Source: Anaeroplasmataceae bacterium
GTDB taxonomy: Bacteria; Bacillota_I; Bacilli_A; Acholeplasmatales; Anaeroplasmataceae
Length of the DNA: 42,035 bases
Assembly: GCA_029067355.1 (NCBI GenBank)
Contig: JAIEEQ010000074.1
Location: 1-42,035, forward strand
Direction of reading: 5' to 3'
Made by a program: the position numbers and the translations under genes. Within the stretch, counting starts at the first letter, position 1, and each line of letters begins with the position of its first letter. Below, in pieces: positions 1-42,035 of the stretch. The notes below the pieces were generated by a model. That model was not told where the DNA came from. It ran no database searches and saw nothing but the letters and a program-made list of their open reading frames with translations.

Positions 1-80
1 CCCCTTTTTTTTTCCACGCCCAACACGCAATACCCTAGGTTGCGAGGCCTCGTGGGCTGGGAGTTGTGTATACGCTCTGG
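1..80. other. Residual Nextera/Illumina adapter at contig end
   Basis: Bases 47-80 align without gaps to the Nextera read-2 transposase adapter (34 nt), with about 25 of 34 matches. The 15-nt adapter part at 47-61 matches 13 of 15, and the mosaic-end part starting at 62 matches 10 of its first 11 bases before errors build up. Bases 1-46 would then be index and P7 sequence with errors, ending in a C/T homopolymer. The stretch is far more GC-rich than the rest of the window, and it breaks the glgB reading frame out of family similarity exactly at base 80. I read it as untrimmed read-through and not as genomic DNA. Confidence 0.85.
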
Positions 81-1049
81 GTTTCCCATATGATATATTA
101 GGTTGCTAACCGCATCCACACGAAAGCCATCAATATGAAAATAATTCATATAGAAAATTGCATTAGAAAATAAAAAGGAGCGTGTAATTCCTTTTCCCAA
201 ATCCAAATTTGCTGTTCCCCATTCCACATTTTCCCGAATGGAAGGATCAGCATAATCATAAAGAGGCGTTCCATCAAACAGGTATAAGCCATGAGCATCC
301 TTGCAAATATGCCCTGGAACCCAGTCCATAATCACGCCAATGCCATTCTGATGAAGCTGATCAATAAACCACATAAAATCCTTTGGCACTCCATATCTTG
401 CTGATACAGAATAATATGAAACGCCCTGATATCCCCAAGAAGCGTCTAAAGGATGCTCATATATAGGCATAACCTCAACATGAGTATAGCCAAACTGTTT
501 TAAATAGGGAATAAGCATAGGAGCAATCTCATTTGCACTATAAAAATCATTTTCTCCTTCACCTCTTCTTTTCCATGAGCCTAAATGGAGCTCATAAATT
601 AAAACAGGCTGATTATAGGTTTTAGGATGGGTATACATCCAGTTCTGATCTGACCAAGCATAGCCATCTATATCATAGATTTTAGAATCTGTGGATGGTC
701 TAAGTTCAGAGTAAAATGCATATGGATCTGCCTTATATTTGGCCTCTCCATATTTTGGTTCAATATAGTATTTATACCGTTGCCATTCAAAAAAGTCTCC
801 CTCAAGATATAAATACCATATACCACTATCATCAATTTTTTTCATTGGATTCTGACCCTTATTAAAAAAGTTCCATTCTCCTACCACAGAAACATATTTG
901 GCATTTGGTGCATAAAGGCAAAATTCACACCCTATAATTTTGCCCTCCTCATTCTTATTTAAATGAGCACCAAACACCTTATACGCTTCATGGCTTTTCC
1001 CTTGGTCAAAGAAATATAAAAAATTGGAATCAATCATATCTCTTATCAT
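81..1049 (-). CDS. glgB: 1,4-alpha-glucan branching enzyme, N-terminal part (cut by contig end)
   Basis: This cytosolic GH13 enzyme makes alpha-1,6 branches in glycogen. About 323 residues are visible, half of the usual 630 or so. An N-terminal CBM48-like region (about 25-115, with FGAHLN and APNAKYVSVVGEWN) is followed by the start of the catalytic barrel: YELHLGSWKR, VMPIYEHPLDASWGYQG, GVIMDWVPGH (region I) and FHIDGFRVDAVSNLIY (region II, containing the nucleophile Asp). The later catalytic Glu and Asp lie beyond the contig end. The start is ATG at 1049, because GAGGTG lies 6 nt upstream; an in-frame ATG at 1037 is less likely. Translation of bases 1-80 no longer resembles the family, consistent with adapter sequence. 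It has its own promoter at 1103-1131, separate from recX. No other glg gene is in view. Confidence 0.93.
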
Positions 1050-1102
1050 TCAATCACCTCATTACATTGTTAAATTTTTATATAAAAGACGTATTCATAT
1101 CT

Positions 1103-1131
1103 ATTATACTCATTTTACATCAATAATTCAA
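1103..1131 (-). promoter_or_regulatory. Sigma-A-type promoter of glgB
   Basis: The -35 TTGAAT (1126-1131) and -10 TATAAT (1103-1108) are separated by 17 nt. It lies between recX and glgB and predicts a leader of about 47 nt. No hairpin terminator is visible after recX, so read-through from the prfB group may add to glgB transcription. Confidence 0.75.
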
Positions 1132-1135
1132 GGAG

Positions 1136-1711
1136 TTATCCCTCAAAATATCCATGACGATAAAAGGCTTCTTTTCTTTTCTGCTGTTGCTCATAGGAAG
1201 AAAGCTTGCTATTCTTCTTGACTAGCTTATTTATGAGCTTTTGCTTTCCTTCTTCTATATCCTCTTCAGAAATTTTTTCAAGTACAGATTGAATGATTTC
1301 CTCAGGAAAATGCTTCAATTTCAGCTTATAGCGAATCATCATAGGACCATTAGAATTTCTTGCAAGACGGCTTGCAATCCCAAAAGCAAGCTCTTCTTCC
1401 TTAAGGAGTCCCTGCTGTTTGAGCTCTAAAACAGCCTCCTTTGCTAAAGGATAAGAAACTTCCCTATCAGTTAAATAGGCAATAATTTCATAGCTATTTT
1501 TTTGATACCTTACATAGTAATGATAGGCTTTCTTTTTTATTCTTTCAAATTCATCTGCTTTTATGCAAGCTTCTAAATCAGTTGTAGAGATTTCATACCC
1601 CTCAAATAATCGGAATTTTAAAACACTCGCCTCATCAAAAATATAGCTTTTATCTTCAATCAAAACCTCATATAACTCTTTTTCCAGCTTAGAAAGCTTC
1701 TTCACTATCAT
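1136..1711 (-). CDS. recX: RecX family regulatory protein
   Basis: RecX binds RecA filaments and limits recombinase activity. The 191-residue protein is helical and charged, with the repeated three-helix units of the family. Typical stretches are YYVRYQKNSYEIIAYL, LLKEEELAFGIASRLAR (around residues 100-115) and a C-terminal RKEAFYRHGYF motif, which matches the family ending in which the last helix repeats. The start is ATG at 1711: GGGGA lies 6 nt upstream, and this ATG overlaps the yitT stop by 4 bases (ATGA), which suggests translational coupling. A longer open frame upstream of this ATG overlaps yitT and is not needed. recX next to yitT downstream of prfB is a plausible Bacilli arrangement. 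recA is not in the window. Confidence 0.85.
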   Translation of the reverse strand: MIVKKLSKLEKELYEVLIEDKSYIFDEASVLKFRLFEGYEISTTDLEACIKADEFERIKKKAYHYYVRYQKNSYEIIAYLTDREVSYPLAKEAVLELKQQGLLKEEELAFGIASRLARNSNGPMMIRYKLKLKHFPEEIIQSVLEKISEEDIEEGKQKLINKLVKKNSKLSSYEQQQKRKEAFYRHGYFEG

Positions 1712-2607
1712 AAATAATCCCCTATGATTTCTCTTGTTGTACTGACGTAGCAAAATACACTAGGATCAATTTCATTTAAGCTCTCTGTAATTTTATAGGC
1801 TTCATTTTTTTCCATTGTACAAATGACTAAAGTTTTCTTTTCTCCTGTATATCCACCAACTGCGTCCACGAAGGTTACGCCTCGGTCAGTGGTTTGATAA
1901 ATGAAATCCCGAATTTCCAAAGGCTTCTCTGTTATAATATAGGCCGTTCTTCTAACTCTTGCTCGAAGGACAATCCGGTCAATCAATAAAGAGATGCCAT
2001 AAACCCCTATAATTCCATAGACAACAATTTCAATCTTATAGGAAAATCCATTTTGAAAGGAAAGACCTGAAAACAAAACAATAATCCAATCTGTACAATA
2101 CATAGTCTTTGAATAAGGGATATGAAGATATTTGCTTAATATCTTTTGAATGACATCCAATCCACCTGTACTTCCGTTATGCTTAAGAGCCAAGCCCATT
2201 CCTAAGCCTGAAAATAAAATGCTACACAATACTGCAATAGGATAATATCCTCCAACAGAAACATCCTTTAAGAAGAAATTTGGATCACAATTTGTTCTTT
2301 CAAGAATAAAAATAATTAAAGGAGAAAAGACGGAGGAAAAAATCGTCTTTAAGAAAAAATCCTTTCCAAGCATAATTCCTCCAATAATGAGAGCTATACC
2401 ATTTGCAATAAATAAGAAAATAGAGCTTGTAAACCATTCTCCCAGCATAGAATAATAGGGCTCTAAAAGAACAGATAATCCCATCATTCCACCAAAAACC
2501 AATCGTGCTGGATCAGTGAAAAAATAAAATGCAAAATCCAGCAAAAATACTCCTAAGGCTATATATGCATATTGTATAATCTTTTTCTTAATGATTTCCC
2601 ATTTCAT
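1708..2607 (-). CDS. YitT family membrane protein (DUF161 plus DUF2179)
   Basis: This is an integral membrane protein of unknown transport function, 299 residues and typical for the family. The N-terminal 200 residues contain about five hydrophobic segments with family signatures: a short loop with DPARLVFGGMMGLSVLL, then GLGMGLALKHNGSTGGLDVIQKIL near residues 135-160. The C-terminal 80 residues form the soluble DUF2179 domain (RTAYIITEKPLEIRDFI, RGVTFVDAVGGYTGEKK, LVICTMEKNEAYKI). The ATG start lies inside the end of prfB with a 20-base overlap, and the stop overlaps recX by 4 bases. The three genes are therefore almost certainly co-transcribed. Several YitT paralogues are usual in Bacillota, so I give no finer name. 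Confidence 0.9.
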   Translation of the reverse strand: MKWEIIKKKIIQYAYIALGVFLLDFAFYFFTDPARLVFGGMMGLSVLLEPYYSMLGEWFTSSIFLFIANGIALIIGGIMLGKDFFLKTIFSSVFSPLIIFILERTNCDPNFFLKDVSVGGYYPIAVLCSILFSGLGMGLALKHNGSTGGLDVIQKILSKYLHIPYSKTMYCTDWIIVLFSGLSFQNGFSYKIEIVVYGIIGVYGISLLIDRIVLRARVRRTAYIITEKPLEIRDFIYQTTDRGVTFVDAVGGYTGEKKTLVICTMEKNEAYKITESLNEIDPSVFCYVSTTREIIGDYL

Positions 2608-3706
2608 TTTCTTTCCCCGCCATCATTCTTAAATAAGAGAGCATAAATCCCTCAATATCTCCATCCATTACAGCTGTAATATTTCCCATTTCATAGCCCG
2701 TACGATGATCCTTGACTAAGGTATATGGACAAAAAACATAGCTTCTGATTTGACTTCCAAAATTGATTTCCATTTGACTCCCCTTTAAGTTTTTCATTTC
2801 TTCTTCCTGTCGCTTAATTTCAAGCTCTAAAAGCTTTGACTTTAAAACTCGCATAGCCACCTCACGATTCTTAATCTGGCTTCTTTCGTTTTGGCAAGTA
2901 ACTACAATTCCAGTAGGCTTATGCGTAATTCTCACGGCAGAATCTGTTGTGTTAACGGATTGTCCACCTGCTCCAGAGGAATGATAGACATCAATTTTAA
3001 TATCCTCATCCTTTATGATAACCTCATCTGTTTCTGGCATTTGTGGAGAAACATCACAGGATACAAAGGAGGTATGTCTTCTAGCATTTGAATCAAAGGG
3101 GGAAATTCTCACTAGCCGATGAACCCCTCGCTCGGCCTTAAATAAGCCGTAGGCAAAAGGACCGCTAATGGATAAGGTCACAGACTTAATTCCAGCCTCA
3201 TCACCAGGTAAATAATCTAGTACCGTAAGCTTAAAACCCTTTTTACTACAAAAACGAGAATACATTCGGTAAAGCATATCAGCCCAATCCATAGATTCTG
3301 TTCCACCAGCCCCTGGATGAAGTTCTAAAATACAATCCACCGAATCATATTTTCCAGACAAAAGTGCCTGCTCTTCTAGATGAGCAGTTTCAATCTTGAA
3401 TTCATCTATCATTGCTTCTAAAAGTTCCATAGCCTCTACATCCTCTAAGGCCATATCCACAAAATCTAAAATCTCTTTAAATTTCACATCCAAATTGTCA
3501 TAATTTGAAAGAGTTTCCTTTAAAAGATTCATCTGGCTAATAATACTTTGAGCCTTAATTTGATCCTCCCAAAAATCAGAGGCAGAAATCTGTTGTTCCA
3601 GTTCCTTTAGCACTGGTCGTTTTCCTTCTACTCCCAAAGCCTGTTTTAATTCTAAAAGCTTTTGCTGATATTCATTTATAAATTTATTTAATTCATATTT
3701 TTCCAT
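2588..3706 (-). CDS. prfB: Peptide chain release factor 2, no programmed frameshift
   Basis: RF2 releases peptides at UGA and UAA. The full-length 372-residue protein has the specificity tripeptide SPF at 202-204 and the catalytic GGQ at 247-249 within SSGAGGQSVNTTDSAVRITH. Domain 1 is the usual N-terminal coiled coil. Most bacterial prfB genes carry an in-frame UGA near codon 25 that needs +1 frameshifting. Here the matching stretch (QKLLELKQALGVEGKRP) is open, and I see no internal TGA or slippery CTT-TGA. The start is ATG at 3706 with AGAGGAGGAAG just upstream. The leader carries a promoter, a five-codon open frame and a terminator-like hairpin, which may replace frameshift control. The 3' end overlaps yitT by 20 bases. 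Confidence 0.96.
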   Translation of the reverse strand: MEKYELNKFINEYQQKLLELKQALGVEGKRPVLKELEQQISASDFWEDQIKAQSIISQMNLLKETLSNYDNLDVKFKEILDFVDMALEDVEAMELLEAMIDEFKIETAHLEEQALLSGKYDSVDCILELHPGAGGTESMDWADMLYRMYSRFCSKKGFKLTVLDYLPGDEAGIKSVTLSISGPFAYGLFKAERGVHRLVRISPFDSNARRHTSFVSCDVSPQMPETDEVIIKDEDIKIDVYHSSGAGGQSVNTTDSAVRITHKPTGIVVTCQNERSQIKNREVAMRVLKSKLLELEIKRQEEEMKNLKGSQMEINFGSQIRSYVFCPYTLVKDHRTGYEMGNITAVMDGDIEGFMLSYLRMMAGKENEMGNH

Positions 3707-3730
3707 AAGACTTCCTCCTCTAGAGATAAA

Positions 3731-3758
3731 ATAAAAGACTCAACTTTTACTGAGTCTT
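3731..3758 (-). terminator. Terminator-like hairpin in the prfB leader (possible attenuator)
   Basis: Read on the minus strand, AAGACTCA (3751-3758) and TGAGTCTT (3735-3742) form an 8-bp stem followed by TTTTATTTTA. It lies between a TATAAT box (3796-3801) and the prfB ribosome-binding site, so it would terminate transcripts before prfB. The upstream 69-codon gene has its own terminator at 3829-3862, so this second hairpin is not needed for that gene. Confidence 0.55.
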
Positions 3759-3774
3759 ATGATTTAGCCTTCAT
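3757..3774 (-). CDS. Possible five-codon leader peptide of prfB
   Basis: ATG-AAG-GCT-AAA-TCA-TAA encodes MKAKS, and its stop codon abuts the 5' arm of the leader hairpin. No good Shine-Dalgarno site precedes it (only AAAG), and the predicted 5' leader is very short. Translation is a hypothesis. The position is what makes it interesting: a ribosome waiting at this stop would mask the hairpin arm. Confidence 0.25.
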   Translation of the reverse strand: MKAKS

Positions 3775-3795
3775 CAGGCTAGCTTTACTAAATTT

Positions 3796-3824
3796 ATTAT
3801 AATCCAAAATGACATAAAATTCTA
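3796..3824 (-). promoter_or_regulatory. Probable prfB promoter
   Basis: A perfect TATAAT (3796-3801) stands 17 nt from a poor -35 (TAGAAT, 3819-3824). It is the only -10-like box between the terminator of the preceding gene and prfB. The predicted RNA start near 3789 leaves a leader of about 80 nt. Confidence 0.45.
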
Positions 3825-3828
3825 GATA

Positions 3829-3862
3829 AAAAACAAAAAGCATAGCATTTTATCTGCTATGC
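3829..3862 (-). terminator. Rho-independent terminator of the small Cys-rich gene
   Basis: On the minus strand GCATAGCA and TGCTATGC form an 8-bp stem with a 7-nt loop, followed by TTTTTGTTTTTT. It starts five bases after the stop codon of the 3867-4058 gene. Confidence 0.85.
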
Positions 3863-3866
3863 AAAA

Positions 3867-4058
3867 TTACTTCTTTATATAGGAAGTTTCATTATTTGCA
3901 CTAGAAATAGCCTCAACAGCTCTTGCACATGGATTTTCTAATGTCTTATCACAATATTTACAAAAGTCATAAGTGCCACACATATCCTTATGCTTTTTCT
4001 CACTTTCAAGCCATTTGTCATAATCTATTTTCTTTTGATTACTACTAATATTATTCAT
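3867..4058 (-). CDS. Small Cys-rich protein of unknown function
   Basis: I do not recognise this 63-residue protein. It is polar and lacks a signal peptide. Its centre has four cysteines spaced C-x5-C-x2-C-x7-C (CGTYDFCKYCDKTLENPCARA region), which could bind a metal ion. The ends are charged and probably disordered. I chose ATG at 4058. A TTG 18 bases upstream is in frame, but it lies inside the GAGGAAAG that would serve as the Shine-Dalgarno site. A near-consensus promoter and a terminator flank it closely, so it is a real single-gene transcript with a very short leader. The function is open; a small zinc-ribbon-like regulator is possible but unsupported. Confidence 0.65.
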   Translation of the reverse strand: MNNISSNQKKIDYDKWLESEKKHKDMCGTYDFCKYCDKTLENPCARAVEAISSANNETSYIKK

Positions 4059-4080
4059 CTTTATCACTTTCCTCAAAAAA

Positions 4081-4109
4081 ATTATACTACCTAAAATTTA
4101 ACTTGTCCA
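4081..4109 (-). promoter_or_regulatory. Strong promoter of the small Cys-rich gene
   Basis: TGGACA (4104-4109), a 17-nt spacer and TATAAT (4081-4086) make a near-consensus promoter. The start site would fall about 16-20 bases before the ATG, just ahead of the ribosome-binding site. Confidence 0.8.
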
Positions 4110-4429
4110 TATGAAAACGCTTAACTTCATTATTTAAGCTATAATAATACCTCGTTTTTAAACAATACACTCCACAAAACAACTGCAATATCTTAAGCAT
4201 TCCTGAAGCTCTTTTGATTCTATATATGCAAAAAGGAAGCTAAGGAGACATCTTAACAGATAAGCATACACTTTACAGGAAAGGTGCATCTAAATCTTCT
4301 TCTTTAAAACTAGCCTTATTTCATTTTTTATCACAAGAAAGATTCAAATTTGAATATCTTTTTAAATTCATTATACAGCTTTCTTTCCTTTTTGACAAAT
4401 TTGAGCTATAATAAAAATGGTGATAATCA
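4110..4429. other. Intergenic region without recognised gene
   Basis: This 320-base stretch lies between divergent genes. It ends with the upstream region of the 4430 gene: a TATAAT box at about 4410, with TTGACA only 9 nt before it, too close to act as its -35. A roughly 39-codon open stretch reading leftward has no start signal and no family resemblance. I see no repeat, RNA motif or mobile-element end. Confidence 0.5.
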
Positions 4430-5035
4430 ATGGAAATCGTTAGAATAGAAAATGATCCTTTTCTTAATGAAAAATCAATAGCATTAGGAAACTGCTATAA
4501 AGTAAATGTAAAAAATCAATCCTACTTTTATGAATTTATCATAAAGGGAAATTATGCTACAATAGAGTGTAGCTGTCCTTTATTTTTAGAAGAGGTTGTA
4601 AAACAGCATCAGCTTGAGCATAAATGGGTAACTGAATACAGGAGTGAGACCTATGGCTTTTATATGAGCTTTGAAGAAATCCATACGTTTAAGCTCCCAA
4701 TTTCCATTCTGCAGGTTTCAAATGTTTTTTTAAATCAAAAAAAGCTTGATCAGATTACAAAATATGAAGAGCTTGTTCATTACCCTGTCCCTGTTGCTAT
4801 TATTGAAGATGAATACGTCATACTAAATGGTCATCACCAAATTTTTTTAGCAAAAGAACTTGGTTATAAAATGATTGATGTTTACTTAGATAAACCAAAA
4901 GGGTTAATCTATGATTATATATATCTAGCAAAGGAACAAAATATAAAGACAGTCTGTGATATGAAAAAAATTTCCAATGAGGAATACACTTCTCTAAAGC
5001 AACAGCTAGATGACCTATTTTCTTATAACAAATAA
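4430..5035 (+). CDS. ParB/sulfiredoxin-fold domain protein
   Basis: This is a 201-residue soluble protein. The N-terminal half (1-105) is unrecognised, with a CSCP cluster near residue 48. The C-terminal half has the core of the ParB-like fold: PVPVAIIEDEYVILNGHHQIFLAKELGYKMIDVYL (in pieces around residues 120-155), with the GHH-x6-AxxLG pattern used by ParB nuclease-like and kinase-like proteins to bind nucleotide. It is not a chromosomal ParB: there is no HTH domain, no parA neighbour and no parS-like site. It is one of only two plus-strand genes in the window, has GGTGATAA before the ATG and is followed by its own terminator. The substrate or partner is unknown. It sits beside a decayed transporter, which suggests an accessory patch. 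Confidence 0.75.
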   Translation: MEIVRIENDPFLNEKSIALGNCYKVNVKNQSYFYEFIIKGNYATIECSCPLFLEEVVKQHQLEHKWVTEYRSETYGFYMSFEEIHTFKLPISILQVSNVFLNQKKLDQITKYEELVHYPVPVAIIEDEYVILNGHHQIFLAKELGYKMIDVYLDKPKGLIYDYIYLAKEQNIKTVCDMKKISNEEYTSLKQQLDDLFSYNK

Positions 5036-5092
5036 GAAACCACCTACTTTGCCTAACAAAGGGAGCTACATTTCATCTCTTTATAATTTAGA

Positions 5093-5120
5093 CGTGGCAT
5101 AATGCTACGCCTTTTCTTTT
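5093..5120 (+). terminator. Terminator of the ParB-fold gene
   Basis: CGTGGCA and TGCTACG (one G-T pair) form a 7-bp stem with a 3-nt loop, followed by CCTTTTCTTTT. It works only on the plus strand because the other side lacks a T-tract. Confidence 0.75.
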
Positions 5121-5123
5121 ATC

Positions 5124-5562
5124 TCAACAAAGCTTTTTTAATATAATCAAAATCCTTATGCTACATACTTTCTTATGATATGCATACTTTGTGATAAGAG
5201 CTGATATTCCTGCCATAACTGCCTCCACAATAAGAAATATCCACCATACTAGACTTATGACATCATTAGAAAGTGTAAACATATAAGCAATAGAAAATAA
5301 TGCCTATTGGTTATCCCCTTCTCCCAATTTTTTAGAGAGCAGGGTGTTAATCCCCATCCACACCCGTTCCTACACCAATGGCAATGATAAGCAATTGAAT
5401 AGGAAATGCATAGGTTAAGGCTAGATTTCCAGCAAGACCATCCTCTACCATATTAATGACGAATGCTGTATCAATAATATTATATATGGATTGAAGGAGC
5501 ATAGAAACAACCATAGGAAACCCCATTTTCCAAATGATCTTATTCATTGTCATCGTTTCCAT
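5124..5562 (-). pseudogene. Decayed MATE family efflux transporter
   Basis: The first 70 codons (5347-5562) match the MATE N-terminus: MNKIIWKMGFPMVVSMLLQS, IYNIIDTAFVINMVED, then PIQLLIIAIGVGTG. A 4-base insertion around 5346-5358 shifts the frame to an early TAA. Restoring the frame gives the expected continuation INTLLSKKLGEGDNQ. After that the middle of the gene is missing. The next readable piece is ALFSIAYMFTLSNDV followed by VWWIFLIVEAVMAGISAL, which resembles the last MATE transmembrane helix, and it ends at TGA 5124. About 140 of the usual 450 codons remain. The gene has suffered an insertion and a large internal deletion and cannot make a transporter. Confidence 0.85.
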
Positions 5563-5597
5563 TTTATTTTTCTTGATTTGTTCTAATTTAACTCCTT

Positions 5598-5638
5598 AAA
5601 AAAAGTGCATAAATCCAACAAAAGGTGGACTTACGCAC
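5598..5638 (-). terminator. Terminator of the M28 peptidase gene
   Basis: On the minus strand GTGCGTAAGTCC pairs with GGATTTATGCAC (12 bp with two G-T pairs), followed by seven T residues. It is one of the strongest terminators in the window. Confidence 0.88.
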
Positions 5639-5698
5639 AAAATTAGTGCCTCTCACTAAAAATAGTATATATCATTTTTAAACAAAAATACAAGTTTG

Positions 5699-6952
5699 TT
5701 ATTTTTCTTCTCTTTCTTTTCTTCCCATATAAATATCTAATTCCTTCTTCATTTCCTCAGGAATAAAATGAGCAACTGGGAATACACAGCTTTCAATCAT
5801 ATGAGAAGCAAACTGAATGATAAACTCAGCCGTCTTATAATAGTTTTCTGCATCTAAATAATCCATTACATCCTTACGACTATGGATTTCTGCACCACCC
5901 TTAGGAGCTAATCTTGCAAAGGAAAGAGCTGGAACTCCCAAGTCTGCAAAGGAGGTGGAATCAGAGGAGTAAACTCCTTGTCTTGCCTGAATTGCAAAAC
6001 CAACCTCACGTCCTAAATAATTAATATAATCAACCAACGCCATTTCAGAAGTACAGCAAGCAATATCTTTTCCTATGACGACCCCTGTCATATCAACATT
6101 AATACATAGCTTGTAGAAGTCAAGCTCATCCTTATGGGCTTCCACATAGGCCTTTGATCCCAAAAGTCCCATTTCCTCTGAGCCACACCATATAAATTTT
6201 AGGGTACGCTTTGGACGATGCTTTGAAAAATAAGCTAAAATCTCTAAAATAGTCGTTGTTCCCGTACCATTATCATACGCCCCTGTTGAAAAGGGTACAG
6301 AATCATAATGAGCAGTAAAACAAACAATTTCACTCTTCTTTTCTCCACCTGGTATAGTTGCAACCACGTTATGTGAGGTAAGCTTAAATTCATCCTGCTG
6401 AAGTGTAATTTTTACCTCCTTAGGATGAGATAATAATAGCCTTTGAGCATCCTTCATCCGAATGCATACACCAGGAATCTTTCCATATTGATAATGACGT
6501 TCCCGAAGTGTCATTTTTTCTAAATCCGTTTTTTCAAGCTCATCGTATAATGAGCCACTTGTGCATATAAAACCACTAGCTTTTTTTTCACTTAATAGCT
6601 TATAGGTTTTAACCATCATTCTTGTAGGAGTAAATACAATTTTCCCCTCTAAAGAATCCATAGCCTTTAATTGTTCATCTGACTCAATAAAAACCAGCTC
6701 TCCAACCAAGCCATCAATTGGAGTTGATCCGCTCATGCCAACCCCTGTTACCTCATAGGTTCCATCAATGGTTTCTAGCATAACCTTTTTTATTTCATAG
6801 CCATCAACCAAAAACTCCTCTAAATGTGCCTCTACCTGATATTTATGACATTCTGTAATTATCAAATTTGCCGTCTTTAGCTCGGCTTCACTTCCACCTG
6901 TTCGTTCATAGGCAATCTTCTTTAAAAAATCAAAGCTTCCAAAGTTTTCCAT
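5699..6952 (-). CDS. M28 family zinc metallopeptidase (aminopeptidase type)
   Basis: This is probably a cytoplasmic di-zinc exopeptidase of 417 residues. The metal-binding frame is complete: FTAHYDSV (His and Asp), GAYDNGTGTTTILEIL (Asp), WCGSEEMGLLGSKAYV (general-base and ligand Glu pair), INVDMTG (Asp) and GAEIHSRKD (His). Residues 100-190 form a PA-like inserted domain before the catalytic part. No signal peptide or membrane helix is visible. I start at ATG 6952 (MENFGSFDF) because GGAGTGAG precedes it and the upstream extension reads through a TATAAT promoter box near 6989. It is monocistronic, with a strong terminator downstream. The family includes aminopeptidases and carboxypeptidases, so the substrate cannot be read from the sequence. 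Confidence 0.9.
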   Translation of the reverse strand: MENFGSFDFLKKIAYERTGGSEAELKTANLIITECHKYQVEAHLEEFLVDGYEIKKVMLETIDGTYEVTGVGMSGSTPIDGLVGELVFIESDEQLKAMDSLEGKIVFTPTRMMVKTYKLLSEKKASGFICTSGSLYDELEKTDLEKMTLRERHYQYGKIPGVCIRMKDAQRLLLSHPKEVKITLQQDEFKLTSHNVVATIPGGEKKSEIVCFTAHYDSVPFSTGAYDNGTGTTTILEILAYFSKHRPKRTLKFIWCGSEEMGLLGSKAYVEAHKDELDFYKLCINVDMTGVVIGKDIACCTSEMALVDYINYLGREVGFAIQARQGVYSSDSTSFADLGVPALSFARLAPKGGAEIHSRKDVMDYLDAENYYKTAEFIIQFASHMIESCVFPVAHFIPEEMKKELDIYMGRKEREEK

Positions 6953-7020
6953 TTTTCTCACTCCATTCGCTCTTATTCTTTTATTATACACAAAAACCAT
7001 ATAATTGGAAATAAAAAAAT

Positions 7021-7758
7021 TTATTTTTTTGTCATGGAAAAGGCTTTTGTTTGAATTAGCTCCTCCTGGGAAATAATTTTATTTCCTATTTTCATTTGAA
7101 TTGTATGGTATTTATATAAGGACTTAGATAAGGAATCTCGAAAAGAAATTGTTTTTATTGGATAAGAATAGGGATAGATATTTTTTTCTAAAAGAAATTT
7201 TTGATATAAAATATCTTTTTTAAAATAATATATTATACTTAAAATAAATAGATAGCCAGCATTTAAAAGAATAAAAAGATCTAGTTTCATAAAGAGAGTA
7301 TATAGAAAAATTCCTGCACCACATATCATACTTATGATACTGATACAATTCAAAGCTAGTCGATAAGGAATACAATAGGAAATCAAGGTTTTCCCAATAT
7401 TAAACCCATCTAATGGATAGACAGGCAAGCTGTTAAAGCATATCAGAATCAAGCTCATTTTTTTGATGGTTTCATCAGGAATGAAAAGAAAACAAATCAA
7501 ATTCAAAAGGATTCCGCCAGAATAGATAAATAAATCCTTTATAAAAACCTCCCTAGTATGATCTAAGCTCAAAAAAAAGCCAAATACTGAAAGACGCAAT
7601 TCTTTAATTTTATATCGAAAAAGAAAAATAAAAACCAAATGTCCAAGCTCATGAATCAAAAGACAAAAAAGCAATTTCAAGATATAATGCTGCTTGGGAG
7701 AAAGACTAATTAGTCCAAGAAGGAGAAAAAAACTAAAATCTAATTTATACCTTTTCAT
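7021..7758 (-). CDS. spoIVFB: SpoIVFB-like M50 site-2 protease
   Basis: In sporulating Bacillota the intramembrane zinc protease SpoIVFB cleaves pro-sigma-K. This 245-residue protein has about six hydrophobic segments, HELGH near residue 37 (zinc ligands plus Glu) and NSLPVYPLDGFNIGK near residue 108 (third ligand Asp), which corresponds to the family NxxPxxPLDGG. Lengths and spacing are compact, and the last Gly of PLDGG is Phe here. The C-terminal 60 residues are cytosolic and resemble the CBS-linker region without a recognisable CBS domain. It follows the SpoIVFA-like gene with a 14-base overlap, behind radC, an order that recalls B. subtilis radC-mreBCD-minCD-spoIVFAB with the middle genes absent. 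Function is inferred from context; a generic M50 protease is the alternative. Confidence 0.8.
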   Translation of the reverse strand: MKRYKLDFSFFLLLGLISLSPKQHYILKLLFCLLIHELGHLVFIFLFRYKIKELRLSVFGFFLSLDHTREVFIKDLFIYSGGILLNLICFLFIPDETIKKMSLILICFNSLPVYPLDGFNIGKTLISYCIPYRLALNCISIISMICGAGIFLYTLFMKLDLFILLNAGYLFILSIIYYFKKDILYQKFLLEKNIYPYSYPIKTISFRDSLSKSLYKYHTIQMKIGNKIISQEELIQTKAFSMTKK

Positions 7759-8206
7759 AATAGATGCTTAGTCTTCCTGCTATGGCTTGTAAGTCTTCTC
7801 CCTCAATAACAAAGAAATCCTCAGTATAAGCAAATGTATTTAAGCTATGAATATACTGATATAGATTTCCAGTGCGCTTGTTCAGATGACTAATGCGATA
7901 TCTGCTGTCTAAATTCACAACCTCTACCGCCCCCTCCTCTACTCCTACTATCATCATATCAATGGGAAGGCAGACCTCCTGTCCTAAAGGAAAAATGTAG
8001 AGTCGATTATCCTCTAGTATATAATCCTTCACTGACATAGAAACACTTGAAACATTTTCTTCATCCTTATAAAGACTTTCAGCCAAAAAATTGGTTATTG
8101 CAACTGTATTAATTTCCTTTTTTAAAAAGTTGTGAACTGGCTCAATCAGCAAATATCCTGCAACGATAATGCTTAAGCAAAAAAGCTTAATAATTAATTT
8201 TTTCAA
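7745..8206 (-). CDS. spoIVFA: SpoIVFA-like membrane protein with degenerate M23/LytM domain
   Basis: This is a 153-residue protein with one N-terminal membrane helix (LIIKLFCLSIIVAGYLLI) and an extracytoplasmic remainder. The second half follows the LytM fold pattern (GAVEVVNLDSRYRISH, NLYQYIHSL, FVIEGEDLQAIAG) but lacks the HxxxD and HxH zinc ligands, as SpoIVFA does. SpoIVFA holds and inhibits SpoIVFB until a sporulation signal. The identification rests on this pattern plus its place directly before the M50 protease and after radC. I start at TTG 8206 because AGGTGA lies 5 nt upstream; a GTG at 8215 sits inside that ribosome-binding site. It overlaps radC by 20 bases and the next gene by 14. 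Confidence 0.6.
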   Translation of the reverse strand: MKKLIIKLFCLSIIVAGYLLIEPVHNFLKKEINTVAITNFLAESLYKDEENVSSVSMSVKDYILEDNRLYIFPLGQEVCLPIDMMIVGVEEGAVEVVNLDSRYRISHLNKRTGNLYQYIHSLNTFAYTEDFFVIEGEDLQAIAGRLSIYYEKV

Positions 8207-8909
8207 GAAAATCACCTAATTCATTATATTCTAAACTTGAAGAAAGTAGACCATGGCTTGCCATAGAATAGTATGCTGTTGGACAAACAACCAAATGCTC
8301 TAAAAGAAGAATATCTAAAGAATATAGAATTTGCTTCAGTTGTAAAGTGGCAGTTATATCCGCTTTAGAGGCAGTAACCTCACCTGAAGGATGATTGTGT
8401 ACTAAAATCAGACCATACGCCTGCCCAGCAAGAGCCTCAGAAACAATTTTCTTCACTGGAATTATAATTTGAAAAGAATCACTGCTATGATCAACAATCT
8501 TTTTGATTGGCTTTAATTTACAGTCAACCAAAATCGCAATTATAATTTCAGTAGATTGTAAATATATTTCATCATAAATATATTTATATATTGCCTCTGC
8601 TGTTTCTAGACTTTTTTTGTCTACTTCCTTCTGACTTCCTCTTCTAGCAAGCTCAAAGCAGGAAAGAAGCTGACAGGCTTTTGCCTGATTAATTCCCTTA
8701 AATTCAATTAGCTTTGTATAGGTAATATCCTTTAACTGTGGAAGCGTATAGATTTGTAGGATATTTGATGCTATATCAAACACTGTCCTGTCCTTCGTTC
8801 CACTTCCAATAAGTATTGAGAGCAATTCCACATCACTTAGCGCTCTTGGTCCTATGGACATTAGTCGCTCTCTTGGACGATCCTTATTCTGTAAATCCTT
8901 TATATTCAT
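8187..8909 (-). CDS. radC: RadC family JAB-domain protein
   Basis: This 240-residue protein is standard for the family. An N-terminal helix-hairpin-helix region (about 20-95, with IGPRALSDVELLSILIGSG and LIEFKGINQAKACQLL) is followed by a JAB/MPN metalloprotease-like domain whose zinc motif reads HNHPSG-x6-KADI (near residue 172), with an upstream Glu (TEII). Despite the name, a role in DNA repair has not held up for the family, and its biochemical activity is unsettled. ATG has GAGGTG 5 nt before it. It heads the radC-spoIVFA-spoIVFB-like group. The promoter is not clear, because the short upstream gap also carries the tail of the preceding gene's terminator. Confidence 0.93.
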   Translation of the reverse strand: MNIKDLQNKDRPRERLMSIGPRALSDVELLSILIGSGTKDRTVFDIASNILQIYTLPQLKDITYTKLIEFKGINQAKACQLLSCFELARRGSQKEVDKKSLETAEAIYKYIYDEIYLQSTEIIIAILVDCKLKPIKKIVDHSSDSFQIIIPVKKIVSEALAGQAYGLILVHNHPSGEVTASKADITATLQLKQILYSLDILLLEHLVVCPTAYYSMASHGLLSSSLEYNELGDFLEKINY

Positions 8910-8958
8910 TTTAGCACCTCATATAAATCATTACCCTAATTCTTTAAAAATTATAAGA

Positions 8959-8990
8959 AAAAGAAAAAAAGCCAAGAATATTTTCTTGGC
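8959..8990 (-). terminator. Terminator of the acetylesterase gene
   Basis: On the minus strand GCCAAGAA-AATA-TTCTTGGC is a perfect 8-bp stem followed by TTTTTTTCTTTTT, about ten bases after the stop codon at 9001. Confidence 0.9.
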
Positions 8991-9000
8991 AATTCTATTA

Positions 9001-10491
9001 TCAAGCGCCCTGTGATTTTCCAGTTATCTCAAAATCTACATCAAAAAATTCAGCAAGAGTTCCTCTTGAGGCAAATAGACCCACATACATATATTTATGA
9101 TCCACAGCTAACAAATCAAAGTCAACATAGGTTTTATGGTAGATCTGGTCTTTATATTCCATTTCTAATGTCATAGACTGTCCCACACGACTTATCCTAA
9201 GCTTTGCTGTATCAGAAGTCTGATACAGATATGAAAATAAAGGCTCCTCCTTATGAAGTTCCGTCTGTTCTCTATAAAAAATAGGACTCATTGTTACATC
9301 AGTAGTTACAAATCCAACAGCCAAAAAATTTGAAGTAATCATTTCTGAAGAGCTTTTCTGGTGAACATAGGAATCATCCCGTAGCATCAATCCAAAGCCT
9401 GATTGCTTCACATGAGCCGTTTTTAAAACTCTAGCAGTTGCTTCTAGTTTGAAATTATCGTGAATATCAATTTTTCTAAAACAAAAGGCAAGTCCATCAG
9501 ATAGTAAAGATATTTTTCCCTTAGCTGCACTTCCAGATTGACCTACCTGAAAGATTCCTCTTTCTATCTCTTTAGCAATGAATCCATGCTCTTCTTCATC
9601 AGGACAACCACCACAATCTCCAAATGCTGTTCCATACCAACCTGAAGTAAGAGTTTTAAAATGATTTTCTGGCACATAAGCATCCAAATTAGGAGCCTCA
9701 TAAACTCTCACCTGATACTCTGAATTAGGTATTAATACATCTTTAGTAGGCTCTACAATATTTTCCTTTACAAAGGCCTTTAAGGAGCAGTTGGTTTTCT
9801 TCAAAAGAGATGCCACTAGGTATGCTACATATTTTGCACCAAAAATATTTAAATGCGTAGTATCTACTGTATGAAGATCTGGAGCAAGTGTTTTACCATC
9901 CGCCTTATATTTTCCAGCAATGGTTGCATGATAGCTCATTGCCTCAAGATGACCAATTTTTTCATACTTCTTTTTAGTTTCTTCCGTCAAATCAAGGACA
10001 GGTATTGAAGTGATTCTTCCTAAACTACAAATCGCATCTTTATAATTTCCATTTGAGGTGATGTGTCCACTATTTTTTGTATAATCATCTGACAAATCCA
10101 CTCTGCAAATTGGAGTACATAAAATGGGTACTGCCCCCTTCTTTTTTGCAGGCATTATATAATATTCATAAAGATAGTACATAAATGAAGTGGGATCCTC
10201 TATGGGCTTTGATGCATCAGTAAAACGAAGAGGATCATCACTTTTTTCATCATTATGTCCAAAGCCAACTAATAAAAAATCACCCTTATTTATTCTTTCA
10301 AACAAAAGCTCATAATTCTTCTCCTCTATAAAGCTTTTAGAACTTCTTCCAGATAATGCAAGATTGATTATCTCTATTTCCTCTAAATAGCATCCAAGCT
10401 GTGTTCCATAGCCATATCGTGGATAATAATAAGGATCTGAAAAACTAGAAACTGTTGAATCACCAACTATGTATAAAACAGGCTTTTTCAT
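9001..10491 (-). CDS. SGNH/GDSL esterase, rhamnogalacturonan acetylesterase type
   Basis: It probably removes acetyl groups from pectin oligosaccharides. The SGNH blocks are all present in the N-terminal 240 residues: GDST at 10-13 (Ser12), GRSS around Gly48, GHND around Asn80, and DTTHLNIFGA with Asp210 and His213. The C-terminal half (about 260-490) is a beta-rich region resembling the concanavalin/laminin-like domains often found in glycan-active proteins (SGLAFCFRKIDIHDNF-type strands, FGLMLRDDSYV, YVGLFASRGT). No signal peptide is visible, so it would act on oligosaccharides after uptake. It is a single-gene unit with its own promoter and terminator, and no other pectin gene is in the window. 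The presence of such an enzyme fits a gut organism that uses plant fibre. Confidence 0.88.
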   Translation of the reverse strand: MKKPVLYIVGDSTVSSFSDPYYYPRYGYGTQLGCYLEEIEIINLALSGRSSKSFIEEKNYELLFERINKGDFLLVGFGHNDEKSDDPLRFTDASKPIEDPTSFMYYLYEYYIMPAKKKGAVPILCTPICRVDLSDDYTKNSGHITSNGNYKDAICSLGRITSIPVLDLTEETKKKYEKIGHLEAMSYHATIAGKYKADGKTLAPDLHTVDTTHLNIFGAKYVAYLVASLLKKTNCSLKAFVKENIVEPTKDVLIPNSEYQVRVYEAPNLDAYVPENHFKTLTSGWYGTAFGDCGGCPDEEEHGFIAKEIERGIFQVGQSGSAAKGKISLLSDGLAFCFRKIDIHDNFKLEATARVLKTAHVKQSGFGLMLRDDSYVHQKSSSEMITSNFLAVGFVTTDVTMSPIFYREQTELHKEEPLFSYLYQTSDTAKLRISRVGQSMTLEMEYKDQIYHKTYVDFDLLAVDHKYMYVGLFASRGTLAEFFDVDFEITGKSQGA

Positions 10492-10547
10492 ATCTCATCA
10501 CTTCTTTCTTAAAATGATTTGTACATAAAAATACAATATATAGCTGT

Positions 10548-10576
10548 ATTATACTTGATTTTTTTTATTTAATCAA
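10548..10576 (-). promoter_or_regulatory. Promoter of the acetylesterase gene
   Basis: TTGATT (10571-10576), 17-nt spacer and TATAAT (10548-10553). No clear operator repeat flanks it, although a sugar-responsive regulator would be expected. Confidence 0.75.
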
Positions 10577-10627
10577 TTGGACAAGCTATAATGATTATAT
10601 AAAATCCTAAATTCTAATTTCTTCCAT

Positions 10628-10657
10628 TAAAAAGTGCATCTAAGCCTAGATGCACTT
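10628..10657 (-). terminator. Terminator of lon
   Basis: AAGTGCATCTA and TAGATGCACTT form an 11-bp stem with a 4-nt loop (10632-10657 on plus), flanked by T-tracts on both strands. It lies 19 bases after the lon stop. Confidence 0.88.
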
Positions 10658-10676
10658 CTTCTTTTTAAACGATAAA

Positions 10677-12995
10677 TTAATGAAAGACTTGATTTAGAAT
10701 TTCCTTAATATGAGATACTGGACGTACCTCTAAAACATCTCTTACCTCCTGTGGAATATCCTCAATATCTCTTTCATTTTCCTTCGGAATAAATATTGTA
10801 GTTAAACCGCTTCTATGAGCTGCTATTGATTTTTCTCGCAAGCCTCCAATTGGTAATACCTGCCCACGCAGTGTTATCTCTCCAGTCATACCAATATGAC
10901 AATCTACTGGCTTATTAGAAAGAGCTGAAACAATTGCTGTTGTAAGGGTAACGCCAGCTGATGGTCCATCCTTAGGAACAGCCCCCTCAGGTACATGAAT
11001 GTGAACATCATTTTTCTCAAAAACCTCATTAGAAATTCCATACTCTGAAGCATGACTTCTCACATAGGAATAGGCTGCTTGAGCAGATTCCTTCATCACA
11101 TCTCCAAGCTTACCAGTAAGCTGAAGACCACCTTTTCCAGGATACGTCATAACCTCAATATCAAGTGTATCACCACCAAATTGAGTATACGCAAGACCTG
11201 TTACAATACCAATCTGGTCCATTTCACGGTTTTTATTATTGGTAAAGCGAATTTTTCCTAAAAATTCAGATAAATTATCACAATTGATTTCTTGATGATC
11301 TACCTTATCAATTAAAATTTTCTTAACCACCTTACGACAGATTGTAGCAATCATACGATTCAGCTCTCGTACTCCTGCCTCTCTTGTATAATTTTGAATA
11401 ATAGCATACATTGCATCATCCTTAATTGAAATCTGCTCCTCTGTTAAGCCATGCTCCTCCAAATTCCGCTTTAATAAATGCTTAAATCCAATATTAAACT
11501 TTTCAATTTCTGTATAACTAGATAATTCTATGATTTCCATACGATCTCTTAAAGGTGCTGGAATATTGGATAAATCATTGGCAGTTGTGATAAACATAAC
11601 CTGAGATAAATCATATGGCTCCTCTAAATAATTATCAGAGAAAAATTTATTCTGTTCTGGATCTAATACCTCAAGCATAGCAGCAGCTGGATCTCCACGA
11701 TAATCTGCCGTCATCTTATCAATCTCATCAAGTAGAAATACTGGATTAACTGAGCCAGCATCTCTCATTCCCTTAAGGATTCGTCCAGGAAGAGCGCCAA
11801 TATACGTTCTTCTATGGCCCCGAATTTCTGATTCATCTCGTACACCACCAAGAGATTGCTTTACAAATTTACGACCTAAGGCCTCACTGATTGACTTTGC
11901 CAAAGAGGTCTTTCCTACTCCTGGAGGACCAGCAAAGCATAAAATGGTATTTGGATTTTTGCCTGTCATCATTTTAACTGCAAGATATTCTACAATACGA
12001 TCCTTGACCTTTTCTAGACCATAATGATTTTTATCTAGACGCTTAGCAACCTCTTTTAAATCGGTTGTATCCTCAGTTTGTTTATACCATGGAAGATGAA
12101 TAATCCATTCTAAATATGTGCGAATTACACCTGATTCAGCCATCTGGTTGCTGGTAGATGCATATTTTTGTAGCTCATTTTTCGCCTTTTCATAAACTTT
12201 TTCTGGCAAATGAGCCTCCTCAATAGCCTTTCTTAGAGTTTCTACATCTTCCTCTTGACGGGCTTTATCTCCAAGCTCATTTTGAATTGCCTTCATTTTC
12301 TCACGTAAGTAATACTCTTTTTGGGATTCATCTATTGATTTTTTCACTTCATCATTAATCTTGTTTTCAATTTCAACAATTTGCTTCTCATGCTCAATGT
12401 CTTCTAAAATATATTCTAGTCGCTTTGATGCATCAAGTTCAGATAAATAGCGATATTTTAAGGTTTGAGGTCCTGTAATCTTCAAATTAAATGCAATAAC
12501 ATCAGATAAAATTGCCGCATTTGTTCCTTGCTGAAGAACACGTGATACCTCATCCATACTTTGAACAATATTGGCAGCTGGTCTTGATATAGCCGCAGCT
12601 ATATTCTTAATTAATGCAGCTTCCTTATCATCATTATGCATAAAGGAGTGAATTTTTTCATAGGAACAAACAAAATAAGGGTCAGTTGAAGTAAAGGATT
12701 CTACCATAATACGATCAGAAATCTTAAACTTAACCTTATAATTTTTATTTGGAAGCTTAAGCTTTAATGTAATTTTTGCTAAAACACCAACAGCCTCAAC
12801 GTCATCCTCTGCAACATCCTTTGCATTAGCATCCTTTTGAATTAATAATAAAATATTTCCACCATACATCTTTTCTGCGGCATCTAGTGCCATTACAGAA
12901 TTAAGACGTCCAACCTCTATTCTAAATTCATTGCTTGGTAATGGAATCACACCACGAACAGCAATTGCAGGTAATACTAATTTATTTTCTTCCAT
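10677..12995 (-). CDS. lon: ATP-dependent protease LonA
   Basis: This cytosolic AAA+ protease removes misfolded and regulatory proteins. The 772-residue protein has the standard three-part layout: LAN substrate-binding domain (about 5-200) with coiled coil to 300, AAA+ module with Walker A GPPGVGKT near 352 and Walker B VFLLDEID near 416, and an S16 protease domain with the dyad Ser679 (PKDGPSAGVT) and Lys722 (GGLREK), 43 residues apart as usual. The start is ATG 12995 after AAAGGATGG. It has its own promoter with an inverted repeat over the -35 box and its own terminator. tig lies upstream but is separated by a terminator. The gene order tig-lon (usually tig-clpX-lon) lacks clpX here. Confidence 0.98.
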   Translation of the reverse strand: MEENKLVLPAIAVRGVIPLPSNEFRIEVGRLNSVMALDAAEKMYGGNILLLIQKDANAKDVAEDDVEAVGVLAKITLKLKLPNKNYKVKFKISDRIMVESFTSTDPYFVCSYEKIHSFMHNDDKEAALIKNIAAAISRPAANIVQSMDEVSRVLQQGTNAAILSDVIAFNLKITGPQTLKYRYLSELDASKRLEYILEDIEHEKQIVEIENKINDEVKKSIDESQKEYYLREKMKAIQNELGDKARQEEDVETLRKAIEEAHLPEKVYEKAKNELQKYASTSNQMAESGVIRTYLEWIIHLPWYKQTEDTTDLKEVAKRLDKNHYGLEKVKDRIVEYLAVKMMTGKNPNTILCFAGPPGVGKTSLAKSISEALGRKFVKQSLGGVRDESEIRGHRRTYIGALPGRILKGMRDAGSVNPVFLLDEIDKMTADYRGDPAAAMLEVLDPEQNKFFSDNYLEEPYDLSQVMFITTANDLSNIPAPLRDRMEIIELSSYTEIEKFNIGFKHLLKRNLEEHGLTEEQISIKDDAMYAIIQNYTREAGVRELNRMIATICRKVVKKILIDKVDHQEINCDNLSEFLGKIRFTNNKNREMDQIGIVTGLAYTQFGGDTLDIEVMTYPGKGGLQLTGKLGDVMKESAQAAYSYVRSHASEYGISNEVFEKNDVHIHVPEGAVPKDGPSAGVTLTTAIVSALSNKPVDCHIGMTGEITLRGQVLPIGGLREKSIAAHRSGLTTIFIPKENERDIEDIPQEVRDVLEVRPVSHIKEILNQVFH

Positions 12996-13035
12996 TTTAC
13001 CATCCTTTCATTCAATAAAAAACTTCAATAAATAT

Positions 13036-13064
13036 AATATATATCATTTTTGGCACTTTTGCAA
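13036..13064 (-). promoter_or_regulatory. lon promoter
   Basis: TTGCAA (13059-13064), 17-nt spacer and TATATT (13036-13041). The -35 box sits inside a 16-bp perfect inverted repeat described separately. Confidence 0.65.
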
Positions 13065-13068
13065 GTGC
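13053..13068. repeat. Inverted repeat overlapping the lon -35 box
   Basis: GCACTT-TTGC-AAGTGC is a perfect 6-4-6 inverted repeat within a wider TTGGC...GCCAA frame. Placed over the -35 element it is well suited as an operator. It matches neither the CIRCE element nor the CtsR heptad repeats as I know them. Confidence 0.5.
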
Positions 13069-13089
13069 TTTGCCAAAAATATTTTTCTT

Positions 13090-13120
13090 TTTCAAGAAAA
13101 AGGAAAGCATTATGCCTTCC
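13090..13120 (-). terminator. Terminator of tig
   Basis: On the minus strand GGAAGGC and GCTTTCC (one G-T pair) form a 7-bp stem followed by TTTTTCTT, beginning about 16 bases after the tig stop. Confidence 0.75.
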
Positions 13121-13135
13121 TTCCCTATCTTTTTT

Positions 13136-14584
13136 CTATTCTTCAGTCTTCACAGACTTCTTTGTTGTAGTCTTTTTAGCAGTTGAAGCTTTAGCGGTAG
13201 TTGTAGCTTTTGACGTAGTCTTTTTTTCAGTAGTAGACTTTGTAGTCTTTGCTGCAGAAGACTTAGTAGCTGTAGTCTTCTTTGGTGCTTCTTTACCATC
13301 CATAACCGCAGTAGAAAGTAGTAAATCTATCACTCTTTCATATGCAATATCACTATAATATCTTTGAGCATTATTTCTTAACATAGCTTCCTTTGTACTA
13401 TTATGTGCCTTTGCATCCTCTTCTGCCTTAGCCTCTAAATCCTCTTTAGAAGGTGTAAGATTTTCAACCTCAATAATCTTTGAAACAACAACATTAAATA
13501 AAGCCTGACGCTTTCCTTGTTTTTCTGTATCCTCATCAAACTTTTCCTTTGTAATATTCATCAATCCAAGGAAGGTTTCAAATGGGATGTTGTACATCTT
13601 TGCCTGTTGTTCATACTGACCACGAATTTGATTGATTCTTTCTTCCTCTAATGCCTTAGGCATATCAACAACGGCATTATCTAAAATCTTATTGATGATT
13701 TCATCTACCTGACGATCCTTTTCGCTTTTTGCTCTAGAAGCTTCAAGTTCTGCCTTCTTTGAAGCCCTCCAAGCCTCTACTGTTTCAATGTCAGTCAACT
13801 TCTGCTCCTTCACATATTCATCAGTTAAATCAGGGTAAATCTTATGCTTAACCTCATGAATAGTTACCTTAAATACAGCAGGCTTACCAGCTAAGGATTT
13901 TTCACCATAATTTTCAGGGAAGGTTACGTGAATGTCCTTAACCTCTTCTGCCTTCATTCCAATCATTTGATCCTCAAAGCCTGGAATGAATTGTCCAGAA
14001 CCAATTTCTAGCTCATAGTTTTCAGCCTTGCCTCCAGGGAATTCAACCCCATCAACACTACCAACAAAATCAAAGTTTGCAGTATCTCCTGCTTCAATAA
14101 CCTGGTTCTCTTTAACCTGCATAGAAGCATCCTTAGCCATCATTTGTTTAATGGTCTGATCAACATCAGCATCTGTAACCACTAAGTTTGCCGCCTTGCA
14201 TTCTACACCTTTATATTGTGGTAAATTTACCTCTGGATATACATCAAAGCTTAAAGAAACCTTGAAAGCTTTTCCACGCTCTAGCTTTTCATCACTTTCA
14301 AAATCTGGCTCAAAAGGTCCAACGATTTCCTTAGCTAAATCTTGATCCGCATAGATTTCCTGTGCTTTTGCATTCAAAACCACATTTAAAGCCTCATCAT
14401 ATAAAGATTCTACTCCATAGTTCTTTTCATAAACAGAACGAGGAGCCTTACCCGCTCTAAAGCCCTTAATGGTTACCTTGGCATTACATTTTTCAAAAGC
14501 CTTGTCTAAAGCTGCCTCAAACTCCTCTGGAGTTACCTCAAAAACAACCTTACAACGGCTATGTTCTAACTTTTCTACTTTCAT
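13136..14584 (-). CDS. tig: Trigger factor with Lys/Thr/Ala-rich tail
   Basis: This ribosome-bound chaperone and peptidyl-prolyl isomerase has 482 residues. The N-terminal ribosome-binding domain carries the signature GFRAGKAPRSVYEKNYG (near 45-60). The PPIase domain (about 155-245) includes FVGSVDGVEFPGGKAENYELEIGSGQFIPGFEDQ in pieces, and the C-terminal chaperone arms run to about 430. The last 50 residues are a low-complexity K/T/A/S tail resembling histone-H1-like or ribosome-tethering tails, longer than in most homologues. The start is ATG 14584 (MKVEKLEHSRC), which matches the family N-terminus. The frame is open further upstream but reads through the leader palindromes. The Shine-Dalgarno candidate GGAGGAG is about 25 nt upstream, unusually far; the nearer sequence has only weak matches. 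Confidence 0.95.
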   Translation of the reverse strand: MKVEKLEHSRCKVVFEVTPEEFEAALDKAFEKCNAKVTIKGFRAGKAPRSVYEKNYGVESLYDEALNVVLNAKAQEIYADQDLAKEIVGPFEPDFESDEKLERGKAFKVSLSFDVYPEVNLPQYKGVECKAANLVVTDADVDQTIKQMMAKDASMQVKENQVIEAGDTANFDFVGSVDGVEFPGGKAENYELEIGSGQFIPGFEDQMIGMKAEEVKDIHVTFPENYGEKSLAGKPAVFKVTIHEVKHKIYPDLTDEYVKEQKLTDIETVEAWRASKKAELEASRAKSEKDRQVDEIINKILDNAVVDMPKALEEERINQIRGQYEQQAKMYNIPFETFLGLMNITKEKFDEDTEKQGKRQALFNVVVSKIIEVENLTPSKEDLEAKAEEDAKAHNSTKEAMLRNNAQRYYSDIAYERVIDLLLSTAVMDGKEAPKKTTATKSSAAKTTKSTTEKKTTSKATTTAKASTAKKTTTKKSVKTEE

Positions 14585-14604
14585 ATCACATCTTGTGGAA
14601 CCAA

Positions 14605-14646
14605 GTCCACTCCTCCTAAAATATATATATTTTAGTACCAATATTT
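14605..14646. repeat. Two adjacent palindromes in the tig leader
   Basis: The tig leader holds GTACCAA-ATA-TTGGTAC followed at once by TAAAATATATATATTTTA, both perfect inverted repeats, then GGAGGAG. They would form two stacked RNA hairpins directly before the strongest ribosome-binding motif. They could stabilise the mRNA or serve as an operator. Confidence 0.55.
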
Positions 14647-14663
14647 GGTACAAAGCAACTTAT

Positions 14664-14691
14664 ATTATAGCATAATCATGGAAAAAGTAAA
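14664..14691 (-). promoter_or_regulatory. tig promoter
   Basis: TTTACT (14686-14691), 16-nt spacer and TATAAT (14664-14669). The predicted leader is about 75 nt and contains the two palindromes. Confidence 0.7.
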
Positions 14692-14710
14692 GGAAAATCT
14701 AGAATTCTTC

Positions 14711-15514
14711 TTAAAATATTTCCAAATATTTTTGTAAATTTTCAAGCTGCTGGATATACTCCTTTTTGATTTCCTCTAGGTCATTAAAATTTTCAAATTG
14801 ATTTTCACCATTAGACAAAAAAATATATAAAGACTCTCCAATATGACTGATTATACTCCTTGAATCTTCACAAAAATGAAGCTTCCTCCACGCTTCGATT
14901 CTCTTAGGATTAAAAACCTTGAATATTTCTAAAGGGTTATTGGTATATAAATCAAACCTCTCGTTCATTTCAATACTTTCCAAATCTAGCTTGGTAAACC
15001 CTTCTGCGTCAATTTTTGAACCATACTCAGTTAAAATGTAATCGCAAGGATACTTCTTGGCAGACAAAATATAAACTTTGCCCTTAAATTCAAGGATCCT
15101 ATGCTTTTTTATTTTTGGAGATGTCAAAAAAACAGATAAATCAACTGAAGTATAGGAGATACCCTCTACTGTATCTTTTATATAATCTGAAAAGCTAAAA
15201 TAGGCATCCTCAGAAAACAGCTTGTATTTTTTAATTATCTCAAGAATTTCTTTACCTTTTGTTTCATAGTGATAGATAAGATTTGGGCGTATTTGCTTTA
15301 AACAAACAGCTATAATCTCATTTTTAAAAGGAATTTTTATCCATTTTCTATAATATTGATAAACATTGCATAACCAAATAATGAATGCTAAATATCCCAA
15401 AAGATAGTTAAACCAAAATAAATAAATGATGCAGGCAAAAAAAAGAATATGTATCATAGTATATACAATTCTTTTTATTAAAATTGATCTCTTTATCTCT
15501 TCTATTGCTTTCAT
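14711..15514 (-). CDS. DUF3137-like membrane protein
   Basis: This is a 267-residue protein with two adjacent membrane helices near the N-terminus (about 15-60: VYTMIHILFFACIIYLFW and YLLGYLAFIIWLC) and a cytosolic remainder. The soluble part has the order seen in DUF3137 proteins: HKTI-like KKHRILEFKGKVYIL, then FTKLDLESIEMNERFDLYT, FKVFNPKRIEAW and ISHIGESLYIFL, which matches the family's 'later compare state' strands. No enzyme motif is visible and the function is unknown. The start is ATG 15514 with GGTGGAAGT before it, preferred to an upstream ATG without a ribosome-binding site. It diverges from ansA with a 109-base shared regulatory region. Confidence 0.7.
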   Translation of the reverse strand: MKAIEEIKRSILIKRIVYTMIHILFFACIIYLFWFNYLLGYLAFIIWLCNVYQYYRKWIKIPFKNEIIAVCLKQIRPNLIYHYETKGKEILEIIKKYKLFSEDAYFSFSDYIKDTVEGISYTSVDLSVFLTSPKIKKHRILEFKGKVYILSAKKYPCDYILTEYGSKIDAEGFTKLDLESIEMNERFDLYTNNPLEIFKVFNPKRIEAWRKLHFCEDSRSIISHIGESLYIFLSNGENQFENFNDLEEIKKEYIQQLENLQKYLEIF

Positions 15515-15531
15515 ACTTCCACCTATAAACA

Positions 15532-15560
15532 ATTCTATCAAAAAATTGTATTTTTTTCAA
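15532..15560 (-). promoter_or_regulatory. Promoter of the DUF3137-like gene
   Basis: TTGAAA (15555-15560), 17-nt spacer and TAGAAT (15532-15537). It is back to back with the ansA promoter, the two -35 boxes only 7 bases apart. Confidence 0.65.
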
Positions 15561-15567
15561 AAAGATT

Positions 15568-15598
15568 TTGACAATTTACAGTTAAATTGGTGTATAAT
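15568..15598 (+). promoter_or_regulatory. ansA promoter
   Basis: A consensus TTGACA (15568-15573) and TATAAT (15593-15598) are separated by 19 nt, longer than optimal. A second TATAAT at 15601-15606 offers an alternative -10. Confidence 0.6.
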
Positions 15599-15623
15599 AC
15601 TATAATGAAAATGAGGTGGAATT

Positions 15624-16619
15624 ATGAAGAAAATACTTATCCTAACCACTGGAGGAACGATTTCTAGTGTCCCATCTGAAGAGGGGCTTGTTCCAAAGGA
15701 CTCCCATACACTATTGAAATCTATTTTAGAAGACAAGGAAACCCTTATTGAAAGTGAAGGAATACTTGTATTAGATAGCTCGAACATTCAACCTGAGGAA
15801 TGGAAAATTATAGCAAGTAAAATTTTTGAAAACCTTGCCAACTGTGATGGAATTATCATCACTCATGGTACAGACACAATGGCTTATACAGCCTCTATGA
15901 TTACCTTTATGGTTCAAAATCCTAATATACCCATCGTTTTTACAGGCTCTCAGTTACCAATATCTCATCCCTTAACAGATGCCTTAGATAATCTTCATTG
16001 TGCATTTGCGATGGCAAAATCTGGAATTCCAGGAATTTTTTTAGCATTCAACCGAAAAATTATGTTTGGTTCTCGTTCTGTAAAGGCAAGAACGTCAAGC
16101 TTTGATGCATTTGAATCCATCAACCTACATCCTTTAGGCAGAATTTCTGCCACAGGCTTAAGCATTGATAAGCAAATGCTTCATAAAAATGATAAAGCTC
16201 CAAAGCTAAACTTAAATATCAATACCAATGTATTTTTACTAAAAATCACTCCCACAACTAATCCGTCTATTCTTCCTCTTCTTATCTCCTCAGGAGTAGA
16301 GGGGATTGTAATTGAGGCCTATGGAGCTGGTGGTATATCCTATATTAGAAGAGATTTTATAAAAGAAATAAAGAATGCTATAAAGCAGCAAATCCCCATA
16401 GTTGTTAGTAGTCAGTGCTTATATGAACGTTCTAATTTCAATATATACGAGGTTGGAACAAAGCTTCTAGCCAGTGGTGCAATTGAGGCCTATGATATGA
16501 CTACGGAGGCAGCTGTGACTAAGCTTATGTATGCCTTAGGACAAACCAAAAATCTTGCGGAAATCAAAAGAATTTTTTTAACTCCAATTGCCTATGAAAT
16601 CAATCCTCACCACGAATGA
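15624..16619 (+). CDS. ansA: L-asparaginase, cytosolic type I
   Basis: It hydrolyses asparagine to aspartate and ammonia. The 331 residues carry both catalytic signatures: ILTTGGTISS at 6-15 with the nucleophile Thr, and GIIITHGTDTMAYTASM near residue 80-96 with the Thr-Asp pair and Lys partner region. There is no signal peptide, which points to the low-affinity cytosolic AnsA type and away from the secreted type II. The C-terminal domain (VEGIVIEAYGAGG, IVVSSQCLYERSN) is intact. ATG follows GAGGTGGAATT. It is one of two plus-strand genes, divergent from the DUF3137-like gene, and ends at a bidirectional terminator. Aspartate supply may connect to the Asp-responsive T-box elsewhere in the window, but that is only a thought. 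Confidence 0.94.
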   Translation: MKKILILTTGGTISSVPSEEGLVPKDSHTLLKSILEDKETLIESEGILVLDSSNIQPEEWKIIASKIFENLANCDGIIITHGTDTMAYTASMITFMVQNPNIPIVFTGSQLPISHPLTDALDNLHCAFAMAKSGIPGIFLAFNRKIMFGSRSVKARTSSFDAFESINLHPLGRISATGLSIDKQMLHKNDKAPKLNLNINTNVFLLKITPTTNPSILPLLISSGVEGIVIEAYGAGGISYIRRDFIKEIKNAIKQQIPIVVSSQCLYERSNFNIYEVGTKLLASGAIEAYDMTTEAAVTKLMYALGQTKNLAEIKRIFLTPIAYEINPHHE

Positions 16620-16634
16620 AAATATTTTATATTT

Positions 16635-16670
16635 CAAAAAACTCTTAGATTTAATGTCTAAGAGTTTTTT
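16635..16670. terminator. Bidirectional terminator between ansA and the 16694 gene
   Basis: AACTCTTAGA (16640-16649) and TCTAAGAGTT (16657-16666) form a 10-bp stem flanked by A-runs and T-runs. It can stop transcription from ansA and from the convergent minus-strand gene. Confidence 0.88.
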
Positions 16671-16693
16671 CTACAATGGGTATTATAAAGGAA

Positions 16694-17101
16694 TTATTTT
16701 ATATCCTCTCTAATTTCAATGTAGCCTTCATGAGTAGTGGTAAACAAAATTGGCTCAGTTCTATCATCAAAAAAAGCAATATCATTAATTCCAAAATCAG
16801 TTGCCTCAGTATAATCTCCCCATTCTCCTGATTTCATCACACAAAAGGTAGAAAACTTTCTCAAGATTGAAAACAACGTAGTTGAGGCTTTGATTTTATA
16901 CAAACAGCATCGTTGACTTGTTTTAGTACCCCACCAATGATTCACTTTTTTCTGTTCATAAATATCTTCCTGTAATGCATTGATAAACCATGTATCACTT
17001 TCATCAACCAAAACATACTCAATATATTTTGTTTTTTGTTCTAAGATATTTAATATTTTCAAATACTCACTATGCTCATTTAACTTTAAAAATTTATACA
17101 T
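16694..17101 (-). CDS. Hypothetical protein
   Basis: I do not recognise this 135-residue soluble protein. It is acidic, with no signal peptide or membrane helix. Notable pieces are VNHWWGTKTSQRCC in the middle (paired Trp and paired Cys) and a strand-rich C-terminus (GINDIAFFDDRTEPILFTTT, EGYIEIRED). Its size and strand-rich end resemble many small immunity-like or SMI1-type proteins, but no diagnostic motif is present. The start is ATG 17101 after AAAAAGGAAAG. It ends at the bidirectional terminator shared with ansA. The upstream gap of 59 bases has no clear promoter, so it may be co-transcribed with the lipoprotein gene before it. Confidence 0.6.
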   Translation of the reverse strand: MYKFLKLNEHSEYLKILNILEQKTKYIEYVLVDESDTWFINALQEDIYEQKKVNHWWGTKTSQRCCLYKIKASTTLFSILRKFSTFCVMKSGEWGDYTEATDFGINDIAFFDDRTEPILFTTTHEGYIEIREDIK

Positions 17102-17160
17102 CTTTATTTTCTTTCCTTTTTCTCTTTGATAATTTATAGCTTAATCCTTAACAATAAAAT

Positions 17161-17847
17161 CTAGGCTTCAAAGAATTCATAGTTTTGCTTCATAGCCTCA
17201 TAAGCACCTTCTATGTCCTGAATTGCAGAGTTCTCTTTATAAAGATTCATTTGGAAATGCGGTTTATCTGCTCCATCATCATTTGATATATCACGAAGCC
17301 AGAAGGAATGAAGATTTGAATTACTTGCAAAAGCATAGAACACAAACATAGCCGTTGAGGAATATTGCCAGTCCATATCATAAACATAATGGTCAATCTC
17401 ATCTAGGATTTCTTCTCCAACCTTGTCATAGCCTCGAATTCCTGAGGATTTGCTAAAAGATCCATCATAGTTATGAATTAAAGACAAGAGCCTTTTAATT
17501 TCCTCATAGGTTTCCTGATATATACTTCTTATCTCTTCTGCAATAATCTCTTCCTTAGTTTCAATGGTATAGACTTTTTCTATCTCTCCGTTCATATAAT
17601 AAAGTTTATCTTTAGTTTCTATGAAATACTTAAGATTACCATCCTTACAGGAAAACTGTATTGTTGTATCTTTATTATCTGGAAGATTGTAAAAGTTTCC
17701 ACTATAATTTTCTAATGGAAAATCAGGTAATTGCTCAATTATTTTTGCATTATGCTTCTTTAGTTCTGTTGGAAGTAATCCAATATAGATACACCCCGTA
17801 AGTCCAAGAAGCAATCCCCATAAAATAAAAACCATACTCTTCTTCAT
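17161..17847 (-). CDS. Putative lipoprotein of unknown function
   Basis: This is a 228-residue protein with a short lipoprotein signal (MKKSMVFILWGLLLGLTGC) whose lipobox LTGC places the lipidated Cys at 19. The mature part is acidic and probably all surface-exposed: strands at 60-100 (TTIQFSCKDGNLKYFIETKD), a helical middle (EIIAEEIRSIYQETYEEIKRLL) and a C-terminal region with no known motif. I cannot assign a family. It starts 17 bases after the NadD fusion gene and has no promoter of its own that I can see, so it is probably the last or middle gene of the nadE-nadD unit, although a link to NAD metabolism is not implied by its sequence. Confidence 0.65.
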   Translation of the reverse strand: MKKSMVFILWGLLLGLTGCIYIGLLPTELKKHNAKIIEQLPDFPLENYSGNFYNLPDNKDTTIQFSCKDGNLKYFIETKDKLYYMNGEIEKVYTIETKEEIIAEEIRSIYQETYEEIKRLLSLIHNYDGSFSKSSGIRGYDKVGEEILDEIDHYVYDMDWQYSSTAMFVFYAFASNSNLHSFWLRDISNDDGADKPHFQMNLYKENSAIQDIEGAYEAMKQNYEFFEA

Positions 17848-17864
17848 AAGCTCAAATCTCCTTG

Positions 17865-19280
17865 CTATTTTTTATAGGTATAAAGCCTTGACGGACGATG
17901 TCCTCCATCATTTTTAAAGCTCTCTGTTGGAACAACCTTGTCCTTAATACTTCTTCTAAAAACAGAGTCTATCAGCTTTTTCCCTAAAATTGATTCATAT
18001 ACAAGCTGAAGTTCCTTTAAAGTAAAAGTTTCAGGAAACAGATGATAGATGATATCCTTTTGCTTTATATACTGCTTCAAATATTCTAAGGAGGTTGCTA
18101 TAATCTTAAGATGATCAAACGCTATTGCTGTATTTTCAATTTCCTCAAAGGAAAAAATCCCATAAGCATCTACTTTTTTTCTTACCTTTGCAGTAAAGGA
18201 GGCTTCCCCTAAATGAAAGATAAGTGTCATAATATCCTGCTCTTCTAAAATGTCCAAATCATAAAAGGAAGCATTAGACTTAAGTGCATTTGCAATCTTA
18301 TCCTTATCAATCAAGCCTATGAAGCTTACAGAAAGAACTCTTCCTCTTACATCTCTATCAATATCAGAAAAGGTATGAAACTGTTCTAAATAAACATCCT
18401 CTATATTTGCCTCTGTGAAAAGTACTCTTTTCGCAGAATCCAAAAGTTTTTCATCTAAGGAAAGAAAGCCACCTGGAATACAAAGCTTTCCCATAAAGGG
18501 AGCCGTATCCCTTTTTATCAGCAAAATACTGAAGCTTTTTTTACTCTTTTTGCGATAATTCGTTTTAATTCCATCGCTAACACTAAAAAGAGTAATATCC
18601 GTAGTAATACTCATTTTTTCATAGTCATCACTATTATAATTTCTTAAAAACTCCTCATCAGAGGTATATTGTGTAGGTAAGTATTCCTTGTATTCTTTTG
18701 TATATAGCTGCTTCCTTTTAAGATATTCAATGACCTTTGAATCCACTACTCCCTCTAAAGACTCATATTCTTTTTTGGAAATTTGTTCTCTTATATAGGA
18801 GGAACTGATCCCTTTAACATCAATATCTACAAGTTCTATTTTCCCCTTATGCCCCTGATACTTCTGCAAGGTATCCAAAAGATCCACATCTTTACGCACG
18901 ATTACAAATAGATTATAGGTATCTAAAATGTACTCATATCGTTTCCATGTATCTAAGTGAAGGAGATTATCACTTCCCATTATGAAATAAATCTCATCTC
19001 CCTTATAAAGATTTTGAAGATAATCTAGACTTCGATAGGTACAAATTAAATTGTTTTTAAATTCATAATCACAAATAACTACCTGAGGAATATCAGAAAA
19101 CATTAAATCCAGCATATGAATTCGTTCTTCTCCCTTTGCAAGATTACTTTTTTTATAAAAATTTCCCGTAGGTAATAAAACAATACGTTCAAAGTTATAG
19201 TCCTGTAAAAGCTTTAAAACAATTTCCTTATGAGCCAAATGGCAAGGATTAAAGGATCCTCCATATACTCCAATTTTCAT
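17865..19280 (-). CDS. nadD: NadD nucleotidyltransferase fused to NrtR-like Nudix-winged-helix regulator
   Basis: Residues 1-192 are a complete nicotinate-mononucleotide adenylyltransferase: GGSFNPCHLAH at 7-17 (ATP site) and ISSSYIRE at 158-165. Residues about 222-395 form a Nudix domain whose box (271-293) keeps G-x5-E-x7-R but then reads RVLFTEANI where REUXEEXGU is expected. The catalytic REXXEE acids are mostly lost, as in the NAD regulator NrtR. Residues 400-471 are winged-helix-like (FTLKELQLVYESILGKKL, VFRRSIKDK, GGHRPSRLYTY), matching the NrtR C-terminus. The start is ATG 19280, overlapping nadE by 4 bases. The protein may make NAD precursor and also sense an NAD derivative to regulate its own operon. 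The domain calls are firm; the regulatory role is inferred. Confidence 0.9.
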   Translation of the reverse strand: MKIGVYGGSFNPCHLAHKEIVLKLLQDYNFERIVLLPTGNFYKKSNLAKGEERIHMLDLMFSDIPQVVICDYEFKNNLICTYRSLDYLQNLYKGDEIYFIMGSDNLLHLDTWKRYEYILDTYNLFVIVRKDVDLLDTLQKYQGHKGKIELVDIDVKGISSSYIREQISKKEYESLEGVVDSKVIEYLKRKQLYTKEYKEYLPTQYTSDEEFLRNYNSDDYEKMSITTDITLFSVSDGIKTNYRKKSKKSFSILLIKRDTAPFMGKLCIPGGFLSLDEKLLDSAKRVLFTEANIEDVYLEQFHTFSDIDRDVRGRVLSVSFIGLIDKDKIANALKSNASFYDLDILEEQDIMTLIFHLGEASFTAKVRKKVDAYGIFSFEEIENTAIAFDHLKIIATSLEYLKQYIKQKDIIYHLFPETFTLKELQLVYESILGKKLIDSVFRRSIKDKVVPTESFKNDGGHRPSRLYTYKK

Positions 19281-21190
19281 AGCTCATCAATTTCCTTTAA
19301 ATAAAGCATATAGGAGGTATCTGAGCTCATACGAAGATCCCCTCTTGGAGATAAGCTGATGGTACCAACCTTTACTCCATCTGGCATACAATTTCTTTTA
19401 AATTGCTGAGTAAAGAAGCGTTTGATAAAGGTTGTAAGATGCTTCTTAATTTCCTCCTTTGGATAGTCAAAGGTTAGACAAGCTAGAAAATAGATTTTCT
19501 TGACACTTGCCTTATATCTCATAAAGTGATATAAAAAGAAATCCTGTAAAATATAAGGTCCTACACTTGCCTCACTGCTTTGAGAGATTTGTCCTTTCGC
19601 ATCAAGAGGTAATAGTTCTGGAGAAATTGGTGTATCCAATATATCAGTTAATGTATCCTTAAAAATACCCTCCTCGGCATCATCTCTAACCTTTGCGATT
19701 AAGGTTGTTACTAATGTTTTTGGAATAGAGGCATTGACTGAATAGCTAGACATATGATCCCCATTATAAGTATCCCATCCTAAAGCTATTTCTGATAAGT
19801 CACCAGTTCCTATGACAATTCCACCAACCTTATTGGCATAGTCAAATAGAATTTGTGTACGCTCTCTAGCCTGTGAATTTTCATAGGTAATATCAAAAAC
19901 ATTTGGGTCATGCTCAATATCCTTATAATGCTGTAATACAGCATCCCTTATAGGAATTTCCTTATAGGTTGCTCCTGAGCATTGAATCAAAGCTTGTGCA
20001 TTCTTAAATGTACGTGAGCTTGTTCCAAATCCAGGCATCGTAATTGCAACTACATCAGATGGCTTCATTTGAAGAACCTTAGCTACACGCAGACAAATCA
20101 AAAAGGCTAAGGTAGAGTCTGCACCTCCGCTAATTCCAATAACCATTTTAGTATTTCCTAAATGCTTTACTCGTTTAGCCAAGCCATAAGTTTGAAGATT
20201 TAATATTTCTTCTAAGGCCTCTGGATTTGAAGTGACAAAAGGTGCTTTTCTATAAATTTTATCTAAGGCATTTTCCTTTTTGGGTAACGTAAAGTAGACA
20301 TCTACTGGAGTATCCACCCTAGACACCCCCTCAACATTTGGACGAACTCTTCGATCATAAGTAAGTCTATATACATCAACATCAGAATAGATCAAGCTAG
20401 ATTCAAAGGAAAAACGCTCATTTTCCTTTATCGTTCCATCAGCCTCAGCAATCATCGCATGACCAGAAAATATCAAATCACTTGTGGATTCGCTCAGCCC
20501 AGAAGAAGCATAAATGTAGGCACAAATTGTCTTAGCTGCCTGAGATTTGATTAAACTTCTTCTATACGTGCATTTTCCTACTAGCTCATTGCTGCTGGAT
20601 AAATTAAATATCAGCGTTGCACCAAGAACACTCATTTGATTGCTTGGGGAATTTGTGGCCCATAAATCCTCACAGATTTCAATTGCATAGCAGATTTCAT
20701 CGTATCCATCTGCATGATAAAGAAGCTTATTTGAAACAAGAACCTCTTCTCCTAATAAAGAAAAATGAGTAAGTTTCAAATTCTCAGCAGACGCAAAATA
20801 TCTAGCTTCATAAAATTCACTATAATTTGGAATAAAGGTCTTTGGTGTAACTCCAATGATTTTTCCATCAGAGAAACTTACAGCACAATTATATAAGACA
20901 TTTCCAATTTTCAAAGGAGCACCTACAATAAAAACAATAGGCTTTCCTTGGCTATATTCCTTTAAAATCTTTAATCCCTCTACTGTTCCAAAAATCAAAT
21001 CATCAGTTAAAAATAAATCCTGACACGTATAGCCTGTTATACTAAGTTCAGGAAAGGTTAAAATCTCTATTCCCTTTTCTATTGCTGAATCTAAAATATT
21101 TTTTATCTCAGTTACATTATACATTACATCAGCAATTCTTAATTTGTTTACTGCAGCACCAACACGTACAAATCCATATTCCTTTAGCAT
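19277..21190 (-). CDS. nadE: Glutamine-dependent NAD+ synthetase
   Basis: It converts deamido-NAD to NAD with ammonia from glutamine. The 637 residues have two domains. The nitrilase-like glutaminase (1-290) has the triad Glu48 (TFPELSITGY), Lys117 (GVTPKTFIPN) and Cys173 (AIEICEDLW). The synthetase domain (about 320-637) has the PP-loop GISGGADSTLAFL and GTGDLSEIALGWDTYNGDHMS. The form is the long, tubular-type NadE found in many Bacillota. ATG is preceded by GGAGG. The promoter is at 21219-21246. The gene directly precedes and overlaps the NadD-NrtR fusion, giving the last two steps of NAD synthesis in one transcript. Confidence 0.97.
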   Translation of the reverse strand: MLKEYGFVRVGAAVNKLRIADVMYNVTEIKNILDSAIEKGIEILTFPELSITGYTCQDLFLTDDLIFGTVEGLKILKEYSQGKPIVFIVGAPLKIGNVLYNCAVSFSDGKIIGVTPKTFIPNYSEFYEARYFASAENLKLTHFSLLGEEVLVSNKLLYHADGYDEICYAIEICEDLWATNSPSNQMSVLGATLIFNLSSSNELVGKCTYRRSLIKSQAAKTICAYIYASSGLSESTSDLIFSGHAMIAEADGTIKENERFSFESSLIYSDVDVYRLTYDRRVRPNVEGVSRVDTPVDVYFTLPKKENALDKIYRKAPFVTSNPEALEEILNLQTYGLAKRVKHLGNTKMVIGISGGADSTLAFLICLRVAKVLQMKPSDVVAITMPGFGTSSRTFKNAQALIQCSGATYKEIPIRDAVLQHYKDIEHDPNVFDITYENSQARERTQILFDYANKVGGIVIGTGDLSEIALGWDTYNGDHMSSYSVNASIPKTLVTTLIAKVRDDAEEGIFKDTLTDILDTPISPELLPLDAKGQISQSSEASVGPYILQDFFLYHFMRYKASVKKIYFLACLTFDYPKEEIKKHLTTFIKRFFTQQFKRNCMPDGVKVGTISLSPRGDLRMSSDTSYMLYLKEIDEL

Positions 21191-21218
21191 TGAACGAGTT
21201 CCTCCATTTCTTACCTTT

Positions 21219-21246
21219 ATTATACGCTAATTCTATTATTTGTCAA
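21219..21246 (-). promoter_or_regulatory. nadE-nadD operon promoter
   Basis: A consensus TTGACA (21241-21246), 16-nt spacer and TATAAT (21219-21224). GAATT occurs twice, 17 bases apart, on either side of TTGACAAATA; I do not see the palindrome expected of a classical NrtR box. Confidence 0.8.
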
Positions 21247-21282
21247 TTCTCTTATTATCATTCTGCTAAAAAGACTTTGCAA

Positions 21283-21306
21283 TAAAAAAAGGAGAATTTC
21301 TTCTCC
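21283..21306 (-). terminator. Terminator of the cysteine peptidase-lipoprotein operon
   Basis: On the minus strand GGAGAA-GAAA-TTCTCC forms a 6-bp stem with a stable GAAA tetraloop, then TTTTTTT. It follows the last lipoprotein copy by about ten bases. Confidence 0.85.
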
Positions 21307-21316
21307 ATTTTAAGTG

Positions 21317-21892
21317 TTAATATGGTATTGTATCCTTTATTTGTTCTAAGACTTGTACTCTACTCTCTTCATCAATGTCATATGCAAAATAAACTCTAAC
21401 ATACCAAATCGTTATATCTTCTCCTTTGATCAATATGCAATTCCCTGTCAAATAAAAATCAATATCCATCCATGTTAGATTTGATGCTGGTACAATATAT
21501 TCTTCGCCTATACTTTCAAAAATTACTTTAATTACTTTTTCTTCAGCTAAATAAATAGTGATACAAGACCTTTCCCATATGACGTCAGGTGTAATAACTT
21601 CACTATAAAAATCATCTCTCAATGAATTTTTTCTTCCATCAATCTTATATTCGTATTTGATGGCTCCATCTATTTTAACATCACAGACATAAGAAAACTT
21701 CTTTTTCTCACAGGTATTTAATCCAATAATCATTTCTTCATAACTTTCATAGTTATAAGTTACATCTCTGTAATCGCTATAATTAGGTCGTACTGGTGGT
21801 GTTTTCGTTTCTTGTTTACATCCACTAATGACTAAGCATAACAAAAAGACAAGAAATAGAAATTTTATTTTTAAGTTTAATAATGCTTTCAT
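21317..21892 (-). CDS. Tandem lipoprotein, copy 1 (promoter-distal)
   Basis: This is a 191-residue predicted lipoprotein: hydrophobic signal followed by lipobox ISGC (Cys at 25 from this start) and a Pro-rich linker (TPPVRPN). The mature part has a central block conserved in all three copies (CEKKKFSYV, VKIDGAIKYEYKIDGRK, DFYSEVITPDVIWE, SCITIYLAEEKVIKVIFES) and a C-terminus unique to this copy (ASNLTWMDIDFYLTGN). I recognise no family; the strand pattern suggests a small beta-rich binding domain. ATG 21892 is chosen over GTG 21901 because AAGGTG would otherwise be its own ribosome-binding site. It is the last gene of the operon and is followed by a terminator. Confidence 0.8.
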   Translation of the reverse strand: MKALLNLKIKFLFLVFLLCLVISGCKQETKTPPVRPNYSDYRDVTYNYESYEEMIIGLNTCEKKKFSYVCDVKIDGAIKYEYKIDGRKNSLRDDFYSEVITPDVIWERSCITIYLAEEKVIKVIFESIGEEYIVPASNLTWMDIDFYLTGNCILIKGEDITIWYVRVYFAYDIDEESRVQVLEQIKDTIPY

Positions 21893-22203
21893 TCTTATCA
21901 CCTTACCCTATATAAAAACCTTATGTGTTAATATGGAATTGCAGCCTTTATTTGTTCTAAGACTTGAACTCTACTTTCTTCTTCAACGTCATACGCAAAA
22001 TAAGTTCTAACATACCATATACTATTATATTCTTCTTTTATTAAGGTATATTGATTTGGTCCATAGCCTAACTCTACCCAAATTAATTCGGATTTTGGAA
22101 CAACAACTAATTCTTCACCTAAACTTTCAAAAATTACTTTAATTACTTTTTCTTCAGCTAAATAAATAGTGATACAAGAACTTTCCCATATGACGTCAGG
22201 TGT
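21570..22203. repeat. 634-bp perfect direct repeat, first unit (second unit 22181-22814)
   Basis: Compared by eye at an offset of 611 bases, 21570-22203 and 22181-22814 are identical. Mismatches begin at 21569/22180 and at 22204/22815. The two units overlap by 23 bases (22181-22203), the tract common to both parental genes. The repeat covers one full gene period including the intergenic segment, as expected from one unequal crossover. Confidence 0.85.
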
Positions 22204-22503
22204 AATAACTTCACTATAAAAATCATCTCTCAATGAATTTTTTCTTCCATCAATCTTATATTCGTATTTGATGGCTCCATCTATTTTAACATCACAGACA
22301 TAAGAAAACTTCTTTTTCTCACAGGTATTTAATCCAATAATCATTTCTTCATAACTTTCATAGTTATAAGTTACATCTCTGTAATCGCTATAATTAGGTC
22401 GTACTGGTGGTGTTTTCGTTTCTTGTTTACATCCACTAATGACTAAGCATAACAAAAAGACAAGAAATAGAAATTTTATTTTTAAGTTTAATAATGCTTT
22501 CAT
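21928..22503 (-). CDS. Tandem lipoprotein, copy 2 (recombinant of copies 1 and 3)
   Basis: This is a 191-residue lipoprotein with the same signal and lipobox as copy 1. Its first 100 residues or so are identical to copy 1, down to the DNA, and its last 85 or so are identical to copy 3 (GEELVVVPKSELIWVELGY, YNSIWYVRTYFAYDVEEESR). The switch lies in the 23-base tract 22181-22203. It is therefore a hybrid made by unequal crossing over between two older neighbours. It keeps an intact frame and ribosome-binding site (AAGGTGATAAGA), so it is probably expressed. The hybrid pairs one N-terminal variant with the other C-terminal variant, which may matter if the halves bind different partners. Confidence 0.8.
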   Translation of the reverse strand: MKALLNLKIKFLFLVFLLCLVISGCKQETKTPPVRPNYSDYRDVTYNYESYEEMIIGLNTCEKKKFSYVCDVKIDGAIKYEYKIDGRKNSLRDDFYSEVITPDVIWESSCITIYLAEEKVIKVIFESLGEELVVVPKSELIWVELGYGPNQYTLIKEEYNSIWYVRTYFAYDVEEESRVQVLEQIKAAIPY

Positions 22504-22538
22504 TCTTATCACCTTACCCTATATAAAAACCTTATGTG

Positions 22539-23117
22539 TTAATATGGAATTGCAGCCTTTATTTGTTCTAAGACTTGAACTCTACTTTCTTCTTCAACGT
22601 CATACGCAAAATAAGTTCTAACATACCATATACTATTATATTCTTCTTTTATTAAGGTATATTGATTTGGTCCATAGCCTAACTCTACCCAAATTAATTC
22701 GGATTTTGGAACAACAACTAATTCTTCACCTAAACTTTCAAAAATTACTTTAATTACTTTTTCTTCAGCTAAATAAATAGTGATACAAGAACTTTCCCAT
22801 ATGACGTCAGGTGTTATTAATTCGCTATAAAAATCATCTCGGTATGAACTTTTTCTACCATCAATCTTATATTCATATTTGATGGCTCCATCTATTTTAA
22901 CATCATAGACATAAGAAAACTTCTTTTTCTCACAGGTTTTTAATCCAGTAATCATCTCATCATATGTTTCATAATAGTAAGAAACTGGTTTATATCCATT
23001 ACTATCGTTTGGTCTTACTGGTGGTGTTTCCGTTTCTTGTTTACATCCACTAATGACTATACCTAGTAATATAACAGTTAAAGATATTGCCAATTTTTTA
23101 AAAGCTTTTATTCTCAT
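22539..23117 (-). CDS. Tandem lipoprotein, copy 3 (promoter-proximal)
   Basis: This is a 192-residue lipoprotein with a distinct signal (KKLAISLTVILLGIVISGC, lipidated Cys at 25) and a diverged linker (NDSNGYKPVSYYYETYDE), but the same central block as the other copies and a C-terminus identical to copy 2. It starts 14 bases after the cysteine peptidase gene, with AAAGGATAG before the ATG, so it is translated from the same mRNA. Function and family are unknown. The fixed position of these lipoproteins behind a secreted protease suggests a partner, inhibitor or substrate-presenting role, by analogy only. Confidence 0.8.
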   Translation of the reverse strand: MRIKAFKKLAISLTVILLGIVISGCKQETETPPVRPNDSNGYKPVSYYYETYDEMITGLKTCEKKKFSYVYDVKIDGAIKYEYKIDGRKSSYRDDFYSELITPDVIWESSCITIYLAEEKVIKVIFESLGEELVVVPKSELIWVELGYGPNQYTLIKEEYNSIWYVRTYFAYDVEEESRVQVLEQIKAAIPY

Positions 23118-23131
23118 AAACTATCCTTTCT

Positions 23132-24535
23132 TTATTCATGTGTAATCGTTAAATGTCCAATAGAAATACGTCCCTTATTTCTATCTCCAATCGGTAAATT
23201 AGAAGCATAAAAACGAAAACTTTTAATATTATTAGGTAAATTCAAAATGACGGTATTCTGATTATATCGGTCTGTGGAAAGAATTACATCATTTAATAAA
23301 TCTAACATTTTTACCCATTCTCCATTTTCATTTAAAATGTCTATGGATGCTGAGCTTGTTCCTTTTAAAAATAACTCTTTCGCACTCCAAAAGGAAATAT
23401 TAACTTCAATTTTTTTCACATTACAATCAAGATGATATTCCAAAAAGGCCTCATTTACATTTTCTTTTCTTGATGATAAATTTATATATTCATTTTCAAT
23501 ATATCCACATCTTTTACGATTTGTTAAAATGGATAAAGTACCTGCCAAAACTTCTCTACTTGTAGTATTACTATAATATGCTTCTTCATAACCATAATCC
23601 TCTGGATTTATACTATTCTTTGTAAAAACCTTACCACAAGGACAATAGTATTCATCATAATAAGGTGAATAATAATTATCTGAATGATGATGTGAACTTG
23701 TGAATTCTATATCAATGGCTCCTATATCATAGTTTGTTGTGCTTTGAGTGTTTGTATAAGCACTCCAAAGTACTGCGCCAAAGTGTCCTAATCCGTCATT
23801 AACATATACATATGTCTCATCATAGGCATACGCAACTGCAGAATGCTCAGCGCCATTAACAATAATTGGTCTTCCTGATTGAATCGTAGATTTAATTAGA
23901 TTTACTATTTTATTTACTTTTAACTCCTCAGTAGTTCCTTGATAAAAATTTATTTTATAAGTAACCTTTTTACTATCTAAATACTTTTTTATAAGATTAA
24001 CCTGTTCATCAGTATAATAGCCATTCCCTCTTGGATCTTTATTATTTGCCTCAATCCCAGTCTCTATTAATAAATCTCTAAACCGTTGATCAGATTGATT
24101 AGAATCTTCATCATACTTACCAGTTCCCGGGGAAGTAAGGAACTCTGCAAGATTTTTTGTTTTACTCCTTGTTCCACCATTTATTTCAAACATCTCATCC
24201 ACAATATTATCATCTTGAAATGTATCATAATATCCCAACAGAATTTGAGAAGCAATGATTGTACAAATATGATTATCCTCATTAAACCCATAATAATGAA
24301 ACAATTTTTGAAAATAATAAGATTCTTTAATTTGAACTGCACTACTTCCTGGCTTATGCCCTTCCCAAAATAAGCTACCAAAATTAGAATTTGACTGTAA
24401 AGGAATTTTCTCAACGGTTTGTCCATAATTTGGATGAACAATTATATCCTTTTCATTTAAAAAATTCTCTTGAATAATTCCTTTAAGAAAAATTGAAACA
24501 AGTAAAAGGAACCCTAGTAAAAGTTTTTTCTTCAT
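23132..24535 (-). CDS. Secreted papain-like (clan CA) cysteine peptidase, putative
   Basis: This 467-residue protein has an N-terminal signal sequence (KKKLLLGFLLLVSIFLKGI), no lipobox and no sortase motif. The catalytic frame fits a C39/C47-like peptidase: Cys91 in NHICTIIASQILLGYYDTF, His231 in IVNGAEHSAVAYAYDETYVY and Asn246/Asp247 in VNDGLGHF. The His and Asn segments follow the family pattern in which the His strand is trailed by a tyrosine-rich strand. A short CxC (YYCPCGK near residue 300) follows. The last 150 residues are a beta-rich domain resembling surface-binding modules (VKKIEVNISFWSAKELFL, IKSFRFYASNLPIGD). It heads an operon with three lipoproteins. The peptidase fold is a motif call; the target is unknown and could be host, bacterial or self. 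Confidence 0.7.
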   Translation of the reverse strand: MKKKLLLGFLLLVSIFLKGIIQENFLNEKDIIVHPNYGQTVEKIPLQSNSNFGSLFWEGHKPGSSAVQIKESYYFQKLFHYYGFNEDNHICTIIASQILLGYYDTFQDDNIVDEMFEINGGTRSKTKNLAEFLTSPGTGKYDEDSNQSDQRFRDLLIETGIEANNKDPRGNGYYTDEQVNLIKKYLDSKKVTYKINFYQGTTEELKVNKIVNLIKSTIQSGRPIIVNGAEHSAVAYAYDETYVYVNDGLGHFGAVLWSAYTNTQSTTNYDIGAIDIEFTSSHHHSDNYYSPYYDEYYCPCGKVFTKNSINPEDYGYEEAYYSNTTSREVLAGTLSILTNRKRCGYIENEYINLSSRKENVNEAFLEYHLDCNVKKIEVNISFWSAKELFLKGTSSASIDILNENGEWVKMLDLLNDVILSTDRYNQNTVILNLPNNIKSFRFYASNLPIGDRNKGRISIGHLTITHE

Positions 24536-24585
24536 AATGTTACCTCCCTTTATTCTATTTTTAAATATAGCATACTTACATTTTT

Positions 24586-24614
24586 ATTATACCCTAATCC
24601 CATATTTTTTCCAA
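24586..24614 (-). promoter_or_regulatory. Promoter of the cysteine peptidase-lipoprotein operon
   Basis: TTGGAA, 17-nt spacer and a consensus TATAAT stand about 50 bases before the ATG. The TTGACG further upstream is too distant to pair with this -10. Confidence 0.65.
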
Positions 24615-24650
24615 TAAGAATAATTCGTCAAATTTCGACATTACTATTCA

Positions 24651-24677
24651 ATAAAAAAGACTCTATGATAGAGTCTT
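24651..24677 (-). terminator. Terminator of the hisS-rluD operon
   Basis: AAGACTCTA-TGA-TAGAGTCTT is a perfect 9-bp stem with a T-tract on the minus strand, beginning about nine bases after the rluD stop. It is the first terminator after the T-box operon start near 31340. Confidence 0.9.
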
Positions 24678-24685
24678 TACCTATT

Positions 24686-25582
24686 TTAATCTAATGTATT
24701 AAGAAATTCTTGGAAGTATGTAGGTAGCTCTGAATCAAATTCTAGCCACTTCTTTGTTCTTGGATGTTCAAAGCCTATACACTTCGCATGAAGAAATTGT
24801 CCTTGATCTCCAATAACCTTTCTTCTTCCATATACCTTATCTCCAACGATTGGATGACCAATGTAGCTTAAATGAACACGAATTTGATGAGTACGTCCTG
24901 TTTCAAGCTCACATTCAATTAAAGTAAACTCTTTATAGCGCTTGATTACTGTAAAATGGGTAATGGCTTGTTTTCCTGTTTTAACGACAGCCATCTTTTT
25001 TCTATCCTCTGGATCTCTGGCTATGGGGGCATTAATCTTCCCTTTATTCTCTACAAAGCTTCCATAGACTAAGGCCTGATAGCGTCTTTTACAGCTATGA
25101 TTTTTCAATTGCTCTGCTAAGCCTAAAGCTGCTAAATCATTTTTAGCTATCATTAAAAGTCCTGTTGTGTCCTTATCAATTCGATGGACAATTCCAGGAC
25201 GAACAACACCATTAATCGTTGCTAAATCATCTAGCTCATATAGTAGTCCATGAACAAGCGTGTCCTCCTGATTTCCAGCACCTGGATGAACAACCATTCC
25301 CTTAGGCTTATTTACAATTGCTACATCCTCATCCTCATAAACGATATCCAAATTCAAATTCTTTCCATTTAAATCAAGAGGCTTATCTGCTAAAAGCTCA
25401 TAGGTAATCTCGTCGCCATCTTTTAAAAGATAAGATGCTTTTACAGGCTTTCCATTAACAAGAATTTTTCCTTCCTCAATCATTCGTAGTGCATAGCTTC
25501 TAGATTTTCCTTTTAAAATTTCAGTCAATGCCTTATCCACTCTTTTTTTGGCATACGTTGTATCAATGGATAGCTTTGTCAT
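24686..25582 (-). CDS. RluA/RluD family 23S rRNA pseudouridine synthase
   Basis: This 298-residue protein has an N-terminal S4 RNA-binding domain (about 12-75, RVDKALTEILKGKSRSYALRMIEEGKILVNG in pieces) and the catalytic domain with the HRIDKDTTGLLMIAKN motif (Asp nucleophile, near residue 137). RTHQIRVHLSYIGHPIVGD is the second hallmark. The closest named family is RluD, which modifies helix 69 of 23S rRNA, but the paralogues RluA/RluC and YlyB look similar, so I give no symbol. It overlaps lspA by 4 bases (ATGA), the lspA-ylyB order known from B. subtilis, so it may equally be called ylyB. It is the last gene of the T-box operon. Confidence 0.92.
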   Translation of the reverse strand: MTKLSIDTTYAKKRVDKALTEILKGKSRSYALRMIEEGKILVNGKPVKASYLLKDGDEITYELLADKPLDLNGKNLNLDIVYEDEDVAIVNKPKGMVVHPGAGNQEDTLVHGLLYELDDLATINGVVRPGIVHRIDKDTTGLLMIAKNDLAALGLAEQLKNHSCKRRYQALVYGSFVENKGKINAPIARDPEDRKKMAVVKTGKQAITHFTVIKRYKEFTLIECELETGRTHQIRVHLSYIGHPIVGDKVYGRRKVIGDQGQFLHAKCIGFEHPRTKKWLEFDSELPTYFQEFLNTLD

Positions 25583-26085
25583 TTATTTGCTCTTCTTTCC
25601 TGGAAAAATAAAATATCAATAGCCAAAATGATGATTCCAATAACTAAGCACATATCAGCAACATTAAAGATAGGGAATGAGCTTTTTGTCATAGCAACCC
25701 ATAATGCATCTAAGGGCTTAAAAATAATCATATCAACCACTCCCTGACGCATACCAACACACGCAAAAAAACGATCAATAAAATTACCAAATGTCCCAGC
25801 AAGCATTAAGGTAATGGCTGTGGAATAGCATTTTTTTCTTTTCCAATCATTCTTTGTTAGAAAATAGACCAGCACTACAGAGGCAATAAAACTTATAACT
25901 GTTAAAATCCAGGTCTGATTGGATAGAAACGACCAAGCAGCACCCGTATTATAGGTTAGGGTAGCATTTAGCAGGTGAGGGATCAAAGTCACTTCACTCC
26001 CCTTTTGAATTAAAAGCTCTGCTAAATACTTTGTAAGCTGATCAAAAACTAACAATCCCCCTAAGACAACAAGGGTAATCCACAT
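25579..26085 (-). CDS. lspA: Prolipoprotein signal peptidase II
   Basis: This membrane aspartic protease removes lipoprotein signal peptides. The 168 residues contain four membrane helices, the Asp pair in AGTFGNFIDRFF and FNVADMCLVIG, and the conserved NTGAAWSFL. The start is the second ATG (26085): AGGAGGA touches the first ATG but stands about 7 nt before the second. Several predicted lipoproteins in this window (tandem copies 1-3, the 5'-nucleotidase and the 17161 gene) would be its substrates. It sits between a small membrane protein and rluD in the T-box operon. Confidence 0.95.
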   Translation of the reverse strand: MWITLVVLGGLLVFDQLTKYLAELLIQKGSEVTLIPHLLNATLTYNTGAAWSFLSNQTWILTVISFIASVVLVYFLTKNDWKRKKCYSTAITLMLAGTFGNFIDRFFACVGMRQGVVDMIIFKPLDALWVAMTKSSFPIFNVADMCLVIGIIILAIDILFFQERRANK

Positions 26086-26100
26086 ACACATTCCTCCTAT

Positions 26101-26454
26101 CTAAATAATAAATAATCCAACAAAAATTCCAACACAAAGTCCTATTGCACAAACTCCTGCATCAACAAGATAGAAAATTTTCATATCCTCTACTTGCTTT
26201 TTTGTAATGGTTTTATAATAAAATACACGACTAAAATAAATAATTAAATAAATGAAACATACAATCCCAATCAAAACAAGATTCAGATAATCATTAAAAA
26301 TAAAGCAGTTTACCAAGAGGATGATTGGTCCTATTCCTATAAAGGCTGCCAAAGCAATAGAAGCAAGAGCTATCCATATCTTATGCTCTGTATGGATTGA
26401 CATCTCTTTAATAGACTCCTTACAGGCTCTATATCGTTCAGAAAAGCTAAGCAT
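26101..26454 (-). CDS. Small membrane protein of unknown function
   Basis: This is a 117-residue protein. The first 35 residues are hydrophilic and probably cytosolic (MLSFSERYRACKESIKEMSI). Three membrane helices follow: IWIALASIALAAFIGIGPIILL, LNLVLIGIVCFIYLIIYFS and VDAGVCAIGLCVGIFVGLFI. I know no family with certainty. The start is ATG 26454, overlapping the preceding protease by 8 bases with GAGGTG in range. A longer frame upstream has no ribosome-binding site. Close coupling to the Lon-like protease and to lspA suggests a membrane-linked role, but nothing in the sequence shows it. Confidence 0.7.
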   Translation of the reverse strand: MLSFSERYRACKESIKEMSIHTEHKIWIALASIALAAFIGIGPIILLVNCFIFNDYLNLVLIGIVCFIYLIIYFSRVFYYKTITKKQVEDMKIFYLVDAGVCAIGLCVGIFVGLFII

Positions 26455-27442
26455 TTTTAAGCACCTCCAACGCATCCTCAAAGGTTTTTATGGAGTACAA
26501 CTGCATTCGCTCCTTATGAGGAAGCTTTTCATAAGCTAATAATGCCTCCTCATAGTTCCCCTCAGGACATAAAAAGATATCCATATGATCATCATAAGCC
26601 GTATATATTTTTTGCTGAATTCCTCCAATAATCCCCACTGTACCATCAGGCTCTATTGTTCCTGTACCAGCAATTCGATATCCCTTTGTTATATCTTCTT
26701 CTAGTAAAGAATTGTATAAGGCAAGAGTCTGTAATAAACCTCCTGATGGACCACCAACGTTTGTTGATTTAAGCCTATACTGAGGATATGCTGTCTTATC
26801 GTCTAGTGAATAAAAGGAATATCCAGCCACACGCATATTCTTTTCAGTATAAGGAATTTCTATTTCTGTTTTATTGCGAGATACTGTATAGATTGTTCCA
26901 GTAGTTGCTGAATTGAAGGCCTCACGAAAAGAGGAAAAATCATCCTTTGCATAAATCCCATCTACGGCAACAATTCGATCTCCAACTCTAAACTGAGAAT
27001 CCCTATCATAATATGCAATAACATAGGCATCATAGCTAAATTCTAAATGAATCCTCTCATCCACCTTAGAAGCCTCCTCATAAGCCAGCATTAAAGCATA
27101 TTGGATACTAGATTCGTGCTGTATTCTTCCCATCTGTGTTAATTCAGCATCAGTAAAATGAAGATACCCCTCTGGAAGCTCTGAAACCTCTGAAGTAGAG
27201 CTTCCCTTCAGCATTAAATTTTGTAATAGGGTGGAATGGTCTAGGCTGATAACATAAATCGTTGAAAAGCTTCCCTCAGCCTGATAAGAATTTTCTATCT
27301 CAACAAAATTCTCAACAATGGTTGTATCCCCTTTTAAGGTAATTGTTTGATTTGTTCGTGTTGTTCCTAACACAATTAATGGAATATTGATGCATAAAGC
27401 AAGCAAAATTACCATCCAAAAGCGTTTAAGAAAATATTTCAT
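26447..27442 (-). CDS. Lon-like PDZ serine protease (YlbL type)
   Basis: This is a membrane-anchored extracytoplasmic protease of 331 residues: one N-terminal helix (FWMVILLALCINIPLIVLG), a degenerate PDZ domain (about 130-190, FRVGDRIVAVDGIYAKD) and an S16 Lon-type domain. The catalytic Ser233 is in NVGGPSGGLLQTL and Lys278 in IIGGIQQKIYTA, 45 residues apart. The B. subtilis YlbL protein has this layout and degrades the cell-division inhibitor YneA after DNA damage. The same role here is an inference from the architecture. It overlaps comEB by 4 bases (ATGA) and the next gene by 8. Confidence 0.88.
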   Translation of the reverse strand: MKYFLKRFWMVILLALCINIPLIVLGTTRTNQTITLKGDTTIVENFVEIENSYQAEGSFSTIYVISLDHSTLLQNLMLKGSSTSEVSELPEGYLHFTDAELTQMGRIQHESSIQYALMLAYEEASKVDERIHLEFSYDAYVIAYYDRDSQFRVGDRIVAVDGIYAKDDFSSFREAFNSATTGTIYTVSRNKTEIEIPYTEKNMRVAGYSFYSLDDKTAYPQYRLKSTNVGGPSGGLLQTLALYNSLLEEDITKGYRIAGTGTIEPDGTVGIIGGIQQKIYTAYDDHMDIFLCPEGNYEEALLAYEKLPHKERMQLYSIKTFEDALEVLKNA

Positions 27443-27912
27443 TCCTCATCACTCCTGATCTCAATATGAACAGCAGGCATCTTAGTATATTTAACCTTGG
27501 CAGCATCAAACATTTTTCTTGAAGCCTCAAAGGATTCCTGCTCATGATATTTATCATCCCCATAGATTACATGCTTTATACCCGCCTGTATAATCAGCTT
27601 TGCACATTCATTACATGGAAAAAGGGTTACGTAAAGTGTTGCGTTTTTCAAGGAGGAGGTACAATTTAGAATTGCATTAGGCTCTGCATGTACTACATAA
27701 GGATATTTTGTATCAAGATAATTTTTATTCTCCTTCCCCCAAGGAAACTGATCATCTTGACATCCCATAGGAAAGCCATTATATCCAATTCCAATAATGC
27801 GCTTATCCTCATTGACTACACAAGCTCCAACCTTAGTACTTGGATCCTTACTTCTTTTTGCTGATAGGGCAGCAACCCCCATAAAATATTCATCCCAGCT
27901 AATATGAGTCAT
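27439..27912 (-). CDS. comEB: dCMP deaminase (ComEB family)
   Basis: It converts dCMP to dUMP for dTTP synthesis. The 157-residue zinc enzyme is complete: HAEPNAILN (His ligand and general-base Glu) and PCNECAKLIIQAGI (two Cys ligands). TKVGACVVNEDKRIIGIGYNGFPMG matches the family substrate region. Despite the comE operon name it is not a competence protein, and no comEA or comEC gene is near. It starts 11 bases after aspS, with a 4-base overlap to the next gene. Position in a tRNA-synthetase operon is unusual. Confidence 0.93.
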   Translation of the reverse strand: MTHISWDEYFMGVAALSAKRSKDPSTKVGACVVNEDKRIIGIGYNGFPMGCQDDQFPWGKENKNYLDTKYPYVVHAEPNAILNCTSSLKNATLYVTLFPCNECAKLIIQAGIKHVIYGDDKYHEQESFEASRKMFDAAKVKYTKMPAVHIEIRSDEE

Positions 27913-27923
27913 AAGTAACCTCC

Positions 27924-29225
27924 TTATGGATTCAGACGATCTGGTCCACGGAATATAAACATTGCATCCTTAATTCCTTGGTTAAATAGTAGCATCGTAA
28001 TGCGATCTATGCCAATACCAAAGCCACCATGAGGAGGGCAGCCATATTTAAAGAAATCCAAATAGAAAGCAACATCCTTATCTAAGCCCTTTTCCAAAGC
28101 CTGCTTCTTTAAAATTTCATAGCGATGCTCTCTTTGAGCTCCTGTTGTTATTTCACAGCCCTTCCATATTAAGTCATAGCCACAGGGAACACCCTTCTCA
28201 TCACGCATATGATAGAATGCTCTAGTTTCCTTTGAATATCCTGTAATAAATAGGAATTCATGACCAAACTTATCAATAGAAAGTCTTTGGCATAATCTTT
28301 CGCCTTCCGTTGTTAAATCTCCCTTTTCACTTTCAGGAACCTTATAGCCATAGCGTGCCTCTAGTTCATTATAAACATCATGCAAATCCATTCTTGGAAA
28401 TGGAAGTGTTGGCACAACAAGATCAATATCATAAATTGCTTTAATCTGAGCTGCATATTTCTTATGAACAGCCTCTAATGCAAACGTAAGCATTTCCTCT
28501 TCCATTCTCATAACATCCTCATAAGAATCAATATAGGAAAACTCTAAATCAAAACCAGTGAATTCTGTTGCGTGCTTACGTGAAGCAAACTTTTCAGCAC
28601 GAAATACAGGCCCAGATTCAAAGATTCTTTCAAAGCCTGCTGCCATTGCCATTTGCTTATAAAACTGTGGGGACTGAGCCAAGAAGGCATCCCGGTCAAA
28701 GTATTCTACCTTAAACACTCCAGCACCAGATTCAGACTCTGCACCAATCAGCTTTGGAGAATGAATCTCTATAAAATCTCGGTCAACTAAAAATTCTCTA
28801 CATTTTGCAACAAAATAAGATTGAACCTTAAACATTAGGGCATTCTTATCCGTACGTAAATCAATCCATCGGTAATCCAAACGTAAATCAATGTTGGTTT
28901 CCTCGCCCTTAGGTGCAACAATTGGAGATGGAACCGCAATACTTTCAATTTTCACTATATCTGGATACATTTCCATATGATTCAGCTTAACGTACTCACT
29001 TTCTAAAATAGGCCCTGTTGCCTCAATTACACTATCTACTGTAATTTGATCTAGAATATCAACAAGCTCAGGATGCTTTTCCTTTTCAATCGTCAATTGG
29101 AGTTTCCCTGAAATATCCTTTAAAACAATAAAGCACATTGCCTTTTTATTTCTAATATTTTCTACAAAGCCAGCTACCTTATTTACTTGACCTAATTGAA
29201 TATCTTTTAACATTACTCTTTTCAT
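27924..29225 (-). CDS. aspS: Aspartyl-tRNA synthetase, archaeal/eukaryotic-type architecture
   Basis: This class II enzyme charges Asp. At 433 residues it lacks the GAD insertion domain of the usual bacterial AspRS (about 590). Its motifs follow the archaeal type: FLAQSPQFYKQMAMAAGFERIFESGPVFRAEKFASRKH (in pieces near 190-225, motif 2) and GGFGIGIDRITMLL (motif 3) near the C-terminus. The N-terminal OB-fold anticodon domain (about 1-105) includes VAGFVENIRNKKAMCFIVLKD. Such AspRS2 enzymes are often non-discriminating and charge tRNA-Asn too, in which case GatCAB would be needed; this cannot be told from the sequence alone. It starts 1 base after hisS ends. Confidence 0.93.
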   Translation of the reverse strand: MKRVMLKDIQLGQVNKVAGFVENIRNKKAMCFIVLKDISGKLQLTIEKEKHPELVDILDQITVDSVIEATGPILESEYVKLNHMEMYPDIVKIESIAVPSPIVAPKGEETNIDLRLDYRWIDLRTDKNALMFKVQSYFVAKCREFLVDRDFIEIHSPKLIGAESESGAGVFKVEYFDRDAFLAQSPQFYKQMAMAAGFERIFESGPVFRAEKFASRKHATEFTGFDLEFSYIDSYEDVMRMEEEMLTFALEAVHKKYAAQIKAIYDIDLVVPTLPFPRMDLHDVYNELEARYGYKVPESEKGDLTTEGERLCQRLSIDKFGHEFLFITGYSKETRAFYHMRDEKGVPCGYDLIWKGCEITTGAQREHRYEILKKQALEKGLDKDVAFYLDFFKYGCPPHGGFGIGIDRITMLLFNQGIKDAMFIFRGPDRLNP

Positions 29226-29226
29226 T

Positions 29227-30534
29227 TTATTTTACCTCTTTTTCCTTACAGCCAGCACAGGCAGAACGGCTATTAATTTTATTCAAAACATAAGGATAAA
29301 CTTCAAATAAGGAGATTGTTTCCTGTACATCTGTTGTATTGTCCTTAATATTAATTTTTTGCTCAGCAAGCTCATTGTCACCTAAAATACAAGTAAACAT
29401 AGCACGCTGAAGATCAGCAGCCTTAAATTGTGCCTTAAGACTTCTACCTAAATGATCCATATCACAATAAAGCCCACCCAAACGGCACACCTGCATTTCC
29501 TTCATACAGGCCTCTTGAGCAGGTTGTCCAAGCGCTATAAAGTAAATATGAACAAAATCTGGAGTTGCAAGCTTCTTCCCCATACATTCGCAAGCAAGCA
29601 GGAGTCGCTCCATACCAAAGGCCATACCTACACCTGGTGTTTTTGGTCCACCTAAATCACTGACTAGGGAATCATACCTTCCACCCCCACCAATGACATT
29701 TTGAGCTCCAAACTCAGGAACATCCACCTCAAGTTCAAATACTGTATGAGAATAATAATCTAGACCTCGAACGAGCGAAGAATCAATTTCATAGTCAATA
29801 TTCATATCCTTTAAAGCCTTTAATACAGCAGAAAAATGCTGTTTTGATGCTTCTGTTAGATAATCTGAAATCTTTGGAGCATTCTTAAAAAACTCCTTAT
29901 CCTTATCTACCTTGCAATCTAAAATACGTAATGGATTTTTCTCTAATCGCATTTGGCAATCTCCACAAAGCTCGTCCTTATATTTTAAGAAATAATCAAC
30001 AAGAACCTTGCGATAGTTGGTTCTTGATTCTTGATCACCTAAAGTATTAATTTTCACCTTCACATTGGTTAACCCCAGTGCCTTAATTAGAGTTGCTCCT
30101 AAAGCAATGACCTCTGCATCAATGGTAGGAGATTCTGAGCCTAATGCCTCCACTCCAAACTGGCTAAACTGACGAGTTCTTCCCTTTTGAGGACGCTCAT
30201 ATCGGAACATAGGTCCTAAATAAAAAAGCTTTTCTAAAGGATTTTGTGCATAAAGCTTGTTTTCTATATAGGCACGTACAGTACCTGCTGTTCCCTCAGG
30301 CCTTAGGGTTATCATTCGGTCTGAGCGATCCTTAAAATCATAGGTTTCCTTTGTAACCATATCTGAGGTGTCATTTCCATCTCTATGAAAGGTTTGACTT
30401 GATTCAAATATAGGCGTTCTTATTTCCTTATAATTGAAAATTTGACATATTTTCCGAATCGTGGACTCAAGCTTTGTCCAGGCTTTCACCTCTCCTGGCA
30501 AAACATCATAGGTCCCCTTTGGTTTACTTATCAT
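29227..30534 (-). CDS. hisS: Histidyl-tRNA synthetase
   Basis: This class II enzyme charges His. The 435 residues are of standard length. Motifs: GTYDVLPGE at the N-terminus, the His-specific TLRPEGTAGTVRAY and PMFRYERPQKGRTRQFSQFG (motif 2), LVRGLDYYSHTVFE (HisA signature 2), and GVGMAFGMERLLL (motif 3). The C-terminal anticodon-binding domain ends in a short extra tail with CAGC. It is the second gene of the T-box operon, 5 bases after the GNAT gene and 1 base before aspS. The T-box specifier region contains both an Asp and a His codon, matching hisS and aspS in this transcript. Confidence 0.97.
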   Translation of the reverse strand: MISKPKGTYDVLPGEVKAWTKLESTIRKICQIFNYKEIRTPIFESSQTFHRDGNDTSDMVTKETYDFKDRSDRMITLRPEGTAGTVRAYIENKLYAQNPLEKLFYLGPMFRYERPQKGRTRQFSQFGVEALGSESPTIDAEVIALGATLIKALGLTNVKVKINTLGDQESRTNYRKVLVDYFLKYKDELCGDCQMRLEKNPLRILDCKVDKDKEFFKNAPKISDYLTEASKQHFSAVLKALKDMNIDYEIDSSLVRGLDYYSHTVFELEVDVPEFGAQNVIGGGGRYDSLVSDLGGPKTPGVGMAFGMERLLLACECMGKKLATPDFVHIYFIALGQPAQEACMKEMQVCRLGGLYCDMDHLGRSLKAQFKAADLQRAMFTCILGDNELAEQKINIKDNTTDVQETISLFEVYPYVLNKINSRSACAGCKEKEVK

Positions 30535-30539
30535 ACAAC

Positions 30540-31097
30540 TTACTTCCCTTCTATATACTCATAACGATACATACTATAATACATTGCAATTCGTTCATGA
30601 TTTTTAATTTTAACTAAGGACTGATATTCATAATGATATCCACACTGCAAAATCACCTGTTTAGAGGACTGATTCCCAAGTGTATGTCCAACTAATATTT
30701 TATCTAATCCCAAAAGTTCAAAGCCAACTCTTGTCATTTCCTTAAGACACATTGTCATAATGCCCTGATTCCAATACTGTCTATGAAGAATGTAGCCAAT
30801 CTCTGCTGTATTAATACTTTCATAGTAGGTATGAAAATCAATCATTCCAATCATTTTATTTTCTTTCTGACGATCTATGATAGAATATCCTGCTGGAAGA
30901 CCAGCAAGTGGACGTTTCAAAAAGATTTCTTCTATGCACCATAAGGCCTCCTTTGGCTTTGTGAAGGGCCCCCAATTCAAATGCCTGCAAGTTTCCTCAT
31001 CCTTGCCAATTTCAAAATAATCCAAATAATCCTCTTTTACAATCGTTCTTAATTCATATCTCCCTAAATGAAGATCTGGCAGATTTGTTTCTATAAT
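30540..31097 (-). CDS. GNAT family N-acetyltransferase, probable ATT start
   Basis: This acetyl-CoA-dependent transferase of the RimJ/RimL type has about 185 residues. The family core is clear: IGYILHRQYWNQGIMTMCLKEM (motif A near the acetyl-CoA site), then GFELLGLDKILVGHTLGNQSSKQVILQCGY. The usual N-terminal strand (ETxxLxLGRYELRTIVKEDY) continues upstream of the first usual start codon (TTG at 31025), but no ATG, GTG or TTG lies in that extension. The best start is ATT at 31095-31097, six bases after AAGAAGGG, giving an IETNLPDLHLGRYELR N-terminus typical of the family. It is the first gene of the T-box operon. The substrate is unknown; alanine acetylation of ribosomal proteins or detoxification are both possible. 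Confidence 0.82.
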   Translation of the reverse strand: MIETNLPDLHLGRYELRTIVKEDYLDYFEIGKDEETCRHLNWGPFTKPKEALWCIEEIFLKRPLAGLPAGYSIIDRQKENKMIGMIDFHTYYESINTAEIGYILHRQYWNQGIMTMCLKEMTRVGFELLGLDKILVGHTLGNQSSKQVILQCGYHYEYQSLVKIKNHERIAMYYSMYRYEYIEGK

Positions 31098-31114
31098 GCA
31101 TCACCCTTCTTCTA

Positions 31115-31340
31115 TTAAAAAAACGTCCTTAAAAAATTAAATTAAGGACGTATAAACCGCGGTGCCACCTTACTTCTAGTATGAAAACTAGCACTTGATG
31201 TCCGTTAACGCCTGGTACGTCTAATTAAAGCTCTCCAAAAGTGTCCTTCCCTATTTTGTCTATGGATGCTTCCACCAACCATCCTCGCTAGTATAGCCTA
31301 AAGCATAGGTACTCTTCTTTCTTCATCAATTTATCATACG
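31115..31340 (-). promoter_or_regulatory. T-box leader of the hisS-aspS operon
   Basis: This tRNA-sensing riboswitch begins near 31339. Stem I contains AGCGAGGAUGGUUGG and GGUGGAAGCAUCC, with GGAUG/CAUCC pairing. The T-box sequence AAGGTGGCACCGCGG (31155-31172 region) is the family hallmark; its UGGN element pairs with the uncharged tRNA 3' end. The terminator is at 31117-31151. In the specifier loop, aligned with the B. subtilis glyQS leader, the sequence is GAAGGACAC. The aligned codon is GAC (Asp), and CAC (His) overlaps it by one base. Regulation by Asp alone is the simple reading; a dual Asp/His reading is possible. Confidence 0.92.
31117..31151 (-). terminator. T-box conditional terminator
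   Basis: ACGTCCTTAA and TTAAGGACGT form a 10-bp stem followed by a T-run on the minus strand. The competing antiterminator uses AAGGTGGCACCGCGG. It lies about 20 bases before the GNAT start. Confidence 0.93.
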
Positions 31341-31345
31341 TAATT

Positions 31346-31374
31346 ATTTTAGCATTTATGCTCTATATTTTCAA
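31346..31374 (-). promoter_or_regulatory. Promoter of the T-box operon
   Basis: TTGAAA (31369-31374), 17-nt spacer and TAAAAT (31346-31351). It sits just after the 5'-nucleotidase gene ends, with no clear terminator between them. Confidence 0.75.
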
Positions 31375-31385
31375 GAAAAATTTAC

Positions 31386-32912
31386 TTAAATCACTCTAGA
31401 TAGGAATATATTATCATAATCCTTATAAACACTAAATCCGTCCTTCTTTCGCAATCGCAAGTCAGTAGCCAGTAAGTCTCTTAAAATCAGCTCTGTATCT
31501 GTATAGGTATTGGTGCGATACCCTGCAAAATAAGGACCAAAATAAACATAATCTAAGATAGCAAGAGTATAGGTTTTGTCTGTCGCAATGCTTGCACCAT
31601 ACTCCTTCGTATAAACAATTTCTTTATCCCGATTTGCATCAAAAAATCGTTTTAATTGGATTCCTTGAATCTCACATAAAATAATATGGTTATCAAATGG
31701 ATTTAAGGCATACAAGGTGTTAAAATCAAAGTTTCCTTCAGAAACGTTGTTCCGAAATGCACCTGTATTACAGATTGAGGCCGTAGCTCCTGTGGCCGTC
31801 ATCATTACATTAGAAATATAAGCCTGAAACTCTTGGCTATACCGATTAATATATGTATTATTTTTGCAATACACTTCTTCTAAAATATCCTTTGAGGCAT
31901 TATAGAATTGAGAAATAATATCCTGAACGTCAGAATCAATGCCTCTTGCAGAAGAAACATTGATATGAGAGGCTTTTGCTTTTGTAACAGATTTTGTTGT
32001 TAAATCATAGGTTAAATCAATGCGACCAATATTTGCTAGCTTTCCAGCAGATTGTACAACAGGTAGACTTGGCCCATTTGCTCTTTCAATTAGAGCCTCT
32101 TGCTTTGTATGCGTATGTCCATTAATTACAGCATCCACCAAATAGGATTCCTTATAGGATAACTGAGCCAAAAGCTGATTGGTTTCATAATCCAGACAGG
32201 AAGAGGATTTTCCATCATGGATATTTACAACAATAATATCTGCCCCATCATCCTTTAATTCTTTTCCTAAGACAGAAACACTAGTTGCTATTTCCTGTGG
32301 CTTTGCTTTAAAAGAATAGCCCTCTGTCATATTGGCATTAATAGAGGAAAAAACATCTCCTATATAGCTTAATACTCCAATCTTTACATTTTCTTTTTCA
32401 ATAAGATAGGAGGAACACACTCTATCTTCCTGTTCCACCAATTTTTGCTGATAAAAAATATTTGAATTTACCAGAGGGAAGTTTGCCTCACCATTTTCTT
32501 GCTTTCCATCAAAAAAATTCAAGAAACGATCAAATCCCCAATCAAACTCATGATTTCCAACACCCATCATATCAAATTTCATTTGATTCATTGCTTCTAT
32601 GACAACCTGTCCATAACTAACTCTAGAAATTGCTGTTTCCTGAAGCATATCTCCATTTCCAATAAGAAGAGTGTTATCCTCTTCAGTTTCATTTCTTACA
32701 GCCTCAATTAAGGTGCTTGCTCTTGCCATTCCTCCATAAGATCCCTCATTCTCAACATGTCCATGAATATCATTCATTTCTAAAATTTCAATATTGACAA
32801 GTTTTTTTTGATTGATGGGATTCTCTGGTTCCTCAGGCTCAGGTTTCTGAGGCTCTATACAGCCAACCAGCAAAAACATAAAAAGAAATATTAAGCACAA
32901 TTTCATCTTCAT
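31386..32912 (-). CDS. 5'-nucleotidase/2',3'-cyclic phosphodiesterase family lipoprotein
   Basis: This is a surface-anchored metallophosphatase of 508 residues. Its lipobox LVGC places the lipidated Cys at 18, and a Glu/Pro-rich spacer (PEPEEPENP) follows. The metallophosphoesterase domain has NDIHGH, GNGDM, GVGNHEFDWG and NGHTHTK, with VNIHDGK in place of the usual final HxG. The C-terminal nucleotidase domain contains NTGAFRNNV and LYALNPFDNH, the substrate-stacking and G-R regions. It probably scavenges extracellular nucleotides. It is the last gene of the DEAD-box-rsmD operon, 2 bases after the preceding gene. No own promoter or clear terminator is visible. Confidence 0.93.
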   Translation of the reverse strand: MKMKLCLIFLFMFLLVGCIEPQKPEPEEPENPINQKKLVNIEILEMNDIHGHVENEGSYGGMARASTLIEAVRNETEEDNTLLIGNGDMLQETAISRVSYGQVVIEAMNQMKFDMMGVGNHEFDWGFDRFLNFFDGKQENGEANFPLVNSNIFYQQKLVEQEDRVCSSYLIEKENVKIGVLSYIGDVFSSINANMTEGYSFKAKPQEIATSVSVLGKELKDDGADIIVVNIHDGKSSSCLDYETNQLLAQLSYKESYLVDAVINGHTHTKQEALIERANGPSLPVVQSAGKLANIGRIDLTYDLTTKSVTKAKASHINVSSARGIDSDVQDIISQFYNASKDILEEVYCKNNTYINRYSQEFQAYISNVMMTATGATASICNTGAFRNNVSEGNFDFNTLYALNPFDNHIILCEIQGIQLKRFFDANRDKEIVYTKEYGASIATDKTYTLAILDYVYFGPYFAGYRTNTYTDTELILRDLLATDLRLRKKDGFSVYKDYDNIFLSRVI

Positions 32913-32914
32913 TT

Positions 32915-33934
32915 TTAAGATACCAAGACTGTTTCTAGCCTTTTTTCTCCTTCCTCGTAATTCTCTATTTTTTTTGAAAAAAGCTCAAAAAAGATCTGAT
33001 CTACAAATTCCGTTTCCCGTTGAAATTCTGTATCAATATGAAGAGCAGTTAACGTCTTGTATAATGAGGAGACCATTGTTCGTTCATTAAATATAACCTT
33101 CATTGGAAGTCCCTCCTGCTTAAATAATTCATCAACTACGCCAATCGCAAAATCCTGAATCTGTTCTGGCTTACAAGCCACTCGGTGCATCAGATGTTTC
33201 TTTTTCTTTTCATAATATCCAAACAAAATACTTTCATAGCCTCCATCTTCTAACTGCTTAAAGGAAAAGTATCTAGAGATATAGCAAACATCCTCCACAT
33301 AAGTTGCATCCTGATATTCTTTAATAAAGCTTTCATTTTTCTTTTTGAATCGTGGCATAGTACCCAAAACAGCATCTCCTGTATATTTTACAGAGTAATA
33401 GTGCTCTTTAGGATCAAAGGCAGCTAAAACAAGCTTATCCTCTGCAAAGCACTGAACAAGATCCTCACGCTCATTTTTAATCAAGCTAATCAAATAATAA
33501 AGATAAGCAATAACGAGCTTCATCTTTTTTATTGTAAGATATTTATAATCATATCCCTCCTGGAACTCACAGGGAATCACATTATTTTCTAACGAAATAC
33601 GAATTTTATGCTTCTTTAGAAATTGAACATCCTCTTCCAAAAGGTTATTTTTTGATAGTAAAGCAATTGAAATCATATTTGCATAGATTGGATTTAAAAT
33701 TATACCTGTGTGGCTCATATAGCTATCATATAAATAATTGATTCCTGAAGAATTTAAATAAAGCTGAACTCCAGCAGAACTATCTAGCATATGGTCAGTA
33801 CAAACAACAATCCCTTTAGAAGTATCATCTAAAAAATAAAATAAGTCATACTGATTGAATTGCTCAAAAGCATTTAGTCCTCTTAAAAGCTTCATTGCCT
33901 TTCTTAATTCCATATAACATTCTTTATACTTCAC
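32915..33934 (-). CDS. Hypothetical protein, possible DUF6930-like region
   Basis: This is a 339-residue soluble protein with GTG start (AAGGAG 8 nt before). The family is not certain. The middle is helix-rich with one hydrophobic stretch (KLVIAYLYYLISLI) and no signal peptide. The C-terminal 80 residues (GLPMKVIFNERTMVSSLYKTL, IDTEFQRETEFVDQIFFELF) resemble the DUF6930 pattern, in which a 'characteristic residue in position' strand is followed by a helix and a conserved final helix. No enzyme motif is seen. It lies 4 bases after rsmD and 2 bases before the nucleotidase gene, so it is expressed with them. Confidence 0.55.
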   Translation of the reverse strand: MKYKECYMELRKAMKLLRGLNAFEQFNQYDLFYFLDDTSKGIVVCTDHMLDSSAGVQLYLNSSGINYLYDSYMSHTGIILNPIYANMISIALLSKNNLLEEDVQFLKKHKIRISLENNVIPCEFQEGYDYKYLTIKKMKLVIAYLYYLISLIKNEREDLVQCFAEDKLVLAAFDPKEHYYSVKYTGDAVLGTMPRFKKKNESFIKEYQDATYVEDVCYISRYFSFKQLEDGGYESILFGYYEKKKKHLMHRVACKPEQIQDFAIGVVDELFKQEGLPMKVIFNERTMVSSLYKTLTALHIDTEFQRETEFVDQIFFELFSKKIENYEEGEKRLETVLVS

Positions 33935-33938
33935 CCTA

Positions 33939-34475
33939 TCAGCTCCTTAGCTTATATACCACGACTCTCTTAATTCCATAAACCTTATTCTTAATTAATT
34001 CTAAAGCATTTATCTTTTCTGGATAAATAGAATCCTTAGCCATTTCAAATACTACAAGCCCCTTTGGAGCTAAGAAAGGATACACAAGCCTCAATATCTC
34101 TTCTATTGTATCTATGCGATAAGGTGGGTCTAAAAAAATGATATCCCATTTTTCCTTGGCCTGTTCTAAAAACATTCTATAATCCAAATTATAAAATCTG
34201 GCCTTTTGAATACCTAAGGAATCACAATTTCTTTTACATACTTCAATCGCCTTAGGTTCAATATCATTTAAATAAATTTCTGTAATTCCTCTAGAATAGG
34301 CTTCAATGCCCATAGCTCCACTTCCAGCAAAAAGATCCAAGGCTAGACCTCCATCAAAATAAGGACCAATCATATTAAAAATGGCTCCTCGAACCTTATC
34401 CTGAGTTTCACGAGTTGTTGATAGCTGAGTCATCTCAATATTCCGATGTCTTAGAGTTCCTGCTACAATACGCAT
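33939..34475 (-). CDS. rsmD: 16S rRNA (guanine-966-N2) methyltransferase
   Basis: This 178-residue Rossmann-fold enzyme methylates G966 in 16S rRNA using S-adenosylmethionine. The SAM site is LDLFAGSGAMGIEAYSRG (near 43-60) and the catalytic DPPY motif is in WDIIFLDPPYRID (near 118). The N-terminus MRIVAGTLRHRNI is typical of the family. It starts 12 bases after the DEAD-box gene. In many Bacillota rsmD is followed by coaD, which is absent here. Confidence 0.95.
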   Translation of the reverse strand: MRIVAGTLRHRNIEMTQLSTTRETQDKVRGAIFNMIGPYFDGGLALDLFAGSGAMGIEAYSRGITEIYLNDIEPKAIEVCKRNCDSLGIQKARFYNLDYRMFLEQAKEKWDIIFLDPPYRIDTIEEILRLVYPFLAPKGLVVFEMAKDSIYPEKINALELIKNKVYGIKRVVVYKLRS

Positions 34476-34487
34476 AATCCTTTCACC

Positions 34488-36086
34488 TTATCGTTTAGGT
34501 AAAGACTTCACCTGCTGATAGGTCAACCGCTTACCCATAAATTTTTTATTCTTTATATCCTTTAAGAAACGGGCTGCCGTAGCATTTATTTCTAAATACG
34601 TAACATCCTTTGTAATGATAATTTTCCCAAAATGCTCTCTATGAATAGAAACCTGGTCGTGAAGGTAATTCACAAGCTGGTTTGGTCGAATTTTGTCATT
34701 TTGCCCAATATTAATTGCTATATAAATCCAATTAGAGGACTTCTTTTCAGATTGTGTTCTCTTTCTTGGATGAATGATTTCAATTGGTGGGTATTTGCGA
34801 TCCTCATTTTCATTTAAAAGCTCTAAAAGCCTAATAATGATTGGCGTTGGATCTGTGGTTTTTCTAGCCAAATCACGAATCATATTATCATAGGTATGGT
34901 TTGTGCTTGCAGCTTCTAACCCTTCAATAATGTTGTCTGTTAAGCTCTTTTGAAATTTTAAAGCAATTTGCTTTGGTGTTGGGATTTCCATAAATTCTAG
35001 CTTTGATTTGGTATATGCCTCAATTTCTGCAACTCTAGAATACTGACGATTCGTCGCCAAAGTAATCGCAAGCCCTGTTTTTCCTGCACGACCTGTTCTT
35101 CCTATACGATGAACATAGATTTCATTTTCCTGTGGAAGGTCAAAATTAATGATGGCCTCAACATTTTCCACATCTATTCCTCTTGCAGCAACATCAGTCG
35201 CAATCAAAATATCAATTGAGCCTAATCGAAAGGATTGCATAACTCTATCTCTGCTGAGTTGTTTTAAATCCCCATGAAGTCCATCTGCCTTAAAATGATG
35301 CTCCTGAAGGAATAAAACAAGCTCATCTACCATAGCCTTTGTATTCGCAAAAATCATAACTGATTTCAGCTGATAATAATCTAATAATCGAACTAAAAGA
35401 TATTTCTTATGATCCTTTTTTGTATAATAAATGATCTCCTTAATTTTATCTACAACTCTTGTTTTTTGTTCAATTTGAATTAAATAAGGCTCCTGCATAT
35501 ATTTCTTGCTAGCCTGTTTCACCCAAGGTGGCAAGGTGGCAGAAAAAAGGGAGGTTTGACGAGTTTTTGGAACCTCCTTAAGAATGTTTTCCATATCCTC
35601 CTCAAAGCCCATCTTCAGCATTTCATCTGCTTCATCTAAAACTAGATAGCTAACCTCTTTAAAATCAAGAGTTCCTCTATGTAAATGGTCAATAATTCTT
35701 CCTGGAGTTCCTATGATAATCTGTGGTTTTTTTGCTAAAGCCTTAAATTGCTTTTCATAGGATTCTCCACCATAAATGGTCGTTGCCCTAACAGTAGTAT
35801 AAACCGCAATCTTTTCAATTTCTTTGCAAACCTGTAAGGAAAGCTCTCTAGTTGGACATAAAATCAAAGCCTGGATACTTTTTCTTTTTGGCTCAATATG
35901 TGCCAGCAAAGGAATAGAATAGGCAAAGGTCTTTCCTGTTCCTGTCTGGGCCTGTCCAATAACATCTCTTCCCTCCAACAAATAAGGAATGGCTTCCCTT
36001 TGGATTGGAGTTGGCTCCTCTATCTTATTTTCTTTTAAAGCAGCAAGAATGGCTGCATCAATATTCATACTTAAAAAATCATTCAT
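34488..36086 (-). CDS. DEAD-box RNA helicase with C-terminal DbpA-type RNA-binding domain
   Basis: This 532-residue RNA helicase is probably involved in ribosome assembly or mRNA turnover. Motifs in order: EPTPIQREAIP (Q), AQTGTGKT (I), PTRELSLQV (Ia), GTPGRIIDH (Ib), LDEADEM (II), SATLPPWV (III), IFANTKAMVDEL (IV), TDVAARGIDV (V), HRIGRTGRAG (VI). The last 75 residues (NWIYIAINIGQNDKIRPNQL, GKIIITKDVTYLEIN) match the DbpA/CsdA RRM-like domain. It resembles CshA/DeaD. The promoter at 36112-36140 stands immediately after the terminator of the structured RNA. It leads the operon with rsmD, an unknown gene and the nucleotidase. Confidence 0.95.
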   Translation of the reverse strand: MNDFLSMNIDAAILAALKENKIEEPTPIQREAIPYLLEGRDVIGQAQTGTGKTFAYSIPLLAHIEPKRKSIQALILCPTRELSLQVCKEIEKIAVYTTVRATTIYGGESYEKQFKALAKKPQIIIGTPGRIIDHLHRGTLDFKEVSYLVLDEADEMLKMGFEEDMENILKEVPKTRQTSLFSATLPPWVKQASKKYMQEPYLIQIEQKTRVVDKIKEIIYYTKKDHKKYLLVRLLDYYQLKSVMIFANTKAMVDELVLFLQEHHFKADGLHGDLKQLSRDRVMQSFRLGSIDILIATDVAARGIDVENVEAIINFDLPQENEIYVHRIGRTGRAGKTGLAITLATNRQYSRVAEIEAYTKSKLEFMEIPTPKQIALKFQKSLTDNIIEGLEAASTNHTYDNMIRDLARKTTDPTPIIIRLLELLNENEDRKYPPIEIIHPRKRTQSEKKSSNWIYIAINIGQNDKIRPNQLVNYLHDQVSIHREHFGKIIITKDVTYLEINATAARFLKDIKNKKFMGKRLTYQQVKSLPKR

Positions 36087-36111
36087 CTATCTATACTCCA
36101 TAATGTTATAT

Positions 36112-36140
36112 ATTATACCAAAGAATTTGTTACTTTTCAA
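36112..36140 (-). promoter_or_regulatory. Promoter of the DEAD-box operon
   Basis: TTGAAA (36135-36140), 17-nt spacer and TATAAT (36112-36117). The -35 lies two bases beyond the U-run of the upstream RNA terminator. Confidence 0.8.
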
Positions 36141-36142
36141 TG

Positions 36143-36166
36143 AAAAAAGGTGGCAAATGCCACCTT
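36143..36166 (-). terminator. Terminator of the 190-nt RNA
   Basis: AAGGTGGC-ATTT-GCCACCTT is a perfect 8-bp stem with a 4-nt loop followed by TTTTTT on the minus strand. Confidence 0.92.
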
Positions 36167-36332
36167 GTATCAACAATATAGTGCTAGGAAGGTCGAGAAG
36201 ACTATAATCTTCTACGGTTGAATCCTCTCTTAGTAACATTTAGGGTTCTAGATCGCAATGTTAAGAACGCATCACCTGTTTCCTCTCGGATTCGCTTTCT
36301 ATTTGTTTGAGCTTCGCGGCCATCTTCCTAGC
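36143..36332 (-). ncRNA. Structured 190-nt noncoding RNA, unidentified
   Basis: A transcript beginning at the predicted start near 36332 would be about 190 nt and ends in a clear terminator. No reading frame covers it, and it is richer in GC than its surroundings. The 5' GCTAGGAAG pairs with CTTCCTAGC (36183-36191), closing a 150-nt domain. Inside are GGCCGCGAAG with CTTCTCGACC (8 of 10 pairs), GAATCC/GGATTC, TCTTAACATT with AATGTT..TAAGA, and the competing pairs AGAAGA/TCTTCT and GTTCT/AGAAC, the last of which could form a pseudoknot. The rod with central loop and length recall 6S RNA, and a raiA-type RNA is another option. I find no SRP, RNase P or tmRNA signature. Confidence 0.75.
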
Positions 36333-36338
36333 AATTTT

Positions 36339-36367
36339 AATATACCATAAAATTTTGAAAATGTAAA
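36339..36367 (-). promoter_or_regulatory. Promoter of the 190-nt RNA
   Basis: TTTACA (36362-36367), 17-nt spacer and TATATT (36339-36344), with a start predicted seven bases downstream at the first G of the closing stem. The exact fit of promoter, stem start and terminator is strong support for a real RNA gene. Confidence 0.85.
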
Positions 36368-36375
36368 TAACTCTA

Positions 36376-36729
36376 TTAAAAATAGGACATAATCAAGGAA
36401 ATAATGGAGCATAAGATGAGCAAGGCTCCAACACCAATCATCATATTATCTCCTTTGCTCTCACCTGAGTAATTTTTTTTAGATAAACAGGATAGCAATA
36501 ATGCAATAATACCAACCAGCAAGAGAATGACTGGAATAGCAAAATGCAAGGAAAAATAGGATTTATTCTTAGAATCAAATTCTATAAAGTAAACAATGGT
36601 ACAAGCAATAACAAAAATAAAGGACATGACAATAATTATGCGCATAACCAGATAAGCCATTGTCTTCTTTTGTGGTACTGTTTGATTTTGTCGTTTGATA
36701 TTATTTTTTCCCATAATCTTCTTCTCCAT
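36376..36729 (-). CDS. Small membrane protein of unknown function
   Basis: This is a 117-residue protein with a polar N-terminus (KKIMGKNNIKRQNQTVPQKK) and three membrane helices (IIIVMSFIFVIACTIVYFI, FAIPVILLLVGIIALLLSCL and MIGVGALLILCSIISLIMSY). No family is recognised. ATG 36729 has AGG 7 nt before it. An internal ATG 15 bases downstream (MGKNN) has a better GGAG, so the exact start is open. It is the last gene of the panT-coaX-hydrolase unit and stops 8 bases before the promoter of the structured RNA, without a clear terminator. Confidence 0.6.
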   Translation of the reverse strand: MEKKIMGKNNIKRQNQTVPQKKTMAYLVMRIIIVMSFIFVIACTIVYFIEFDSKNKSYFSLHFAIPVILLLVGIIALLLSCLSKKNYSGESKGDNMMIGVGALLILCSIISLIMSYF

Positions 36730-36757
36730 TCTTTTACCTAGTTATATCATACTTAAT

Positions 36758-37738
36758 TTAGGATTTCAAGAAATCCAAAATGATATTAAATACTTTTTCA
36801 TCAATTTCTCCCATTTTGTAATAATCCAGTTGCCTTTTTCTTTCTGTTCTTTCAACTTCATCCATAATGGAGTTGATTTCTTGCAATGAGCATTTTGTAT
36901 AAGCTAGTGCCTCTAGAGTATAATCTGGATTATGATTTTTTCCATCAACAATATGATAAACAAGCTTCTGATTTACTACATGGTTTCTTAGTACCTCAGT
37001 AGAAATGGAATATGGAATCATGTTGTCATCTAAGGAGTGTATAATGAGCGTTGGTATCTTTGTATTCTTTACTACCTTTTTCGCATTTATGAAGCTCTTT
37101 TTTCCACAGTATATAGCATCAATGATAAGAATAAAGGGAAGGATTGGATAAATCAGCTTGGGTAGCATATGCTTAAGAATACTTTTTATATTAATAAAAG
37201 GAGCCATAGCAACTATACGTTCAATTTCTGGATGATATTTTGCAATAGATAAAGCCGCAAATCCGCCCCATGAATGTCCCATAACATATATTTTTTCATC
37301 AGGATACGTCCTTCTTATATAGGAAACCGCAGAATCTAAAGACAATATGCTATTTCCTAAGCCTAATATGGACTTCCCATCAGAAAGCTCTGTCCCATAA
37401 TAATCAAATCCTAAAACCTGAAAGCCTCCTTTTGCAAGATGCTCTATTTCCTGAATATAGGCATTATGTGAACCCCACATACCATGAGAAAAAATACAAA
37501 TTCCCTGATATCTAATCTTCTTATAGGAATAAATATAGCCTCTTAAAATTCCTTTCTTTGTTGGAATAGCAATAGGGCTCGCTTGCAGTCCTTCATATTC
37601 TGATGGATGATAATATTTTATAATCCCATCTGGCTCCCAGCGTTTTCCAAAAGCCTTATGATGAATCAACGCTCCTAGGATAAAGCCAATTAAAATTAGT
37701 CCTAAAATAATTCCTAAAGTAATATATAGATAAAACAT
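36758..37738 (-). CDS. Alpha/beta hydrolase, membrane-anchored
   Basis: This 326-residue protein has one N-terminal helix (YITLGIILGLILIGFILGALI), so the hydrolase domain is attached to the membrane. The nucleophile elbow is GHSWGG (near residue 155), the acid is in IHSLDDNMIP and the base is in DGKNHNPDYT. HGMWGSHNAY forms the oxyanion region. The overall form resembles S9-like or monoacylglycerol-lipase-type hydrolases (family S33/BAAT-like); the substrate cannot be told. It starts 9 bases after coaX. Its neighbours belong to pantothenate metabolism, but nothing in the sequence ties it to that pathway. Confidence 0.88.
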   Translation of the reverse strand: MFYLYITLGIILGLILIGFILGALIHHKAFGKRWEPDGIIKYYHPSEYEGLQASPIAIPTKKGILRGYIYSYKKIRYQGICIFSHGMWGSHNAYIQEIEHLAKGGFQVLGFDYYGTELSDGKSILGLGNSILSLDSAVSYIRRTYPDEKIYVMGHSWGGFAALSIAKYHPEIERIVAMAPFINIKSILKHMLPKLIYPILPFILIIDAIYCGKKSFINAKKVVKNTKIPTLIIHSLDDNMIPYSISTEVLRNHVVNQKLVYHIVDGKNHNPDYTLEALAYTKCSLQEINSIMDEVERTERKRQLDYYKMGEIDEKVFNIILDFLKS

Positions 37739-37747
37739 ATTTTTCCT

Positions 37748-38494
37748 CTACTGATTCAATTCATAAATTTTTAATAGACCCTCAAGAGTCAAATTTTTTA
37801 AAAGCACAATCTCATTTTTGCACAAAGGTACAATCAAGCTAGATAGTCCCCCCGTAGCAAATACTAAAGCATTTGCACAGCCAACCTCTTCCTTAATCCG
37901 CTCAATCATCCCATCAACCTGAGCAGCAGCACCATAAATCACACCTGATTGAATGCAGTTTACAGTAGAGGTTCCAATTACCTTTTTAGGACAAATCAGC
38001 TCAACGCTAGGTAAAAGTGCAGCGTTATTTACTAATGCTTTCATAGAAACACTTACTCCAGGGGAAATACTAACTCCATAGAAGGTCTGGTTTTTTGTAT
38101 AAATATATTTAGTAGCCGTTCCCAAATCGATGATAATTGCTTCATCTGCTACACCTTTAATTCCTGCAACATCACAAATGATATCCGCTCCTACGGTCTT
38201 TGGATCATCCACCTTTAGCTGAACACCTGTTTTTATCCCAGGTCCAAGAATAAGGGGTTGCTTCTTATAATATTTTACAAAAGCCTTTTTCAAAGCACTT
38301 GTAATGACAGGAACAACAGAGGATATAATTACATCCTCAATTTTACATTGATCTAAAATCGGCTTTAAAAGCACATAATATTCATCAGCTGTACGATTAA
38401 AGGAGGTTTTTAGTCGATAGGTATCCATAATTTTTTTTCCTTCTGCAAAGCCTAAAACAATATTAGTGTTTCCAATATCTACTAATAAAATCAT
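37748..38494 (-). CDS. coaX: Type III pantothenate kinase
   Basis: This enzyme performs the first step of coenzyme A synthesis. The 248 residues carry the ASKHA-fold signatures: VDIGNTNIVLGF at 5-16 (phosphate 1), GADIICDVAGIKG (near 100, pantothenate binding), IIDLGTATKYIY (near 127, phosphate 2) and FATGGLSSLI (adenosine). It follows panT with a 46-base gap that contains a complete terminator hairpin and leaves little room for a promoter, so expression may depend on read-through. The Shine-Dalgarno match is weak (AGGG 12 nt before ATG). A panT-coaX pair fits uptake and phosphorylation of external pantothenate. Confidence 0.95.
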   Translation of the reverse strand: MILLVDIGNTNIVLGFAEGKKIMDTYRLKTSFNRTADEYYVLLKPILDQCKIEDVIISSVVPVITSALKKAFVKYYKKQPLILGPGIKTGVQLKVDDPKTVGADIICDVAGIKGVADEAIIIDLGTATKYIYTKNQTFYGVSISPGVSVSMKALVNNAALLPSVELICPKKVIGTSTVNCIQSGVIYGAAAQVDGMIERIKEEVGCANALVFATGGLSSLIVPLCKNEIVLLKNLTLEGLLKIYELNQ

Positions 38495-38507
38495 AGTGTA
38501 ATAACCC

Positions 38508-38532
38508 TAAAAAAGGAGGCAATCCTCCTTTT
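38508..38532 (-). terminator. Intergenic terminator between panT and coaX
   Basis: AAAGGAGG-ATTG-CCTCCTTT is a perfect 8-bp stem with T-run on the minus strand. The panT stop lies 8 bases before it and coaX begins about 14 bases after it. Confidence 0.8.
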
Positions 38533-38540
38533 TCCTTTCT

Positions 38541-39185
38541 TTATACTTCTTCAATTGGCTGTTCTACAAGCTCTTGTTCTGCATAAATTGCACCTGCATT
38601 AAAATTGATTCCAATATTATAATTTCTAGAAATAACACGTACAATGTAAACAATAGACGGAGAAAGTACTGTATTTACAGCAAATTCTATCAAGAAATTA
38701 AATCCAATCATGGTCAAGAATAAGAAGCCCACCACATTTGAGCCTCCAGCCCATTCCTGCAAGGTTTTCCAAAAGAAAGCCATACAGCCTAGTGCAAATA
38801 ATCCTGTATTAACAATAGGTGCCACAACCGCAGCTAAAATAATGGCAAGGCTTAAATTTTTTTTATACAAGCCTTTAAAAATGAAGCCAGAAACCATACC
38901 AGCAACAGCAGTCTTCACAAGGCAAAGTACAACTGTAATAAATGGATTAACGGCTAAAAAGCTTCCCGTAGATGGTGCAGTCAAGATAATTGCTCCCATC
39001 AAGGCTCCTAAAAATGCTCCCGCCCAAGGTCCATATAAAATGGCTCCAATGACAAGGGGAATTAATGCAAGCGTAATGCTTACTGGTCCAATCAATACGT
39101 AGTTTGCAATAACCTGTAATACAACAACAATTGCTGCAAGACTTGCAATACCAACCATACGTTGGATACTTTTTTTGTTTTTCAT
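38541..39185 (-). CDS. panT: ECF transporter S component, probably pantothenate-specific
   Basis: This vitamin-binding membrane subunit works with a shared ECF energy module. The 214 residues have about six membrane helices, and GPVSITLALIPLVIGAILYGPWAGAFLGALMG (in pieces near 33-64) is the typical S-component signature. The specificity is inferred only from its place before coaX; other S components such as RibU or QueT share the overall form. The promoter is TTGAAT, 17-nt spacer and TATAAT (39236-39264), and the leader holds a small imperfect hairpin but no recognised riboswitch. RBS AAGGAAAT before ATG 39185. Confidence 0.78.
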   Translation of the reverse strand: MKNKKSIQRMVGIASLAAIVVVLQVIANYVLIGPVSITLALIPLVIGAILYGPWAGAFLGALMGAIILTAPSTGSFLAVNPFITVVLCLVKTAVAGMVSGFIFKGLYKKNLSLAIILAAVVAPIVNTGLFALGCMAFFWKTLQEWAGGSNVVGFLFLTMIGFNFLIEFAVNTVLSPSIVYIVRVISRNYNIGINFNAGAIYAEQELVEQPIEEV

Positions 39186-39235
39186 AATTCTATTTCCTTT
39201 CTTTTTAGGCCTCTTATTGAGGTCCCATAAGCATT

Positions 39236-39264
39236 TTTATTATACCCCTTTTATAGGAAGGATT
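39236..39264 (-). promoter_or_regulatory. panT promoter
   Basis: TTGAAT, 17-nt spacer and TATAAT. The leader of about 45 nt contains CCTC-AATAA-GAGG but no conserved vitamin riboswitch. Confidence 0.7.
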
Positions 39265-39288
39265 CAAGAAAAAGAAAAAATGATTTGC

Positions 39289-40152
39289 TTATTTTCTTAA
39301 CAAACCAATTTTTTCTCCATATAAAACCTTAACTTCGTTTCCTAAACGACTATGGTATAAAATATCCTCATCCACAACTATATTATTCTTAGTTAAAAGA
39401 ACTATTGTAGAACCACCAAAAAGAAATCTGCCCTTTTCTTCTCCCTTATAAAAGAAATGATCCTCATAATAATTATCAATTTTTCCAACCAGCATAGCTC
39501 CAACTTCAATTTGTACGACATCACCAAAATGTTTTGTATGAAGAATTGTATAGCATCTATGGTTGGTCTTATAAAAATTATATTTTTCTAATGCAATAGG
39601 ATTGACCGTATGAAAAACGCCTTGAATAGAAACGCTTTTCTCCTGATTTCCTTCATCTATATAGCAATACCGATGATAATCCTCTACACCCAAACGAAAA
39701 ATAAAGCACCAGCCGTTTTCATATTCCTTTGCAAGACTAGGGTTTGTTAATAAATCCTCAACTCTATAATAGGAATCCTTTATTTTAAAAATACTTTTTT
39801 CTTCTATTGGAAAAACGGATACCTTACTATCACATGGGCTAATCAAGCTCAGAGGATTCAAATCAATACTTCGTTTTCCTTCTTTAATTTTTCTAGAGAA
39901 AAAGTCATTAAAGGAGTGAATGCTATCAAGCTCAAAATCCTCTAAGCAGATAGAATTTTTTTTAGCAAATTTTTTTATTTTATGCTTTGAAAACTGGCTA
40001 TCTAAATATTTCCCTACTAGTTTAGATAAAAAAGGTCGTATGAGCAATTTTAAAATCAAACGACCAAATAGGCTTCGATATAAGAATTTCTGTGAACGAA
40101 CTATGATAACATCTTCTTCTTTTTGAGTAACGCGATCAATTACCTTTAGCAT
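39289..40152 (-). CDS. psd: Phosphatidylserine decarboxylase proenzyme
   Basis: It makes phosphatidylethanolamine from phosphatidylserine. The 287-residue proenzyme has FNDFFSRKIKEGKRSID (near 83), SPCDSKVSVF, FRLGVEDYHRYCY, GVFHTVNPIAL and the autocleavage site GGST (in RFLFGGSTIVLL near 255), where the pyruvoyl group forms from Ser. Type I and II enzymes differ; the length and motifs fit the Clostridium-like class. It overlaps pssA by 7 bases and so is translated from the same mRNA. Phosphatidylethanolamine is not universal in Bacillota. Confidence 0.94.
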   Translation of the reverse strand: MLKVIDRVTQKEEDVIIVRSQKFLYRSLFGRLILKLLIRPFLSKLVGKYLDSQFSKHKIKKFAKKNSICLEDFELDSIHSFNDFFSRKIKEGKRSIDLNPLSLISPCDSKVSVFPIEEKSIFKIKDSYYRVEDLLTNPSLAKEYENGWCFIFRLGVEDYHRYCYIDEGNQEKSVSIQGVFHTVNPIALEKYNFYKTNHRCYTILHTKHFGDVVQIEVGAMLVGKIDNYYEDHFFYKGEEKGRFLFGGSTIVLLTKNNIVVDEDILYHSRLGNEVKVLYGEKIGLLRK

Positions 40153-40766
40153 AAGGCAAGCTCCAATCCAAGCAGGACAAAGAATAAAACAAATAATAAA
40201 CTAGCATATATAATAGAAACCTTTACTGAAGGCTTTGGCAGGCGTATTTTCACTAAAAATAAGATTGCAAAAACGCCTAAAATACAAGCATAAAGAATAT
40301 AGAAATTTTCCTTTAAAAAGCATTCTAAAAGCCAAATAAAGGGAATCACCATAGCCGTTGTAGTAATAGGTACTCCATAAAAGCATTTTTTCATTCCTTC
40401 TTCACGATGAATTTCTTTTACATTAAAATAGGCTAGTCGAATCATTCCTGATAAAATATATAAAATCATTAAGGGCATAAACCACCAAGTATTCATACCT
40501 ACCGCATAACCAATGGTTACAGGTAAAACGCCAAAGCAAACCAAGTCTGTTAAGGAGTCAATTTGAATACCATAGGATTTTTCTTCTTCTGTTCTATCCT
40601 TTTTTAATCTGGCAACTTTTCCATCAAATAAGTCAATAATTCCTGATATCCCTAAGCAAACCACTGCTACAAAAGGATTTCCAGCAAGACCAAAACAAAT
40701 TCCAACTCCACCTACCAATAAGGATAGATAAGTCAACCAGACTGTATAATTATAGTATCCTACCAT
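40146..40766 (-). CDS. pssA: CDP-diacylglycerol-serine O-phosphatidyltransferase
   Basis: This integral membrane enzyme makes phosphatidylserine. The 206-residue protein has about six helices and the CDP-alcohol phosphotransferase motif D-G-x2-A-R-x(n)-G-x3-D-x3-D, read here as IDLFDGKVARLKKDRTEEE and SYGIQIDSLTDLVCF. The start is ATG 40766 (MVGYYNY) after AAGGAGGG; the longer frame to 40784 is not needed. It lies between the flippase-like gene and psd, a standard PE synthesis pair. Confidence 0.95.
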   Translation of the reverse strand: MVGYYNYTVWLTYLSLLVGGVGICFGLAGNPFVAVVCLGISGIIDLFDGKVARLKKDRTEEEKSYGIQIDSLTDLVCFGVLPVTIGYAVGMNTWWFMPLMILYILSGMIRLAYFNVKEIHREEGMKKCFYGVPITTTAMVIPFIWLLECFLKENFYILYACILGVFAILFLVKIRLPKPSVKVSIIYASLLFVLFFVLLGLELALC

Positions 40767-40785
40767 AATACCCTCCTTCCACAAA

Positions 40786-41856
40786 TCAACGCTGTGAAAC
40801 TTTTTTCATTCCCAGAATATGCTTGATTGCGACAAGAATAAATGTTACAATCAGTGGCACATAAAAACTAACTGCTCTTGTCAATAGCATTGCACTTCCA
40901 ACAAGATCAATATCACCCATACAATAAATCAAACCAAATAGTAATACATATAAATACTCTGAAATTCCTACTCCTCCTGGAAGCGGTAAGGAATCCACAC
41001 ATAATGCAATGGTTACCTGTATCGCAAACAATTCAATGAAGCTCATTTCTGCAATTAAAAAGCTAGATTTAAAGGCTAGATATACAAAGTAGCTCATTGA
41101 AAAGAAGGCAACCCGTTGAATGAGGTTATACAAAAAAGCCTTTGCAAAATGAAATTTATGCTTAAAAATCAAGTTTGCTCCTGCTTCATATTCATCCATT
41201 TTTGAGATAAATCGGCGTGTCCATAAAAATTTCCGCTTAAGAAATTTATGTCGGTTACACCATAAAATAAGACGTAAGCCAACAGCCTGAATCCATTTCC
41301 TTTTAAAAGTCATCAAAAAGCATAAAACAATTAAGAATACATTAATTGTCATACCAATAACAAACAAGGCAATCATAATTGGAAACTGAAATACTAAATA
41401 TGAACAGGCAATTGCACTTATGATAGATAAAATCAGTAATACAATCTTAAATAGTGCTGTATTCATAATCAAGGTCAGGGATACTGGAGATAAGGACAGC
41501 CCATCTCGATTCATATAATATGCGACCATTGGCTGTCCACCACTTGCAGATGGAGTTACAGCACAAAAATAATAGTCTATGGCTGAATACATAAAATTTG
41601 CTCTTCTGGTGGTATTGATTTCCATCGTTTTTAGAATTTGCCGCATTGCAGCACCTTCAAAATAAATGTATATAAAAATCATAGCGACTGCTGGAAGCAA
41701 CCACAAAAAATTAACCTCCTGAATGATAGAAAATAGCTCAGCTATATCATAATTCAAGAAGATAACAACAAAGGTTACAATAATTAAAATACTTAGAAAA
41801 GCGATACTCCATATATACTTTTTCTTTCTTCCTTTTTCTAAAGCCTGCTCTTCCAT
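40786..41856 (-). CDS. Lysylphosphatidylglycerol synthase transmembrane-like (UPF0104/YbhN) protein
   Basis: This is a 356-residue integral membrane protein with about eight hydrophobic segments and the UPF0104 signatures: YFCAVTPSASGGQPMVAYYM near 110-130 and LPLPGGVGISEYLYVLLFG near 300. It corresponds to the flippase-like half of MprF without the aminoacyltransferase half, so it probably acts on lipid translocation and not on lysine transfer. It is the first gene of the pssA-psd operon. The promoter carries a perfect inverted repeat. The start is ATG 41856 with GGTGGGAAT before it. Confidence 0.88.
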   Translation of the reverse strand: MEEQALEKGRKKKYIWSIAFLSILIIVTFVVIFLNYDIAELFSIIQEVNFLWLLPAVAMIFIYIYFEGAAMRQILKTMEINTTRRANFMYSAIDYYFCAVTPSASGGQPMVAYYMNRDGLSLSPVSLTLIMNTALFKIVLLILSIISAIACSYLVFQFPIMIALFVIGMTINVFLIVLCFLMTFKRKWIQAVGLRLILWCNRHKFLKRKFLWTRRFISKMDEYEAGANLIFKHKFHFAKAFLYNLIQRVAFFSMSYFVYLAFKSSFLIAEMSFIELFAIQVTIALCVDSLPLPGGVGISEYLYVLLFGLIYCMGDIDLVGSAMLLTRAVSFYVPLIVTFILVAIKHILGMKKVSQR

Positions 41857-41873
41857 ATTCCCACCAGATTATA

Positions 41874-41903
41874 ATTATACTATTTTTTATATGATTTTGT
41901 CAA
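41874..41903 (-). promoter_or_regulatory. Promoter of the phospholipid operon
   Basis: A consensus TTGACA (41898-41903), 18-nt spacer and TATAAT (41874-41879). The -35 lies inside a perfect inverted repeat. Confidence 0.85.
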
Positions 41904-41914
41904 TGTTTGACAAA
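41896..41914. repeat. 19-bp perfect inverted repeat over the -35 box (probable operator)
   Basis: TTTGTCAA-TGT-TTGACAAA is an 8-3-8 inverted repeat that fully covers the -35 hexamer. A repressor binding here would block RNA polymerase. The regulator is not evident in the window, and the sequence is not one of the lipid operators (FapR, FabT) I know. Confidence 0.6.
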
Positions 41915-41940
41915 GATTGAATATTGTAAAATATATTGTT

Positions 41941-41994
41941 AAAGAAAAAGAGGCTGTAATAAGCCTAGTTTTAAACCATAGGTTTTACAGTCTC
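41941..41994 (-). terminator. Terminator of the gene to the right of the window
   Basis: GAGGCTGTAA (41950-41959) and TTACAGTCTC (41985-41994) form a 10-bp stem with one G-T pair, with inner CCTA/TAGG pairing, followed by TTTTTCTTT on the minus strand. It ends a minus-strand gene beyond the window. The last 40 bases hold nothing I can recognise. Confidence 0.8.
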
Positions 41995-42035
41995 ATACGT
42001 TCAAGAAAAAAAGTTACTTTAATACATCTATAAGG

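Follow-up and report, generated by a model that had tools for sequence, protein, structure and literature searches.

Which RNA is encoded at positions 36143-36367 of the window, the whole 42,035-nucleotide stretch of Anaeroplasmataceae DNA analysed here, is the question this locus raises. The original prediction placed a structured RNA at these coordinates, which proved right, and left the strand unstated; it named 6S RNA first, raiA-type RNA second, and a class not yet described as a further option. The gene lies on the minus strand, with its 5' end near 36333 and its 3' end near 36143, and the predicted transcript (36143..36333, ends placed from the promoter and terminator) is about 190 nt long and untranslated, with a conserved domain of about 150 nt at 36333..36183. 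The evidence described below leaves us in little doubt that this gene encodes a divergent 6S RNA (ssrS/bsrA type) of the Anaeroplasmataceae bacterium. 6S RNA, a regulator of RNA polymerase that is nearly universal, accumulates in stationary phase and binds the sigma70/sigma-A holoenzyme.

The locus has the organization of a stand-alone gene with a housekeeping-type promoter and its own terminator, as is characteristic of 6S genes. The promoter (36339..36367, minus strand) consists of a -35 element TTTACA, a 17-nt spacer and a TG-extended -10 element TATATT, with a consensus score of 10/12, and a six-base gap separates the -10 element from the closing stem GCTAGGAAG (36332..36324). This promoter type is kept among relatives: all 54 aligned sequences score at least 9/12 at the proper distance, compared with 119 of 1080 shuffled controls. 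At the other end, an intrinsic terminator (36143..36166, minus strand) is formed by an 8-bp stem AAGGTGGCATTTGCCACCTT followed by TTTTTT (six U). The longest minus-strand open reading frame within the RNA has 20 codons' worth of protein (20 aa), and a 50-aa frame overlaps its 3' part. The near-consensus promoter and the perfect terminator of the original prediction are therefore both borne out, and its statement that there is no reading frame holds in the sense that no long one exists.

The predicted minus-strand fold, at -51.4 kcal/mol, is more stable than dinucleotide shuffles of the segment (z -2.79), of which 3 in 200 did equally well. A plus-strand reading was rejected, because the same segment folds less well in that orientation (z only -1.32) and has no promoter in place. 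On the minus strand, the closing stem P1 pairs GCTAGGAAG (36324..36332) with CTTCCTAGC (36183..36191) over 9 bp, and in Acholeplasmataceae 6 of the 9 pairs show two-sided changes. It encloses a large asymmetric central bubble, whose 5' strand (36294..36323) contains the conserved GGCCGCGAAGCTCAAA, near-invariant in both family alignments and aligned through relatives to CCgAaaauuuuu..GGG, the 5' bubble strand of the Rfam 6S family. Above the bubble stands an apical arm with internal bulges: in P3, GAATCC (36288..36293) pairs with GGATTC (36220..36225), with 99% of cells paired and 4 of 6 pairs covarying; in P3b, AACA (36277..36280) pairs with TGTT (36235..36238), with all four pairs covarying; and in the apical hairpin P5, GTTCT (36264..36268) pairs with AGAAC (36245..36249), which is followed by a conserved CCTAAA corresponding to the 6S GGAAnCCuAAA motif. 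The 3' strand of the bubble carries its own hairpin (36196..36213), in which AGAAGA (36213..36208) pairs with TCTTCT (36201..36196), and the outer pair changes from A-U to U-A in relatives.

Covariation had been suggested as a check on the fold, and it supports this architecture strongly. In the first alignment (n = 22), 12 of 30 pairs show two-sided changes that keep pairing, and 57 compensatory cells were counted, compared with 20.3 in shuffles and 3 to 15 in slid controls; 86% of cells are paired, which falls to 39-50% when the alignment is slid. The other-family alignment (n = 25) gave 73 compensatory cells against 20.2. Taken together, these elements (closing stem, large asymmetric bubble whose 3' strand carries a hairpin, and bulged apical arm) make up the architecture of 6S RNA. 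The AGAAGA/TCTTCT hairpin anticipated in the original prediction is real and covaries; its competitor is more likely to be the 5' strand of the bubble than the closing rod. None of our computations lends support to the pseudoknot that was also proposed. The alternative helix between the 5' and 3' strands has a mean z of -1.26 against shuffles over 54 sequences, but it is only suggestive, since the window's own copy gives no more than z -0.6 despite the family average.

Searches with the known Rfam families gave no match on the window RNA at gathering thresholds, and the 6S model RF00013 returned nothing on it even at E 10 and nothing in the window's genome. The sole relaxed matches on the RNA at E 10, rli28 and SraG, scored 18.9 bits (cutoff 45) and 17.9 bits (cutoff 50), respectively, and were dismissed as chance. 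Across 61 genomes of the order, RF00013 had no match above its cutoff; it returned just three weaker ones, and these all fall on this RNA (G036:C77:68661-68760-, G040:C28:5701-5799- and G058:C11:34367-34517-). Each overlaps, on the correct strand, a place found independently by R1, a covariance model built from the window RNA and its family relatives (22-sequence alignment) in which no 6S information was used. When the G036 and G058 copies were scanned alone, 6S was the best Rfam family for both, with E 2.9e-4 and, over the whole model 1-187, 7.1e-3, respectively. The best RF00013 score in the order, which falls on a relative of the window RNA, is 27.7 bits against a gathering score of 46.4 bits, the latter being an annotation cutoff and not a biological feature. 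The Rfam search proposed at the outset yielded no significant match on the window RNA, yet the sub-threshold matches in its relatives point to 6S RNA.

The raiA-type RNA (RF03072) is similar in size to the window RNA and shares its Firmicutes distribution; no tool result favors it, and its model matched none of 41 genomes at E<=1 and nothing on the RNA at E<=10. We give this second option of the original prediction next to no chance.

The reverse searches carry more weight. We used R1 together with R2, a covariance model built on Acholeplasmataceae and further families within the order (25-sequence alignment); neither was given a 6S sequence from outside the order. On 22 Bacilli loci with Rfam-certified 6S genes, R1 produced 23 matches at E<0.05 (best, 9e-12), and all 23 fell on annotated 6S genes, tandem copies included, covering 19 of the 22 loci. 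When R2 was run over 296 genomes of the class, 66 of its places fell outside the order. For genomes in which Rfam also sees 6S, 31 of 32 agree with it in both position and strand, and 21 of these exceed the Rfam cutoff. Because both models land on certified 6S genes without any outside 6S sequence, we may conclude that the relation is one of homology and not of mere likeness, and it is seen in both directions between RF00013 and this family. The 6S option is therefore supported through the relatives and through searches in both directions, and since this evidence supports 6S, the proposal of a class not yet described was wrong.

The same R2 search, in 34 class-level genomes of other families, found 6S-like RNAs where RF00013 is blank, with E values down to 7.7e-8 (for example, G256:C17:63617-63768, G244:C7:16894-17038 and G253:C1:442915-443061). 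These are probably further 6S genes, which the refined models bring to light in Bacilli families where Rfam misses them.

Sequence signatures match as well. The series GUGUGAAUGCUUA...UAAGAAUCCUAAA...CCACC occurs both in a certified 6S RNA and in the window RNA's family, and in the alignments to RF00013 the family's CCCAAA falls on the 6S 5' bubble strand, GUGNGAAUGCC...GGAAUCCYRAA on the apical arm, and CCCACCUUGAAC on the 3' bubble strand. By comparison with 6S/SsrS RNA of the B. subtilis 6S-1 type, the window RNA shares the closing stem, the central bubble with a 3'-strand hairpin, the bulged apical arm, the GUGNGAAUGCC...GGAAUCCYRAA and CCCACCU motifs and a sigma-A-type promoter of its own, and there is usually one gene per genome. 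It differs in its conserved domain of about 150 nt and its shortened 5' bubble, and none of the Acholeplasmatales genomes tested has a copy that reaches the Rfam cutoff. That shortfall and the lack of any RF00013 match on the window RNA speak against 6S, as do the 9-bp closing stem, a 5' bubble that lacks several RF00013 model positions, the change in the pRNA hallmark in the window's genus, the failure of R2 alone to recover the window copy, and the want of a convincing copy in phytoplasma-like genomes (the last three described below).

These same departures from RF00013, the short closing stem and the altered bubble, would also fit a 6S descendant with a new partner, for example one that binds core RNA polymerase instead of the holoenzyme. 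Ms1 RNA of Actinobacteria is a precedent for such 6S-like folds (PMC9130861). It resembles the window RNA in its fold and in having RNA polymerase as partner, the latter inferred here, but it belongs to another taxon and binds core polymerase, and the comparison implies no sequence link to the window RNA (PMC9130861). Retention of the signature sequences and of the predicted template strand argues for normal 6S use, and we regard a changed partner as highly unlikely.

For 6S RNA of the usual kind, the mode of action is established: it occupies sigma-A polymerase where promoter DNA would otherwise bind, and is freed once the enzyme has transcribed the 5' bubble strand into a product RNA (pRNA), for which GG at positions 4/5 or 5/6 is a hallmark in other species (PMC8414754). 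Guided by how the family aligns with the 5' bubble of 6S RNA and by these pRNA hallmarks (PMC8414754), we place a predicted template at 36305..36321 (minus strand). The predicted pRNA would be 5'-GUUUGAGCUUCGCGGCC-3', starting from C36305 with an uncertainty of 1 to 3 nt. In Acholeplasmataceae the near-invariant CCCAAA template would give UUUGGG, with GAG in place of GGG in the window's genus. Polymerase binding and pRNA synthesis by the window RNA are suggested by analogy with these 6S RNAs: it would imitate an open promoter, bind the housekeeping sigma-RNA polymerase holoenzyme and restrain the enzyme as growth slows, and once nucleotides are available again, polymerase would use the 5' bubble strand (from about 36305 to about 36321) as template for pRNA, which would refold the 6S RNA and release the enzyme. 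The 3' strand of the bubble may either form its hairpin or pair with the 5' strand; this alternation, which is related to the competing helices of the original prediction, plausibly belongs to the refolding step.

Acholeplasmatales are small-genome, wall-less bacteria, and the lineage of the window consists of gut bacteria. Conservation of the gene's DNA extends to 27 of 60 relatives, and no genome of the window's genus lacks it. At E<=1, R1 recovers the RNA from 107 of 160 Acholeplasmatales genomes, in most cases at a single place per genome, and R2, which alone fails to recover the window copy, adds genomes missed by R1, so that the RNA occurs in most of the order, generally in single copy. 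Among the matches listed, the named records with the RNA are Anaeroplasma, Anaeroplasmataceae and Acholeplasmatales genomes; matches outside Acholeplasmatales to a short DNA pattern, again among those listed, were mostly treated as chance, the pattern being short. The weakest R1 matches, in phytoplasma-like genomes (E 0.007-0.09), were likewise dropped as chance, their surrounding sequence being without the motifs. In genus g26, which comprises small phytoplasma-like genomes (e.g., G101, G115 and G116), neither R1, R2 nor RF00013 gave a convincing 6S copy, and these reduced genomes may have lost 6S RNA or carry a more strongly diverged form. No Acholeplasmatales member tested is called by the current Rfam 6S model, and our literature search found no paper joining 6S RNA with Acholeplasmatales, the 6S distribution survey of Wehner et al. 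(2014) lying outside the scope of that search. With copies now covering most of the order, 6S control of RNA polymerase becomes testable in Acholeplasmatales, and the shortened form found there helps to tell the indispensable parts of 6S RNA from the rest.

Across the order, the 6S gene is co-directional with its neighbors and often lies downstream of the rplT region, which we take from its sequence to encode the L20 protein; on its downstream side are a helicase, rsmD (a 16S rRNA methyltransferase-like gene), an M42-type peptidase or others. In lactic acid bacteria, by contrast, the 6S neighbors are rarA/uspA (PMC8414754). In the window, the upstream neighbor is a 117-aa membrane-protein-like ORF without a Pfam match (36376-36729, minus strand); among the family loci examined, 12 have it upstream of the 6S gene. 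The downstream neighbor is a DEAD-box helicase (34488-36086, minus strand) with a C-terminal DbpA RNA-binding domain (PF03880), beside rsmD.

Since a gene of the same orientation follows closely behind the RNA at the examined loci, the RNA might instead be a cis-acting leader, a riboswitch-like attenuator in which the terminator, or the closing stem and U tract in relatives, gates transcription of the helicase or rsmD. In several relatives (e.g., L018, L177 and L190) the U tract abuts the ribosome-binding site and leaves no space for a second promoter. However, the downstream gene varies by genus (DEAD-box helicase, rsmD, M42-type peptidase, a small membrane protein or a large membrane/EAL-like protein), which speaks against a dedicated cis-regulator; the window helicase has a separate promoter, TTGAAA-17-TATAAT, at 36140..36112; and the conserved core is explained by 6S homology. 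We find such a leader very hard to credit. The DbpA RNA-binding domain is known for 23S rRNA binding, and a leader specific to a DbpA-type helicase was considered on account of this domain and rejected, because the neighbor differs between genera.

A link between 6S RNA and its downstream genes may nevertheless exist in another form. In many Acholeplasmataceae the U tract is directly 3' of the closing stem, so the stem of this compact 6S variant may also terminate transcription, and read-through would then couple 6S folding to expression of rsmD, the helicase or the peptidase; we put this forward tentatively and consider it rather unlikely.

Two further features of the window deserve mention. 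A 339-aa ORF without a Pfam match (32915-33934, minus strand) lies between rsmD and a 5'-nucleotidase-like gene. At 31141-31335 (minus strand) there is a T-box leader (RF00230; 96.3 bits, just over the cutoff), the only Rfam match in the window at gathering thresholds; it adjoins, on their upstream side, a GNAT-like ORF and a hisS-like ORF, and presumably controls histidyl-tRNA synthetase.
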